Of a stretch of 58,623 bases of DNA, positions 1 to 58,623 are shown piece by piece. The notes below the pieces were generated by a model. The model was not told the origin of the DNA, searched no databases, and saw only the letters and a program-made list of their open reading frames with translations. The translations under genes were made by a program, and so were the position numbers. How positions within the stretch are numbered: the stretch's first letter is position 1; every line of letters begins with the position of its first letter. The stretch lies in contig JAJZIX010000005.1 in the NCBI GenBank assembly GCA_021810345.1, positions 1 through 58,623 of the forward strand, in the 5' to 3' direction. The DNA comes from Nanobdellota archaeon (lineage in GTDB: Archaea; Nanobdellota; Nanobdellia; Parvarchaeales; Parvarchaeaceae).

Positions 1-7
1 ATCAAAT

Positions 8-487
8 GTGATCCATCCCTCTTATATAAGTCTTGTATACGCATTAGCATACTACAAAAGCATAACGCAGATTCCTATAGAGATAGATGTGATGACTCTA
101 AGGCAGCACCGGCGTCTTAATATAGAGGGTTTTAACGTACGATTCATAAAGTTAAAGCGCAGTAGGTTCTTTGGCTATAGAAACGACGAAGGAGTTTTCA
201 TTGCCGATCCGGAGAAGGCAATCCTTGACTGCCTGATGTTCAACGTGGATTTTTTCTATGTATTAGAAAGCTTCAAAAACCTTAAGAACGAATTGGATAT
301 CGCGAAGCTTAAAAGGTATGCAAAGACAATGGGTAGTGGAGCACTGATAAACCGTTTGGGATTCATGCTGGAAAGAGACGACATAAGCGCAGATGACTTG
401 CTCCCATACCGCTCCAAGACATATGTGCGTTTATCTGCAAACGCTCGCATAAAAGATGCAAAATGGAAGGTTCTGTATGCTGACTAA
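8..487 (+). CDS. AbiEi-like type IV antitoxin (5' end probably outside the window)
   Basis: ORF with AbiEi-like text (ADPEKAILDCL...), overlapping a downstream AbiEii-type nucleotidyltransferase; the true start is probably upstream of the window. Confidence 0.7.
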   Translation: MIHPSYISLVYALAYYKSITQIPIEIDVMTLRQHRRLNIEGFNVRFIKLKRSRFFGYRNDEGVFIADPEKAILDCLMFNVDFFYVLESFKNLKNELDIAKLKRYAKTMGSGALINRLGFMLERDDISADDLLPYRSKTYVRLSANARIKDAKWKVLYAD

Positions 488-1244
488 AAGTGAACTTTTG
501 GGATATAAGACCTGGCCCAATCGCTACCAGCTGGAGAAGGATTACTTGCAGTATGCGGTACTGCTTGAAATATTCAAGCGGTCCAAGGGAGGGCTAGTCT
601 TTAAAGGTGGAACTGCACTGCAAAAATGCTATGGGCTTGACCGCTTCTCCGAAGACCTCGATTTCACCACCGATTCTGCGGATGAAATAAGAAGAGTAGA
701 AGACGGATTGCAAGGCATTAAGCAACTATACAATGCTACTTTCAAAAGAACTGAAAATGAGCAGTCAGCATTATTTAACCTCAAGATCGAAGGACCACTA
801 TTTGAAAAACAGCAGTCGATACAGACCATAATTATAGAAATAAGCAAAAGGGAGAAGACCCTGAGGAAACCAATGCTTATTCGACTAATACCCAAATACC
901 GTGACTTGGAGGCACAATTAGTGGTAGTGATGGATAAGGATGAGATATTAGCAGAGAAAACAAGGGCGCTTCTCACAAGAAGGCGGCCACGGGATCTCTA
1001 TGATACATACTTCCTATTGAATAAAGGCGCAAAAATAGATTTTGAATTGATCAACAAGAAACTCGAATACTACTCTACAAAATTTGACTTTGCCGTTTTG
1101 ACTGCTAGGATAACCGATTTGAAAGCGGAATGGGACAAAGAACTTGGGATACTTATGGAGCATCCGCCAGACTTTGAAGTGACGGCAGAATTCGTCTTGG
1201 AGTCCTTTAAGTCGGATTTTGGTAAAATAAACCTTTATAAATAG
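477..1244 (+). CDS. AbiEii-like nucleotidyltransferase toxin
   Basis: Motif FKGGTALQKCYGLDRFSEDLDFTT typical of the AbiEii/MenT nucleotidyltransferase family; ATG at 477 overlaps the end of the antitoxin ORF. Confidence 0.82.
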   Translation: MLTKSELLGYKTWPNRYQLEKDYLQYAVLLEIFKRSKGGLVFKGGTALQKCYGLDRFSEDLDFTTDSADEIRRVEDGLQGIKQLYNATFKRTENEQSALFNLKIEGPLFEKQQSIQTIIIEISKREKTLRKPMLIRLIPKYRDLEAQLVVVMDKDEILAEKTRALLTRRRPRDLYDTYFLLNKGAKIDFELINKKLEYYSTKFDFAVLTARITDLKAEWDKELGILMEHPPDFEVTAEFVLESFKSDFGKINLYK

Positions 1245-1356
1245 AAGCTTTCATAGTAATGTATAAAGTATGAAAGATAGCTTTCTTTTGGAGATTTAAT
1301 ACGAAATTAAACCCTCTACTTGAAATGCTGCTATTCGTACTATAGGAGGAAAAAAG

Positions 1357-1494
1357 ATGGCAAGATTCGAAAGACGAATGTACAAAGCCACCTGTTCCGA
1401 TTGCGGTAAAGAGACGGAAGTCCCTTTTCAGCCACAGGAAGGCAGGCCAGTATATTGCAGAGATTGCTACGCTAAAAGAAAGGGCATGCAGTAA
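1357..1494 (+). CDS. Small zinc-ribbon (CxxC...CxxC) protein, 45 aa
   Basis: Translation MARFERRMYKATCSDCGKETEVPFQPQEGRPVYCRDCYAKRKGMQ; AGGAGG-like RBS directly upstream; absent from the ORF track because it is short. Confidence 0.75.
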   Translation: MARFERRMYKATCSDCGKETEVPFQPQEGRPVYCRDCYAKRKGMQ

Positions 1495-1532
1495 ACTTTG
1501 AGATAGCGTTCTCACAGTTATAAAGTATTATA

Positions 1533-1559
1533 ATTTTTTATTTTTTTATCCGTTTTTTT
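1533..1559 (+). terminator. T-run archaeal terminator between convergent genes
   Basis: TTTTTTATTTTTTTATCCGTTTTTTT located between the 1494 (+) stop and the 1577 (-) stop. Confidence 0.45.
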
Positions 1560-1576
1560 GTGCGTATTTGGTGTTT

Positions 1577-3013
1577 TTAATCCTCAATGGTCCTTAGTTG
1601 AGGGAAGGGTATGACTTCTTTTATCGATTTGGAGTTGGTTCCCAGCATCTGGAGCCTGTCTATACCTATCCCAAGCCCTCCTGCCGGTGGCATACCATAC
1701 CCTAAGGCCTCCACGAAATCCCTGTCGAATTCCTGTGTTTCGTCTATCCCTCTTTGTTTCCTCTCGGCCTCGACGTTGAACCTGCTTACCTGGTCGATTG
1801 GATCGTTGAGCTCGCTGAATGCGTTTACTATCTCTATCCCCGCGACGTATAGCTCAAACCTGTAGACAAATCGTTTGTCCTCTGGGATTTTTTTGGCCAA
1901 AGGTGATACCTCAATCGGGAACCTGGTTATAAATGTCGGCTGTACTATGTTGTCTGAGACCTTGTTTTCGAAAAGCTCATTTACCGCTTCTCCATACGAT
2001 GAAACCTTCGGATTAATGCCTTTTGCAGCCTCAATTATCTCACTTTCGCTTTTCAAGCCGGTGGCTTCCTTTACAGAGTCTTCCATTGTTTTTATTTGGA
2101 ACTTGGAGAAATCCAGCTCCCTATCCCCGAATTGTACTTTGTACGTATTGTTTGCAGAAAAGATGGCCTCCTTTATAAGCTCTTCACTTATCTCAAGCAT
2201 AGTCCCTAGATCACCATAGGCCTGATAAAGCTCCAACATCATAAATTCTGGATTGTGGCGGGTGTCCATCCCCTCGTTTCGGAAATCTTTGCTAATATCA
2301 AATATCTTCTCGAACCCGCCAACAAGCATCCTTTTTAGATAAAGTTCAGATGCTATTTTAAGGTAAAGGTCCCTATCCAAAGCGTTATAATGCGTCACAA
2401 ATGGTTTTGCATTGCCCCCTCCCGGTATCGACTGAAGCGTCGGTACAACAACCTCAATAAAGCCCTTTTTCTCCAATGTCTGCCTTATCTTAGAGACCAT
2501 GAGGCTCCCCTTTCTTATCTTTTCGCGTGATTCTGTGTTTATTATGAAGTCAAGGTACCTCTTCCTGTAGCGCTTTTCAGTGTCTTCAAGCCCGTACCAT
2601 TTTGAAGGCAGAGGCAGCAGCGACTTCGACAGCATCGTTATCTTCGAGGCTTGTACTGATATCTCGCCAGTCTTTGTCTTTACTACGCTGCCGTTGACCC
2701 CGATTATGTCGCCAGTGTCCAGGTTCTCAAGTATGAATTTTGAGCTGTCATCCAGCTCCTTATCAAGTATGTAGATTTGTATGTTCCCGCTCTCATCTGC
2801 GAGATCGAGGAAAACTAGCTTTCCATGGCTCCTTTTACCAATGACCCTGCCTGCGATTGATGCTTCTTTTCCTTCAAGTTTGTCAAAATTTTTCCTTATG
2901 TCTATGGAATTGTGTGATGTCTCGAATTTTGGCCCGTACGGTTCGTATCCGTTCGCCCGCAGGTTCTCGAGCTTTTTCAGCTTGTCAGAGTCGAATGAGA
3001 ATTCAAAGGCCAT
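1577..3013 (-). CDS. lysS: Lysyl-tRNA synthetase, class II
   Basis: OB-fold anticodon-binding domain plus class II motifs (FRNEGMDTRHNPEFMMLELYQAYGD; GLGIGIDRLQML). Confidence 0.95.
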   Translation of the reverse strand: MAFEFSFDSDKLKKLENLRANGYEPYGPKFETSHNSIDIRKNFDKLEGKEASIAGRVIGKRSHGKLVFLDLADESGNIQIYILDKELDDSSKFILENLDTGDIIGVNGSVVKTKTGEISVQASKITMLSKSLLPLPSKWYGLEDTEKRYRKRYLDFIINTESREKIRKGSLMVSKIRQTLEKKGFIEVVVPTLQSIPGGGNAKPFVTHYNALDRDLYLKIASELYLKRMLVGGFEKIFDISKDFRNEGMDTRHNPEFMMLELYQAYGDLGTMLEISEELIKEAIFSANNTYKVQFGDRELDFSKFQIKTMEDSVKEATGLKSESEIIEAAKGINPKVSSYGEAVNELFENKVSDNIVQPTFITRFPIEVSPLAKKIPEDKRFVYRFELYVAGIEIVNAFSELNDPIDQVSRFNVEAERKQRGIDETQEFDRDFVEALGYGMPPAGGLGIGIDRLQMLGTNSKSIKEVIPFPQLRTIED

Positions 3014-4262
3014 ATAAAGGTATGAATGAGCTTGCGAATATCGCTGCTCCTATTATTATTGAATAAGCGAATACTGTCCTTCTCACGTGGCGGTCCTTTG
3101 ATATCAATCCTAGAAATGCCTTCTCAAGGACGCCTGCCGATATCGCCAGGCCTATCAGATATGCGACGTAACCGGCGCTCAGCTTATTCGCAAGGAAAAG
3201 CGTTCCGAGAGAAAAGGCCGCGCCAGCAACATTCACTATACCAGATATAAATATTGTAACTGGCAGTAGCGACGGAGCAAGGATCTGCGTCATCCTGGCG
3301 AATGTGAATATAAGGAAGAATATGGCCGCAAATTCGAGTGTCTGCTTTATTGGGAACGGGTTTCCGATGGACTTTAGCTTGTACCTGAATTTGTCCCTGC
3401 CTATAAACCATATGATTCCAAGCCCCACAAGTGACACGAGTATTATAGGAGCAAGGCTTGCCATCAATTTATACGACAGCGTCGAGAAGTATATCACTGC
3501 AAGGGCCTGCACTAGGACCATCGGCACATTGGATGAAAACAGTACGTTGTATACAATAGAATCAGCTATTTTCCTGCTTTTGGCTTTTATCTGCAGTAGC
3601 TTTAAGCTGACAACAGTTCCAGTTATCAGGCTGCCGATTACAGATGATAAAAAGATGCCAGCTTTGGATGATTTCAATATCAAGTACTGGAGGAAGAATA
3701 CTGCGCCGACTGTCGCGACTATGATCCAAAATTCAAACGGATTGAAGAAATTATATGGGCCGATGAATGAATTTGGGAACAGCGGCAGTATCACAAAAGT
3801 TATTATTAGGAGATTTATTGCAGCAAGGAGTTCGCTTTCTTTTATCTCAGATATTGCATGTATGAATTCGCGCTTATACATGCTTATCGCCGCAATTATT
3901 ACTGTAAGGGCTATTGCGTACATGTAAAACCCAAGCCCGACTAAAAGGCCTACAAAGAAGAGTATGAATGTGCTTACATAAGTTGTTGCACCCGGCGAGC
4001 CGGTTACCCTTATCTTCTCTATGTATATTGATGTTGTAATGACGATTATTGTGGCGACGGCCATTGCAATGGTAGCCGAACTTTGGGTTATATAATAGAA
4101 TAAGCTGAAAATGTATCCTAGCGTAGTTATGAATATTGCAGTCCTGAGGCCTACAAAGATCTTCACGCCCTTGATTTTCCTGTATTCGTTCTCCAGTCCT
4201 ACTATAGCGCCAAGTGCTATCGCCAGCAGCAGATAATACACCGGTGGAAGCTGTATTTGCAT
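3003..4262 (-). CDS. MgtC/DUF4010-type multi-spanning membrane protein
   Basis: N-terminal ALGAIVGLENEYRKIKG...GLRTAIFITTLGY typical of the MgtC/SapB N-domain, followed by many TM segments. Confidence 0.75.
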   Translation of the reverse strand: MQIQLPPVYYLLLAIALGAIVGLENEYRKIKGVKIFVGLRTAIFITTLGYIFSLFYYITQSSATIAMAVATIIVITTSIYIEKIRVTGSPGATTYVSTFILFFVGLLVGLGFYMYAIALTVIIAAISMYKREFIHAISEIKESELLAAINLLIITFVILPLFPNSFIGPYNFFNPFEFWIIVATVGAVFFLQYLILKSSKAGIFLSSVIGSLITGTVVSLKLLQIKAKSRKIADSIVYNVLFSSNVPMVLVQALAVIYFSTLSYKLMASLAPIILVSLVGLGIIWFIGRDKFRYKLKSIGNPFPIKQTLEFAAIFFLIFTFARMTQILAPSLLPVTIFISGIVNVAGAAFSLGTLFLANKLSAGYVAYLIGLAISAGVLEKAFLGLISKDRHVRRTVFAYSIIIGAAIFASSFIPLYGL

Positions 4263-4296
4263 CAGATTTATAGTAAATTGACATTAAAATAGTTAT

Positions 4297-5433
4297 TTAT
4301 TGGCCCGTCAGCGTGCTATAAGCTTCCATGAATCGGTCTGCCCTGTTCTCCCACGTGGAACCAGACAGCTCCCTGTAGGCCTCAGAAGACATTATCTCCT
4401 TTGCATGCGGGTACTTGAGCAGCCCGAGAATCGTGTCAGCCATGTAATTTGAGTCCCAGAAATTGACTTTTATCGTGTTCTTTATTATTTCGCTTGCTCC
4501 AGACTGCGCGGATATTATCGTTGGGGTTTTTGACGCGATGGCTTCCAGGGCAGTTATGCCGAATGGCTCGGATACAGAGGGCATCACAAATATCGAGGCT
4601 GCTGAATATAAGTATTCCATCTCCTCATCTGGCACTCTGCCCAAAAACAGCACCTTGTCTGCTAATCCGAGGTTTATTGATAGGTCTATAAGTGATTTTA
4701 GCTCCGGACCATCCCCGACTATGTACAGTAGCGCATCCTTGTCGTTTTCACTTACGATCTTGAACGCCCGTATCAGGTGATCCACGCCTTTTTGGATCGA
4801 AAGTCTGCCGACGTATAGTATCAGCTTTGACTCACGTTTGACGTTCACTTTTCCGAATTTTGTGAAGTCTATCGCATTGTAGATTACTCTTATTTTTGCT
4901 GGATCCGCGGAGTACATGCTTATCAGCTCCTGCTTCAGTCGTTCGCTTACCGCTATTATAAGATCTGCGCCATCAATAGCTGCTTTCTCCATCTTGCGTA
5001 TCACATCCCAAGGATTCCCTGCAGTTCTGTCATATTCCGTGCTATGCATCGTCAAGACGAGCGGCTTTTTGCTGGCTCTCTTGATCTCAAGCCCGGCCAT
5101 TGCGGTAAGCCAGTCATTAGCATGGATTATATCGAATTTTTTAGTAGCCGATATCCTGAGTGCGCCTTCGGTATAGCCTTTTATTTCGGAGAAAAGGTTA
5201 CCGTAGACAAGGCTTCCGATGCCGCCGGAAAATGTTGAGTAACTCCCTGTAAAGAAATCTACAGGCACGAAATCGAACTCAACACCATCGATGTTATAAT
5301 GTTCCTTGAAAGGTAGCAGAAGGTCTACTGAAACTCCTTTCTTTGCCAAAGCCTTCACAATTTCATAGGTGTGAGTTCCAAGCCCTCCTACAGAATTGGG
5401 GGGGAATTCCCACCCCAACATCAAAATCCTCAT
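4297..5433 (-). CDS. Glycosyltransferase family 4 (GT-B)
   Basis: N-term MRILMLGWEFPPNSVGGLGTHTYEI; C-term VMPSVSEPFGITALEAIASKTP. Confidence 0.92.
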   Translation of the reverse strand: MRILMLGWEFPPNSVGGLGTHTYEIVKALAKKGVSVDLLLPFKEHYNIDGVEFDFVPVDFFTGSYSTFSGGIGSLVYGNLFSEIKGYTEGALRISATKKFDIIHANDWLTAMAGLEIKRASKKPLVLTMHSTEYDRTAGNPWDVIRKMEKAAIDGADLIIAVSERLKQELISMYSADPAKIRVIYNAIDFTKFGKVNVKRESKLILYVGRLSIQKGVDHLIRAFKIVSENDKDALLYIVGDGPELKSLIDLSINLGLADKVLFLGRVPDEEMEYLYSAASIFVMPSVSEPFGITALEAIASKTPTIISAQSGASEIIKNTIKVNFWDSNYMADTILGLLKYPHAKEIMSSEAYRELSGSTWENRADRFMEAYSTLTGQ

Positions 5434-5496
5434 ATTACCAATAACCCGGTGCTATCTATAAGTTTTATAGCAGTAGTGTGTATATAAAACTATTTT

Positions 5497-7626
5497 ATGG
5501 AGAGGCTGGAGAATTTTAAGTTGCGGGTCCCAAATAGGGTCTATTCTGCTCTTGCTTCCAAAATAGCCGGTTTGCTGCTGCCACAGATTCTTGCAATAGA
5601 AGCCGGACTTTTCAAGGGAAAGAGCATACTTGTCTCAGCTCCCACAGCTTCAGGTAAAACACTGGTTGGGGAGATGGCAGCATTGAATGCGATATACAGC
5701 GGAAAAAAGGTGATATACGTCGCACCGCTCAAGGCGCTTCTATCCGAGAAATATGAGGAGTTCTCAAAGGATTACCCTGGTATAAAAACCACAATCTCAA
5801 TGGGCGACCTGACAGAAAATGACGTTAACCTCGACAAGAGCGATATGATATTTGTATCCACCGAGAAGCTTGATAGCCTGCTTCGTAACTCCAGCAAAGG
5901 AATAGTGAACGTCGGTTGCGTGATATACGACGAAATTCACTTGCTTGGGGACCCAGAGCGCGGACCCGCGCTTGAGTTTGTGATCTCCCTTAACAAGCGG
6001 CTTTACCCGAAAGCACAGATAATAGGCCTAAGCGCCACAATAGGCAACAGCGACGAGATTGCTGCATGGTTAGGCAGCGAGCTTGTGAAAACAGACTTCA
6101 GGCCGGTGAAGCTGGAGAAAAAGATTTACTTCGATAAGGAATTGGTAAATGGCAAAAAAGAGCGCGTGGACAACGTCGATGATCCCCTCTTAAATATAGT
6201 TATACACCTATTGAAGAACAGAAAGCAGGCACTGGTATTCTCGCAGACCAAGAAAACGGCCGTGTCAAACGCCAAATCCATATCGCAGTCGGTTGAAAAG
6301 TCACTCTCTGAGGAGGAAAAGAAGGAACTGAAAAAGCTATCTGCGGACATCCTGTACGCTCTGGACAGTCCGACGACTCAGTGCAGAGAGCTGTCGGATC
6401 TTGTTTTAAAGGGCGTGGCTTTCCACCACGCGGGCCTGGTATACAAGCAAAGGAAGCTTGTGGAGCAGTCTTTTAGGCAGGGCTTGATAAAGTTCATTGT
6501 TTCTACGCCAACACTGGCCTTAGGCGTTAATCTTCCTGCAAACACCGTGGTTATATCCTCAATTTACAGATACGGTACCTCAAGAATGGAGCTTTTGCCT
6601 GCTATGGAAGTGGCGCAGATGTCGGGCAGAGCCGGCAGGCCAAAGTATGACAAGGAGGGGACTTCAATAATAATCGCAAGGACGGAGAAAGAGCTTGAAA
6701 TCATTCGTGACAGATACATAGATGGCGGCATAGAGCCGGTGGAGTCTGGCTTCAACAACGAAGCTTCTCTGAGGAAGTATATACTCGCACTCGTCTGCTT
6801 TGAACCCAGAATCTCGGTTAAGGATTTGACAGACTTTTTTGACTCCACGTTTTATGGAAGCAGGGATTTCGCCTTTTCCTATAAGGTCAAGGAAGTGCTT
6901 GATTTCCTGGTCGATAAGAATTTCATCGAAAAAACAGGTTCTTCATTGGAGCCCACGGATATTGGAAGATTAATAAACAGACTCTACTTGGACCCATACA
7001 CAGGCCTTCTTTTCCTGGGCTTTTTGGAAAAAATGAAAAAAGGAATGGAGTACGATGATTTTAAGGCTCTTCATATAATATTCTGCAGTCAGGAATTTAA
7101 GTTTATAAGGATCTCTCAGCCGGAAGCCGCAAAGTATGAAGAAGACAGCTTTTCGATGAGTCTTCATATAGACGAATCGCTGGTTCCATATGATAGGTAC
7201 ATAGCAGCCATAAAGATGGCGAGAGTAATGGAGGAATGGATATCTGAAAAAAAGGAGGCGTTCATAGAGGAGGAGTATGGAGTGCTGCCAGGGGAGTTCT
7301 ATGGCCTTATTGAGAACGCGCGCTGGCTGCTTTATGCTCTTAGGGAGCTGGCCAGATTCTCGGGTGTAAAAGCAAGCGAATTCTCGAAGCTGTCAGTCAG
7401 GGTTACACATGGTATAAAGGAGGAGCTTCTCCCACTAATTTCGCTACCAAACATAGGGAGAGTAAGGGCAAGGCGGCTTTATGCAAATGGTATGAAGTCA
7501 GAGTCAGATATCAAGTCTAGCAGCCAGGAAAGGCTTGTCAAGCTGCTTGGTCAGGCTGTAGGAACAGATTTATACAAATACCTTCATAAAGATGATGTGC
7601 AACCGACACTAAAGGATGTAGTATGA
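5497..7626 (+). CDS. hel308: Ski2-like ATP-dependent DNA helicase Hel308
   Basis: Motif I APTASGKTLVGEMA, motif II DEIH, motif VI QMSGRAGRPKYD, C-terminal helix-hairpin-helix LPNIGRVRARRLYANG. Confidence 0.93.
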   Translation: MERLENFKLRVPNRVYSALASKIAGLLLPQILAIEAGLFKGKSILVSAPTASGKTLVGEMAALNAIYSGKKVIYVAPLKALLSEKYEEFSKDYPGIKTTISMGDLTENDVNLDKSDMIFVSTEKLDSLLRNSSKGIVNVGCVIYDEIHLLGDPERGPALEFVISLNKRLYPKAQIIGLSATIGNSDEIAAWLGSELVKTDFRPVKLEKKIYFDKELVNGKKERVDNVDDPLLNIVIHLLKNRKQALVFSQTKKTAVSNAKSISQSVEKSLSEEEKKELKKLSADILYALDSPTTQCRELSDLVLKGVAFHHAGLVYKQRKLVEQSFRQGLIKFIVSTPTLALGVNLPANTVVISSIYRYGTSRMELLPAMEVAQMSGRAGRPKYDKEGTSIIIARTEKELEIIRDRYIDGGIEPVESGFNNEASLRKYILALVCFEPRISVKDLTDFFDSTFYGSRDFAFSYKVKEVLDFLVDKNFIEKTGSSLEPTDIGRLINRLYLDPYTGLLFLGFLEKMKKGMEYDDFKALHIIFCSQEFKFIRISQPEAAKYEEDSFSMSLHIDESLVPYDRYIAAIKMARVMEEWISEKKEAFIEEEYGVLPGEFYGLIENARWLLYALRELARFSGVKASEFSKLSVRVTHGIKEELLPLISLPNIGRVRARRLYANGMKSESDIKSSSQERLVKLLGQAVGTDLYKYLHKDDVQPTLKDVV

Positions 7627-8234
7627 AATTACTAGCAGCTTCTGATTTGCATGGGGACGTTGGCGCAGCTGAAAAGCTGGCTAAAAAAGCCAAAGATGAA
7701 AAGGTAGACCTTGTAATACTTGCTGGGGATCTCTCTATATTTGGAGAGGGCCTTGAGGGGCTGCTGAAGCCGTTCAAGAATGCGAACAAGAAGGTAGCGT
7801 TGATACCCGGAAACCATGACAGCGAAGCCGACATATTCCTACTAAAGCAAAGATATTCAGACATGGTTTATGACATGCATAATTACGCATTCAAAATAGG
7901 AGACGTGGGATTTTTCGGCTGCGGACTTGCAAACATAGGTCCTAATGAGCTTTCAGAGCCAGAAATAAGAAGAAAGATAGAGAATTCCTTCAAGTACATT
8001 GAGGGGGCAAAAAAGAAGGTCATGGTGGTACACGTTCCTCCGTATCAAACCAAGCTAGACAAGCTCGGCGCTAACATAAATGTAGGCAGTACAGCAGTGC
8101 GCGAAATGATAGAAAAGCTGAGACCGAACAAATGCATATGCGGGCACATACATGAGACTTTTGGGCTTGAGGATAAGCTTGGAAACACTGATATAGTGAA
8201 TGCCGGCCCCAAAGGGAAAATCATAGTAATCTAA
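7623..8234 (+). CDS. Calcineurin-like metallophosphoesterase
   Basis: ASDLHGD, LAGDLS, IPGNHDS, CGHIHE motifs; start overlaps the hel308 stop. Confidence 0.93.
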   Translation: MKLLAASDLHGDVGAAEKLAKKAKDEKVDLVILAGDLSIFGEGLEGLLKPFKNANKKVALIPGNHDSEADIFLLKQRYSDMVYDMHNYAFKIGDVGFFGCGLANIGPNELSEPEIRRKIENSFKYIEGAKKKVMVVHVPPYQTKLDKLGANINVGSTAVREMIEKLRPNKCICGHIHETFGLEDKLGNTDIVNAGPKGKIIVI

Positions 8235-8306
8235 GCATAAATATCAAGAGCGCCATATAACTTTTACAAGGGCCCATAGTCTAGCGGACAGGATCGATGG
8301 CTTCGA

Positions 8307-8324
8307 ATGCCACGGATGGAAGTA
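8307..8324 (+). other. 18-nt tRNA intron at canonical 37/38, BHB-like
   Basis: Outer helix GATGG/CCATC, central 4-bp helix CTTC/GAAG, 3-nt bulges GAA and TAA; intron ATGCCACGGATGGAAGTA. Confidence 0.85.
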
Positions 8325-8339
8325 ACCATCTGACCTGGG

Positions 8340-8354
8340 TTAATAATACAGGAA
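8340..8354 (+). other. 15-nt tRNA intron in the T-arm (53/54), BHB-like
   Basis: Outer TGA/TCA, central helix CCTG/CAGG, bulges GGT and AAT; removal of TTAATAATACAGGAA restores CTGGG-TTCAAAT-CCCAG. Confidence 0.85.
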
Positions 8355-8430
8355 TTCAAATCCCAGTGGGCCCTTGTTTTTGTTGGACTAAAGTTTAAAT
8401 ACCACTTACAATCTATATCCATTCTGTACG

Positions 8431-8955
8431 ATGGAAACATTGACAGAATCTGATATTAAAGCTGATGCAAAAGAGGCTCTCCTTTGGGTATACAATGATG
8501 AGAGGAAGGCACTAGATCATTTAGGTCTGTACATTCCAAATATAAAAATAGACCGAAAAACAACCGCAAAAGTTACAAGCAGTTCCCTCCTAGATACGTT
8601 AGATTCTATCGTAAGTTCACTTGAAGATTACGCCAGGAGGTGCGATGTAATCTCGCTTGCAGGTGGCAGAAGAAAGTACATTGTAAAGCCATACCTTTCC
8701 GAAGGGCTGTACGAAGCTATGGAAGGAGTATTCGACGACGCTTTGTCAAAATACTCCGAATCAGCAAACAAGCCGTATATACTAAATAAGTATGCGAATA
8801 GCGTATCTGTGCCGGACAGGATACTTAACTCAAAATTTAGTGGCAGCAAGAAGCTTGATAGGGCAGTTTCGGCGTACAATCGCTTTCTAGGCGTGTTTAG
8901 CGAATATGAGTTTGTGGGTTCACTTGAGCAGGTACTGCTTGTTTACAACGGGTAA
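8431..8955 (+). CDS. Hypothetical protein
   Basis: 174-aa ORF with upstream TATA-like TTTAAATAC; no recognisable motif. Confidence 0.7.
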   Translation: METLTESDIKADAKEALLWVYNDERKALDHLGLYIPNIKIDRKTTAKVTSSSLLDTLDSIVSSLEDYARRCDVISLAGGRRKYIVKPYLSEGLYEAMEGVFDDALSKYSESANKPYILNKYANSVSVPDRILNSKFSGSKKLDRAVSAYNRFLGVFSEYEFVGSLEQVLLVYNG

Positions 8956-8999
8956 AATGGCTTCTGGCGCCGGTAGAAAAATATAAATACACGCATTTA

Positions 9000-9281
9000 A
9001 TGAATATTCATATGTCCCTTTCCGAATCGTCAAAATCATTGAGAAAGCTGTTTCTGCACGATAAGCCATTTATTCTGCTTCAGGTCATAAATGAGAACGA
9101 CGGAAGGATATACCCAGCAATGATATCAAAAAAGATAGACTGCAGCTACGCCTACGTTGTAAAGCTAGTCACTCTTATGGACAAAATGGGGCTTTTATCA
9201 TCGGATGGAAATCCACACAAGAAGCTTCTGTCTTTGACCCAGAAAGGAAAGAAAATATTCAAGCTGCTTTCTGACTTGTAA
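9000..9281 (+). CDS. Winged-helix transcriptional regulator (MarR/PadR-like)
   Basis: Small wHTH ORF: MISKKIDCSYAYVVKLVTLMDKMGLLSSDGNPHKKLLSLTQKGKKIFKLL. Confidence 0.75.
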   Translation: MNIHMSLSESSKSLRKLFLHDKPFILLQVINENDGRIYPAMISKKIDCSYAYVVKLVTLMDKMGLLSSDGNPHKKLLSLTQKGKKIFKLLSDL

Positions 9282-9762
9282 GGCTTTTGTCTATTGCGTC
9301 TGCGTATTCGTTTATCCTGCTTACCACCCGGTTTATCAGGTAGGGTTGAACAAAATTTGACACCACTTCCTTAAGGGGCAGGTTTTCTCTTATCCTGTAG
9401 TTGTTTCCTCTTTTCTCCACTAGACCAACTGCCAAGAGCTTTCTCAGGTCCCTTAGTACATTTGCGTAGACTATTCTAATGTTTTTTGAGTATAACCCCT
9501 TTATTATCTCATAGCTGTCCAATCCATCTTTCTTTTTGGTTCTTTGCTTTAGCAGTATATCAAGTATATGGACGATCCCGATACGGCTCTCCCCCGGGCT
9601 AACCAAGCCGAATGAGATGCAGAATCTCCTGAGATTTACAAAATAGTCGCTGCCCGGCTTTTCAAATTCATTCAGGGATATACTGATAAGCGGCTTGTCT
9701 TTGTATAATCTTGCTTTGACCTTCTTCTTTACTGCGCTTTCATGCGGCATCATAGAAGTCAC
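9259..9762 (-). CDS. Hypothetical protein with winged-helix-like segment
   Basis: 167-aa ORF; NIRIVYANVLRDLRKLLAVGLVEKRGNNYRI resembles a wHTH; overlaps the upstream coiled-coil ORF by 4 nt. Confidence 0.65.
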   Translation of the reverse strand: MTSMMPHESAVKKKVKARLYKDKPLISISLNEFEKPGSDYFVNLRRFCISFGLVSPGESRIGIVHILDILLKQRTKKKDGLDSYEIIKGLYSKNIRIVYANVLRDLRKLLAVGLVEKRGNNYRIRENLPLKEVVSNFVQPYLINRVVSRINEYADAIDKSLTSQKAA

Positions 9763-11051
9763 TTACTTCCCAGCGAGTTGAGTTTGTTCTGAATCTCAAC
9801 TATCTCGTCCTTTGTTGCGAACGATGGGAGGGCAGCCTTCAGCTTGTTGATTTCATTCTCAAAATCATTTTCTCTTTTTGAGAGATCGGAAATGTTCTTG
9901 TTCAGTGCCGAGAATTTGTTTAGTGAAGAGGTTATCTCGTTGAACATTATCTCCACTTTGGAAGCCTGCACATTCATCTTATTCTGCGTCTCTTCCATGG
10001 CCTTGTATAAGTCCTGCACACTGTCAAAAAGTTTTGCTGCGTTCTTTACGGTTCCAAGCTCGGATATCTTTGAGGATACCGCGCTCATCTGCTTGCTTAG
10101 TGAACTCTGGCTCTCGGTTGTTCTGTCAAGCTCCTTGCTCAGGGCGTCAATTCTATCTTGGGATGCCTTGACTGCAGATTTTATCTCCTCTGGATTGTAA
10201 TTTGACAGCGTGTTGATTGATGTTCTTGCAAGGTTTATGAACTCAAGAATATGGCTCTGGGTGTCGGATACAGCTTTCTGTATGTTCTGGAATTCCTTTG
10301 CCATAGACTCCAGCTTAAGGCTCAGCCCATTTGTCTCTACAACTAGTGAATTTGTAGTGTTCGCGGTTCTCTCAAACTTCTTGTCCAAATCCGCCCGGGC
10401 TTTCTTCAGGTCGATTATCTCATCGTTGATTGAATTGACAGCCGGGAGTCCAGAATAAACCGTTTCCGCGAGCTTGTTCAGTTTTTCAGCAAGTTCATTG
10501 TTTGCGCTGCTAAGGCTGGACACGCTGTCCTTTATGCCGTCTGAAAGAACTTTGTAGTTGTCGGACAGAAGCCTGTTACTTTCCTCGATTCTCTTTATTG
10601 TCTCCGAATCGTTGTGTGACTTTAGGTTTATGCTGTCTGCTATATTGTTGAAATTAGTTATCGAGTTGTTTAGGTTGTCAGAAAGCTTGTTCATCCCCTC
10701 GGTGAGCCCACTTAACGTGCTGCTTAACTCGTTGATCCTTTTGCTCGTTTCTGAGTGTTCTTCGTTTATCTTGTCTATGGCAGAGTTAAAGCTTGATATT
10801 GTAGTATTAAGGTTATCAGTAACTTTATTTAGGCCGTCGTTCAGAAACAGGATTCTCTGCTGGGTCTGGTTTAAGCTCTGGATTAGGTCGTTATCCTTTG
10901 TTTTTTGCACCTGTATCACAGTGTCATTTAGAACGCCGATCCTGTCGTATAAATCAGAGATTATCTTCCCCATCGAGCTATTGAATCTTTCTACCTCTTC
11001 CTTATAAGACTCATATACTTGAGAGAACCCACCACTGATAACATCGCTCAT
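9759..11051 (-). CDS. Long coiled-coil protein (430 aa)
   Basis: Heptad-like composition over nearly the whole length (repeated LNxxITxFNNxAD/LSDNLNNSI-type segments), no TM segment. Confidence 0.75.
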   Translation of the reverse strand: MSDVISGGFSQVYESYKEEVERFNSSMGKIISDLYDRIGVLNDTVIQVQKTKDNDLIQSLNQTQQRILFLNDGLNKVTDNLNTTISSFNSAIDKINEEHSETSKRINELSSTLSGLTEGMNKLSDNLNNSITNFNNIADSINLKSHNDSETIKRIEESNRLLSDNYKVLSDGIKDSVSSLSSANNELAEKLNKLAETVYSGLPAVNSINDEIIDLKKARADLDKKFERTANTTNSLVVETNGLSLKLESMAKEFQNIQKAVSDTQSHILEFINLARTSINTLSNYNPEEIKSAVKASQDRIDALSKELDRTTESQSSLSKQMSAVSSKISELGTVKNAAKLFDSVQDLYKAMEETQNKMNVQASKVEIMFNEITSSLNKFSALNKNISDLSKRENDFENEINKLKAALPSFATKDEIVEIQNKLNSLGSK

Positions 11052-11120
11052 ATAACATTAACTGCGGTTTGTAATATTTAAATCTTTAATAGCAAAAACT
11101 TTGAGCCGAGGCATTGGGCC

Positions 11121-12023
11121 TTAAACTGCCAGCAGCTCTTCCTTCAGCCGGCACGCGTCGCATACCTCATTTGAGCTCGGAGCGCCGCATATCCTGCATT
11201 TTATCAATGGTTTGCTCCCATTTACGCCTGCCTTTTCTCTGATTTCCATTGCCTTTAACACCAGTGACTTCTTTGAGCCTGGCGAGAGCGATTCTAGTTC
11301 CTTTATTTTCTTGGATATAACGCCGCGGAACCCAAAGCCAGCATATGGGCATGGCGTGTGTATCGCGTTTATGCCATTGAGCAATGAGAACAGCATGGTC
11401 TCCTTCTCGCTCAGAAATACAAATGGCTTTATCCTCGGCACGAAACCGTCCTGGTCCATAACCCCCGATCTTGGGCCGGATCTTGCTATTTTATCAAGGT
11501 CATTCTGCAAAAGGTTCATCATCATGCTCTCCGCTTCGTCATCAAGATTATGTGCCGTTGCCACTTTGTCTGCTTTCATCTCGATTGCAGCCGCGTTTAT
11601 GAGGTATCTCCTAAATACGCCGCAGACAGCGCAGGGTATCCCATCTCTGACTTTGACTATATCATCCATCCCTTTTCCGACAAAATCCTTATATGTGAAT
11701 ATTTTATACTCTACCCCAAACTTCTCGGTGTACTCCTTCATAATCTCGATTGTTTTGTCCCTGTACCCATTTATGCCCTCATCTATCGTTATTGACATTA
11801 TATTGTTTGATTTTGAGTAATACTTTGACAACATATATAGTAGGGAAAGAGAGTCCTTTCCACCAGAGTTCGCGACAGCTATCGTTTCTTTCGGTTCTAT
11901 GAGCTTATACTTCTTTATTGTGTCCAAAGCAATCGATTCAAACGATTTTTTGAAGTGCTCGGCGCAAAATGTGCCATTATAAGATGATATCACAGCTTTG
12001 TCCCTACACACTTGGCATTTCAT
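11121..12023 (-). CDS. TtuA/Ncs6-family tRNA 2-thiouridine/thioribothymidine synthase
   Basis: N- and C-terminal CxxC zinc fingers, PP-loop ANSGGKDSLSLLYML, GIPCAVCGVFRRYL and TAHNLDDEAE motifs. Confidence 0.92.
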   Translation of the reverse strand: MKCQVCRDKAVISSYNGTFCAEHFKKSFESIALDTIKKYKLIEPKETIAVANSGGKDSLSLLYMLSKYYSKSNNIMSITIDEGINGYRDKTIEIMKEYTEKFGVEYKIFTYKDFVGKGMDDIVKVRDGIPCAVCGVFRRYLINAAAIEMKADKVATAHNLDDEAESMMMNLLQNDLDKIARSGPRSGVMDQDGFVPRIKPFVFLSEKETMLFSLLNGINAIHTPCPYAGFGFRGVISKKIKELESLSPGSKKSLVLKAMEIREKAGVNGSKPLIKCRICGAPSSNEVCDACRLKEELLAV

Positions 12024-12025
12024 AC

Positions 12026-12232
12026 TTACCCCCCGGAGAACACTTCGATCACTTTGATGTTTGCTTTATTCCCAATTTTTGAGTCCTTAGTATAGATAGT
12101 CCCATCCCTGTCTATCAGCAGCACAGAGTCGTCATTTGTGCCGAGCTTTGATATCAGCTCCGACGTTGTGCCGGTCTGCAGTGAAATCTCCTTGGTTTCT
12201 GAGCCATCCTTTTCAACAAATACCTTTATCAT
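12026..12232 (-). CDS. Ubiquitin-like sulfur carrier (MoaD/ThiS/TtuB-like)
   Basis: 68-aa beta-grasp-like protein ending in the diagnostic C-terminal GG, directly upstream of the TtuA-like gene. Confidence 0.85.
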   Translation of the reverse strand: MIKVFVEKDGSETKEISLQTGTTSELISKLGTNDDSVLLIDRDGTIYTKDSKIGNKANIKVIEVFSGG

Positions 12233-12239
12233 ATTAGAA

Positions 12240-12983
12240 TTACTTGCCGTATTTTCTTATGAATAGCAGGAAGCCAGTGTGCAAGATCCCACTGCTCTCC
12301 GGCCTAAGTACATCCCTTCCGACATCCATTTTCCAGTTTATCTCGCGGTTCTCTATTAACCTTTCTGGCTTTAGCCCATCAGGAAGCTTTCTGATGGTTT
12401 TCTCTACCTGGATTATTGATGGCAAGTAGGTGCAGATTCTGCCACCTATCTTTATGTTCTTGCTGATAACAGGCAGGACTTCCCATGGATCCGGCAGATC
12501 AAGAAGCGCGCTGTTAAAATCCTTGCTTTTTACTCCCTTTTTTATATCGGAGTTGATGATCTTTATGTTTTTGAGTCCGAAAAGGGCCACGTTTTTGTTT
12601 GCTATCTTCGCGAAGTCTTTTCTTATCTCATAGGAAGTGACGGATCCATTGACTGTGATCTGTCCGATGACGCATGTTGACAATCCGGAGCCGGTGCCGG
12701 CTTCGAGTACTTTGCTGTCTGGCTTGATGCCGAGGTACATTATTATACTGCCTAGGTCCTTGAGCGTTATTATCTGTGGGAGCCTTATTATCCGCCTGGC
12801 CAAATCAGGTGTTGACATGTCCACAAGAAAGAACCTCCTGCCAGTGTGGGTCTTGACCAGTCCGCCGGGCTTTGTCTTTAGGAGCTTGGAGGATTTTATT
12901 ATCCCGAACTCTGTGTTTACGTCCTTGGAGGGGTCTATGTACAAGGAGGCCCCCTCACCTATCAAAAGCACTTTTTTTTGCAT
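12240..12983 (-). CDS. trmI: tRNA (adenine-N1)-methyltransferase TrmI (m1A57/58)
   Basis: KTHTGRRFFLVD, IIMYLGIKPDSKVLEAGTGSG(L)ST and DLPDPWEVLP motifs. Confidence 0.92.
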   Translation of the reverse strand: MQKKVLLIGEGASLYIDPSKDVNTEFGIIKSSKLLKTKPGGLVKTHTGRRFFLVDMSTPDLARRIIRLPQIITLKDLGSIIMYLGIKPDSKVLEAGTGSGLSTCVIGQITVNGSVTSYEIRKDFAKIANKNVALFGLKNIKIINSDIKKGVKSKDFNSALLDLPDPWEVLPVISKNIKIGGRICTYLPSIIQVEKTIRKLPDGLKPERLIENREINWKMDVGRDVLRPESSGILHTGFLLFIRKYGK

Positions 12984-12984
12984 A

Positions 12985-13833
12985 TCACCCTATCTTGATT
13001 ATGTTTATTGAGTTGCCGTATGGCTTTTTCCCGCTTACTTTATCTGTTTTTGTGAGTATAAATGCAACTGTTTTATATGCAGAGGAGTATCCTGCTACTT
13101 TTGCAATGTCCTTCTTTTTGAGCGGGGATTTTTCTATTATACTTGCTATCACCTTTAGAGCATGCGGCCCGTAGCTGCACAAATAGACTCCCTTGTCGAC
13201 CTTCTCGGGATCTGTGAATCCGTTCTGCTCCAGCAAGGCGATTTCCCCGCCTGCACTGGCTTTTGGTAGGGGTTCTACGGTTTTCTGGCGGAGTTTGGCA
13301 ACGGTTTTCTGTTCCTTCGCCGGCGGATTTATTATGTTTCTTATGTCATCTAATGACAGCTTGTAGTAGTAGATATAGTCTACTTTACGTCCAGTATCTC
13401 TGTCGGCTGCTGTTATCTTTTTTATGAAGTCGCCAAGTCCCTGGATCAAGTATCTCTCCATTGGTGAAAGCTCATCCAACTTCGCTACGCCTGCGCTTTT
13501 TATCTTTGAGATTATCGACCTCTCATTCGGGTTTAAGCTGTCAAGGAGCCTGCTCAATGCTGCATCTCTATCCTTTTCTAGGAAGTAGACCGGTGAGGTG
13601 CCGAATTTCCTCTCGGTTTTAGAGATCTCTCCCCTAGCTACAAAATAATCAAGTATCGCAGCCGTCTGCATCGTGTCCTTCTCTATATTTTCCGAGATGT
13701 CCACAATGAAGTTGGGGCCGCGGCTTAAGAAGCCTGTGATCCTGCTCTTCAGTTCATTTATGTCAGCGTCCATTAAATCTAATCCCTTTCTTGTTATTAA
13801 TTGTTTTGTATCATAGATAAACATTAAATACAA
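12985..13833 (-). CDS. Hypothetical winged-helix-repeat protein
   Basis: 282-aa ORF with two wHTH-like segments; start may be MDADINELKSR rather than the first Met. Confidence 0.6.
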   Translation of the reverse strand: MYLMFIYDTKQLITRKGLDLMDADINELKSRITGFLSRGPNFIVDISENIEKDTMQTAAILDYFVARGEISKTERKFGTSPVYFLEKDRDAALSRLLDSLNPNERSIISKIKSAGVAKLDELSPMERYLIQGLGDFIKKITAADRDTGRKVDYIYYYKLSLDDIRNIINPPAKEQKTVAKLRQKTVEPLPKASAGGEIALLEQNGFTDPEKVDKGVYLCSYGPHALKVIASIIEKSPLKKKDIAKVAGYSSAYKTVAFILTKTDKVSGKKPYGNSINIIKIG

Positions 13834-13893
13834 TGAAATATGTTATAAGCTTATACCGGCTGCGCGTGGTAATAATGCGTCTTTAGGCAATAT

Positions 13894-14427
13894 ATGAAGC
13901 TAAACAGAAGAGGACAGATATTCACGATAGATCTTCTCATAGCCTTATTTATATTCACCCTCATATTCACCTCTGTTGTAATTTTCCTCTACTCTGTAGG
14001 GGACACCTCAAACCCCTTGTCTTCATACTACTCTGAGGTTAGCTCGACATACCTCAGCAATATAGCTACCCAGGCAGCCAATACACTTACTGGGTCTCCT
14101 GGTTATCCGTCAAGCTGGCCTTCTTTATCATGTCCACAGATAAGCACACTCGGGGTGATGTACAACAGCAACGAGGTATCGGGCCAGAAACTTTACAATC
14201 TGACTACACTGCCAGTAGGGTGCGTATCACAGCTTTTAAGAGCCGGCAATTCGTTCAATATAACTGCCTACTACCTTAACGGCAGCATCTTGAGAATAAA
14301 CGGGCGTCTGATAACCGCCGGGTTTGCAACGCCACATAACGCAAATTATATCGATGTGGTCCAGAGATATGAGGTTTTGTATCCTGGTACAGTGATAATC
14401 AGGATAAGCCTGAAGGAGTGGATATGA
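13894..14427 (+). CDS. Type IV pilin-like / class III signal peptide protein
   Basis: N-term MKLNRRGQIFTIDLLIALFIFTLIFTSVVIFLYS. Confidence 0.7.
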   Translation: MKLNRRGQIFTIDLLIALFIFTLIFTSVVIFLYSVGDTSNPLSSYYSEVSSTYLSNIATQAANTLTGSPGYPSSWPSLSCPQISTLGVMYNSNEVSGQKLYNLTTLPVGCVSQLLRAGNSFNITAYYLNGSILRINGRLITAGFATPHNANYIDVVQRYEVLYPGTVIIRISLKEWI

Positions 14428-15134
14428 GAAGAGGGCAGGTGTTTACGCTGGATCTGCTTTTGGGGACCATAATAATCATATCGGTCCTCACAAGTGCTTA
14501 TCTTATAACCTCCTCATATCTTAGTACCAATGAGAGTTTTAACTTCAATACCAACGTCATAGGCTCTTCAGCCTCGGCAGCCTCGGCCTTTGCGTTTGTT
14601 AACTCAACGTCCAGTGCCCTGCTGTCGCTTGAAAACGGGGGGCCAACGTTCAGCTTCGAGAATTATTCCGTCAGTGTCATAAAATCTGAGATAACACTGC
14701 CATTCTTCATAAAAGTACTGGAAAAAACCAATTACCCTTCGACATCGCCACCAAATAGTTTGCTTGTATCTTACTATTCCGCGTCCTTTTCTAACAGCTC
14801 TTCAGCCACGGTTTTCTACGAGCCTTTAATAGTATCTAATATGAGCAGCTTGTGTGGTTCTTCATGCAATTATTCTCTGTACATTGGAAGCGTGTTTATG
14901 GGGCAGAACACGACTCTGAATGCTCCAGAATGCACGGTCTCAACAAACACCGGCGCCTCAACAGGGTGGAAAATATTCAATAACACCGCAGCCGGCTGCG
15001 TGGTATCTGTGTCACCTTCTGCGAATCCCAATAATTACCTTGTAAAGGCTTATTCCAGTAGTGGAAGCAGCGAGGGTGAAACTACACTACATGTCTTTTC
15101 ATTGAATCTGATAGAAATAGGCGTACAAGGTTAA
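14418..15134 (+). CDS. Type IV pilin-like / class III signal peptide protein
   Basis: N-term MRRGQVFTLDLLLGTIIIISVLTSAYLI; S/T/N-rich exported domain with Cys pairs; overlaps the preceding ORF. Confidence 0.7.
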   Translation: MDMRRGQVFTLDLLLGTIIIISVLTSAYLITSSYLSTNESFNFNTNVIGSSASAASAFAFVNSTSSALLSLENGGPTFSFENYSVSVIKSEITLPFFIKVLEKTNYPSTSPPNSLLVSYYSASFSNSSSATVFYEPLIVSNMSSLCGSSCNYSLYIGSVFMGQNTTLNAPECTVSTNTGASTGWKIFNNTAAGCVVSVSPSANPNNYLVKAYSSSGSSEGETTLHVFSLNLIEIGVQG

Positions 15135-15184
15135 ATAGCCCATAAACAAGGTATCCTACCCCTACTACCCAGTTTACGCGTCTT

Positions 15185-15424
15185 TTAATCAAACAGCGCT
15201 ATGCTGCTTTTTTCCTCGTTTCTCAGTTTTTCCTCGAGGTTATATAGGCTTTCGACTACATCCCCCTTAGATATGCCGTTCTTTATGGCCAGGTCGTTTA
15301 TTTTCACAATCAACTCCCCTACAAGTTTTGCCTTGTCGAAGTCGATGTTGTTTTGGTACTGGTTGTAGAGAGTCATGTTCTCCAAGACCCTCTCATAGAG
15401 TTTTTCAAACTCCTCGTTCTCCAT
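15185..15424 (-). CDS. Hypothetical protein, short helical
   Basis: 79-aa ORF, charged and helical. Confidence 0.6.
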   Translation of the reverse strand: MENEEFEKLYERVLENMTLYNQYQNNIDFDKAKLVGELIVKINDLAIKNGISKGDVVESLYNLEEKLRNEEKSSIALFD

Positions 15425-15515
15425 TCATTCCTCCACATCTTTATTTGGTCGTTCTAGATAAAAAGCATCTCTTTTGTATTACTCGGATATTATGACCTAC
15501 ATTTCCAGTGGAGAA

Positions 15516-17237
15516 TCAGTCCGCGAAAAACATGCCCTTCTCCTTCTGTTCTAGGTCAAGCCGGCTCCCCGGCTGGTTTATCCTGGGCCTTTTGCTGTCG
15601 CGGTCCCTGCGCATAGTTACATCGACAGATTTCAGAAAATTGTTTATTGCCCTGTTGGTGGGTATAATCTCGTCTGTCATTCCTAACTTGCCGCTTTGGC
15701 CGGAGAAAAGTATGCTTTTCTGGCATATTGAATCTATAAACATAAGATCGTGCTCTACTATTATTGCGCATTTTCTCCTAGTGCTCATTGAATTTGAGAT
15801 TATAGAAATTACCCCGAGCCTGTCCTCTATATCAAGGTTTGCAGATGGCTCATCAAACAGGTATACATCAGCTTCTCGCGCCAAGGCGGTCGCTATTGCG
15901 AGCTTCTGTAACTCTCCCCCGGAGAGAGTCTTCACATTCTTGTTCAGCAGCTTGTTCAGCCCCAATTTGCTCACTATCTCGAGTATTTCCTGCTTTTTGA
16001 CGTAATTTGGGTCAACCGCCAGCAGAGCATCTCCTACGAGGATGTCCTTAGTTTCTATCATCTGTGGTTTGTAGGCTATTTTTATACCAAGATCCAGCTT
16101 GCTCCCATCTGTCGTTTCCAGCTCGCCTGCCAATGCACGCATAAATGTGGTTTTTCCTATCCCATTCTCACCCAAAACACCTATCACGTCACCACCGTAC
16201 AGTTTCCCACCGCGGCTTTTCAGCGTGAATTCACCAATCTTAACGGAAAACTCGGGCCAGACAACAACAGTTTTTTCGTTTGACGAGGAGACCGTCTTCT
16301 TTATCTTTATCTCGTAGTCCCTGAATCTCACATTTTCCGTGGGTAGGTATCCAGATATGTACGTGTTTATACCGTTTCTGGATGGCATAAGATGCGACAC
16401 TATTCCATAATTCGCGTCTGATCCGTAAAGTATCTGTATAAAGTCGGCGAGGTAATCCATCATTATAAGATCATGCTCCACCACAACAACTGTTTTGTCT
16501 CCAAGTGCTTCCTTTATTTTACGCGCAACCAAAAGCCTGTTCTTTATATCGAGGTAATTCATGGGCTCGTCAAAGATGTAAATCTCTGCGTCTTCATCGA
16601 GGACTCTAGCTATCTCCACCATCTGCGACTCTCCCCCCGACAATGTTTCCGCAGACCGCTCCATAATTGTCTGGCTTATTAGCCCATATCTATTTAATTT
16701 TATTATATCCCCAACTTTGCCGGATAGCTTAAAATCCTGCTTTTTTACAGAGATTCTTGTTTTCCCAGTGTAAAGATTTGTCAGATAAGGCTGTATTTCG
16801 CTTCCTCTGAATCTTTTTATTACTTCCTGCTCTGAGGGTGGTTGATCGAAGTTGCCAAAATTTGGCTTTATAACGCCGGATATCAACCTTATGTTAGTCG
16901 TTTTTCCTATCCCGTTTCTTCCGATGAGCCCAAGGACCTTTTTCTCCACTGGTGTTGCAATATTGAAAGTCCTGAAACTATTCAGTGCATATTGGAATGT
17001 AAGCTCTTTTGCCATTTCATCTGGCAGATTTATTATCCTTATTGCATCGAACGGGCATCTTTTAACACATATACCACAAGAAATGCACAGGCTTTCTGTT
17101 ATCGCAGCTTTGCCGTTTGGCTTTGCATAAACGGTTTCTTTAAACCCCTCTCTTACTCGGGGGCAGACCTCAGCACAGATGTAATTGCAGTTATCCGGTG
17201 CTTCGCACTCAGCTTCCTTTATTACAGCAATTCTCAT
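15516..17237 (-). CDS. ABCE1 / RNase L inhibitor ribosome-recycling ATPase
   Basis: N-terminal Fe-S domain (CNYICAEVCPRVR...CISCGICVKRCPFDAI) plus two ABC cassettes with LSGGE signatures. Confidence 0.96.
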   Translation of the reverse strand: MRIAVIKEAECEAPDNCNYICAEVCPRVREGFKETVYAKPNGKAAITESLCISCGICVKRCPFDAIRIINLPDEMAKELTFQYALNSFRTFNIATPVEKKVLGLIGRNGIGKTTNIRLISGVIKPNFGNFDQPPSEQEVIKRFRGSEIQPYLTNLYTGKTRISVKKQDFKLSGKVGDIIKLNRYGLISQTIMERSAETLSGGESQMVEIARVLDEDAEIYIFDEPMNYLDIKNRLLVARKIKEALGDKTVVVVEHDLIMMDYLADFIQILYGSDANYGIVSHLMPSRNGINTYISGYLPTENVRFRDYEIKIKKTVSSSNEKTVVVWPEFSVKIGEFTLKSRGGKLYGGDVIGVLGENGIGKTTFMRALAGELETTDGSKLDLGIKIAYKPQMIETKDILVGDALLAVDPNYVKKQEILEIVSKLGLNKLLNKNVKTLSGGELQKLAIATALAREADVYLFDEPSANLDIEDRLGVISIISNSMSTRRKCAIIVEHDLMFIDSICQKSILFSGQSGKLGMTDEIIPTNRAINNFLKSVDVTMRRDRDSKRPRINQPGSRLDLEQKEKGMFFAD

Positions 17238-17878
17238 TTTCTTGATATCATATCTTTATCAATAAATAGGTTGTTCTTTCTTTTTAAACTATCTATACCT
17301 TCTCTTTCCATTAATGCCCTTTCAAACATTTCTTTATATGATAAGTTTATCTTATCAAATGCATCTTTTATCATCTTTTCTGTTGGCCCGTACATGTAAA
17401 AAAGGAACAGTTTACGTTCCCATTTATCTGCATAATCACGTTTTAGGAGGTACTCAACTTCATCTTTTGGTTCTTTCAGTGTTTGCTTAACTCTATAAAT
17501 CTCATCAGATAAAGTGTTTGATAAGACCGCTATCTCAATTATATAATCTTCAATGCTCCCCCCGTTTATTTCATAAAGACTTGCTACTGCTTCCTTGGCC
17601 TCACGTGCATGACGATCGTAAAATCCATCAAAACGGCTATGCCCAATTTCATGATGAACAGTCATCTTGAGTGCCGATAGGTACTTTTTATCATATTTTA
17701 TAAGATTTTCAACCTCAGAAAAAAAGTTTTTATCTATTCCTATTAAATTTTCATCATCTTCTTTTCTGTAATACGGGGTGGAGGAATCCAGTACAAATTT
17801 ATACCCTTCCGTCTTTCCACAGAAACTTTCTATGATCTCTTCTAATCTATGTGTGCTTTCTGTTTCCTTTTTTTTCAT
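17234..17878 (-). CDS. Putative HExxH zinc-metallopeptidase-like protein
   Basis: Contains MTVHHEIGHSRFDGFYDRHA; abuts abce1. Confidence 0.6.
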   Translation of the reverse strand: MKKKETESTHRLEEIIESFCGKTEGYKFVLDSSTPYYRKEDDENLIGIDKNFFSEVENLIKYDKKYLSALKMTVHHEIGHSRFDGFYDRHAREAKEAVASLYEINGGSIEDYIIEIAVLSNTLSDEIYRVKQTLKEPKDEVEYLLKRDYADKWERKLFLFYMYGPTEKMIKDAFDKINLSYKEMFERALMEREGIDSLKRKNNLFIDKDMISRK

Positions 17879-17948
17879 TTTCTACCTTATTTTCCACTTC
17901 TTATTATAAATGAAAGTATTATAAATATCTTTGATGCCTTTAAATTAG

Positions 17949-18422
17949 ATGGAAAGTGATGATCCTGAATGTTCTATCGAAGAACATGAGAAGATACTAA
18001 AAATGCCGAAGGACAAGCACACAGACTTGGAAATAAAGGACATTCTTTTGAAATACAAAAGGGTAGCCGTAGTAGGCATGTCAAGGGAGGAAGGAAAAGA
18101 CAGTCATGAGATACCAAAATACTTGATAAGTAAGGGGTACGATGTAATTCCTGTAAACCCAAATGCAGATTCTATACTGAATAAAAAATCTTATCCCTCA
18201 ATTTCCGACGTCCCAGGGACTGTGGAGATAGTTGATATTTTTAGGCCATCTGAAGAGGTTTTACCAGTAGTCCAGGCAGCAATAACCAAAAATCCAAAGG
18301 TTATATGGATGCAAGAAGGGATTTCAAACGATGAAGCTAAAAAGCTCGCAGAAGCCAGCGGAATAACAGTGATTTTCAACAGATGTACGATGAAGGAGCA
18401 TGTGCGCCTTTTTGGAAGCTGA
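17949..18422 (+). CDS. CoA-binding domain protein (YccU-like)
   Basis: VAVVGMSREEGKDSHEIPKYLISKGYDVIPVNPNAD and MQEGISNDEAKKLAEASGITVIFNRC. Confidence 0.9.
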   Translation: MESDDPECSIEEHEKILKMPKDKHTDLEIKDILLKYKRVAVVGMSREEGKDSHEIPKYLISKGYDVIPVNPNADSILNKKSYPSISDVPGTVEIVDIFRPSEEVLPVVQAAITKNPKVIWMQEGISNDEAKKLAEASGITVIFNRCTMKEHVRLFGS

Positions 18423-18458
18423 GAAAAGGATTTATTGGAGCGTTTTCATTCAATTAAT

Positions 18459-20135
18459 ATGGCAGAGTACATGCTTAACAGCAGGTTTAATGACCCCTTC
18501 AACAAGGTAAAGCTCGGCGTTTCGATCAGCGAAAGAAACCAGCTGGAGGAGTTTTCAAAGGTCCTCCGAAGCGGTGCAAACATGGTCGAAGTTGATATCG
18601 CTAGCATCTACGGCCTGAGAGGAGAGCAGGGCGGGTCCGCAGAAAACATTGGCAAGGAAGAGAGGCAAATAATCGGAAATCTGGCCAAAGTAAATGATGT
18701 CGACCTAAGCGTTCATGCTCCTTGGGCGATAAATCTATCCGGGATAGATCCAGAGTCACGTACAAAAAACCCCGAGTACTCTAGATTAGTTGACAATGAG
18801 ATAAAGGGGGCGGTAAAGTTTGCAGATGACATAAGCCAATCAACTGGTAGAAAGAACATGCCTATCATCTTCCATACCTCCGCGGATAATTTTGGGGACC
18901 CGGATAAGTCTATTAGAGTTACAGCATATGACAATGATGAGGACAAAGTGCTTGTGATCCCTGGCACGGAACTTCACCACATGGATGAGGAAACCTTCAA
19001 AAAAATATACGGTGAAGATACTTTCAGTAAACTTAAGGCAATGGGTCTGAAGCAGAAGAACAAGGACGGCGACAATACTCTAGTCCTTCCTCCACAGGCA
19101 AATTTTGAGTTTCAGAAGACCCTGATACGAACCACTTATAATCAGGAGAGAAGCAGCATAGATTTTAGCCGCGAGAACACGAAAATGATGCTGGATAGGA
19201 TACCTTCATTGGAGACGGCAGCCCTCGCGAAAGGCGATATTGATGAGCTGGCCAACCTGAAAAGAAGGAAAAAAGAGTATGAAGAGATGCTTAAGGACTT
19301 GGATGCAAGGGAAGCGAAGCTTGAGATAGACGTGGCAAACGTGGATAAGAAATATTCCTTATTCGATGATAAGGCCCCTTCCTTTGCAGCAGAAGGCATA
19401 AAGAAAGCTGCGTGGGAATCGTTCAATACCCAGACAAAGCCGATGATTTTAGTAGAAAATCCCATGTCACCTGACATGTCCCTGAGCAGGCCAAAGGATA
19501 CTGCAGAAGCCGTGAAGATTGCACGTGAGAAATTTGCAGACGAGCTTGTAGAGAAGCGAAAGCTATCCAGAAGCGAGGCGAAAAGAGTGAGCGAGCAGCT
19601 CATAGGCGTGAACCTTGATGTTGGACATGTAAATGTTTTCAAGTCTTACACTAATCCTGCGACTGGTAAGAATTACTCGGACGAGGATATAGTCAAACTG
19701 GCCATGGAGGCAAAGAACTATATAAAGAGGTATCATCTTAATGATAACATGGGCAATGTAGATGCGCACTTGCCGCTCGGACAGGGAAACGCACCGGTTA
19801 AAAAAATGTATGATGAGCTCTTGAAAGCAGGAGTTGACGTTCCGGCGATAATGGAAGTGTTCGGCGGCCTTGGTGGCCTTGAAACAGGAGCTTTGCAGTC
19901 GCTTCAGTATATGGGTGCACCTGCGTATGGGGATGTCCCTTACACTTCTATGCCATCATATCTGGGCCAGCCATATTCTTCCTTAATTGGCGACTATTCT
20001 TCATACTCCAATCTTGGATTAAAGCAGGATTTCTTCCCATACTCGGGGTTCTCCGGCATACTCCCGGTATTGGGCGGAGGTTATATGACAAATAATAATG
20101 CAAGCAACACCTTCTCGGGTGCTTCCACATATTGA
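18459..20135 (+). CDS. Xylose isomerase-like TIM-barrel protein (AP-endonuclease family 2-like) with insert
   Basis: Segments VDLSVHAPWAINL, IIFHTS, GVNLDVGHVNVFK, RYHLNDNMG, VPAIMEVFGG arranged as in the AP2Ec family. Confidence 0.75.
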   Translation: MAEYMLNSRFNDPFNKVKLGVSISERNQLEEFSKVLRSGANMVEVDIASIYGLRGEQGGSAENIGKEERQIIGNLAKVNDVDLSVHAPWAINLSGIDPESRTKNPEYSRLVDNEIKGAVKFADDISQSTGRKNMPIIFHTSADNFGDPDKSIRVTAYDNDEDKVLVIPGTELHHMDEETFKKIYGEDTFSKLKAMGLKQKNKDGDNTLVLPPQANFEFQKTLIRTTYNQERSSIDFSRENTKMMLDRIPSLETAALAKGDIDELANLKRRKKEYEEMLKDLDAREAKLEIDVANVDKKYSLFDDKAPSFAAEGIKKAAWESFNTQTKPMILVENPMSPDMSLSRPKDTAEAVKIAREKFADELVEKRKLSRSEAKRVSEQLIGVNLDVGHVNVFKSYTNPATGKNYSDEDIVKLAMEAKNYIKRYHLNDNMGNVDAHLPLGQGNAPVKKMYDELLKAGVDVPAIMEVFGGLGGLETGALQSLQYMGAPAYGDVPYTSMPSYLGQPYSSLIGDYSSYSNLGLKQDFFPYSGFSGILPVLGGGYMTNNNASNTFSGASTY

Positions 20136-20136
20136 T

Positions 20137-20922
20137 ATGGAAAACAATGAAGACAGAGGCAAACTAGAAATCAGGGGTTATGATGCTGCGTTCAAGTTTG
20201 CAAAGGCGATTTTTGAGAAATACCCGAAAATAATAAAAACGCTTGTTCTTTTTGGATCCTATAGCAAGGGAAAGGAAAACGAGCAAAGTGATGTTGATAT
20301 AATGGTGATTCTGGATGATGTGCTAAATGTCCTGGATGAAAAACTTCTTGCCGCATTTTACGCCGATGTTGACATAGAAGTCAAGAGCATACCTGTAAAG
20401 CTGCATATGAACTTTGTGACCCTGACTGCATTTTGGAGGGGTGTTATGGCGGCTGATCCGGTCACGGTAAATGTATTGAAGTACGGCGTGCCTTTAATAG
20501 ATACAGGCTACTTTGAGCCGCTTCAGGCCCTTTTGAACAAAGGAGAAATAAAGCCGACAGAGGAATCAATATACGCGGCGCTTTCGAGAAGTGAGCTTTA
20601 CTCGGGTTCGGCAAGGCTCAAGATCGCTAGCGCAGTAACCGATGCTTACTGGTCTTTAATAAACTCATCGCAGGCATTTTTGATGAAGCAGGGTGAAATT
20701 CCGCCTTCTCCTGAGTTTATAGAAGAGATGCTCGGTAAGCAGCTATCAAAGAAGCTGATAAACCAGCATGACATGGAAATCTTCAAAGAAGTCTATGATC
20801 TTGGCAAAAAGCTAATGCATGGGGAAAAGGTAGATTTGACAGGAGAAAAAGTAGATAAGATACTGACAGAGACCAAGTCATTCAATTCAAAGATGGCTGG
20901 TTTGGTCAACCCCCCTAAATAG
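20137..20922 (+). CDS. Pol-beta-type nucleotidyltransferase with HEPN-like C-terminus
   Basis: VLFGSYSKGKENEQSDVDIMVILDD nucleotidyltransferase motif; helical C-terminal half. Confidence 0.85.
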   Translation: MENNEDRGKLEIRGYDAAFKFAKAIFEKYPKIIKTLVLFGSYSKGKENEQSDVDIMVILDDVLNVLDEKLLAAFYADVDIEVKSIPVKLHMNFVTLTAFWRGVMAADPVTVNVLKYGVPLIDTGYFEPLQALLNKGEIKPTEESIYAALSRSELYSGSARLKIASAVTDAYWSLINSSQAFLMKQGEIPPSPEFIEEMLGKQLSKKLINQHDMEIFKEVYDLGKKLMHGEKVDLTGEKVDKILTETKSFNSKMAGLVNPPK

Positions 20923-20960
20923 GGGATAAGGTTTAAATACTAAAAGATTATCTTGATATA

Positions 20961-21338
20961 ATGGGAATCAGCAAAAAAGGGCAGGGTTTGCCTATAAACA
21001 CAATAATACTTATAGCTATAGGTCTGCTGGTGCTCGTTTTATTCATAACTTTTATATTAGGTGGATTCAAGGGCCTTGCGCCGGTAACCGGCTCGTCAAG
21101 TAGCAGCCTTTCTACATTTGAGACACAGTGCAGTACTTACTGTGCAGAAGCTGCGTCTAGTAATACCCCAAATATATGGTGTGGCTATGCTGCTACAGTT
21201 GGATCAAAATCAAATTATCACTGTTACAATTCAACGCTTGGTAACACAGGCACTAGCTGTACTTTAGACAATGGTTCGGTGCTTGTTAATCCTAATTATC
21301 CGGGTGCAGGTACACATCCTTACTTAGCTTGTAGTTGA
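20961..21338 (+). CDS. Cys-containing membrane-anchored/pilin-like exported protein
   Basis: N-term MGISKKGQGLPINTIILIAIGLLVLVLFITFILGG, then a short exported Cys-rich domain. Confidence 0.65.
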   Translation: MGISKKGQGLPINTIILIAIGLLVLVLFITFILGGFKGLAPVTGSSSSSLSTFETQCSTYCAEAASSNTPNIWCGYAATVGSKSNYHCYNSTLGNTGTSCTLDNGSVLVNPNYPGAGTHPYLACS

Positions 21339-21387
21339 TTTTTAAGGGCTTCTAAAAACTTTTATACTCTAATTATCTCTAATAAAC

Positions 21388-22017
21388 ATGTCAATAAGCG
21401 GTATAATATTTAGGGTTTTTGGTGCCTTAGTTTTTGTACTTGTAGTGATAGGAGTCTTCTATGTTTTCCAACACCATATAGCTGTGATAAATACCTGTCC
21501 GTCTTATTCTAGCATGGTGCTTAATGGCAGCAGGCCATACTGCGTAGCCGATAATGTCAGTGCAATAATAATAAACAAGCAGATATCTTCCTTTTATCTT
21601 AATTCCAGTATAGGCATATCTGATGGCAGGATATTCCCTCTGAGCTTTAGGTTCATAGGAAATGACCCGCTTCTATCTATATGGAATCAGAACACTTCCC
21701 AGTTCGCAGGAGGCTACGCCTTTATAACAATACCAGATACATTTAAGGTGCATATGGAGTACACCACAAACGTTCCTACCCAATTCATCGTGATGACCGA
21801 CTCCCAGTTTGCCCAGTTTTACCAGACACAACAGCTAAATGGGTATGTTATGGAGGCTCAAGGTACCCATGTCTCGACGTGGTTTAATCTTAGCACAGGA
21901 TGTGCCGGATATGTGGCAATAATCCGTTCGGTTTCGGGGGGAGGGTTTCAGATAGCGCCGAATGAGACGGCTCTATACGCTCCGGCGAGCGCTCCAACAG
22001 GCGCATGCGCAAGCTAA
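21388..22017 (+). CDS. Single-TM exported hypothetical protein
   Basis: N-terminal TM then an extracellular-type domain; TATA-like sequence upstream. Confidence 0.65.
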   Translation: MSISGIIFRVFGALVFVLVVIGVFYVFQHHIAVINTCPSYSSMVLNGSRPYCVADNVSAIIINKQISSFYLNSSIGISDGRIFPLSFRFIGNDPLLSIWNQNTSQFAGGYAFITIPDTFKVHMEYTTNVPTQFIVMTDSQFAQFYQTQQLNGYVMEAQGTHVSTWFNLSTGCAGYVAIIRSVSGGGFQIAPNETALYAPASAPTGACAS

Positions 22018-22061
22018 AGGAAAGAGTATAAACTTAAATTGTATAAATTACACTATTAATC

Positions 22062-22673
22062 ATGGATGTTGACGTATTTGAAGCGATAAATGAACTGAAG
22101 GAATTCTATGAGGACAATGGTTCGCTTGTCAACATAAGACCGCTTATAGCTTCCAAGAAGCTTGATGTCGAGCTTGATTATGACAAGGGAGCGATAAATC
22201 TTAAGGTGCAGCACCCGCTAAGACTCAGGCTATACAAGATATACAATATATTGGTAAGGCTTTATTTGGTGACTTCTGTCGGCTTGACTTTCGATTTTAT
22301 CGTTGACGGCGTCCAAAAGTCCGTATCAAAGCAATTTGGGCCATCGGAGGACATAAAGGAGATAATAGAGGACTTAATCAGTTTGCCGCATGACAGAATA
22401 AGGGATATAATCGTGGAGACGGAATACTTCAAGCTAGTCGAGACAGAGGACATGTATGATACTGTGTCAATAATACTGAAGAAGAACGGCAAGAAGGAGC
22501 TTTTTGTAAGTCTGTCGAACTATCTTTTCCCATTCATCAACATAGCGGCTGAAAAGTCGATAAAAGAAGAAATAACATTCTCGCAGGAGGACAAAGAAGT
22601 CACGGTTGATGTTTCTATATACTTGGACGGCGCCGTCCTTGGCGTCAAATCCAAAAAAGTAAGGATAGTTTGA
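22062..22673 (+). CDS. Hypothetical protein in KaiC-like/GTPase/roadblock cluster
   Basis: 203-aa ORF, stop 3 nt before the next gene. Confidence 0.7.
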   Translation: MDVDVFEAINELKEFYEDNGSLVNIRPLIASKKLDVELDYDKGAINLKVQHPLRLRLYKIYNILVRLYLVTSVGLTFDFIVDGVQKSVSKQFGPSEDIKEIIEDLISLPHDRIRDIIVETEYFKLVETEDMYDTVSIILKKNGKKELFVSLSNYLFPFINIAAEKSIKEEITFSQEDKEVTVDVSIYLDGAVLGVKSKKVRIV

Positions 22674-22676
22674 GGT

Positions 22677-23345
22677 ATGGTAGGGATTAAAGTCGGATTT
22701 AAATCATTCGACGAGGCATCCGGCGGCCTTGATTTGCATAAGATATACACTGTGATAGGAAACAAGGAAAGTGGGAAAGAAGATTTCCTTTACAGGATGG
22801 CTGCGTCGTCATTAACCGATAAAAACGCAGTCGTTTACGTTACAACTGCGAAATCAGCAAGTGATTTGATAAACGAGTTCAATTCAAGGAACTTGAGGGT
22901 CTCCCAGTATCTGGGGAAGGACCTGTCCATTCTGGATGATTTTAGCAAGATAAGCACGCCAAACGCGCAGGATACCCCTTACTCCAAGGTTTTGAATGGA
23001 CCTCTAGACCTCACAGGCCTTTCCGTTGCACTGTCGAGCGTAAATGGCGATTTTCTGAAAGAAGGCAGGTCGGTTATAGATGTGATTGATTCAGTGTCTA
23101 ACCTGCTCGTGTACAACAATCCGCTCACAATATTCCGCTTTCTGCAGTTCATATGCGGTAGATCTAAAATCTCAGGTGTGACCTCTGTATTTGCACTAGA
23201 CAGCGAAATGCACACCGCTGACGTGACCGAAACCATAAAGACAATGTCAGACGGGGTCATATCTTTAAAATTTGAGAATGGCAAAAGGTATTTCACGCTG
23301 TTTGGGACGGCGAAAGAGGTATTGAACTGGACTGAGCTGTCATGA
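22677..23345 (+). CDS. KaiC/RecA-like ATPase-superfamily protein (atypical P-loop)
   Basis: GFKSFDEASGGLDLHKIYTVIGNKESGKEDFLYRMA aligns with the KaiC N-term; Walker B-like VIDVIDSVSNLL. Confidence 0.75.
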   Translation: MVGIKVGFKSFDEASGGLDLHKIYTVIGNKESGKEDFLYRMAASSLTDKNAVVYVTTAKSASDLINEFNSRNLRVSQYLGKDLSILDDFSKISTPNAQDTPYSKVLNGPLDLTGLSVALSSVNGDFLKEGRSVIDVIDSVSNLLVYNNPLTIFRFLQFICGRSKISGVTSVFALDSEMHTADVTETIKTMSDGVISLKFENGKRYFTLFGTAKEVLNWTELS

Positions 23346-23379
23346 AAAACTTAAAAGGGTTAAGGGGCTTAGAATTAGT

Positions 23380-24579
23380 ATGAATGACCCATTGTTTGGT
23401 ATAGATAAACTGGACAAAGATTTGAATGGAATACCGGAAAAAAAGATCGTTCTGTTTTCGGCTTCCCCTTCTGTAGGGAATGAGGTCTTCGGGTACCAGG
23501 TAATATATAACAACATAAAAGCAGGAAAAAAGGTGCTCCTAATGCTGAACAGGACGTCTCCTGAATCCTATCTGTCCGAGATGAAGGATTATGATTTCCT
23601 GCCACAAAGTGGACTGGATATAATAGATTCTTATAGTAGCATAACCGGTATAAACTCCAGCAGCGGCAAGTCAGTGACAACCATAGACAACCCCTACAAC
23701 AAAGAGGAGGTCTCACGCAAGCTGCTAGCAGAGCTTGACAAGGGATATGACCTTCTAGTGCTGGATTCTTTCTCGCTTCTGATAGATTTCTTTGATTTTG
23801 ACTACGGACTGTCTCTCCTGTCTGAGATAAAAAAGAAGCAGGAGGCGAACGGCACTTCATCGGTTATACTTTTCACCGACTGGAACTATGAGCAAAAAGA
23901 CATAAACTCCCTGATGTCCGCAGTCAACTCTACCGTTGAGATAAGGGGGGTGGAGAAAAGGGTTATCTTTGGCCAGTATTTTGCTGTAATAAAGTGCGAC
24001 TGGGTGCAGAACAAAACATTCTCATCGGTGCTTTTCAAGGCAGTAAAACCTGGCGGTATAAAAATCTATTTCCCGAAAATATTAGTAACCGGGCCGACAG
24101 ACGCAGGAAAGAGCTCATTCATACATTCAGCGTCAAAGGATGCCGTCAGCGTTGACAAGCTTGGCGGGACAATAGCATTGGACCATGGGAATTTGGACTT
24201 TAAGGGATACAAAGCGGATTTATTCGGCACGCCGGGCCAGGAGAGGTTTGACCCTCTGCTTAAGCTGTTGGGAGGAGAAGCGATTGGGGTATTTCTGGTG
24301 GTCGATTCCACAAAGCCAGAGCAGTTCCCAAGGGCAATAGAAATGCTTAGGAAAACAGAAGCGTATGGGCTGCCCATAGTCGTGATAGCGAACAAAGCAG
24401 ATCTGAAGGGGGCATTGAAGCTGGATGAGATAAGAGAAAAACTGCATTTAGACAATGAAATAGGGCTGGTACAAACATTTGCGGAGGATCTGTCGAAAGT
24501 CGATCCAAACCAGCCGACAAAACTGAAAAAGGAGGGTATAGACGAAGCTCTGTCGTTGTTGTTTAAGCAGCTGACATAA
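23380..24579 (+). CDS. Fusion: degenerate KaiC-like domain + Ras/MglA-like small GTPase
   Basis: N-term GIDKLDKDLNGIPEKKIVLFSASPSVGNEVF (KaiC-like, Walker A lost); C-term GPTDAGKSSF (G1), DLFGTPGQERFD (G3), NKADL (G4). Confidence 0.85.
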   Translation: MNDPLFGIDKLDKDLNGIPEKKIVLFSASPSVGNEVFGYQVIYNNIKAGKKVLLMLNRTSPESYLSEMKDYDFLPQSGLDIIDSYSSITGINSSSGKSVTTIDNPYNKEEVSRKLLAELDKGYDLLVLDSFSLLIDFFDFDYGLSLLSEIKKKQEANGTSSVILFTDWNYEQKDINSLMSAVNSTVEIRGVEKRVIFGQYFAVIKCDWVQNKTFSSVLFKAVKPGGIKIYFPKILVTGPTDAGKSSFIHSASKDAVSVDKLGGTIALDHGNLDFKGYKADLFGTPGQERFDPLLKLLGGEAIGVFLVVDSTKPEQFPRAIEMLRKTEAYGLPIVVIANKADLKGALKLDEIREKLHLDNEIGLVQTFAEDLSKVDPNQPTKLKKEGIDEALSLLFKQLT

Positions 24580-24610
24580 TATTTAAATAAAAGGGGGTAT
24601 TAGTTAACTT

Positions 24611-24991
24611 ATGGCCACAAAAGCTGAAGAATTGAGGACAGTTCTAGATAGTCTTAGCAGGGTTGGTGGAATAAAAGCTTCAGCCGTGATATCTGCTGAT
24701 GGACTTCCGATAGTCCCATCAATGCCTGAAAACGTAGATCCAAATACCTTTGCTGCCATGATAGCTTCTATGATGGGCGCAGCCGAAACTGCACTCAAGT
24801 CTCTTGGTTCATCGAATGTATTGAAGGGAGTTAACGCAGAATCAGATGATGCTACCGTTGTTGCAGTACAGGCAGGCGCGGACGCAATACTAGCAATGAT
24901 GGTCGATCCAAAAGCAGCAAGCAATTACGGGCTCATACGAATAGAAGCAAATCGCGCCTCAAAAGAGATAGCAAGGATAATGGCTGAATAG
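24611..24991 (+). CDS. Roadblock/LC7 domain protein (MglB-like)
   Basis: LDSLSRVGGIKASAVISADGLPIVPSMPENVDPNTFAAMIASMMGAAE; typical single-domain size. Confidence 0.88.
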   Translation: MATKAEELRTVLDSLSRVGGIKASAVISADGLPIVPSMPENVDPNTFAAMIASMMGAAETALKSLGSSNVLKGVNAESDDATVVAVQAGADAILAMMVDPKAASNYGLIRIEANRASKEIARIMAE

Positions 24992-25028
24992 AATTACAAC
25001 TCCATTCTAAATATCAAGGACAGGAATT

Positions 25029-25112
25029 CGCTCAGGGTGGGATTTGAACCCACAAGGGATTGCTCCCATAAGATTTCCAGTCTTACGCGCTACCAGGTTA
25101 CGCAACCTGAGC
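25029..25112 (-). tRNA. tRNA-Ser(GGA)
   Basis: Minus strand GCTCAGG...CCTGAGC acceptor, anticodon loop CTGGAAA, long variable arm TGGGAGCAATCCCTT, T-arm GTGGG-TTCAAAT-CCCAC. Confidence 0.93.
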
Positions 25113-25162
25113 AAACATTTAAAAGTCAGGTTCCTATTGAATATATCCTTTTCTTTTGAGGA

Positions 25163-25840
25163 TCATTCGTAAAAGACACCGTCTTTATCGTTTTCATCAG
25201 ACGCGCCTTTGTCTATCTCCAAATCCAAGTATTCGATGTTTTTATTTTGGTAAGTCTCACTATCTGCGAGGAATTTGATATTTGGAGATAAGTGTTCGAA
25301 TACGTAGAGATTGACGACGCCATTTGGGTCCAATTCACCCGCGTACACATGCCAGCAGAAGGTTTTTCCTTTGTTATTGATTCTTATATTTGGTGCGATG
25401 TACTCGGTATTAGGTTTGATTTCATCGTAGCCTAAAGCTTTAAAGTCGTAAGCCCTACTAAGCTTGAAGACTTTATTTTTATGGCTGGGAGCTTCATCAA
25501 CAGCTTTAACAACGTATTTTTTGAGCAATTCTATAACTTCTTCTTCGTTTTGCTTTTCGGCTCTTTTATACTCTGCAGAATCAGGGTAACTATTCTTGAA
25601 TACATACATCTCTTGACGGTTGCCCCTATCGACTTCGTAGGCATGTATCCTGTGATAGGTTGCTACTGGCGCGTTGTTCGACACTATATACTCTTTGCTG
25701 TAGGGAGTATCTGAGTCAAGAAGCAACACGCTAAAACCGTAGTCTATCTTCTTTGATTCAAGGAGAAATGTAAGACGCTCTTTTGATACTGCCACAGAGG
25801 AATTGAGCATATTTTCAAGTTCCTTCAATTCGTGGCTCAT
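25163..25840 (-). CDS. Hypothetical protein
   Basis: 225-aa ORF without recognisable motif. Confidence 0.6.
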   Translation of the reverse strand: MSHELKELENMLNSSVAVSKERLTFLLESKKIDYGFSVLLLDSDTPYSKEYIVSNNAPVATYHRIHAYEVDRGNRQEMYVFKNSYPDSAEYKRAEKQNEEEVIELLKKYVVKAVDEAPSHKNKVFKLSRAYDFKALGYDEIKPNTEYIAPNIRINNKGKTFCWHVYAGELDPNGVVNLYVFEHLSPNIKFLADSETYQNKNIEYLDLEIDKGASDENDKDGVFYE

Positions 25841-25943
25841 ATTTATTTAAGAGAATATACAAATAAAAAGGTTTCTATTTGTAAATATAACAATATTTTC
25901 TCCGGAACAAAAAACTTAAAAGCACACAATTCCTACTATAATC

Positions 25944-26216
25944 ATGGAAAATTGGTACAGGTTTTATAAGGCTCAAGCGAATGAGCAGTTTAAGTTCGGA
26001 GACTACGAAATCAAGTACGTGAAGAAAGAAGTCAAAGAAGACTTCAATCCGAAGGGTGATAAGGTCCCCTCCAACGTAAACAAAGAACAGCTAAAGGTCT
26101 TCAAGGCTGGACAGAAAGTAAAAGTGCGCAAGGCCGACAAACTTGCTTTGATAGAAGCTATCAAGGCTGGAAATGTTGACAGGATGAACGAGATCCTGCT
26201 GGCTCTTAAGTCTTAG
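25944..26216 (+). CDS. Small basic hypothetical protein
   Basis: 90-aa lysine-rich ORF with upstream promoter-like sequence. Confidence 0.65.
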   Translation: MENWYRFYKAQANEQFKFGDYEIKYVKKEVKEDFNPKGDKVPSNVNKEQLKVFKAGQKVKVRKADKLALIEAIKAGNVDRMNEILLALKS

Positions 26217-26225
26217 GCTTATTCG

Positions 26226-28127
26226 CTAGTTTATTGTTCTTTCTTTTATTTTTTTGGTTGCTTCTTCTATAAATTCGTCTAATTTAACATTATATTTTGT
26301 TTTTCCGTCTCTTGTTCTGATGGCAATGACATTACCACTCTCTTCCTTATCTCCCAAGATAATAGTGTAGTAAGCCTTTATGAGCTGGGACTCCCTCACC
26401 TTATACTCAAGCGTTCTGCTGCTGTCATCAAGTTCAACCCTTAGGCCGGCTTCTTCTAAGCTTTTTGATACCTTTGCAGCATATTCCCTGTTGCGCTCGG
26501 TTATATTAATTACTCTGGCCTGCACAGGTGATACCCAAAGAGGAAGGCTTCCCTTAGAATTCTCCAGTATTATGCCCATAAACCTGCCTATTGTGCCCAT
26601 TATTGACCGGTGTATCACAAGCGGTGTATGCTCCTTATTGTCAGCTCCAACGTACACTGCGCCGAATCTTGCAGCAAGGTTAAAGTCAAGCTGTATGGTA
26701 GATACTGCATATGCGGCGTCCGGCTTGCCTGTAAAGTCCAGCACATAGATGTCTATCTTTGGACCGTAGAAAGCGCCATCGCCCTCCTTTACAGTGTATT
26801 TATACCCGCTTTTATCAAGGATTTTCTTTAGAGTGGCTTCTGCTTTATCCCATAATTCATCGGCGCCTATCCGCTTTTCAGGCCTTGTAGCTAGCACCAT
26901 TATCGGCGAGAGGTTAAATTTGCCGTATATTTCATCGAGCATTTTAAATAGTAAAAGAACCTCCTGCTCTACCTGATCCTCAGTCACGTACACGTGAGCG
27001 TCATTCTGCTCCATTAGTCGGGTCCTGAGCAGGCCATCCATAGTACCCTCAAGTTCATATCTGTGCAAGAATCCATAGTCAGCGAGTCTTAATGGCAATT
27101 CCTTATAGCTGCGTGTTCTGGATTTGAATATGAGAGCAGAGAAAGGGCAGTTCATAGGTTTCAGTCCGTACTCTTCATCAGAATCGAAGGGCGACGCGCG
27201 GAACATGTTCTCTCTATATTTGTCGAAGTGCCCGCTAGTTTTCCAAAGATCCACCTTGGCTATTATTGGGGTTATCACCTCTTTGTAGCCGTACTTAAAA
27301 TCTATCTCCCTGGCGAACTTCAGGAGTTCATTATAAACCGCTGCGCCTTTTGGCATGAAGAAGGGCGAACCGGGTGAGATATCCGAAAAAAAGAAAAGCT
27401 CAAGGTCTTTACCTATTTTCTTGTGATCATGCTCCTTCTTCTCTTCTGATAGTTTTATATATTCATTCATCTGCTCCTTCGAAGGGAAGCTTATCCCGTA
27501 TATCCTAGTCATTACCTCATTTTTGCTGTTGCCTCTCCAATACGCCCCTGCAACCTTTGTGAATTTTATGGCCTTTATCAATCTTGTTGATGGAATGTGT
27601 GGCCCGCGGCACAAGTCCACAAAGTCACCATTTTGGTAAAAAGTAACATCATTTGCCAATGAATTTAGAATCTCAAGCTTGAATTTGTTGTCCTTAACTA
27701 TCTCCCTCGCTTCATCAACGTTTGACTCTTTTCTTATGAATTTTTCATCTTTCTCTATTATCTTCTCCGCTTCCTTTGTTAACTTTTCCAGGTCGTTGTC
27801 ACCTACATTTAGGTTGTAGAAATCATAGTAAAAGCCTTCGTCTATCGGGGGGCCTATCCCGAGAACCGCATCCGGATAAAGCTTCTTTACTGCAGCTGCC
27901 AAAACATGAGCGGAAGAATGCCAGAATACCTTTTTACCCTCATTGGACTCAAAGGTAAGGAACTCCACCTCTGCGTCTTTGTCCAGCTTTCTCGACAGAT
28001 CATAAAGCTGCCCGTTGACTTTGGCCACAAGCACTTCTTTTAAGTCAACATCGAGTTCCTTGGCTATATCAAAGAGGGTCTTTTCGCCCTTTATCTCGTG
28101 CGTTTCACCTTTGTATTTAATCTGCAT
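26226..28127 (-). CDS. thrS: Threonyl-tRNA synthetase, bacterial-type (TGS + HxxxH editing domain)
   Basis: TGS domain MQIKYKGETHEIK..., HSSAHVLAAAVKKLYPDAVLGIGPPIDEGFYYDFY editing motif, class II core. Start chosen at the internal Met; the ORF track extends to 28232 through the tRNA-Pro gene. Confidence 0.93.
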   Translation of the reverse strand: MQIKYKGETHEIKGEKTLFDIAKELDVDLKEVLVAKVNGQLYDLSRKLDKDAEVEFLTFESNEGKKVFWHSSAHVLAAAVKKLYPDAVLGIGPPIDEGFYYDFYNLNVGDNDLEKLTKEAEKIIEKDEKFIRKESNVDEAREIVKDNKFKLEILNSLANDVTFYQNGDFVDLCRGPHIPSTRLIKAIKFTKVAGAYWRGNSKNEVMTRIYGISFPSKEQMNEYIKLSEEKKEHDHKKIGKDLELFFFSDISPGSPFFMPKGAAVYNELLKFAREIDFKYGYKEVITPIIAKVDLWKTSGHFDKYRENMFRASPFDSDEEYGLKPMNCPFSALIFKSRTRSYKELPLRLADYGFLHRYELEGTMDGLLRTRLMEQNDAHVYVTEDQVEQEVLLLFKMLDEIYGKFNLSPIMVLATRPEKRIGADELWDKAEATLKKILDKSGYKYTVKEGDGAFYGPKIDIYVLDFTGKPDAAYAVSTIQLDFNLAARFGAVYVGADNKEHTPLVIHRSIMGTIGRFMGIILENSKGSLPLWVSPVQARVINITERNREYAAKVSKSLEEAGLRVELDDSSRTLEYKVRESQLIKAYYTIILGDKEESGNVIAIRTRDGKTKYNVKLDEFIEEATKKIKERTIN

Positions 28128-28195
28128 ATTTCTCATTCTAAATTTAGTAGAATAAAAGCCTTTCCTTTTAATTTTACAGAAGACAAAAACAACAC

Positions 28196-28269
28196 TGGGG
28201 TGGCTGGGATTTGAACCCAGGATTTCTAGCACCCGAAACTAGAGTCTTACCAAGCTAGACCACCGCCCC
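28196..28269 (-). tRNA. tRNA-Pro(CGG)
   Basis: Minus strand GGGGCGG...CCACCCC(A), anticodon arm CTAGT-TTCGGGT-GCTAG, T-arm CTGGG-TTCAAAT-CCCAG; one acceptor mismatch (C5-A68). Confidence 0.85.
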
Positions 28270-28304
28270 ATTCTATATTGGTCTTAAGTTTATTGTATTT
28301 ATGT

Positions 28305-29312
28305 TTAATTTGCTCTGTGGTAGCTAGGATAAACCCCCGGTTTCATCACAACGCTGTCATTTTTGATTGCAATTCCCCCTTTGGCATGCATTATTTCAGT
28401 TGGCGTCATTACAGCGTTGCCAAGTGCTATCAGCTCTCCTTTTAATGTTGAGATAAACACTCTATCATTTTTCTCAAAGCTGTTCATCTTGACTATCCCA
28501 GGCACTGCAACTGGCGAGCCGTGGCATACAGTATCGACCGCCTCGTCGGATACGAAAACCTTTGGCATAAAAGAAAGAGCCTCCTCTATGCTCCTCAAGG
28601 TTTTCTTAAGCAGCCTGCTGTCGTTGTTTTTATAAAAGTAGACTGCATCATCAATGTCCTGTAGAGTTACCAGTCCTTCTGTCTCAGAGAGCGTCGAGAC
28701 CTTCGTTCTCCTAAGCTCCATCATGTGTGCTCCTATCCCCAGTTTTTCTCCCATATCGCTTATCAGCTTTCTTATATACGTGCCGGACTCTACGCCGACT
28801 TTGAACAGCACGTCATTGCCTTCAATCTCTAGGATATCCATATAATAAACTTCTCTTTCTCTGTACTGCCTTTTTACGTTTGATCTTACAGGGGGAAGTT
28901 GTGTTATCTTGCCAGTAAATTCGGAGAGCGTCTTAGCAAGCTCATTCCGGTCGAAAGTTTTATGCAGATGCATCAGTGCTACATACTCTTTTCCGCCGAC
29001 TAGCAGCTCAGCTAATGCCTTCGTGGCGTTGTTAACCGCCAATGGCAAAAGACCAGTTACGTTGGGATTTCTTCAGTCTTCTAAAGTCCCTGAGTATCCG
29101 ATCTTATTTGCACCTAAAGGCGCCAATATCTTTTTGGCTGTTGCTGCCGCCGTTTTTGACCTTATACCGCTTGGCTTATCGAGCAGGATGAAACCGAAAT
29201 CCATCCTTTGCTCTATGCTTCTGTCAGCAGGGTAAGCCCCGTATGAAGCATCCGTGCTTTCGTCTCTTATGGTATAAAGCTCAAATTTTCTGCCATCCAA
29301 CGGTAGTCCCAT
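28305..29312 (-). CDS. cbf5: Cbf5/TruB-family RNA pseudouridine synthase, gene interrupted by a 12-nt predicted BHB intron
   Basis: Two same-frame ORFs (29312-29073 and 29048-28305) separated by one in-frame TGA; together they read FGFILLDKPSGIRS...GYSGTL-[ED*RN]-PNVTGLLPLAVNNATKAL plus the C-terminal PUA domain. Removal of 29069-29080 gives GTLDPNVTG. Confidence 0.92.
29069..29080 (-). other. Predicted 12-nt bulge-helix-bulge mRNA intron in cbf5
   Basis: Minus strand GGGA-CTTT-AGA-agact-GAAG-AAA-TCCC: outer helix GGGA/TCCC, central helix CTTT/GAAG, two 3-nt bulges; cleavage AG|A and AA|A removes AAGACTGAAGAA, which contains the TGA. Confidence 0.85.
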
Positions 29313-29339
29313 AATCCTTTTTATAGTTGGGGCTGGCTT

Positions 29340-29891
29340 TTATCCCTTTTGTTTCGAAAGAAACAGTTCCGAAATCTTAAACAAGCTGGCAGTATCTAGA
29401 TTGGTATCATCTATGACTAAATCAAAAATCTGCAGGTCATTTCTACTGTCGAATCCGTATAACTTTTTGTATATCATCGTGGTAAGCTTATCTTTGTTTT
29501 TGGTGTAATGCAGCGCTTCTTCAATGCTTGTGCTGTCACGCTTTGCGACCCTTTCGGCTCTGCATTTTAAATCTGCTTTCAAGTATATTTTGATTATTCC
29601 GTCTTTTGGTGTTCTCCATGGCGCAACCCAGCTGTCAAGCATGGCATTCCTAGTCTTATCAAATTCATTTGCTATCATCTTGTCAACTTTTCTGTCGTAT
29701 TCGGGGTGCTCAAGCCTGAATTTTATCGCTTTTAAACCCTCATCTGTCTCCCAGTGCTTAAAATCGTGGTCTGGCAGAGATTCCTTTAGTAGCATTCCTC
29801 CGGGTATGTACTTTAAGTCAAATCTATCCGCAAGCATTTTAGCAAGTGAGGATTTTCCCGAGCCGGTAAGCCCCGATACTATCACTTTCAT
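29340..29891 (-). CDS. cmk: Cytidylate kinase (archaeal type)
   Basis: MKVIVSGLTGSGKSSLAKMLADRFDLKYIPGG...DSWVAPW...RVAKRDSTSIEEA. Confidence 0.9.
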   Translation of the reverse strand: MKVIVSGLTGSGKSSLAKMLADRFDLKYIPGGMLLKESLPDHDFKHWETDEGLKAIKFRLEHPEYDRKVDKMIANEFDKTRNAMLDSWVAPWRTPKDGIIKIYLKADLKCRAERVAKRDSTSIEEALHYTKNKDKLTTMIYKKLYGFDSRNDLQIFDLVIDDTNLDTASLFKISELFLSKQKG

Positions 29892-29898
29892 ACCTTTA

Positions 29899-32800
29899 TT
29901 AGATTGGCGTACTATTTATTAATGACTCTGCGCTTTTGTAAATGGCTGGAAGATAACTTAGGTTGTCACAGTAGTTCTGTGCTGATGGATTGATAGAACA
30001 TTCTCCAGTCAAGAAGTATGGGCTCAGCTGTGTGTAGTTTATTTGGTACACATTTATGTTTGTGAGCACTTGGTTGTTTATGCTCAGGTACGAGTTTACC
30101 GGTAAATTGTCGGTATAAAGCAGCTTAAAGCCAGGGACAGTTTCATTAAGCAAATACAGCTTATCAAACAATGTGTTGAGTGTCTCATTTGGCATGAATA
30201 GGACGGAGATTGGATCTCCTCCAAATTGCGGCAATGACATATTTATCTGTAAAGAAGTATATCCTCCGGATAAGTTTTTGTACCCACCTATATGTAACGT
30301 TGCTATCTGGCTGGCATTGAGCATCATTACTCCTCCAGGTATACCTGATGTTGACACTTGCGTACAACCCTTACCATAAACGCACATGTTATCAATTGGC
30401 AGCGGATTCGATTCCTGGTTAGTCAGGGTGTTGTATATCACGCCGTAAGGGTTGCCCTGTTTAAGGGTATTGTTTGTATCGTTGAATGGTATTAGCACCT
30501 CTAATATTAGGTAATTTGTGCCATTACCCGGCTGTCCAGCTATCGGAGCGCTTGGTCCTACTGATCCTACCTGGCCATTTCCAAATGCAACTACATATTT
30601 GTAGCTTTCGTTGCCTAGGTTACCAGTATTCTGCGTGACACTGCTCTCCGGGAATGGGTCAAATTCAGTTGGTTTTAACGCTATTGTGGATATCGCCGAG
30701 AATTTGAGCACTTCACTACCACTTATTATGGCGTAGGTTGGCCGGTGCACGAAATTTAGATAAGTAGAGTAGACATAAGGTGACTCAGATTCGAAGAAAT
30801 ACTTTGCTATCATTGACTGATAGCCATATGCATTGCTTCCATCAGCCACTGCCGTCCTGTTTGCTATCGCTTCCTCCCAGTAGCCGTAATCCCACCAAGA
30901 GATTATTGAGGTGTTCACAGGCGTATTCTGGTTTACCCATTCCAATGTAGGGCCCCATAGTAATAGCCCGCTGCCGCTCTGCTGCGCCACCTTATAAGAA
31001 AGGTTCAAGCTTGTATTTATGTCGTAGGCGGCTATTACTATCCCTATGATTACTACTATTGCCGCTACCAAAATGAACATAGTCTTTTTGTCTTTGAATA
31101 CTCTGCCAGATAATTTGAAGAACTGAGTAAATATGAATACAAGAGCGAATGGCACAAGTATCGCAGCTATCCATTCTGTTGGCTCCAATAGCCTGCTCTC
31201 GACGTTTGATAGAATCAGCGCCAGGACGAAGAAAATGAGTGGCATTATCGCCATCTCTGAGATTTTATTGGTTTCTTCGTGCTTATCGAAGGTGAAGGCC
31301 AGAAGTAGCACCAGCGCAAAGCCTATTGCGCCGTATTTGTAGTGGTTTACTGTTTGGTTGGCGGAAAGAAAAATTATTGTGAGTATTATGGAGACAAAAG
31401 TAAGCGTTAGTATTATCCCCGCTTCTTTCTTTACCACAGGATCTTTCAAATTCATCAGCAGATAAGCAACAGGTATAAATTCCAGTGCAATGAACGTCAA
31501 AAGGAAGGAATAAGCTGCGCTGCCGTAGCTGAATGCGCCCCCGGTCATCAACAATATAAATGGCGTAGCAAGCAGGAATGCTATATACCAGTGTTTAAAT
31601 CTTTTAAGCACAAAGTAAAGCATGAAAACTGCACCGGCTGAAAACAGAAGGAAGTTTATCCCTATAGTATTGTTTCCGCTCCCGAATACGAAGTTATAAT
31701 CCGTGATTCTCTGCAGCAAGTTAAGCTTGGCAAACTCAGCTATTGTAAGCGACACAGGATTTATTGTACCGACTCCAAGAGGGTTTGATACTTCCCCTAT
31801 AAGGTAAGATATTATGTGCTCAAGCCTGTTGAGGCCACTCAACGCAAGGAGTGCGATCGTGACCAGAATTCCGTATATTGTTATCGAGATGCCCTCATTT
31901 ATTAGGGGTATCTTGAGCTTATTGCGGTACTTTTGGTATACAAATAGGTCGAATAGCACTATTACGTAAGCCAAAAACATTGGGTAGTCCTGCCCTGCGT
32001 GGAGAATAGCAGACAGGCCAAAGACCATAAAGCTCATCTTCATCGGCACCCAAAGGCCGAAACCCAGGAAAGCATATAGATCCCCTTTCTTTGCGTGTCC
32101 TAGTATTATCATTAATATGTACACCACAGGTATTACCATTATTATATAGTCGGCGTATCCGGATGCATCCGCTGTCAATCCAGTGGCTATGCCCATAAGT
32201 ATTCCGTACAGAACTTTGGTGCGTAGATCTTTTGATTTGATTGATTTTGTTAGGAAATATAGAGCCAGAAGGGTGAACATAAATCCTATGGCGGTTTTCT
32301 GCGAGAAACCTGCTGTGGATCTGCTTAGAAACGTCAGGAACGCGGGAAGTATAAATGCGCTTATTGTTGCGACCCAGTAATCATCAAACAGCGCAAGACA
32401 TATCAAAAACAGTAGCAGGGCTGATAATGCGGTAACTATTGCAGGTATTAGGATAAACCACGTCATCGGACTAGACCCAGGTACTATCGGATCCAGAGTC
32501 CTGGCCATATACGCGCCAAAGAAAGAAACGACCATCTCGTCGGTCCTGGTCGGATATCCTATAGGCAGGTACTCAAGGTGTTCAATAGTGGGTACATTCC
32601 CGGTGTGGAGGATATTCTGCATCTCGATGTAAAATATATATGGGTCCAGCCCAGTCAGCGAACCTCCCATATTTAGGTAATTGCTTCCGATTAGAGAAGG
32701 ATTGGGAGTAAGCGGATTCAGCAGCGCAGGCACACTGGCAGTGTGGATCATCAACCCTACAATCACCGCTACCAGCAAAAGAACATAAAATAGTATCTTT

Positions 32801-33081
32801 TTCTGGATTAGCCAAATATAAAGAAGGCTGCTGAACTTTTTCACGAAATCAAAATTTATCTCTATTTCTATCTCTCCAGGTGGTTTCTTCCCTAGATCAT
32901 GCTTTGCTTTTTCTATCTCCCGCTTCTCCGCTTCCTCTTTTTCTAGTAATATTTTTTTGCGCTCAAGATCGGATTCCTCAGCTGATAGTACTTTTTTCTC
33001 TGCTGCTATCTCCTCTTTCACATCCTTTTCAGTGGATTTTACCTCATTTTCTACTTTCTTGAACTCGTTGTTCTCAGCCAT
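29899..33081 (-). CDS. aglB: AglB/STT3 oligosaccharyltransferase
   Basis: Multi-TM N-terminal half and catalytic motif ISWWDYGYWEEAIANR; start chosen at MAENNEFKK. Confidence 0.92.
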   Translation of the reverse strand: MAENNEFKKVENEVKSTEKDVKEEIAAEKKVLSAEESDLERKKILLEKEEAEKREIEKAKHDLGKKPPGEIEIEINFDFVKKFSSLLYIWLIQKKILFYVLLLVAVIVGLMIHTASVPALLNPLTPNPSLIGSNYLNMGGSLTGLDPYIFYIEMQNILHTGNVPTIEHLEYLPIGYPTRTDEMVVSFFGAYMARTLDPIVPGSSPMTWFILIPAIVTALSALLLFLICLALFDDYWVATISAFILPAFLTFLSRSTAGFSQKTAIGFMFTLLALYFLTKSIKSKDLRTKVLYGILMGIATGLTADASGYADYIIMVIPVVYILMIILGHAKKGDLYAFLGFGLWVPMKMSFMVFGLSAILHAGQDYPMFLAYVIVLFDLFVYQKYRNKLKIPLINEGISITIYGILVTIALLALSGLNRLEHIISYLIGEVSNPLGVGTINPVSLTIAEFAKLNLLQRITDYNFVFGSGNNTIGINFLLFSAGAVFMLYFVLKRFKHWYIAFLLATPFILLMTGGAFSYGSAAYSFLLTFIALEFIPVAYLLMNLKDPVVKKEAGIILTLTFVSIILTIIFLSANQTVNHYKYGAIGFALVLLLAFTFDKHEETNKISEMAIMPLIFFVLALILSNVESRLLEPTEWIAAILVPFALVFIFTQFFKLSGRVFKDKKTMFILVAAIVVIIGIVIAAYDINTSLNLSYKVAQQSGSGLLLWGPTLEWVNQNTPVNTSIISWWDYGYWEEAIANRTAVADGSNAYGYQSMIAKYFFESESPYVYSTYLNFVHRPTYAIISGSEVLKFSAISTIALKPTEFDPFPESSVTQNTGNLGNESYKYVVAFGNGQVGSVGPSAPIAGQPGNGTNYLILEVLIPFNDTNNTLKQGNPYGVIYNTLTNQESNPLPIDNMCVYGKGCTQVSTSGIPGGVMMLNASQIATLHIGGYKNLSGGYTSLQINMSLPQFGGDPISVLFMPNETLNTLFDKLYLLNETVPGFKLLYTDNLPVNSYLSINNQVLTNINVYQINYTQLSPYFLTGECSINPSAQNYCDNLSYLPAIYKSAESLINSTPI

Positions 33082-33128
33082 AACATTACATATAACGAAT
33101 TTTTTATGGTTATTAAACCTTTTGTTTC

Positions 33129-33908
33129 CTAAAAATGCTGGGAATCTATATCCCACCGGTCATGTTCCCAAAGCAGGAACTCCGGCTTATTCAAGAACAC
33201 AAAGTGCTTTGGCTGTGAGATGTACTCATCATATAGGCCTTTTGAGGCATCCAAAAACGCCGCCTTCTGTGCTTCCTGATGCGAAACCGAAACGTCTTTA
33301 TAATTCTTGTTTACCACCATATTGTCTTTTCTGAGCAAGTATACGGCACCGCCATGCATATCTTTTATTGATTGGTAATTCGATTCAAATGTGGAGTTTA
33401 CTAAGTTCGCCTCTATAAGAATTCCATTGCCTACGTTTATGGAAATGTGGCCATAATTTGGTGGGAATATGACCTTGTCGCCTTTTTTTGCCTCTACTAA
33501 TATTACTTCATATCCACCGTCCTCATGCTTTTTCTGGAGCAGGTACACAGCTTTCCCGTAAATAACCTCATATATCTCGGGGTAAGCAAGTCCGTTTTCT
33601 GCGATAGGGTGGTAGTGGCCTAGTGTCTTGGTGTATTCCCCCCCAAGATCATAGTCCTCCAGCACTGTGACATCATACCTTATATTGTGCGCATCGAATA
33701 CTGTCTTGTTCTTCTCCACTCCCGCTCCCCGAAACATTCTGTATATGACCGCGTCTCTATTCTTTGCGGTTACAAACTCCGGGTTGAAAAGAACATCCTT
33801 CATGTCACCAACTAGCCTCGTTGAAAAAGGCACCTCGGTACCATCAGAATACAGCTTTTTCTCCTTTTCATCGTACTCTAAATCTACATTCGCGACGTTC
33901 AACTTCAT
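33129..33908 (-). CDS. Glucose-6-phosphate isomerase, archaeal cupin type
   Basis: TKTLGHYHPIAENGLAYPEIYEVIYGKAVYLLQK...VIFPPNYGHISINVG cupin motifs. Confidence 0.9.
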   Translation of the reverse strand: MKLNVANVDLEYDEKEKKLYSDGTEVPFSTRLVGDMKDVLFNPEFVTAKNRDAVIYRMFRGAGVEKNKTVFDAHNIRYDVTVLEDYDLGGEYTKTLGHYHPIAENGLAYPEIYEVIYGKAVYLLQKKHEDGGYEVILVEAKKGDKVIFPPNYGHISINVGNGILIEANLVNSTFESNYQSIKDMHGGAVYLLRKDNMVVNKNYKDVSVSHQEAQKAAFLDASKGLYDEYISQPKHFVFLNKPEFLLWEHDRWDIDSQHF

Positions 33909-33932
33909 ATGTTTAGGTGTGGTTCATCTTAT

Positions 33933-35504
33933 TTATTCTTTCTTGCGGCTGAATAATTTGAACAGCTTGTCAGCTTTTGCCAGCTTGACTATGAACCCTA
34001 TCTCATGGTTGTTTATTGTTTTTGTTATATACAGCATCCCCGTGTATACTAGTAATCCCAATATCAAGACTGCGGGCAGAAAGTGCAGTTGAACCCTCGG
34101 TAGTACGAAGTAAAGGAAAGCGGACATGACCCCCGCAGCTAGCAGTCCCTTAAGAAAATCAATATATGGGAGCTTTATCTTTATGAATTTTGACAGGAAA
34201 AACAGGTTTGATCCAAGCATCGACAAGCTCACTACCGCGTAGACAACCGCTGCGCCTACTGAGAGCATATATGGTATAACCAGGACGGAAAGAGAGAGTC
34301 CTAGTACGGCCCCTATTATTGTTGAGTACATGTAATACTTTTGCCTTCCAGTCGCGCTCAGGATTGAAGGCACTGGGCCAAAAAGCCCCGCTATAAGCAC
34401 TGGAATGAGCATTATTATGAATGGGATCTCTGCACCAGCGAACGCAGTTTTGTAAAGGTATGCGACCAGGTCCTTTGCCGAAAAGATTGATCCGAAGACC
34501 AGCGGGAAAGTTATGAGCGCGGAGTACTTAAGCAGCTTTTTCTGCAGGGTGTAGAAGACATCGAACTCCTTGTGCTCAAGGTGTTTTGTGATGGACGAGA
34601 AAAAGGCCGAGCCGATCGCAGCAGCGGGTACACCTATAAGCCCCGCCATGATAAGCCCTACTCTGTAAAAGCTAACAAAGGTCAGGTTTGGCGCAACTGC
34701 TCCAAGTATAAACACTATCAAGGGGCCGTAAAACAGCGAGACCAGCGAGCTGGCATAAGAGAAGTTTCTGTATTTTCTTATATGCTTTATCTCCTCCACG
34801 TTTGGTTTTTCTCTGCTTGGTTCTTTTTTGACTAGCCTGTACACGAAGAAGCCGCCCACGCTCGCAACAACAAGGTAGATCACATCATAAAAGGTTATGG
34901 CCCCAAGGAGCCCGAAACCAAGATAAACGACCGCAAGCTGCGCCAGTCTAAGCATATCAAAAAGAACGCCGGTTACGAAGCTGTACTTCATCTTTTGGTA
35001 TCCTATGTATACTTGGTTCTCAAAGCTTTCGCTCAAATTGAATACCACTATTCCTATAGCAAGTATCCGCAGCAGAGGCGCTATCTCAGGAGTATGGTAT
35101 ATAACGCTCAGGGGAGCCGCTGCGGCATACAATCCAACAGAAGCTACCAATGAGCTTATGATCAGCAATATTAGGTTGTGCTCAACTATCCATCTGAGCG
35201 ATTTTCTCTCGTTCTTAGCCCTATACCGAGCTATACCATAAAGCAACGAGCTGTTGAGGCCAAATGCCGACAACCCTGCAGCCAGGCTCCAATACATCGT
35301 TAGTATAGAGTAGACACCATAGTTCTGTGCGCCGAGCAACCTAACAAAAAGGATGCTAAGCAAGAATGCAACGATGAATTTTGAGCCAGAGCGCATAAAC
35401 CCAAAAAGGCTGTTGGATGCGATTGTAGTCTGCTCCTCCTCTATCTGATTGGCCCCTTGGTTGGTGCCTTCCTCTATATTTGTTTGGTCTACGCCGGCTT
35501 CCAT
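33933..35504 (-). CDS. Oligosaccharide flippase (Wzx/MOP superfamily)
   Basis: SLFGFMRSGSKFIVAFLLSILFVRLLGAQNYGVYSI...; about 12-14 TM. Confidence 0.85.
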   Translation of the reverse strand: MEAGVDQTNIEEGTNQGANQIEEEQTTIASNSLFGFMRSGSKFIVAFLLSILFVRLLGAQNYGVYSILTMYWSLAAGLSAFGLNSSLLYGIARYRAKNERKSLRWIVEHNLILLIISSLVASVGLYAAAAPLSVIYHTPEIAPLLRILAIGIVVFNLSESFENQVYIGYQKMKYSFVTGVLFDMLRLAQLAVVYLGFGLLGAITFYDVIYLVVASVGGFFVYRLVKKEPSREKPNVEEIKHIRKYRNFSYASSLVSLFYGPLIVFILGAVAPNLTFVSFYRVGLIMAGLIGVPAAAIGSAFFSSITKHLEHKEFDVFYTLQKKLLKYSALITFPLVFGSIFSAKDLVAYLYKTAFAGAEIPFIIMLIPVLIAGLFGPVPSILSATGRQKYYMYSTIIGAVLGLSLSVLVIPYMLSVGAAVVYAVVSLSMLGSNLFFLSKFIKIKLPYIDFLKGLLAAGVMSAFLYFVLPRVQLHFLPAVLILGLLVYTGMLYITKTINNHEIGFIVKLAKADKLFKLFSRKKE

Positions 35505-35735
35505 TATACTCTATACCTTTGATTTTGTTATTTAAAATCATTAAAAATCAGAGTTCATCCAAAATTTGGTTAATATCAAATGCAAGAATCAGCACATTAC
35601 ACCGTCAAATTAACCGCATTTTGCCGTGACATGCAAATTAACGCATAAATAAGGAGAGGAATAAAACAATAATATGCTTATGTCTTGTGCCTGCGAATCG
35701 CATATTAATGGAGGATTTACATCATATACAATTAT

Positions 35736-36089
35736 ATGGTAAACTTATTGTCTGCTACGTTTTTGCTTTTGTTGGGGTCTTTCTCCTTTCCATTTGGTTA
35801 CCTTCTAGGGGTTTACACCGAGGAGGAAATTACGTCGATTTCCCGAGCCGTTAAGTCAGATAAGATATTCGGCTGGTACTTCATAGCCGTTGAAATCCTG
35901 CTTCTTTCTGTCCTTTATGCGGGCTTGCAGGCCTATTTTGTGGTTGCGCTAGCGGCAATCATGCTGATTAATCTGGCTTTATCAGCTTTTTACACCGTCA
36001 TAAAATATGATTTTGTGAGGCTTATCTTGTATCAAATACTTTTCCTTGCCGCGACGATAATTCTGCTTATTGCGATAGAGGTGCTATGA
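35736..36089 (+). CDS. Small four-TM membrane protein
   Basis: 117-aa hydrophobic ORF overlapping the start of the downstream GTPase. Confidence 0.65.
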   Translation: MVNLLSATFLLLLGSFSFPFGYLLGVYTEEEITSISRAVKSDKIFGWYFIAVEILLLSVLYAGLQAYFVVALAAIMLINLALSAFYTVIKYDFVRLILYQILFLAATIILLIAIEVL

Positions 36090-37225
36090 AAATAGGTGTG
36101 ATAGGTAGAACGAACGTTGGGAAAAGCACTCTTTTTAAGGCGCTGACTTTAGAGGATGTACAGATAGAGGACAGACCGTTCACCACTATTGACCCCAACA
36201 AAGGGATAGGCTATCTGAGGGTCAAGTGCCCGGAATCAGACTTTGGTGTAAAATGCAATCCGCATAATGCCCCATGTTCGGATGGAATCAGGTCGGTGCC
36301 ATTTGATTTGATAGATGTTGCCGGTCTTATAGAGGGAGCAAGCAGTGGAAAGGGCCTTGGAAACAAGTTTCTGAGCGATGCAATGGAAGCAGAAGCATTG
36401 ATAGAGGTTATTGATGTCTCCGGCAAAACCAACTCCTCAGGCCTGCAAACAAGCGGGTACTATCCGGGCGAAGACGTTCGCATGGTGGAAAGCGAGCTTT
36501 TGGCGTGGCTGGATTCTATAATACTCAAGTCAAAGTTTAGGCTTGGCGAGGATATCGCTCTAATCGTATCAAAGAATCTATCCGGGCTGGGGCTGACCTA
36601 TGAGAAGGTAAAAGAGATCATAACAAGGCTCAAGATAACACAGATTAATCCAGAGACTGCGCACAGGATCTCGACAGAGATAATTAGAAAGGCAAAGCCG
36701 ATAGTGGTGGCCTGCAATAAGATGGATTCGGTAGAAAATCTAAAGGAGACAATGGACAGACTTAAAGGAGAATTTAGCTACGAGTTTATACCTTGCTCCG
36801 CTGCCGCAGAGCTCACGCTGAAGGAAGCTGCCAAACACGGCTTTATATCATACAATGGCAAGGAGTTCAAGACTCTAGTTGAGCCGAACGAGCAGCAGAA
36901 AAACGCATTAAGCATAATAAAAAAGATAATAGACAAGCACGGCGGGACCGGCGTGGACGAGCTGCTGAATAAGCTTGTATTTGACGCGATGGGGTATAAG
37001 GTCGTGTTTCCGGTCGAGGACGAAAAGAAACTGACCGATGGCCATGGCCGCATTCTTCCAGATGCGTATCTTGTGCCTGGTGACTATACTCCAAAGGACG
37101 TTGCCGGGCTAATACATTCGGAAATAGCCGACAAGTACAAGGGTGCTATAGACTGCAGGACCAATATGAAGATGAGGAATGATGCGCCGGTATCAAATGG
37201 GCAGGTCATAAAGATAATAGTATGA
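36086..37225 (+). CDS. OBG-family GTPase (OLA1/YchF/Rbg-like)
   Basis: GVIGRTNVGKSTLFKALT, DVAGLIEGASSGKGLGNKFLSDAMEAEALIEVIDVSG, CNKMD, C-terminal TGS-like domain. Confidence 0.92.
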   Translation: MKIGVIGRTNVGKSTLFKALTLEDVQIEDRPFTTIDPNKGIGYLRVKCPESDFGVKCNPHNAPCSDGIRSVPFDLIDVAGLIEGASSGKGLGNKFLSDAMEAEALIEVIDVSGKTNSSGLQTSGYYPGEDVRMVESELLAWLDSIILKSKFRLGEDIALIVSKNLSGLGLTYEKVKEIITRLKITQINPETAHRISTEIIRKAKPIVVACNKMDSVENLKETMDRLKGEFSYEFIPCSAAAELTLKEAAKHGFISYNGKEFKTLVEPNEQQKNALSIIKKIIDKHGGTGVDELLNKLVFDAMGYKVVFPVEDEKKLTDGHGRILPDAYLVPGDYTPKDVAGLIHSEIADKYKGAIDCRTNMKMRNDAPVSNGQVIKIIV

Positions 37226-38025
37226 GAAACACAAAAGTCTTCCTTAACAGCGAAAAGGTCTTTAATAAGATAATAGAGGCATCGGACCTTAAAAAAAGCG
37301 ATGTGGTCTTGGAGATAGGAAGCGGGGATGGTAGGTTAACCAGGAGAATTGCACCGCTAGTTTCGAAGGTATACGCCATTGAGCTTGATCTGAATCTTTT
37401 GGATGCATCAAAGGTTTTTCTTGGTGAGTTTAAGAACATAGAGTACATAAACCAGGATATCCTTTCTTTTGAGTTTCCAGATGACGTAAACAAGATAATA
37501 TCAAACCTGCCATACGCAATATCATCTCCGGTTACAGAGAGGATAATAAATTTCTTGGACAATAAGAAAGGCTCCGAAGCAATCTTAATGTATCAGAAGG
37601 AGTTCGGAGAGAGGATGACAGCTATACCCGGCATAAGGGACTATTCAATGCTTTCTGTTTTCGTACAGTACACCTCGGAGCCGGAGCTAGTAATGCACGT
37701 CAGCAAAAGTGACTTTAGACCGAGGCCAGCAGTCGACTCTGTTGTCATAAAACTCAAGCCAAAAAACAGAGGTATAGACCAGAGCTTTTTGTCGTTTGCG
37801 CGGCTGCTTTTTCAGCACAAGAAAAAGAACCTGTATTCGGCGCTTATGGACTCTAGGATGCACTTGAATGTAAAAAATAAAGACGAGTTGAGGGAAAAGA
37901 TGAAAAGCTTGGATGAGAAGCTGCTTAAAACAAAAGTTTTCTTCTTCAACGTCGATGAATTGATGCTTATATACGATGAGGTAAAAAGAGCATCATTATG
38001 GCCAAAGGGAAAGTCAAAATTGTAA
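37222..38025 (+). CDS. ksgA: 16S rRNA dimethyladenosine transferase (KsgA/Dim1)
   Basis: VVLEIGSGDGRLTRRIAPL, IISNLPYAISSPV, FRPRPAVDSVV. Confidence 0.95.
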   Translation: MRNTKVFLNSEKVFNKIIEASDLKKSDVVLEIGSGDGRLTRRIAPLVSKVYAIELDLNLLDASKVFLGEFKNIEYINQDILSFEFPDDVNKIISNLPYAISSPVTERIINFLDNKKGSEAILMYQKEFGERMTAIPGIRDYSMLSVFVQYTSEPELVMHVSKSDFRPRPAVDSVVIKLKPKNRGIDQSFLSFARLLFQHKKKNLYSALMDSRMHLNVKNKDELREKMKSLDEKLLKTKVFFFNVDELMLIYDEVKRASLWPKGKSKL

Positions 38026-38828
38026 GAAAGAGGCCGCTGTCGAGAGTTTTCAGCTATAAAAAACAGCCGTGGGAGAGGGTAATAGGCCTGAATTACCAGG
38101 GCAGGAGCTCTAGACCCTCACTGAATTTCAGGAGGTTCAGGGATAGGTTTACGCGCAGAGAGCTCTGGAATATAGCAATAGCTTGGGCGGTCCTCGCAGT
38201 TGCATTTGGATACGTTCTTTTCTTAGATATCCGCTCAATACCCTTGGTTTACATGATAGCCGCGTCCGCCATAGTTTTGGGCCCAGCATTCATAATGCAC
38301 GAGCTGATGCACAAATTTGAGGCACAGAAATTCGGCTATCAGGCACAGTTCATGATATGGCCTGCCGGCCTAATTCTTGCTCTGGTCACTGCTTTCTTGG
38401 TAGGATTGCTGTTCGCTGCTCCAGGTGCTACATATTTCCAGCCAGACCCGGAGGAGCCATTCATGGATCCTGAGGGATTTACGCAGCGCTATGGAGTTAT
38501 ATCATTTGCCGGACCTGCAATAAATTTGATCTTCGGTTTTGTGTTCCTCTTGCTTTTCTATCTTTTCATGTTCTTCCTGCCCTACATCGGAGTATCGACG
38601 GTTACTATCTTCGTGGCGCTTGTTTTTGGGTTGGGTACATTCATAAACTTTTACCTAGCTGCATTCAATCTTCTGCCGTTGGGAAACCCAAATTCCATTG
38701 CACTTGATGGTGCAAAAGTATTTAGATGGAACAAGAAGTACTGGGCAGCTTCTTTTGGCGTCTCCGTAACCATCTCCGCATTGATTCTTTTGGGTGTGAT
38801 TCCCGTATTGAAGGTCTTCGGCCTGTGA
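37998..38828 (+). CDS. M50-type (site-2-protease-like) membrane metalloprotease
   Basis: HELMHKFEAQKFG (HExxH) and NLLPLGNPNSIALDGAKVF motifs with TM segments. Confidence 0.8.
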   Translation: MAKGKVKIVRKRPLSRVFSYKKQPWERVIGLNYQGRSSRPSLNFRRFRDRFTRRELWNIAIAWAVLAVAFGYVLFLDIRSIPLVYMIAASAIVLGPAFIMHELMHKFEAQKFGYQAQFMIWPAGLILALVTAFLVGLLFAAPGATYFQPDPEEPFMDPEGFTQRYGVISFAGPAINLIFGFVFLLLFYLFMFFLPYIGVSTVTIFVALVFGLGTFINFYLAAFNLLPLGNPNSIALDGAKVFRWNKKYWAASFGVSVTISALILLGVIPVLKVFGL

Positions 38829-38868
38829 CCGCGTAACATTTATAATACAGCAGAGAGTATGCTTGATT

Positions 38869-39570
38869 ATGGATTCGTACGTATTGAATGAGCAGCCCAA
38901 AAACGCAAGATTTATAATAACCGCATTTCAGACCGCAGGGTACATCTCCCTTCTGGCAGTCAAGTACTTAGAGGAACAGAAAGCAATAAAGGATATAGGT
39001 TATATAAATATCGATTCTATGCAGGAATTTGGCACCGTGATAGACGGCGTTATACAGTCCCCAATAAGGATATTATTGGGAGATTCAGCTCTTTTTGTGA
39101 CATCCCAGTTTCCGCTCCCACAGGCGTCAATAGACAGCATAGTGCAGCAGATCATAGCCCTATCAAAGAAGTTTAAACCGGAATACGTAATAGCGCTAGA
39201 TGGTATAGGCATAGACAGCGCGAAAGACACAAGCCACGTATACTACGCATCCAATGATTCGGAGGCAAAGCTGGAAAAAGTCCAGAAGCTTAAAGAAGGT
39301 GCCATAATAGGGATAAACTCCGAACTATCATTCAAAACAAAGGAGATAAATGTGCCGATGCTCACGCTCATGGCAGAAACCCATTCAAGCATACCAGACG
39401 GTATAGCCGCATCTGCGCTGATATCTGTCCTGGGCCAGATAACCGGTATGAACGTCGATACTTCAAAGCTGGTCTCCGAGTACAAGAAGACTATAAGCAA
39501 AATAAACGAGATATTTAAGAGGGCCCAAAAGCCGGTTTCCCCGAGTGACAAAGAGAACATGTACGGATAA
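38869..39570 (+). CDS. PAC2 family (proteasome assembly chaperone-like) protein
   Basis: LNEQPKNARFIITAFQTAGYISLLAVKYL...LMAETHSSIPDGIAASALI. Confidence 0.85.
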   Translation: MDSYVLNEQPKNARFIITAFQTAGYISLLAVKYLEEQKAIKDIGYINIDSMQEFGTVIDGVIQSPIRILLGDSALFVTSQFPLPQASIDSIVQQIIALSKKFKPEYVIALDGIGIDSAKDTSHVYYASNDSEAKLEKVQKLKEGAIIGINSELSFKTKEINVPMLTLMAETHSSIPDGIAASALISVLGQITGMNVDTSKLVSEYKKTISKINEIFKRAQKPVSPSDKENMYG

Positions 39571-39575
39571 GGCCT

Positions 39576-40001
39576 TCAGTTAAGTGGTTTTATCAGTGGC
39601 TGCTTCTCGGTCCTTTCGCTTCGTTCATTCAGGTATTTTGATACATTCCCGTCCATGAAAGAAGTAGAATAAGCCGTTATATCGGTTATTTTTACCCATT
39701 TGTATGTCTGGAAAGCTGAAGTGACGTCTGGGTCGCCGGATTCATACTCTATTATATATAAGAAATAGTTGAGCTTCGGGTTTTCGCTAGGAGAGTACTT
39801 AAATACCTTCTCACCCATCGAGTAGTCTATCTTGAATTTGGATAGAAGGTCGCTTATCGCCATCCTCGGGCTGGTATCCTGGTCTATGTCTACGAATGGA
39901 AAAACCCATGTTGCCCTTGGCATCAATTTGTCCTGTTCCTTGAGCTTTACCAAGAGAACGTAGTCGTCCTTTATTACCAAAGCAGATACCCTTCTAGCCA
40001 T
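39576..40001 (-). CDS. Nudix-fold protein, catalytic box apparently degenerate
   Basis: RRVSALVIKDDYVLLVKL...TWVFPFVDIDQDTSPRMAISDLLSKFKID resembles Nudix but lacks a clear GX5EX7REUXEEXGU box. Confidence 0.55.
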   Translation of the reverse strand: MARRVSALVIKDDYVLLVKLKEQDKLMPRATWVFPFVDIDQDTSPRMAISDLLSKFKIDYSMGEKVFKYSPSENPKLNYFLYIIEYESGDPDVTSAFQTYKWVKITDITAYSTSFMDGNVSKYLNERSERTEKQPLIKPLN

Positions 40002-40078
40002 ATTACTTTATGTCTTTCTGTTTATTAAAACTTGATTTTTCTATAATGCTTAAATATTGTGGGGCACAGATATCTAAT

Positions 40079-40375
40079 ATGGATAAGAGTTATACGATAA
40101 GCCTGCTGATACTTTTGGCTTTGGTAGTTGTTGCCATACTATTCTATACAAACCCATATGAAAACCACAGGGAAAGCGCAATAGGGTTGTGCGAGTTGGC
40201 GTGCAAGCACATTGCGCAGAACTCTACGATTTTGTCCTCCTCTCAGATATGCTTATACAAAAATATAAGCTTCAGCTACTCATGCGCCGTGTCTCCGGTA
40301 CAGAACCAGTCGATATGCGGCAATCCGACAACAATCTACCTAAGTAATTCGTGCAGCTTAGAATCTATCGGCTAA
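40079..40375 (+). CDS. Small Cys-rich membrane-anchored protein
   Basis: N-terminal TM, then CELACKH...CLYKN...CAV...CGN...C. Confidence 0.6.
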   Translation: MDKSYTISLLILLALVVVAILFYTNPYENHRESAIGLCELACKHIAQNSTILSSSQICLYKNISFSYSCAVSPVQNQSICGNPTTIYLSNSCSLESIG

Positions 40376-40377
40376 AG

Positions 40378-41004
40378 CTACTTTTCTTTTACAAGCTTTT
40401 CCAGGTTCTCTATCTTCTTCTGTAGGAATTTTATTCTCTTCTGTTTGTCCTCTATGAATTCTGAGTTTTCGAGGTGCTGTAGTACCCCGCCGCAGTTCGC
40501 GCATTTAAAGTCATTTTCAAGCGCCTCATTAAGGCTATATCTTCTATTGCAGGTTTCACACACGTAAAAATCAGCTGTTTTATTGAGTTCAATCGACTTT
40601 TCTGCCTGTTTAATCTCATCGCTGTATATTCCTTTCAGAAGGAAAACCAGCCTTTCCGGGTTTGCTTTCCAGTAGTATGTGTACCAGGCCTTTGCCCCGC
40701 GTCTGACTTTTATGTAAGAGACCAAATTCTTATTATACAGTTTGTACAAGTACTTCCTTATTGCATTTGCCCTGTTGAATTTCATCTTCTTTGCAAGAGC
40801 ATTCTCCTCGGTCTGGCCGTGCGTAATCAAGTATTTGAAGACTTCTATACCTTTGTCCCCGCTGAGATCCAGAAGGTATTTGATAGCTTCTTCTATACCA
40901 AGGAGCTTTTTCATGTTCACAACGAACACTTTTTCCTTTGGTTTTCTTGTAATTGATCTTTTTTTGTTCGCTGATTTTTTAATGTTCTTCTTTCTTTTTG
41001 CCAT
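40378..41004 (-). CDS. tfe: Transcription factor E (TFE/TFIIE-alpha)
   Basis: N-terminal winged helix and C-terminal zinc ribbon CETCNRRYSLNEALENDFKCANCGGVL. Confidence 0.92.
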   Translation of the reverse strand: MAKRKKNIKKSANKKRSITRKPKEKVFVVNMKKLLGIEEAIKYLLDLSGDKGIEVFKYLITHGQTEENALAKKMKFNRANAIRKYLYKLYNKNLVSYIKVRRGAKAWYTYYWKANPERLVFLLKGIYSDEIKQAEKSIELNKTADFYVCETCNRRYSLNEALENDFKCANCGGVLQHLENSEFIEDKQKRIKFLQKKIENLEKLVKEK

Positions 41005-41039
41005 GTTTAATGAATGCAGCCAAGTTATTTATCTCTTTC

Positions 41040-42344
41040 TCACAGTAGTTTGAAGAGGAAGGTTCCAAGTGGTGTTAACAGCAGGAACAGGACTGAGAAC
41101 GCTATTATCACGGCATTTGTTGCATTAAGAAGCCGGGTTTTATCTTTTATTTTGTATCCCAAAAGCTCATAAACCATCTTGCATCCGTCTGTAATGTAGA
41201 ATATCGGCAAGAAATTCGCCAGTCCCAAACCGAATGCTATCAACAGTATCCAGAAGAACAGGCCATCAAACCAAAACAGGATCTGGTCTGATAACGTTGG
41301 CCCGGCGGCGATGTACGTTGGGAAGGGCGTTATAAGGAAGCCGCTTGTGGGCCCTGTAACCTCCCCGAAAAACCCAAGATAAGGGTGTTCCAGGTTTTCT
41401 GCCAGGTAAAGCGTTTTATTGATATATGATGCCGCACCAGATACTCCATACCCACTGTAAGCAGGCAAAGCAAGCGAAGTATTGTAAATCTTCTTCATTG
41501 TGTAGTTCTGGCCGGTTGTTGCGGTCAAAGTTACATTCTTGGTAGGATTCATCGACAGCTCTGTAAACAGCTGTTGCACAGAAGTAAACTCCATGCCATT
41601 TACTTTATTTATTGTTTGTCCAGAGAGCAATCCTGATATGTTCGCCGGGCCTCCAGCCACTACACCAGTTACATGCAAGTAAAGAGGGAGATAAGCAACA
41701 GAATTGGTGGAGATCAGGTAATTTGACAATAATAGGAACAAAATTAGGAAAATAACTCCAGTTACAACGTTCGTGAACGACCCTGCCGCAAGGACCTTCA
41801 GCCTGTCGAATCTGTGCGCCTTTTCAAACTGCTTTTGATCCGGCTCCACAAAAGCCAGTGGCAGTATCCCGAGGAAAAAGCCGAAGCCGGACGACTTTAG
41901 CTTTATCTTCTTTGACAGCGCAACTATCCCGTGTGATGCCTCATGCGTTGTCACCACTAGTATAAGGGCTATTATCCAGTAGATTATTGGCACGCCAACT
42001 ATGCCGGGTACACCGGACACTGGCAGCACAAGCGTAGCTCCGGCTGCGGTAGTCGAGGGGTGTGTTATAACAGACTGAAAGTAGGGTATGACAATGTAAA
42101 TTGTAAGGATGATCGCGCCTATCCCGGTAAAAACACCTATTATGCTGTATATATTTACAATTCTCTTGAACCTCGAGAGGCTTTTCATTATCTTGAGGCC
42201 GAGCTTTGTCCTATAAACAAATATTATCTTCCCCTCGACAGAGAATTTTTTCCTGTTTATTATTACGAATAGACCTATAAGAAGAAACAGCACTAACGCC
42301 AATACATTGTTCTCATTTGCGTAAAAGAAACCTGCAAACGACAT
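41040..42344 (-). CDS. Site-2-protease-like M50 metalloprotease with PDZ domain
   Basis: TTHEASHGIVALSKKIKLKS (HExxH), PDZ-like GGPANISGLLSGQTINKVNG, LPIFYITDGCKM. Confidence 0.9.
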   Translation of the reverse strand: MSFAGFFYANENNVLALVLFLLIGLFVIINRKKFSVEGKIIFVYRTKLGLKIMKSLSRFKRIVNIYSIIGVFTGIGAIILTIYIVIPYFQSVITHPSTTAAGATLVLPVSGVPGIVGVPIIYWIIALILVVTTHEASHGIVALSKKIKLKSSGFGFFLGILPLAFVEPDQKQFEKAHRFDRLKVLAAGSFTNVVTGVIFLILFLLLSNYLISTNSVAYLPLYLHVTGVVAGGPANISGLLSGQTINKVNGMEFTSVQQLFTELSMNPTKNVTLTATTGQNYTMKKIYNTSLALPAYSGYGVSGAASYINKTLYLAENLEHPYLGFFGEVTGPTSGFLITPFPTYIAAGPTLSDQILFWFDGLFFWILLIAFGLGLANFLPIFYITDGCKMVYELLGYKIKDKTRLLNATNAVIIAFSVLFLLLTPLGTFLFKLL

Positions 42345-42358
42345 TTACATTTTCTCCT

Positions 42359-42547
42359 TTAGACCTTCAATTTCTTTATTTCCTTATGCTTAGGCCTAAG
42401 TGCAAGGGACCCGCATTTTCTGCATCTCACCACGTTCGGTCTCAGTAGCTTTGGGTTGGAAACTCTTATCTTTGCATTGCAATTCCTGCAAACATATACG
42501 TCCTTAAACAACCTCGCATCTGCGACTGGATTTGATCTTTCTGCCAT
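42359..42547 (-). CDS. Ribosomal protein L40e
   Basis: CRNCNAKIRVSNPKLLRPNVVRCRKCGSLALRPKHKE; typical small zinc-ribbon size. Confidence 0.85.
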   Translation of the reverse strand: MAERSNPVADARLFKDVYVCRNCNAKIRVSNPKLLRPNVVRCRKCGSLALRPKHKEIKKLKV

Positions 42548-42619
42548 ATAATTTTATATTACCTTGATATTATTCTACGTGTTGGTTTATATAAATATAA
42601 GCTTTTCCTAATCTAGGGT

Positions 42620-43120
42620 ATGTTGGGGGATATAACTAGAGTCAAGGACGGGGAAATTTTTGAATACATAAAGAAATTCGGTATCGGAGAGGTTTTTTAT
42701 TATGAAAATGGCAATCTCCACAGATATTTGGATGATAAGGAGTTTCCTGTGACGGTATACGACGGGGAGGATTACGATTTCGTAATAAGGAAAGGAAAGT
42801 ACGATGTGATAACAGGACTTGAAAAATCAAACTTCTTACTTGACAAGGGCCTGTGCCAGAAGCTGAAGGAAAACGGCATGTTTGTCATGTTCAAATTTAG
42901 CTCGTTAATCGAGGCAGATGAAGTGCATCGAGTTTACCGCAATTTCTACAAGAACGCCAGCCTCTGCAATGATTATTCCGTGCCATCGCTGTTTGTTTCA
43001 TTCGCAGGCGACAGGATGTCGATAAAGTCCTCAATGGAGCTCGCTTCATTTGCACAGGAGTTTGGTTACAACTACAAGAATCTGAGGGAAGCCTGGATAA
43101 AGTTTAGCAAGAAGTACTAA
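42620..43120 (+). CDS. Hypothetical protein, possibly divergent RNase P Rpp30-like
   Basis: 166-aa ORF; C-terminal MSIKSSMELASFAQEFGYNYKNLREAW loosely resembles the Rpp30 C-terminus; weak. Confidence 0.35.
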   Translation: MLGDITRVKDGEIFEYIKKFGIGEVFYYENGNLHRYLDDKEFPVTVYDGEDYDFVIRKGKYDVITGLEKSNFLLDKGLCQKLKENGMFVMFKFSSLIEADEVHRVYRNFYKNASLCNDYSVPSLFVSFAGDRMSIKSSMELASFAQEFGYNYKNLREAWIKFSKKY

Positions 43121-43132
43121 AAAAGATTTAAA

Positions 43133-44035
43133 TTGCTCCATCATATTAACAAGCATATGAGTCTGGTCAAGGTAACGCTGCTATTTTCTCTGTTGGCGGT
43201 GTTGTTCGTCACGTTCGGAGCCATAATCGGCTACATGCTGGGCAATTTTATAGTTTGGATATCGCTTTTTCTGGTTATAGCGGTTGTAATCAATGTATTC
43301 TCCTACTACAAAAGTGATTCAATCGCCATAAAGACCACCAAAACAAAACTGATAGAAGAAAAGGACAACCCAAGGTTTTATAATATAGTCAAGAAAGTTA
43401 CAACCGAGGCAGGTATTCCAATGCCAAGGGTTGGGATAATGCCATCTGATACTCCTAATGCCTTCGCTACGGGCAGGGACAAGAATCATTCTGTCGTTGT
43501 GGCCACTTCTGGTATTTTATCTATGCTGGATGATGATGAGCTTGAGGCGGTAATAGGCCATGAAGTCAGCCATATAACACACGGAGACATACTAGTAACA
43601 ACAATTGCGGCAACTATTGCAATGATAATCTCATATATCGGTAACATGGTCATATTTTCGGAGATGTTTGGAGGCATTGAAAACAGAAATGCGAGTTCTA
43701 GTTACTTGCTTATTGTAGCGGCAATCTTGATCCCGCTCGGAGCGATGTTCGTTCAGCTTGGGATATCCAGAAGCAGGGAATCTGATGCTGATATAGGCAG
43801 CGTTAAGTTAGTAAAGAAGCCGGACGAACTGATATCGTCTTTGGAGAAGATAAGCAAGCCGATAAAAAAACCCGCTGTTTCCAGGGCCCCAGTTGCTCAC
43901 CCTTCCGCCTATTCCTCACTGTTCATAGTCAACAATTTTTCAGGGCACGCTCTCCTGAATTTATTTTCCACTCATCCCTCCCTTGAAAAGCGCATTGAAA
44001 CCATACAACGCGTTAAGAAAGAGATGGGTCTTTGA
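43133..44035 (+). CDS. htpX: HtpX-like M48 zinc metalloprotease
   Basis: LEAVIGHEVSHITHGDILVTT, MPSDTPNAFATGR, FSTHPSLEKRI. Confidence 0.94.
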   Translation: MLHHINKHMSLVKVTLLFSLLAVLFVTFGAIIGYMLGNFIVWISLFLVIAVVINVFSYYKSDSIAIKTTKTKLIEEKDNPRFYNIVKKVTTEAGIPMPRVGIMPSDTPNAFATGRDKNHSVVVATSGILSMLDDDELEAVIGHEVSHITHGDILVTTIAATIAMIISYIGNMVIFSEMFGGIENRNASSSYLLIVAAILIPLGAMFVQLGISRSRESDADIGSVKLVKKPDELISSLEKISKPIKKPAVSRAPVAHPSAYSSLFIVNNFSGHALLNLFSTHPSLEKRIETIQRVKKEMGL

Positions 44036-44036
44036 A

Positions 44037-44110
44037 GCTCCCGTAGTCTAACTTGGATAGAACACAGGCCTGCGAAGCCTGATATCTGGATTCGAATTCC
44101 AGCGGGGGCA
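44037..44110 (+). tRNA. tRNA-Arg(GCG)
   Basis: GCTCCCG/CGGGGGC acceptor, anticodon arm CAGGC-CTGCGAA-GCCTG, T-arm CTGGA-TTCGAAT-TCCAG; begins 2 nt after the htpX stop. Confidence 0.94.
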
Positions 44111-44123
44111 GATTCTAATCTGC

Positions 44124-44642
44124 CTAAACTTCTTTTTCTACGTCTTTTATGAAAATACCCAATAAATAGGATATAGCGACTATCAGGAAACCCAAAAGTA
44201 TCACTAAAGCTATACCAGCCAAGCCCACTCTAAACAGCACAAAAGCAAGTGCCAGCCCGGCCGAAGGCGGGTGCTCCTTTCCCAATAAGACCATAAGGAT
44301 TCCGGTTAACCCGACAGCCACTGTAGCTGCAGCTGCCAGTCCTATATAAGCCGATGAATAGTACGAGAAATACCCCACTAGCCCAGCGATAACATAGCTT
44401 ACCACCACTGATAATTTGGAAGCAGCCCTGCTTTTTGGCATAACAAACAGAATAAACGCAGAGGAACCCACAGATGCGTATATTATTGCGCTTGAACCGA
44501 GTCCGTAAGTTGCATCAAAATGCAGCGACTCCATTATCAAGACTATCAATCCTATTGTTATGCCTGCTGCTATGGAGTTTACTATCTTTTTCGATCTGTT
44601 AATCTTTAATCGTCTGGTTCTGTTATTTGACGTCCTATTCAT
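44124..44642 (-). CDS. HPP family integral membrane protein
   Basis: SAFILFVMPKSRAASKLSVVVSYVIAGLVG...GKEHPPSAGLALAF characteristic of the HPP family. Confidence 0.8.
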   Translation of the reverse strand: MNRTSNNRTRRLKINRSKKIVNSIAAGITIGLIVLIMESLHFDATYGLGSSAIIYASVGSSAFILFVMPKSRAASKLSVVVSYVIAGLVGYFSYYSSAYIGLAAAATVAVGLTGILMVLLGKEHPPSAGLALAFVLFRVGLAGIALVILLGFLIVAISYLLGIFIKDVEKEV

Positions 44643-44714
44643 TTAATCCAATGCCTTTGACTAAATATATATTTGCTATCTACGAAGAACCCTAAAAGGT
44701 TTATAAAGTGTGAG

Positions 44715-45030
44715 CGGGAAAGCCCACGATCTGAATCGTGGGATGAAAGCGAACGTAAAAAAATGGCAAACATAAATAGCAGAAAGGAGTAGATAACAAT
44801 ATGTTGACAGCGTACAAATTTAGGTTGTATCCCAATGAGAAACAGAAAGAAACATTCTCCAGATACTTCGGCTGCAGCAGGGTAGTATGGAACAGGCTTG
44901 TGAAGATGAGAATCAAAGCAAGGTCTACGAGCCATGATCCAGAGAAGCAGGAACTATACGCTCTGAGGAAGCTTAAGCTTCCGATAGGAGCTGGAAGTCC
45001 ATGAATTCATTCATGGGGGGATGTCACGTA
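44715..45030 (+). mobile_element. Internally deleted IS605/IS1341-type (TnpB) element remnant
   Basis: Left hairpin CCCACGAT-CTGA-ATCGTGGG (44723-44742), TnpB N-terminal ORF (44801-45004), right-end-like hairpin CCATGAATTCATTCATGG. Outer limits are approximate. Confidence 0.7.
44801..45004 (+). pseudogene. Truncated TnpB/OrfB (N-terminal fragment)
   Basis: MLTAYKFRLYPNEKQKETFSRYFGCSRVVWNRLVKMR is a classic OrfB/TnpB start; only 67 aa remain. Confidence 0.85.
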
Positions 45031-45138
45031 GTTGTTGACTCTGATGTGTCTTCTTCAGTCGACAAAGAGGCTCACGAACGCTCTCTTACCAACATGAGAA
45101 AACTATTTGATGTTCTCAAAACCGATGAGATAATCAAA

Positions 45139-45837
45139 TCACTCGGCTGATTGTTTTAAGAAGTAGCTCTCCAAGTCTTCTGCGTTTATTATTGGCTTTT
45201 CAACTTTGTCCATCTCGTCTATTGCAATCCTCTGGCACGCCGTGCTCACAAACACATCTATATCTCTAAATTCGTTTAACCTGTTGAAATTTATCTCGTC
45301 AGCGACCAAAGAGTATACTTCTATTCCCTTTTGCTCCATTGCTTTCTTCAGCATTTTCGCGCCATAGGTTTGGCCAGCCTTGGTGGATTCTACAAACATG
45401 ATCTTTTTGGCGCTTAGAGCCAGTCCAATGCCTTGTAGTATTCTTTTTCTGTACTTATCAGCCATTTTCTTGTCTATTACCTCTATCTCCCCCGTTTCTG
45501 GGTCAACGTTTATCACAGGCTTGTCGTATTTTATCGGTATCCCCAGCACATGGAAATAACCCTGTGTTAAAGAGAGGATTGCGTCACATTCCGGGCAGTC
45601 TGCCGCATAAACATCGCACCCCAAGATTTGGCCTTTGTGCATTGCCCTGTACTTTGATTGTTTTATCACGAATTCCTTATCCTTTATTTTTTGGGTTAAC
45701 TCATCCATCTGGTTTAGGTACTGTACCGATGCGACAAGATTTATTTTTTTGTAGTCTTTTATGGCCTCTTCTATCTTACCAATGAGTCCATCGCTCAGCC
45801 TCCCTTTATACCTTGATTCTACGAACATAACTTCCAT
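45139..45837 (-). CDS. Diphthamide biosynthesis Dph2-family protein (C-terminal portion-like length)
   Basis: GCDVYAADCPECDAILSLTQGYFHVLGIPIKYDKPVINVDP...VSTACQRIAIDE(M)...KPIINAED typical of Dph1/Dph2; shorter than full-length homologues. Confidence 0.82.
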   Translation of the reverse strand: MEVMFVESRYKGRLSDGLIGKIEEAIKDYKKINLVASVQYLNQMDELTQKIKDKEFVIKQSKYRAMHKGQILGCDVYAADCPECDAILSLTQGYFHVLGIPIKYDKPVINVDPETGEIEVIDKKMADKYRKRILQGIGLALSAKKIMFVESTKAGQTYGAKMLKKAMEQKGIEVYSLVADEINFNRLNEFRDIDVFVSTACQRIAIDEMDKVEKPIINAEDLESYFLKQSAE

Positions 45838-45900
45838 ATTTGCAAGAGATATAATGAAGGGAGTATTTATAAATACTAAGTAATTAACTAAATCTTAGGT

Positions 45901-46284
45901 ATGGAAATAAAAGTAGTTATAAACGATGTTAAAACTGGAAAATCCTACCAGAAGCAGCTAGATTCGGATCAGTCGGATCAGCTTGCAGGTAAGAAGCTCG
46001 GCGAGGAGATAGATTTATCTTTCCTCGGTCTGGACGGATACACCGGGCAGATCTCGGGAGGAAGTTATATGACCGGGACTCCGATGAAGAATGGCATTGA
46101 CGGTATTGCGCTTAAGCAGATTCTTATCGAGAAAGGCGTAGGAAACAAACAGGGTATAAGGCGCAGGAAAAGCGTCGCGGGGAACACAATAAGCCAATTT
46201 ACTTCTCAAGCAAACATAAAAGTGCTCAAGTATGGAAGCAAGCCACTTGAAGAAATTTTCGCAGAGAAGAAACAGGATGGTTAA
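45901..46284 (+). CDS. Ribosomal protein S6e
   Basis: MEIKVVINDVKTGKSYQKQL...GYTGQISGGSYMTGTPMKNGIDG...GIRRRKSVAGNTIS. Confidence 0.95.
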   Translation: MEIKVVINDVKTGKSYQKQLDSDQSDQLAGKKLGEEIDLSFLGLDGYTGQISGGSYMTGTPMKNGIDGIALKQILIEKGVGNKQGIRRRKSVAGNTISQFTSQANIKVLKYGSKPLEEIFAEKKQDG

Positions 46285-47470
46285 GGATATTATAATTGAC
46301 ATAGTCGGAAGCTTTGCGGATGGTAAAACAACGCTGGTTAAAGCTCTGACATCTGAATCAACCCTTAGACACAGCGAGGAAAAGAAAAGGGGTATAACTA
46401 TACGACTCGGATACGCTCATTTCATAGTATACAAGTGCAAATCCTGTGATTCTTTCAGCAGGACTGAAAAATGCGAAGTTTGCGGTAAAGAATCCGAGCC
46501 ATATTATAGGGTGTCGATAATAGACTCCCCCGGGCATAAAACCCTTATGACTATAATGTTGAGCGGTGCAGCGCTTGTGGACGGAGCTGTTTTGGTCATA
46601 GCCGCCAATCAAAAATGTCCACAGCCGCAGACTGAGGAGCATATCGAAGCCCTAAAGATAATAGGTATAAAGAATATAGTAGTCGCTCAGACAAAAATAG
46701 ATGTAGTAGGAGCAGATAGGGCAAAAGAGAATTACAAAGAGATACAAGCTTTTCTGTCCAGCAAAGGCTTTGAAAATGTGAGCATAATACCAGTTTTCGC
46801 CGCTCAAAATGTGAATATGACGGAGCTTGTGCAGGAAATAGGAAAGTTTCAGGTTAATCATGAGACAGAGGCAAAAGCTGCAAAAATGTTGGTTGTTAGG
46901 AGCTTTGATACAAACAGGCCTGGCATAGATATATCAGACATTTCAGGTGGAGTAGTCGGGGGCGGACTGCAATCCGGTGAATTGAGGGTAGGCGATAAGA
47001 TAACCGTATATCCTGGTGTAATCGTCAAGAAGGCGTGGAAACCCCTAGAGACGCAAGTGGTTGAGATACAGAGCGAATTCGGCAGTGAAACCAGTGCAAA
47101 GAAGGGCATTATGGTCGGTGTCAAAACAAAACTTGACCCGGCGCTTACTCGGCGTGATAACCTGGCCGGCTCATTAATAACCAGCTCGGATGTAAAACCT
47201 CTGTTCAAGAATAGAGTATCGATAGAATATTCCCCACTAGAACAAAAAGAGAAGGAAGTATTCAAGAAACCTTTGCAGAAAAATGAAACCGTTCTTCTTA
47301 ACATACTGGCATCAAAAGTTCTTGGAACTGTAGCTTCCGTGTCTGGTGGGAAAGTCTCGTTCAATTTGGCCGATGCGCCGGTGCCGTACTTTTTGAACGA
47401 CAAAGCTATAGTCTCCAGAAAATCTGAAAATACCTGGGTACTTGCCGGCTCCGGTGTAATTTATGATTAA
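46280..47470 (+). CDS. Translation initiation factor aIF2 subunit gamma
   Basis: GSFADGKTTLVKAL, KKRGITIRLGY, zinc knuckle CKSCDSFSRTEKCEVCG, DSPGHKTLMTIMLSGAALVDGAVLVIAANQ. Confidence 0.95.
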   Translation, partial: VKDIIIDIVGSFADGKTTLVKALTSESTLRHSEEKKRGITIRLGYAHFIVYKCKSCDSFSRTEKCEVCGKESEPYYRVSIIDSPGHKTLMTIMLSGAALVDGAVLVIAANQKCPQPQTEEHIEALKIIGIKNIVVAQTKIDVVGADRAKENYKEIQAFLSSKGFENVSIIPVFAAQNVNMTELVQEIGKFQVNHETEAKAAKMLVVRSFDTNRPGIDISDISGGVVGGGLQSGELRVGDKITVYPGVIVKKAWKPLETQVVEIQSEFGSETSAKKGIMVGVKTKLDPALTRRDNLAGSLITSSDVKPLFKNRVSIEYSPLEQKEKEVFKKPLQKNETVLLNILASKVLGTVASVSGGKVSFNLADAPVPYFLNDKAIVSRKSENTWVLAGSGVIYD

Positions 47471-47816
47471 GCTGCTTCTTGACACAAACATCCTAGTCTA
47501 CGCTTTCAAAAATGGATACGACCTCGGCAGGATGTCTGATTCTGGGGTTTATGGCCCATATGAATTATATACTCTAGATCTCTGTATAAATGAGCTTAAG
47601 GCATTGAATAAGCCCGATGTCGTGAGATGGGTGCAGTTGTCTGGGATAAAGACAATAAAAACCGATGGAAGCGGCAAGGCCGACGACAGGCTCCTTGAAA
47701 TAGCTAAAGAGCAGGATATGCACCTGCTTACAGAGGATCGAGAATTATACAATCGCGCACTTGGCCTAAAAGTCCATTTGGCTAAAATTGAAAGCGGTAG
47801 AATATACATCAAATAG
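47463..47816 (+). CDS. PIN-domain protein (FCF1/VapC-like)
   Basis: MIKLLLDTNILVYAFKNG...KADDRLLEIAKEQDMHLLTEDRELYNRA; overlaps the aIF2g end. Confidence 0.88.
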   Translation: MIKLLLDTNILVYAFKNGYDLGRMSDSGVYGPYELYTLDLCINELKALNKPDVVRWVQLSGIKTIKTDGSGKADDRLLEIAKEQDMHLLTEDRELYNRALGLKVHLAKIESGRIYIK

Positions 47817-47823
47817 GCGTATT

Positions 47824-48330
47824 ATGAAAAACAAGCTGATTCTAATCATATGTATAGCTTTGGCGGTGGTGCTTACCGCTGTTATCATAACGAACTCAGG
47901 ATATACTCTTAATATACTGCCGGCCGGCCTGTACAGCAGCCTGCATGAATCAAGCTTGTCTGTATCAAGCGGGCCCTTATCAATCATCAATGTCTCTGCA
48001 ATCGGCCAAGGAAAGAGCATTAGGTTCCAGTTTTACGTCGAAAACACCGGCAATTCCACTATAAGATACATCGGTGGTTGTTTTAGCCCGATTTTTGCGT
48101 TGAACAATACCGTTAACTTAACCCATGTCTTAAACTGCGATGCAATAACCGAACAGCAGCTTCACCCTGGGCAGTTAGCTGCAGTTTATTGGCCCTATCC
48201 TGCTTACGTCAATCTATCGGGAGAAAAGAACCTGAGTGAGCAGATAAGGGTTTATTTGGGTTTTGAATGGCAGGGCGTCGCCTCAAATTCGACCAGCATC
48301 GAGAACATCTCCTTTGATTTCAGCGGCTGA
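47824..48330 (+). CDS. Single-TM exported hypothetical protein
   Basis: N-terminal TM MKNKLILIICIALAVVLTAVIIT; N-glycosylation-rich exported domain. Confidence 0.65.
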   Translation: MKNKLILIICIALAVVLTAVIITNSGYTLNILPAGLYSSLHESSLSVSSGPLSIINVSAIGQGKSIRFQFYVENTGNSTIRYIGGCFSPIFALNNTVNLTHVLNCDAITEQQLHPGQLAAVYWPYPAYVNLSGEKNLSEQIRVYLGFEWQGVASNSTSIENISFDFSG

Positions 48331-48372
48331 AAAATAGAAATCCTTAAATAGGTTAATGTGGTCAATAACGAT

Positions 48373-48642
48373 ATGGAGAATGGAATTATCTTTGTGGGTA
48401 AAAAACCGCCGATGGCGTATGTTCTAGCGGTTCTAACTTACCTGAATTCTGGCAACGATTCGGTGGTGATAAAAGCCAGAGGAGTAACTATCTCTACGGC
48501 TGTAGATGTTTCACAGATTGTCACAAGGAGATTTTCGAAGGACATAAAAGTATCAAAAGTCGAAATAGGGACCGAAGAACTAGAGGATAAAGAGCACAAG
48601 AAAAGAAATGTGTCTTTTATATCCATAGAGATGCATAAATGA
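48373..48642 (+). CDS. albA: Alba DNA/RNA-binding protein
   Basis: IIFVGKKPPMAYVLAVLTYLNSGNDSVVIKARGVTISTAVDVSQIVTRRF. Confidence 0.93.
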   Translation: MENGIIFVGKKPPMAYVLAVLTYLNSGNDSVVIKARGVTISTAVDVSQIVTRRFSKDIKVSKVEIGTEELEDKEHKKRNVSFISIEMHK

Positions 48643-48646
48643 CACT

Positions 48647-49288
48647 ATGATAAATAAAAATGACTTTGTCATGATAGATTTCGTCGGCAGGATAGCCTCT
48701 TCTGGGGCGATATTTGACCTTACAGAAAAAGATGTTGCGGATAAGGAGGGTATACACGGCGATTTCAACTTTAACCCTATCTTAGTTATACCACAATCCG
48801 ACTATGTGATAAAGCCGATTTCGGAATCGCTGGTAAACAGGAACCCTGGCGAAAAATACACTATAAATGTAAAAGCAAAGGATGCATTTGGGGAATTCAA
48901 TAGCAAGCTCGTTAAAACATATGGCTTAAACTCATTCGTTGACAACAACATAAACCCGCATACTGGTGATTTGGTGATGCTTGATGACAAGCTGGCCACT
49001 ATCCTCTCTGTAAGTGGTGGGAGGGTTATGGTAAGTTTCAACCACCCATTGGCAGGCAAGGATCTTGTTTATGAGATCAAGGTTTTAAGCGTACTCGAAG
49101 ACAACAAGGACAAATGTTCTGCCATATTCCAGCACTATGTCGGCAATAAACCCGAAAGCATATCGCTAGAAAATAACTCTATTGACATAGTTTATAAGGG
49201 GGAGATAAAGCCGTACTTGGTAACAGCGATAGAAGAAGACATAAAGAAGTACATAAACAAAGACTTTTCCGTGAAAATACACAGCTGA
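48647..49288 (+). CDS. FKBP-type peptidyl-prolyl isomerase (SlyD-like)
   Basis: FVMIDFVGRIASSGAIFDLTEKDVA...KDAFGEFNSKLVKTYGL...VSFNHPLAGKDLVYEIKVL. Confidence 0.85.
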   Translation: MINKNDFVMIDFVGRIASSGAIFDLTEKDVADKEGIHGDFNFNPILVIPQSDYVIKPISESLVNRNPGEKYTINVKAKDAFGEFNSKLVKTYGLNSFVDNNINPHTGDLVMLDDKLATILSVSGGRVMVSFNHPLAGKDLVYEIKVLSVLEDNKDKCSAIFQHYVGNKPESISLENNSIDIVYKGEIKPYLVTAIEEDIKKYINKDFSVKIHS

Positions 49289-49332
49289 CGGCTTAAATTC
49301 TTTGGTGTTATTATAGGCTACGCTCACCACAA

Positions 49333-49343
49333 ATATTTATATA
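49333..49343 (+). promoter_or_regulatory. TATA-box-like element upstream of ftsZ
   Basis: ATATTTATATA about 40 nt upstream of the ftsZ ATG. Confidence 0.4.
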
Positions 49344-49382
49344 CTTGAAAATTCAAAGATTAATAATATTATTTAACTCATT

Positions 49383-50507
49383 ATGGAAAATTTTCAGGCA
49401 GGTTCTGTTAGTCAGGGCACAAAGTCAGCGAATTTTGAGGCAAGTAGGACAAAGGAATTTGATAAGTCTCTTGAGGAATTGATTTCTTCGAGGAGAACCA
49501 GCATAAAGGTCGTCGGCGTCGGCGGTTCTGGTAACAATACTCTCAGTAGAATGTTTGAAGTCGGCATAAAGGGGGCCGAATTAATAGCAATCAACACAGA
49601 TGCTGCAGATTTGCTGTGCACCCCGGCGGATAAGAAGATCCTGATAGGTAAGGAATTGACAAATGGCCTTGGGGCTGGGGCTGATCCAAGCGTTGGTGAA
49701 GCCGCTGCAAAGGAGCAGGAGCAAGAGATAAAAGAAGCGCTTCAGGGTTCTGACATGGTTTTTATATGCTGCGGTATGGGCGGCGGAACAGGAACAGGAG
49801 CTGCTCCAGTGGTTGCTCAAGTGGCTAAGAAACTAAATGCTTTAACCATAGCAGTGGTCACGCTGCCTTTCAAAGCCGAGGGTAAGAGGAGAATGACTTC
49901 TGCATTAAATGGCGTCGAAAAGCTCAGAAACAGTGTGGACACGCTTATAACAGTTCCAAACGAGAAGCTTATGGCGATTGCGCCCGGCCTTCCTTTCCCG
50001 ATAGCCCTTAAGATAGCAGATGATGTGCTTACAAATGCCGTAAAAGGTATAACCGAACTTATAACCAAACCAGGACTGATAAACGTGGATTTTGCCGATG
50101 TGAAGCGTATAATGTCTAATGGCGGAGTTGCACTCATAGGTACCGGCGAGAGTGACGCAAAGGACAAGAAGCTTGAAGCAGTAGTGGAAAAGGTTTTGAA
50201 TAATCCTCTTATTGATGTGGACGTAGCAAGCGCCAAGGGAATGCTGATTGATGTCACCGGCGGGCCAACTATGACGCTGGAAGAAGCGAATAAGGTAGTT
50301 GATTTGATAGGACAGAAATTGCCTGAGGATATAAACATAATATGGGGCGCGCATATCTTCCCTGATTTAAAGAACACTATCAAAACGCTTGTTATAATAA
50401 CGGGTGTAAGTTCTCGCCAGATAACAGGAAAGTCAATATCTGAAGACAAGCAGCTTAAAGAAAGGCAGGAAGTAGAAGAAGAGCTTGGTATAACGTTCCT
50501 TACATAG
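49383..50507 (+). CDS. ftsZ: Cell division GTPase FtsZ
   Basis: GVGGSGNNTLSRM, GMGGGTGTGAAPVVA tubulin signature. Confidence 0.97.
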   Translation: MENFQAGSVSQGTKSANFEASRTKEFDKSLEELISSRRTSIKVVGVGGSGNNTLSRMFEVGIKGAELIAINTDAADLLCTPADKKILIGKELTNGLGAGADPSVGEAAAKEQEQEIKEALQGSDMVFICCGMGGGTGTGAAPVVAQVAKKLNALTIAVVTLPFKAEGKRRMTSALNGVEKLRNSVDTLITVPNEKLMAIAPGLPFPIALKIADDVLTNAVKGITELITKPGLINVDFADVKRIMSNGGVALIGTGESDAKDKKLEAVVEKVLNNPLIDVDVASAKGMLIDVTGGPTMTLEEANKVVDLIGQKLPEDINIIWGAHIFPDLKNTIKTLVIITGVSSRQITGKSISEDKQLKERQEVEEELGITFLT

Positions 50508-50509
50508 TT

Positions 50510-50941
50510 ATGGTGGAGGATACAAAGAGCCTTGCCGAAGCAAATAAGCAAGAAACAAAAGATTCGATTCAAAGCTCCGATGCAGGGAAGGCCGTAGAAG
50601 AGAAAAAACAGGAGCAGAAGCCTGCTGAGCAGGCCCCGGTACAAGCGGAGCGCAAACAGAGCCAGCCGCAGCCGGCTGAGACCAGGCAGTTGCCGCCGCC
50701 TTTTCAGAGAAAACAGAGAAAGCTGAGGCTTTACAAAGTAAAGAACCTGTTCAAGAAACTGCATCCAGTGACTGTGAAATCCAAGCTTCATTATTACTGG
50801 TTTGAGTATAGTAGGGTGCTCCACCTTGCTAGAAAACCAACAAGGAGCGAATATAAAGAGCTAGCCATAATGGTGACGCTCGGCACAATAATTATCGGTG
50901 CAATAGGGTTTGTTGTACAGCTAATAATCCAGTATATCTAA
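50510..50941 (+). CDS. secE: SecE/Sec61-gamma with long Q/P/E-rich N-terminal extension
   Basis: C-term SRVLHLARKPTRSEYKELAIMVTLGTIIIGAIGFVVQLIIQYI; directly follows ftsZ. Confidence 0.88.
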   Translation: MVEDTKSLAEANKQETKDSIQSSDAGKAVEEKKQEQKPAEQAPVQAERKQSQPQPAETRQLPPPFQRKQRKLRLYKVKNLFKKLHPVTVKSKLHYYWFEYSRVLHLARKPTRSEYKELAIMVTLGTIIIGAIGFVVQLIIQYI

Positions 50942-50959
50942 TTTTAATTACATAAAGTC

Positions 50960-51126
50960 GGCATAAAGCCCATGATTTTAATCGTGGGATGAAGGCGATG
51001 GAACAAATAAATATAATGGAAAACAGGGTAAGATATGATACTGACATTTAAAGTCAAACACAACAGAGATTTTTCGAAAGAGTTATCGGAGGATATCAGT
51101 TATACTGAGAATTCTATTGAGGTATT
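50960..51126 (+). mobile_element. Second decayed IS605/TnpB-type left-end remnant
   Basis: Hairpin CCCATGAT-TTTA-ATCGTGGG (50969-50988) nearly identical to 44723-44742, followed by short ORF MILTFKVKHNRDFSKELSEDISYTENSIEVLCKTE resembling a TnpB N-terminus. Limits approximate. Confidence 0.55.
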
Positions 51127-51609
51127 ATGCAAAACAGAATAATCATCAAGCTTGACAGCAGTTTGGCCGCGTTTATAGACTCGTTGAGAGGTCCGCTGTC
51201 TAGGGAAAGATTCATAGAGCAGTCTCTCAAAAAAGTCTCAGACATATTTGAGGCAGTGTGGTTCTTGTCCAGTGAGATTCATAGCCTAAAGGCCGGCAAA
51301 AAATCATCCGGAAAAGCCATTCCAAAGGGTTTAAAGCACTACGGTTTAGTCGAAGTACAGCTGAAAACACTTGATTTTTATAGCAGGGACTTCGAGCTTC
51401 TTTTTTCTATAGACTTTGACTCTATCAAAAACATGAGTATAAAGGCTGATCACAGTTTTGAAAAGCTGATCCGCTTGAAACACGTGAATCCGCCGCTCCA
51501 CTTCGACTTTGATCATGACAGGATCTACTTATTTACCAGAGGGTTCGACGAGATAAGATTTAAGGGCGATAATAAAAGGTTTATAAGCCTCTTAAAGAAT
51601 AATATCTGA
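51127..51609 (+). CDS. Hypothetical protein
   Basis: 160-aa ORF. Confidence 0.6.
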   Translation: MQNRIIIKLDSSLAAFIDSLRGPLSRERFIEQSLKKVSDIFEAVWFLSSEIHSLKAGKKSSGKAIPKGLKHYGLVEVQLKTLDFYSRDFELLFSIDFDSIKNMSIKADHSFEKLIRLKHVNPPLHFDFDHDRIYLFTRGFDEIRFKGDNKRFISLLKNNI

Positions 51610-51626
51610 TAAATTAGAGGCAACCG

Positions 51627-52505
51627 ATGAATGTATTAATTTATTTAGCTGCAGTTCTAACGACTACAATATCGTTTGCGCTGATATCTATACTTGGCAG
51701 ACTTGTTTTGAGGAAAGGTAAAAACTCAATCCCGTTTAGATCTTTTGTGCCGTTATTCCTGCTTGTAAGTGCAATCATAACGCTGTCTCTTTCATTTGCT
51801 GTTACTGGCAGAATATCTCTGCCTGGTGGCTTTTATCCCCTGGTTTTCGTGATGGGCGCGCTGTACACTGCCGCTTCGTATATTGTGTTTTACTCGCTTG
51901 AAAACGAAAAAGGCGGGTTAATAGGCACCGTGAGCTCCACACAGGTGCTTTTTATTGCATTCTTTAGTTCACTTCTTTTTGTGCATTCCGATGTAATAAA
52001 GTCCTCCATCGCTGTAGTACTTATGCTGATAGGTGTCTTTCTGGTATCGGCAAATAGCCTCAGGACTGCTAAATTCTCAAAGTTTGTCTTCTTAGCATTG
52101 TTTGGGACGCTTCTGTGGGTAGCCATGTGGCTGTTGTTTTATGGCACGCTGCCAAGTGGGGTACCTTCTATGCTGGCGTATGGTTGGCTTTCATTGTTTG
52201 CATTTGTAGCGTGCATACCCGCGGTTTTCTTGACTAAACAGAAATTGGTGGATTTCTCCAAAGTTATGCGCAAAAGTCAGTACAGCAAGTACATCCTGCT
52301 TGTGTCTGTAGTCAATTCAATCGGAACAATCCTATATTCATATACTTACGTTTTAAATGCCGTGCTCACACCCCTGATCGTTGAAACCGAGGTGTTTTTT
52401 GTCCTAGTCCTGGCCTACTTCCTACTTAAAGAGAGATTCAAGATAATACAAATTCTGGGCGCACTGATCGTTGTTTCTGCAGTATTCTTTTTCTTGCTTG
52501 TGTAA
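51627..52505 (+). CDS. EamA/DMT-superfamily transporter
   Basis: About 10 TM; C-term EVFFVLVLAYFLLKERFKIIQILGALIVVSAVFFF. Confidence 0.85.
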   Translation: MNVLIYLAAVLTTTISFALISILGRLVLRKGKNSIPFRSFVPLFLLVSAIITLSLSFAVTGRISLPGGFYPLVFVMGALYTAASYIVFYSLENEKGGLIGTVSSTQVLFIAFFSSLLFVHSDVIKSSIAVVLMLIGVFLVSANSLRTAKFSKFVFLALFGTLLWVAMWLLFYGTLPSGVPSMLAYGWLSLFAFVACIPAVFLTKQKLVDFSKVMRKSQYSKYILLVSVVNSIGTILYSYTYVLNAVLTPLIVETEVFFVLVLAYFLLKERFKIIQILGALIVVSAVFFFLLV

Positions 52506-52549
52506 GCATACAGCGTAAGGGTTAAAAACTTGCAATCCCTAATTCTTGA

Positions 52550-54970
52550 GTGGTAGAACGCAGTCAGGAAAAAACAGATATACAGAAATCTACGGTTGAT
52601 GAGCTGATGAAACGGCTGTCTTCATCCGAGGATGGGCTCTCTACAGCAGAAGCAAACAACAGGCTGAAGTTATACGGCCCAAACGAGATTAAAGAGAAAA
52701 AGAAAAGCAGTCTACGTATCCTTTTAATGAAATTTGTGGGTCCTATACCACTTATGCTTTTTGTTATAATAGGGATTTCATTGTTTCTTGGGAAGAATAT
52801 AGACGCATATATAATTCTAGGACTAGTGTTTTTTAACGCCTTTGCAGGTTTTGCCGAGGAGTATAAAGCCGATAATACGCTCGAATTGCTGAGAAAGAAG
52901 CTTTCTGTGATGGTTTTAGTGCTTAGAGACAAAACTTGGAGCAAAATACCTTCAAAATCTATTGTGCCTGGTGATATAATAAGGCTCAGGATTGGTGATA
53001 TCGTACCCGCAGATTGCAAAATAACAGAAGGAGACTATCTATCAGTCGACCAATCAATGCTAACAGGAGAGTCTCTCCCTGTGGATAAGACAGAAGGGGA
53101 CGTTGTCTATTCATCATCAACAGTAAAGCAGGGAGAAGCTACAGCACTTGTTGTTTCTACGGGCATAAACACTTCTTTTGGTAAAACAGCCGAGCTTGTT
53201 AAAATCGCGAGAAGTAGGATGCATCTGGAAAGCGATATCCTAAGACTGATAAAGTATCTGGTGGCTGTAGATGTTGTGCTAATCGCAGTCGTTCTTATAT
53301 TCTCATCATTGTCTGGCGTGAGCTTCTCGGAAGTAATCCCTTTCTCTCTTTTGGTGCTTCTCGCATCCGTTCCGGTCGCCCTTCCATCTGCCTTTACGGT
53401 AGCAATGGCTTATGGGACAGAGCGACTTAGCTCAAAGAATATCCTTGTGACAAGGCTGGAAGCTATAGAAGAAGCATCTACAATGAATGTGATATGCCTT
53501 GATAAGACGGGCACCATCACTAAAAATTCACTTTCCGTTTCAAAGGCTTATGGCTACGATAACTTTTCAGACAGTGATGTGCTAAAGTACGCTGCTCTGG
53601 CCTCTAGAGTGGAGGATTCGGATGAGATAGACATGGCTATACTGTCGGCTCAAAAGGCAGAGGGGTCAGACTTATCCAAGTACAAAAGAAGCAACTTTAC
53701 TCCGTTTGATCCTTCTACTAAGATGTCAAAATCAGAAGTATTATACAATGGTAGTAGCATGACAGTAGTTAAAGGCTTTCCAGATAAGATCCTGTCGCTG
53801 TGCAAACTAGCCAAGTCAGATGAAGAAAGCGAGAGAAAGAAGATAAACGACCTTGCCTCAAAAGGATTTAGGATAATCGCCGTTGCTGTGGATGATGGTG
53901 GCTGGAAATTCGTCGGGTTTGTGCCTCTAAGCGACATGCCACGCGAAGACAGCGCCAAGTTTATAAGCGAGCTAAAGAACTTGGGCCTCAAAATCAAGAT
54001 GCTGACAGGTGATAGCGAGCAAACAGCGGAAGCAGTCGCTTCTGAGGTCGGAATAGGTAATAAGATACTTGACGTAAGCCAATTGCAGGGGCAGACAGAA
54101 GGACAGATAGCAAAGCTAGTGAGCGAAAACGACGGATTCTCGGGAATTTTTCCAAAGGATAAATACCTAATAGTCAAAGCGCTGCAAGACTCTGGGTCGC
54201 ATGTCGGTATGACTGGGGACGGAGTAAACGATGCTCCGGCCTTGAAGCAGGCTGAGGTGGGCATTGCTGTCTCTAATGCCACAGACGTTGCAAAGAGCGC
54301 AGCCGCCTTAGTATTGACTTCTGAGGGTATAGAGCCAATAGTGAACGCGATAGAGGAGAGTCGTTCCATATTCGAAAGGATGATAACCTACACTATAAAC
54401 AAAGTCTCCAGGATATTCCAAATAGCATTTTTCTTGTCAGCGGCATTCTTGATACTCAAGTTTTTGCCGATAAGGGCAATACAACTTATCTTGATGATAT
54501 TCCTGAATGACATAGGCAGCATAGCGCTTTCAACTGACCATGAGAGGTACTCCGCCGACCCGGATACCTGGAGCATAAAAACAATTTTTTCAGCTTCTAT
54601 GATATTTGGGATCGCCACAATACTAGAAATATCTATCCTAACATTTTTGGGATTGGCTGTATTCGGGCTGTCCCACCAAGCGTTGCAGACCTTCCTATTC
54701 GTGTCATTTATAATGTCGATTGAATTTATGCTCCTTTCAATAAGGTCAAGGAGCCATTTCTTCAGCTCTTACCCAAGTCTTTTGGTTTCGCTTCAGATTG
54801 TACTTTCTATACTGATAGCCTCGGTATTTGCTGTCTTTGGTGTGTTGATGACACCGATAAGCGTGAACTACGTGCTTTTCATAGCGGGAGTCTCGGTGTT
54901 ATTTTTGGTGGTTGTGGATTATATAAAATACTTCATATATAAGAATATCTCGGAATTCAAGGAGCTCTAA
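52550..54970 (+). CDS. P-type (plasma-membrane H+-type, P3A-like) ATPase
   Basis: DKTGTITKN phosphorylation motif, LTGESLPVDK, MTGDGVNDAPALKQAEVGIAVSNATDVAK. Starts at a non-ATG codon (GTG). Confidence 0.92.
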   Translation: MVERSQEKTDIQKSTVDELMKRLSSSEDGLSTAEANNRLKLYGPNEIKEKKKSSLRILLMKFVGPIPLMLFVIIGISLFLGKNIDAYIILGLVFFNAFAGFAEEYKADNTLELLRKKLSVMVLVLRDKTWSKIPSKSIVPGDIIRLRIGDIVPADCKITEGDYLSVDQSMLTGESLPVDKTEGDVVYSSSTVKQGEATALVVSTGINTSFGKTAELVKIARSRMHLESDILRLIKYLVAVDVVLIAVVLIFSSLSGVSFSEVIPFSLLVLLASVPVALPSAFTVAMAYGTERLSSKNILVTRLEAIEEASTMNVICLDKTGTITKNSLSVSKAYGYDNFSDSDVLKYAALASRVEDSDEIDMAILSAQKAEGSDLSKYKRSNFTPFDPSTKMSKSEVLYNGSSMTVVKGFPDKILSLCKLAKSDEESERKKINDLASKGFRIIAVAVDDGGWKFVGFVPLSDMPREDSAKFISELKNLGLKIKMLTGDSEQTAEAVASEVGIGNKILDVSQLQGQTEGQIAKLVSENDGFSGIFPKDKYLIVKALQDSGSHVGMTGDGVNDAPALKQAEVGIAVSNATDVAKSAAALVLTSEGIEPIVNAIEESRSIFERMITYTINKVSRIFQIAFFLSAAFLILKFLPIRAIQLILMIFLNDIGSIALSTDHERYSADPDTWSIKTIFSASMIFGIATILEISILTFLGLAVFGLSHQALQTFLFVSFIMSIEFMLLSIRSRSHFFSSYPSLLVSLQIVLSILIASVFAVFGVLMTPISVNYVLFIAGVSVLFLVVVDYIKYFIYKNISEFKEL

Positions 54971-54973
54971 TCC

Positions 54974-55633
54974 TTATTCAATTGATGGTAGTATCTCGAC
55001 TTTGATTTTCCCTTCCAGTAGATCCTTGAACTTTTTTGCGTCTTCTAGCGTGCCTATGCCAGAGCCGTAATGCATGGGTATAACAATATCCGTCTTCATG
55101 TCTTCTGCTGCCTGCGCAGCCTCTTCTGCAGTCATAACGTATATGCCACTGACTGGAAGCAGGGCTATGTCAGTCTTTATGTTTTTCATCTCTGGTATCC
55201 TGTCCGTGTCCCCTGCTATGTATATTTTGACACCGTCAACAATGAAAACATAGCCAACATTGCCCTTGCCTTTTGGATGGAATACCTCGCTGCCCTCCTT
55301 GAACTTATTTATATTATATGATGGCAGGGTCCTTATTGATACGCCTTTAACTTCCTTAAACTCGCCGGGCGATACAAATACCTTTTCATTGTTGAATTCT
55401 GAGAGCTGCGCTTCGCAGTCTTTCGGTGCAATAAGCATAGTATCCTGTTTTACTAGTTTTTTGATGCTTGCCTGTTCAAGATGGTCGTAATGGTCGTGTG
55501 TAATCAGTACCAAATCAGCATCATTATATTCTTTTGAGACTTTGTAAGGATCAGTATAAACTACTAGGTGCCCTCCTTTTATTCTGAAGCAGTCGTGGTG
55601 CAGCCAGCTTATTTCTATATCTTTATATTCCAT
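54974..55633 (-). CDS. Metallo-beta-lactamase-fold hydrolase (UPF0173-like)
   Basis: LITHDHYDHLE, YIAGDTDRI, IVIPMHYGSGIG. Confidence 0.9.
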   Translation of the reverse strand: MEYKDIEISWLHHDCFRIKGGHLVVYTDPYKVSKEYNDADLVLITHDHYDHLEQASIKKLVKQDTMLIAPKDCEAQLSEFNNEKVFVSPGEFKEVKGVSIRTLPSYNINKFKEGSEVFHPKGKGNVGYVFIVDGVKIYIAGDTDRIPEMKNIKTDIALLPVSGIYVMTAEEAAQAAEDMKTDIVIPMHYGSGIGTLEDAKKFKDLLEGKIKVEILPSIE

Positions 55634-55711
55634 ATGTATTGATTAGTCCTGCTCTTTTATATCTTTTTTGTTAATAGGTGGACAGAAAGCCTTTTATATG
55701 AAGGTGAATTC

Positions 55712-56239
55712 TTGATAAGAATGATACTCAGCGACAATGATATAAAGGAGGCTATAACTTCGGGTGGGCTTAAAATATCCCCTATTTCTGATGATACGAT
55801 AAGGGAAAACGGAGTAGATTTAAAGGTTGGTACTGAGTTGCTCAGATTCAGGCCGGGGGGGGAGATTAATCTCTTGGATAAGTTGTCACCGGATAAGGTT
55901 TATATTAAGGAGGAGATAAAAGACTCCTTTGTCTTGAACCCACACGAGAAAGTGCTTCTTAAAGTATATGAAGAAATCAAAATGCCGAATAGTCTTGTTG
56001 GTTTTTGTAACTTAAGGTCAACATTCGCCAGGCTCGGTGTGAGCATACCGCCCACTATAGTGGACGCAGGATTCGAAGGCTTTCTTACTATCCTTATAAT
56101 AGGTGGAGAAGAGAAGGTGACTATCCCGGCGGGTATGAGGTTTCTGCACTTAGTTTTCAGTACAACTAAGACGCCAGTTGGCAAACCATACGCCGGCGGC
56201 TATCAGAAAAGTAAGGATGTAACTGGTGCTAAGATATAA
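55712..56239 (+). CDS. dcd: dCTP deaminase
   Basis: MILSDNDIKEAI...RENGVDLKVGTELLRF...LRSTFARLGVSIPPTIVDAGFEG. Confidence 0.94.
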   Translation: MIRMILSDNDIKEAITSGGLKISPISDDTIRENGVDLKVGTELLRFRPGGEINLLDKLSPDKVYIKEEIKDSFVLNPHEKVLLKVYEEIKMPNSLVGFCNLRSTFARLGVSIPPTIVDAGFEGFLTILIIGGEEKVTIPAGMRFLHLVFSTTKTPVGKPYAGGYQKSKDVTGAKI

Positions 56240-56263
56240 ATCCAAATAACGAGGTAAACTAAT

Positions 56264-56380
56264 ATGAAAAGAAGCTCTAAAAACTGGAAAAAATACCACA
56301 AGGATCGCTGGAAGACCAGAAAGAAGAAGATGCAGGAAAGAAAAAGAAAAAGAAGGCTGATGCGCGAGAGGAGCGCTTAA
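56264..56380 (+). CDS. Very basic 38-aa protein
   Basis: MKRSSKNWKKYHKDRWKTRKKKMQERKRKRRLMRERSA; 24 nt after dcd, immediately before tRNA-Leu. Confidence 0.5.
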   Translation: MKRSSKNWKKYHKDRWKTRKKKMQERKRKRRLMRERSA

Positions 56381-56392
56381 ATCGCTGTTTGG

Positions 56393-56507
56393 GCAGGGGT
56401 AGCGAAGTTTGGTCCAACGTGCAGGACTTAAGGTCTTTTGTTTGATCGACAAAGATATGATATCCTGCGGCTTAGCGCCCTCGTGGGTTCAAATCCCACC
56501 CCCTGCA
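56393..56507 (+). tRNA. tRNA-Leu(UAA) with intron
   Basis: GCAGGGG/CCCCTGC acceptor, CAGGA-CTTAAG[intron]A-TCCTG, long variable arm, T-arm GTGGG-TTCAAAT-CCCAC. Confidence 0.92.
56433..56461 (+). other. 29-nt tRNA-Leu(UAA) intron at 37/38
   Basis: Inner hairpin TCTTT...AAAGA; bulges AGG/ATA; central helix CTTA/TATG has one mismatch (relaxed BHB). Confidence 0.75.
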
Positions 56508-56521
56508 GTTCCCTATGGAAA

Positions 56522-57052
56522 TCAGGCCGACAGCTTTTTAACTTCTTTCAGTTCCTTTACTCTCACCGAAGCCGCTCCCCTTATTGGGAAGTGCATGACA
56601 TAGATTTTCGGGTTCATCGTACTTTTTTGAAGCCCAAACCTGAAGTTTTTGGTTTTATTGAATTTCATGAATGTTACCTTGCCTATAAAACAGACAATCT
56701 TTGGCCTATACTTCTTTATTATCATGAGCAATCTATCCACCCCAGCTTTTTCCTCTCCCGTTTTTAGGTCTGAGACGTCTCTAGACGGCCTATCTATCAA
56801 GTTTATGAAGTTTATCTTGTATTTTCCTGCCAAATTTTTGTATACTTGACTAAGATTTTTATCATCTTTAAGGTAGCTCCTGCTTTCCTTTATTAATCTC
56901 GAATCACTCATTAGATACCAGAGCATCTTATTGTTTGAAAATGGTACGCCTCTTTTGTACGAGCCGAAGTGGGGGTTTATCCCCACAAATAATATATCCG
57001 CGTTTTTCGATAGGTGGTATCTTATCATATAATTATTAATATGTATAGTCAA
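56522..57052 (-). CDS. Mug/TDG-type G:U/T mismatch uracil-DNA glycosylase
   Basis: DILFVGINPHFGSYKRGVPFSNNKMLWYLMSDS and NLIDRPSRDVSDL. Confidence 0.88.
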   Translation of the reverse strand: MTIHINNYMIRYHLSKNADILFVGINPHFGSYKRGVPFSNNKMLWYLMSDSRLIKESRSYLKDDKNLSQVYKNLAGKYKINFINLIDRPSRDVSDLKTGEEKAGVDRLLMIIKKYRPKIVCFIGKVTFMKFNKTKNFRFGLQKSTMNPKIYVMHFPIRGAASVRVKELKEVKKLSA

Positions 57053-57062
57053 TATAATACTA

Positions 57063-57413
57063 ATGATAGAGCTAGAGAGAGTCTATAATTCAAAGAGCAA
57101 AGGATTCAGGATATTAGTAGACAGGGTCTGGCCAAGAGGCCTGACAAAAGAAGCGGTTAATGCGAATGTGTGGATTAAGGATATCGCACCAAGTGATGAG
57201 TTGAGAAAATGGTTCGCACACGACGACAGCAAATGGGGGCAGTTCAGGAAAAAATACAAAAAAGAGCTTAAAACAAAGCAAAACATCGAGAAGCTTAAAG
57301 AAATTAAGGAACTGGAAATAAAAAACAAGAAGATAATACTCCTATTCGGAGCTAAGAACGAAAAGCACAACCAAGCGGTCGTTTTAAAGGAAGTTTTGGA
57401 TAATTTTAGATAA
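57063..57413 (+). CDS. DUF488 family protein
   Basis: RILVDRVWPRGLTKEAVNANVWIKDIAPSDELRKWFAHD signature. Confidence 0.92.
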   Translation: MIELERVYNSKSKGFRILVDRVWPRGLTKEAVNANVWIKDIAPSDELRKWFAHDDSKWGQFRKKYKKELKTKQNIEKLKEIKELEIKNKKIILLFGAKNEKHNQAVVLKEVLDNFR

Positions 57414-57430
57414 ATGTTTATAAATGATGA

Positions 57431-57760
<330 letters not shown>

Positions 57761-57791
57761 AGTTTAAATCCTACAGCTGTTTAATCTTAGC

Positions 57792-58043
57792 ATGGACAAA
57801 GATGATATATTTGTCGGTCTGAACTCTGAATTTGGAGTTGAATTCGATGATTTGCAGCGTGCTGCGTCGAGAGTGGCCGATTCTCTAGAAAAGGTTAAAA
57901 TAAATTTTGATGATGACTCGGATAAGCTGCTTAGGCTTAAGGAAGGGCTGGACGAAACGGAGGATCTTGTTAAAAAGTTGTTCGATGATATGAGCAACAA
58001 CCAGGTCTCGGTCGAAACTGGCCAACAAAATGCAGGCAATTAA
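57792..58043 (+). CDS. Small acidic helical hypothetical protein
   Basis: 83-aa ORF with upstream promoter-like AAGTTTAAAT. Confidence 0.6.
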   Translation: MDKDDIFVGLNSEFGVEFDDLQRAASRVADSLEKVKINFDDDSDKLLRLKEGLDETEDLVKKLFDDMSNNQVSVETGQQNAGN

Positions 58044-58077
58044 AATATAAAAGGACAGGTTCTCTATTGTTAATAAT

Positions 58078-58180
58078 GCAGGGGTAGCGAAGCCTGGCCA
58101 AACGTGGCAGACTCAAGAAATCATTTTTTGGGTTATCTGCCCTCTTTGTGAGTTCAAGGGTTCAAATCCCTTCCCCTGCA
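58078..58180 (+). tRNA. tRNA-Leu(CAA) with intron
   Basis: GCAGGGG/CCCCTGC acceptor, GGCAGA-CTCAAG[intron]A-TCTGCC, long variable arm, T-arm AAGGG-TTCAAAT-CCCTT. Confidence 0.93.
58118..58134 (+). other. 17-nt tRNA-Leu(CAA) intron at 37/38
   Basis: BHB: outer GCAGA/TCTGC, central CTCA/TGGG, bulges AGA and TTA; intron AAATCATTTTTTGGGTT. Confidence 0.85.
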
Positions 58181-58229
58181 TTTTTTGATTCGATAAAAAC
58201 TATTTATTTACTCTTTCCTTCTCTACCAT

Positions 58230-58623
58230 ATGAGTCTCCCACGAAGATCCCAATCGGCATTGGAGTACATGATGACGTATGGCTGGGCTATTTTGGTCAT
58301 CGTGATAGTTGCAGGTGTATTGTACAGTCTAGGTATATTTTCTCCAACATCCTCATTGTCCTCAACAGTAACCGGTTTCTCCAATTTAGGCAGTGTAACG
58401 GGAGAATGCACTGCTAATGGAATATTAAGGATAAGCTTAGGGGACTCGACAGGTTATCCTATAAATATCACCAGCGTCACAGCAAAATCATCCACGGGCC
58501 AGATATCCACATTTAAGCCAAATTCAACCGTGGACCCAAATCCAATAATCCAGCCTACTTCGAGTTATATATTCTCAGTTCCAAACATCTGTCCGGCAGC
58601 AGGCTCGCGCTATTCTCTGGCCG
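58230..58623 (+). CDS. Pilin/archaellin-like class III signal peptide protein (runs off window end)
   Basis: MSLPRRSQSALEYMMTYGWAILVIVIVAGVLYSLGIFSP..., open to the end of the window. Confidence 0.8.
   Translation, partial: MSLPRRSQSALEYMMTYGWAILVIVIVAGVLYSLGIFSPTSSLSSTVTGFSNLGSVTGECTANGILRISLGDSTGYPINITSVTAKSSTGQISTFKPNSTVDPNPIIQPTSSYIFSVPNICPAAGSRYSLA

Follow-up and report, generated by a model that had tools for sequence, protein, structure and literature searches.

The cbf5 gene analysed here (29312-28305, minus strand, start ATG at 29312), which encodes an RNA-modifying enzyme, is interrupted within its catalytic Asp codon by 12 nt, AAGACTGAAGAA (29069-29080), that very likely represent a pre-mRNA intron of the archaeal bulge-helix-bulge (BHB) class in a minimal bulge-helix-loop form. 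Splicing is inferred, with no RNA or protein data; what is shown is the position of the insert, its pairing and covariation, an intron-linked codon constraint, purifying selection, a single gene copy, and the presence of endonuclease and ligase genes. Given that the intron site is conserved and accompanied by matching compensatory mutations in dozens of relatives, the cell almost certainly must excise the insert from the mRNA. According to the initial annotation, the 12 nt are an mRNA intron of BHB type, and the catalytic Asp is regained once they are removed. Support for this claim comes from the site of the insert, its conservation across the phylogeny, compensatory changes, a synonymous constraint that depends on the intron, and the exclusion of rival explanations. 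The intron belongs to a known kind, the cbf5 mRNA introns of archaea; what is new is that it is the shortest cbf5 intron, that it occurs well outside Thermoproteota, and that stop codons in the exon 1 frame are enriched in such introns. The window, by which we mean the whole 58,623-nt stretch of DNA that was analysed, comes from a draft MAG of 22 contigs that is approximately 90% complete.

The interrupted gene and its predicted product

Exon 1 (29081-29312, minus strand, 232 nt) extends from the ATG to the first letter of the catalytic Asp codon and is an open frame in which residues 11-78 match the CBF5 model TIGR00425. Exon 2 (28305-29068, minus strand, 764 nt) extends from the second letter of that codon to the stop codon, matches both NF003280 and TIGR00425, and carries TruB_N, TruB_C_2 and PUA domains. 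The frame that opens at 29312 closes at a TGA within the intron (29075-29073, minus strand), just past GYSGTLED, while RNPNVTGLLP follows in the same frame, which continues to 28305. Deleting 29080-29069 joins TTAG to ATCCC, giving TTA GAT CCC (L D P) and restoring GTLDPNVTG; deleting 29079-29068 instead yields an identical mRNA. Thus two claims of the initial annotation, that cbf5 is split by one in-frame TGA between SGTLED and RNPNVTGLLP and that removal of the 12 nt restores GTLDPNVTG, held exactly. Its further claim, that Cbf5 production depends on splicing, follows logically because there is a single TruB/Cbf5 gene and the unspliced frame stops, although this has not been shown experimentally.

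The spliced product of 331 aa is without interruption and qualifies as a Cbf5 equivalog, scoring 351.9 bits against NF003280 (cut-off 242) vs 340.3 bits for the read-through version with X at the stop. It contains DKCLD, TruB_N, TruB_C_2 and PUA domains, and in an alignment it is colinear with the solved Pyrococcus Cbf5 over nearly its whole length, with GTLDP falling on GTLDP. A PF01509 profile search of the draft MAG found this one TruB/Cbf5 gene alone. Among the intron-bearing members of the family, cbf5 has a dN/dS of approximately 0.08 (10 pairs with dS under 2); the gene is under purifying selection and both exons are intact. Gene callers that work from stop to stop will split cbf5 in these genomes. 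As a side observation, a tRNA-Pro(CGG) gene (28195-28270, minus strand) lies directly 3′ of cbf5, before a threonyl-tRNA synthetase-like gene.

Pairing, covariation and codon constraint at the junction

On the minus strand, 29090-29064 reads, in order, GGGA, CTTT, AG/A, AGACT, GAAG, AA/A and TCCC, the slashes marking the predicted cuts. The outer helix is formed by GGGA (29087-29090; the Gly codon plus the first letter of the Thr codon) and TCCC (29064-29067; the last letter of the Asp codon plus the Pro codon), with 97.5% of cells paired across 20 introns. In the central helix, the exonic CTTT (29083-29086) pairs with the intronic GAAG (29071-29074), with which it covaries; here 100% of cells are paired, and double compensatory changes are found at two pairs. 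The exonic part of the 5′ bulge is AG (29081-29082), with a predicted 5′ cut after 29081 in a register common to all 77 parsed intron loci. The 3′ bulge is AAA (29068-29070), with a predicted 3′ cut between 29069 and 29068, and a 3-nt bulge in this same register is present in all parsed introns. The loop between them, AGACT (29075-29079), follows the form A-NNN-T seen in every 12-nt cbf5 intron, for which we found nine different loops, and could be read as a single-pair inner helix with a triloop.

The initial annotation had described two 3-nt bulges. This was partly confirmed: the 3′ bulge is as described, but the 5′ bulge merges into the loop, and behind it there is only the conserved A-U closing the triloop. 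From sequence alone we infer that the 12-nt intron is a relaxed BHB form, that is, a bulge-helix-loop with an inner helix of at most one pair. The criterion for a relaxed BHB is met, with 4/4 central pairs, a 3-nt 3′ bulge, and predicted cuts at the exon borders.

The lowest-energy fold of the window's own sequence pairs A29082 and G29081 with U29075 and C29076, thereby zipping the 5′ bulge into the stem, and this counts against the intron reading. Fold energy gave z = -0.85 when 49 nt were used and z = -2.9 with 31 nt, and is by itself weak evidence for an intron. Moreover, the bare 27-nt geometry, with G-U pairs allowed, occurs at 43 places on the two strands of the 58.6-kb window; such a motif is common by chance, and therefore the motif alone would prove little. 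The weight of the evidence rests on position, conservation and covariation together.

All four central-helix pairs are present in the exact BHB register at all 77 parsed intron loci, comprising 68 loci (47 once duplicate genomes are removed) and 9 found later by a covariance model. In an alignment of 20 introns 97% of cells pair, and 30 cells are changed on both sides, compared to a shuffled mean of 9.1; the covariation score was 0.441 vs 0.231 for shuffled introns and at most 0.195 for slid partners. Synonymous positions on the exonic strand of the central helix vary, with the intronic strand changing to match, which produces the combinations CTTT/GAAG, CCTT/GAGG, CTTT/AAAG, CCTT/AAGG and CTCT/AGAG, as well as CTCT/GGAG, CATT/AATG, CGTT/AACG, CACT/AGTG and CCCT/GGGG.

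The outer helix is built from exon bases (GGN A with Y CCN). GTLDP coding sequence naturally fits this helix, and GAT and CCC/CCT are fixed together with the intron. Within the window's family, GGG, GAT and CCC/CCT occurred together in 23/23 intron-bearing genes vs 0/9 intronless genes (p = 3.6e-8), and outside the family in 13/24 vs 0/51 (p = 2e-8). These p values are indicative only, since related genomes are not independent. Within the family, GGG taken singly shows the same split of 23/23 vs 0/9, and elsewhere in these cbf5 genes no Gly codon is rarer than GGG and no Pro codon rarer than CCC. The flanking synonymous codons are thus constrained only in genes that carry the intron.

Occurrence among archaea and known counterparts

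The named records closest to the window's genome are MAGs of Candidatus Parvarchaeota and Nanoarchaeota, generated by many projects; Candidatus Acidifodinimicrobium mancum belongs to the sister genus. We place the host, a tiny uncultured archaeon, in the Parvarchaeota/Acidifodinimicrobium lineage of Nanoarchaeota, not in the Micrarchaeum branch (ARMAN-1/2), to which the endonuclease invoked in the initial annotation belongs. In the window's genus, orthologue comparison found the 12-nt insert at the exact position, in the same codon, in 19 genomes (the window's and 18 others), and found it precisely absent from 8 congeners. In the sister genus, two of the three genomes searched have a 16-nt insert, TGTGATTCACAAAGAA, and the third has none; this longer insert shifts the frame and contributes a GTG/CAC inner helix, making a complete BHB.

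A covariance model built from 20 introns, whose 39-nt matches correspond to intronless genes, identified 35 intron-bearing genomes in 7 families among 383 genomes of the class. A search of named genomes found inserts of 18 nt in Woesearchaeota, 19-34 nt in Bathyarchaeota, and 19-38 nt in Desulfurococcales, Sulfolobales and other Thermoprotei. Inserts outside the window's genus span 12-38 nt at the identical position, other families showing TAA or TAG stops as well as lengths of 13-29 nt, and all parsed inserts separate the first letter of the catalytic Asp codon from the second. The range of archaeal mRNA introns in this one codon of cbf5 thereby reaches well past Thermoproteota. A search with the C-terminal exon alone found no relatives, while an alignment query did find them.

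The history of the intron is unsettled. The Cbf5 tree requires at least 12 changes of intron state, 6 of them forced by starred branches, and the 9 intronless cbf5 genes of the window's family fall in two places; the tree resolves neither an ancestral intron with many losses nor spread of the intron. As separate observations, cbf5 BHB introns were seen at this codon in two groups that are not Crenarchaeota sensu stricto: in Woesearchaeota L131, L135 and L137, with their close relatives L132-L134 lacking them, and in Bathyarchaeota L143, L155, L158-L161 and L167, the two groups together ranging from 18 to 34 nt. The existence of close Woesearchaeota relatives without the intron means that gain or loss was recent there.

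No second mRNA intron was found among covariance-model matches elsewhere. Two matches in the window (34965-35003 and 10568-10621) were rejected as further introns, being near chance, as was a match in another genome (G030:C15) that lies inside an uninterrupted seryl-tRNA-synthetase-like ORF.

In crenarchaea, introns in cbf5 pre-mRNA have been described from Desulfurococcales and Sulfolobales, some of them confirmed by cDNA, with lengths of 16-44 bp and an origin tied to the hetero-oligomeric endonuclease (Yokobori et al., 2009; PMC2738675). The statement in the initial annotation that such introns are known from crenarchaeotes is correct. They share with the window's intron the gene, the site between the first two letters of the Asp codon, the restored GTLDP, the BHB register, the 4-bp central helix, and a cut after the second bulge nucleotide. 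In contrast, the window's intron is 12 nt rather than 16-44 bp, is a bulge-helix-loop whose inner helix is one pair at most, and is found in a Nanoarchaeota host with a single alpha-type endonuclease gene rather than a hetero-oligomeric enzyme. The 16-44 bp range is a correlate, not a definition, of archaeal cbf5 introns, and the window's intron lies outside it; 12 nt is near the likely minimum length for introns of this type.

Archaeal tRNA introns with relaxed BHB motifs (BHL, hBH) are of similar size (11-175 nt; PMC2738675) and motif, and are presumably cut by the same enzyme. The window's intron differs from them in its mRNA substrate, in an outer helix lying within a protein-coding motif, and in containing a stop codon. 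An archaeal virus has been described with putative 12-bp introns (Peng et al., cited in PMC2738675). These have the same length and likewise lie in protein-coding genes, but their splicing was not demonstrated and they may be translated, whereas in cbf5 an essential codon is broken by the insert, which also contains a stop. In the open-access literature searched we found no report of cbf5 introns in DPANN, Parvarchaeota, Bathyarchaeota or Woesearchaeota; priority is not established.

The stop codon within the intron is a recurrent feature. Among 28 introns picked as near-independent lineages, 25 have a stop in the exon 1 frame, whereas the remaining frames have one in 6 and 8 introns (Fisher p = 2e-8). 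For the first 22 introns the count was 19 vs 8.2 expected by loop shuffling, and all 9 introns found later by the model also carry such a stop. Introns that would shift the frame in any case are part of this enrichment. Common descent of the introns may explain some of it, and we infer that selection to end translation of unspliced mRNA lies behind it, an idea related to the published suggestion that the intron regulates cbf5 negatively (PMC2738675). Because in-frame stops are in excess and GTLDP naturally fits the outer helix, it can be tested directly why this gene and codon are affected and whether or not the intron is regulatory.

Proposed splicing route, enzymes and competing explanations

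The excision route proposed here is inferred. The transcript would fold so that the exonic GGGA/UCCC helix and the helix between CUUU (exon) and GAAG (intron) present both junctions; the tRNA-splicing endonuclease would cleave each junction behind the second nucleotide of its bulge, RtcB ligase would join the exons, and the joined exons would rebuild the catalytic Asp codon and the 331-aa Cbf5. Unspliced mRNA would give only a 79-aa fragment ending inside the intron. That the tRNA-splicing endonuclease is the excising enzyme is likely, with cleavage, ligation and the identity of the enzyme all inferred.

The window's genome encodes one tRNA-intron endonuclease, a 173-aa protein with one N-terminal and one catalytic domain (alpha-type) that is closest to N. 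equitans 3iey_A and M. jannaschii 1a79, and it also has an RtcB ligase gene. The initial annotation had invoked an epsilon-2 endonuclease as in ARMAN-type archaea, and for this lineage that failed. The ARMAN-2 epsilon-2 enzyme (PDB 4fz2), which handles BHB and BHL motifs (PMC12397907), has a homologous catalytic domain but is a three-unit chain of 395 aa with an ARMAN-specific loop, unlike the single-unit enzyme here; no long epsilon-2 endonuclease was found in any searched genome of the window's family, only short open frames. Each searched family genome has one strong PF01974 locus and no second convincing one, and the same holds for PF02778 where it was searched. In one congener, G017, partial PF01974 matches were observed on two contigs (C24:10488-10601 and C5:28981-29124, positions 1-36 and 38-85), which probably reflects contig breaks, although a truly split gene is not excluded.

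A hetero-oligomeric endonuclease has been proposed as a correlate of cbf5 introns, not as part of their definition; in the window's genome and its relatives one alpha-type gene was found instead, which challenges the link drawn in the literature between introns in mRNA and hetero-oligomeric enzymes. According to published rules an alpha-type endonuclease should prefer the full canonical motif. This preference counts against the intron reading, and the tension between a lone alpha-type endonuclease and a bulge-helix-loop intron is real. A tRNA gene in the window (8270-8374, plus strand; anticodon probably TCG, Arg), missed by ARAGORN and found by RF00005, seems to be interrupted twice, by one intron in the anticodon loop and by another of 15 nt in the T loop. 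By our reading the latter, TTAATAATACAGGAA, has a CCTG/CAGG helix, an AAT bulge, and no real inner helix; this eases the tension, suggesting that the host enzyme accepts such substrates.

A bolder joint reading is conceivable, though we lean against it. Here the intron would be an old, widely shared archaeal element whose stop is kept as a splicing gate, which shrank to 12 nt in Parvarchaeota and is excised by a single-subunit-type endonuclease acting on an mRNA bulge-helix-loop, against the current specificity rule. With such a gate only spliced mRNA would make the enzyme and unspliced mRNA would terminate at the intron, so that dead Cbf5, able to poison H/ACA particles, would be avoided.

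Of the alternatives to excision of an intron by the alpha-type endonuclease, the one that survives best, while still unlikely, is that the intron is real but is cut by an undetected partner subunit or another nuclease. The genome is a draft and incomplete, which leaves room for this. Against it stand the single strong PF01974 locus per searched family genome (split over two contigs in G017) and the T-loop insert of the same-genome tRNA, also without an inner helix by our reading.

Recoding or read-through of the TGA (by a suppressor tRNA, selenocysteine or an alternative code), leaving four extra residues in the protein, is favored by the insert being in frame and by most congeners carrying only TGA. 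It is nevertheless all but ruled out: congener G022 has TAA TGA, the sister-genus 16-nt inserts shift the frame, other families show TAA or TAG as well as lengths of 13-29 nt, and of the window's 44 open frames with 200 codons or more, 19 terminate in TGA. Furthermore, the residue just ahead of the stop is variously D, Y, H, A, N, Q or itself a stop, and therefore no conserved Asp would be retained. A split enzyme, with halves translated separately by restart past the stop and then assembled, is permitted by possible downstream starts (TTG and others), but almost nothing remains in its favor, as neither half has the catalytic Asp in its conserved place and the RNA covariation and codon constraint are left unexplained. 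The stop at the active site could also indicate that cbf5 is a pseudogene in this lineage; this is virtually excluded by its being the only TruB/Cbf5 gene found in the genome, by intact exons under purifying selection (dN/dS ~0.08), and by the persistence of the identical lesion through the genus with a covarying structure. An error of sequencing or assembly, or an indel confined to a single MAG, is suggested only by the draft state of the 22-contig assembly and is effectively rejected: another 18 genomes of the genus, which come from numerous independent projects and assemblies, have the same insert, and where its bases differ the change lies in the loop or is compensated in the helix. A group I or group II self-splicing intron is ruled out, 12 nt being too short for a catalytic RNA core of hundreds of nucleotides.

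Two more tRNA genes in the window, at 56393-56507 and 58078-58180 (both plus strand), look intron-containing and are probably Leu by anticodon; both were found by RF00005 and not by ARAGORN.
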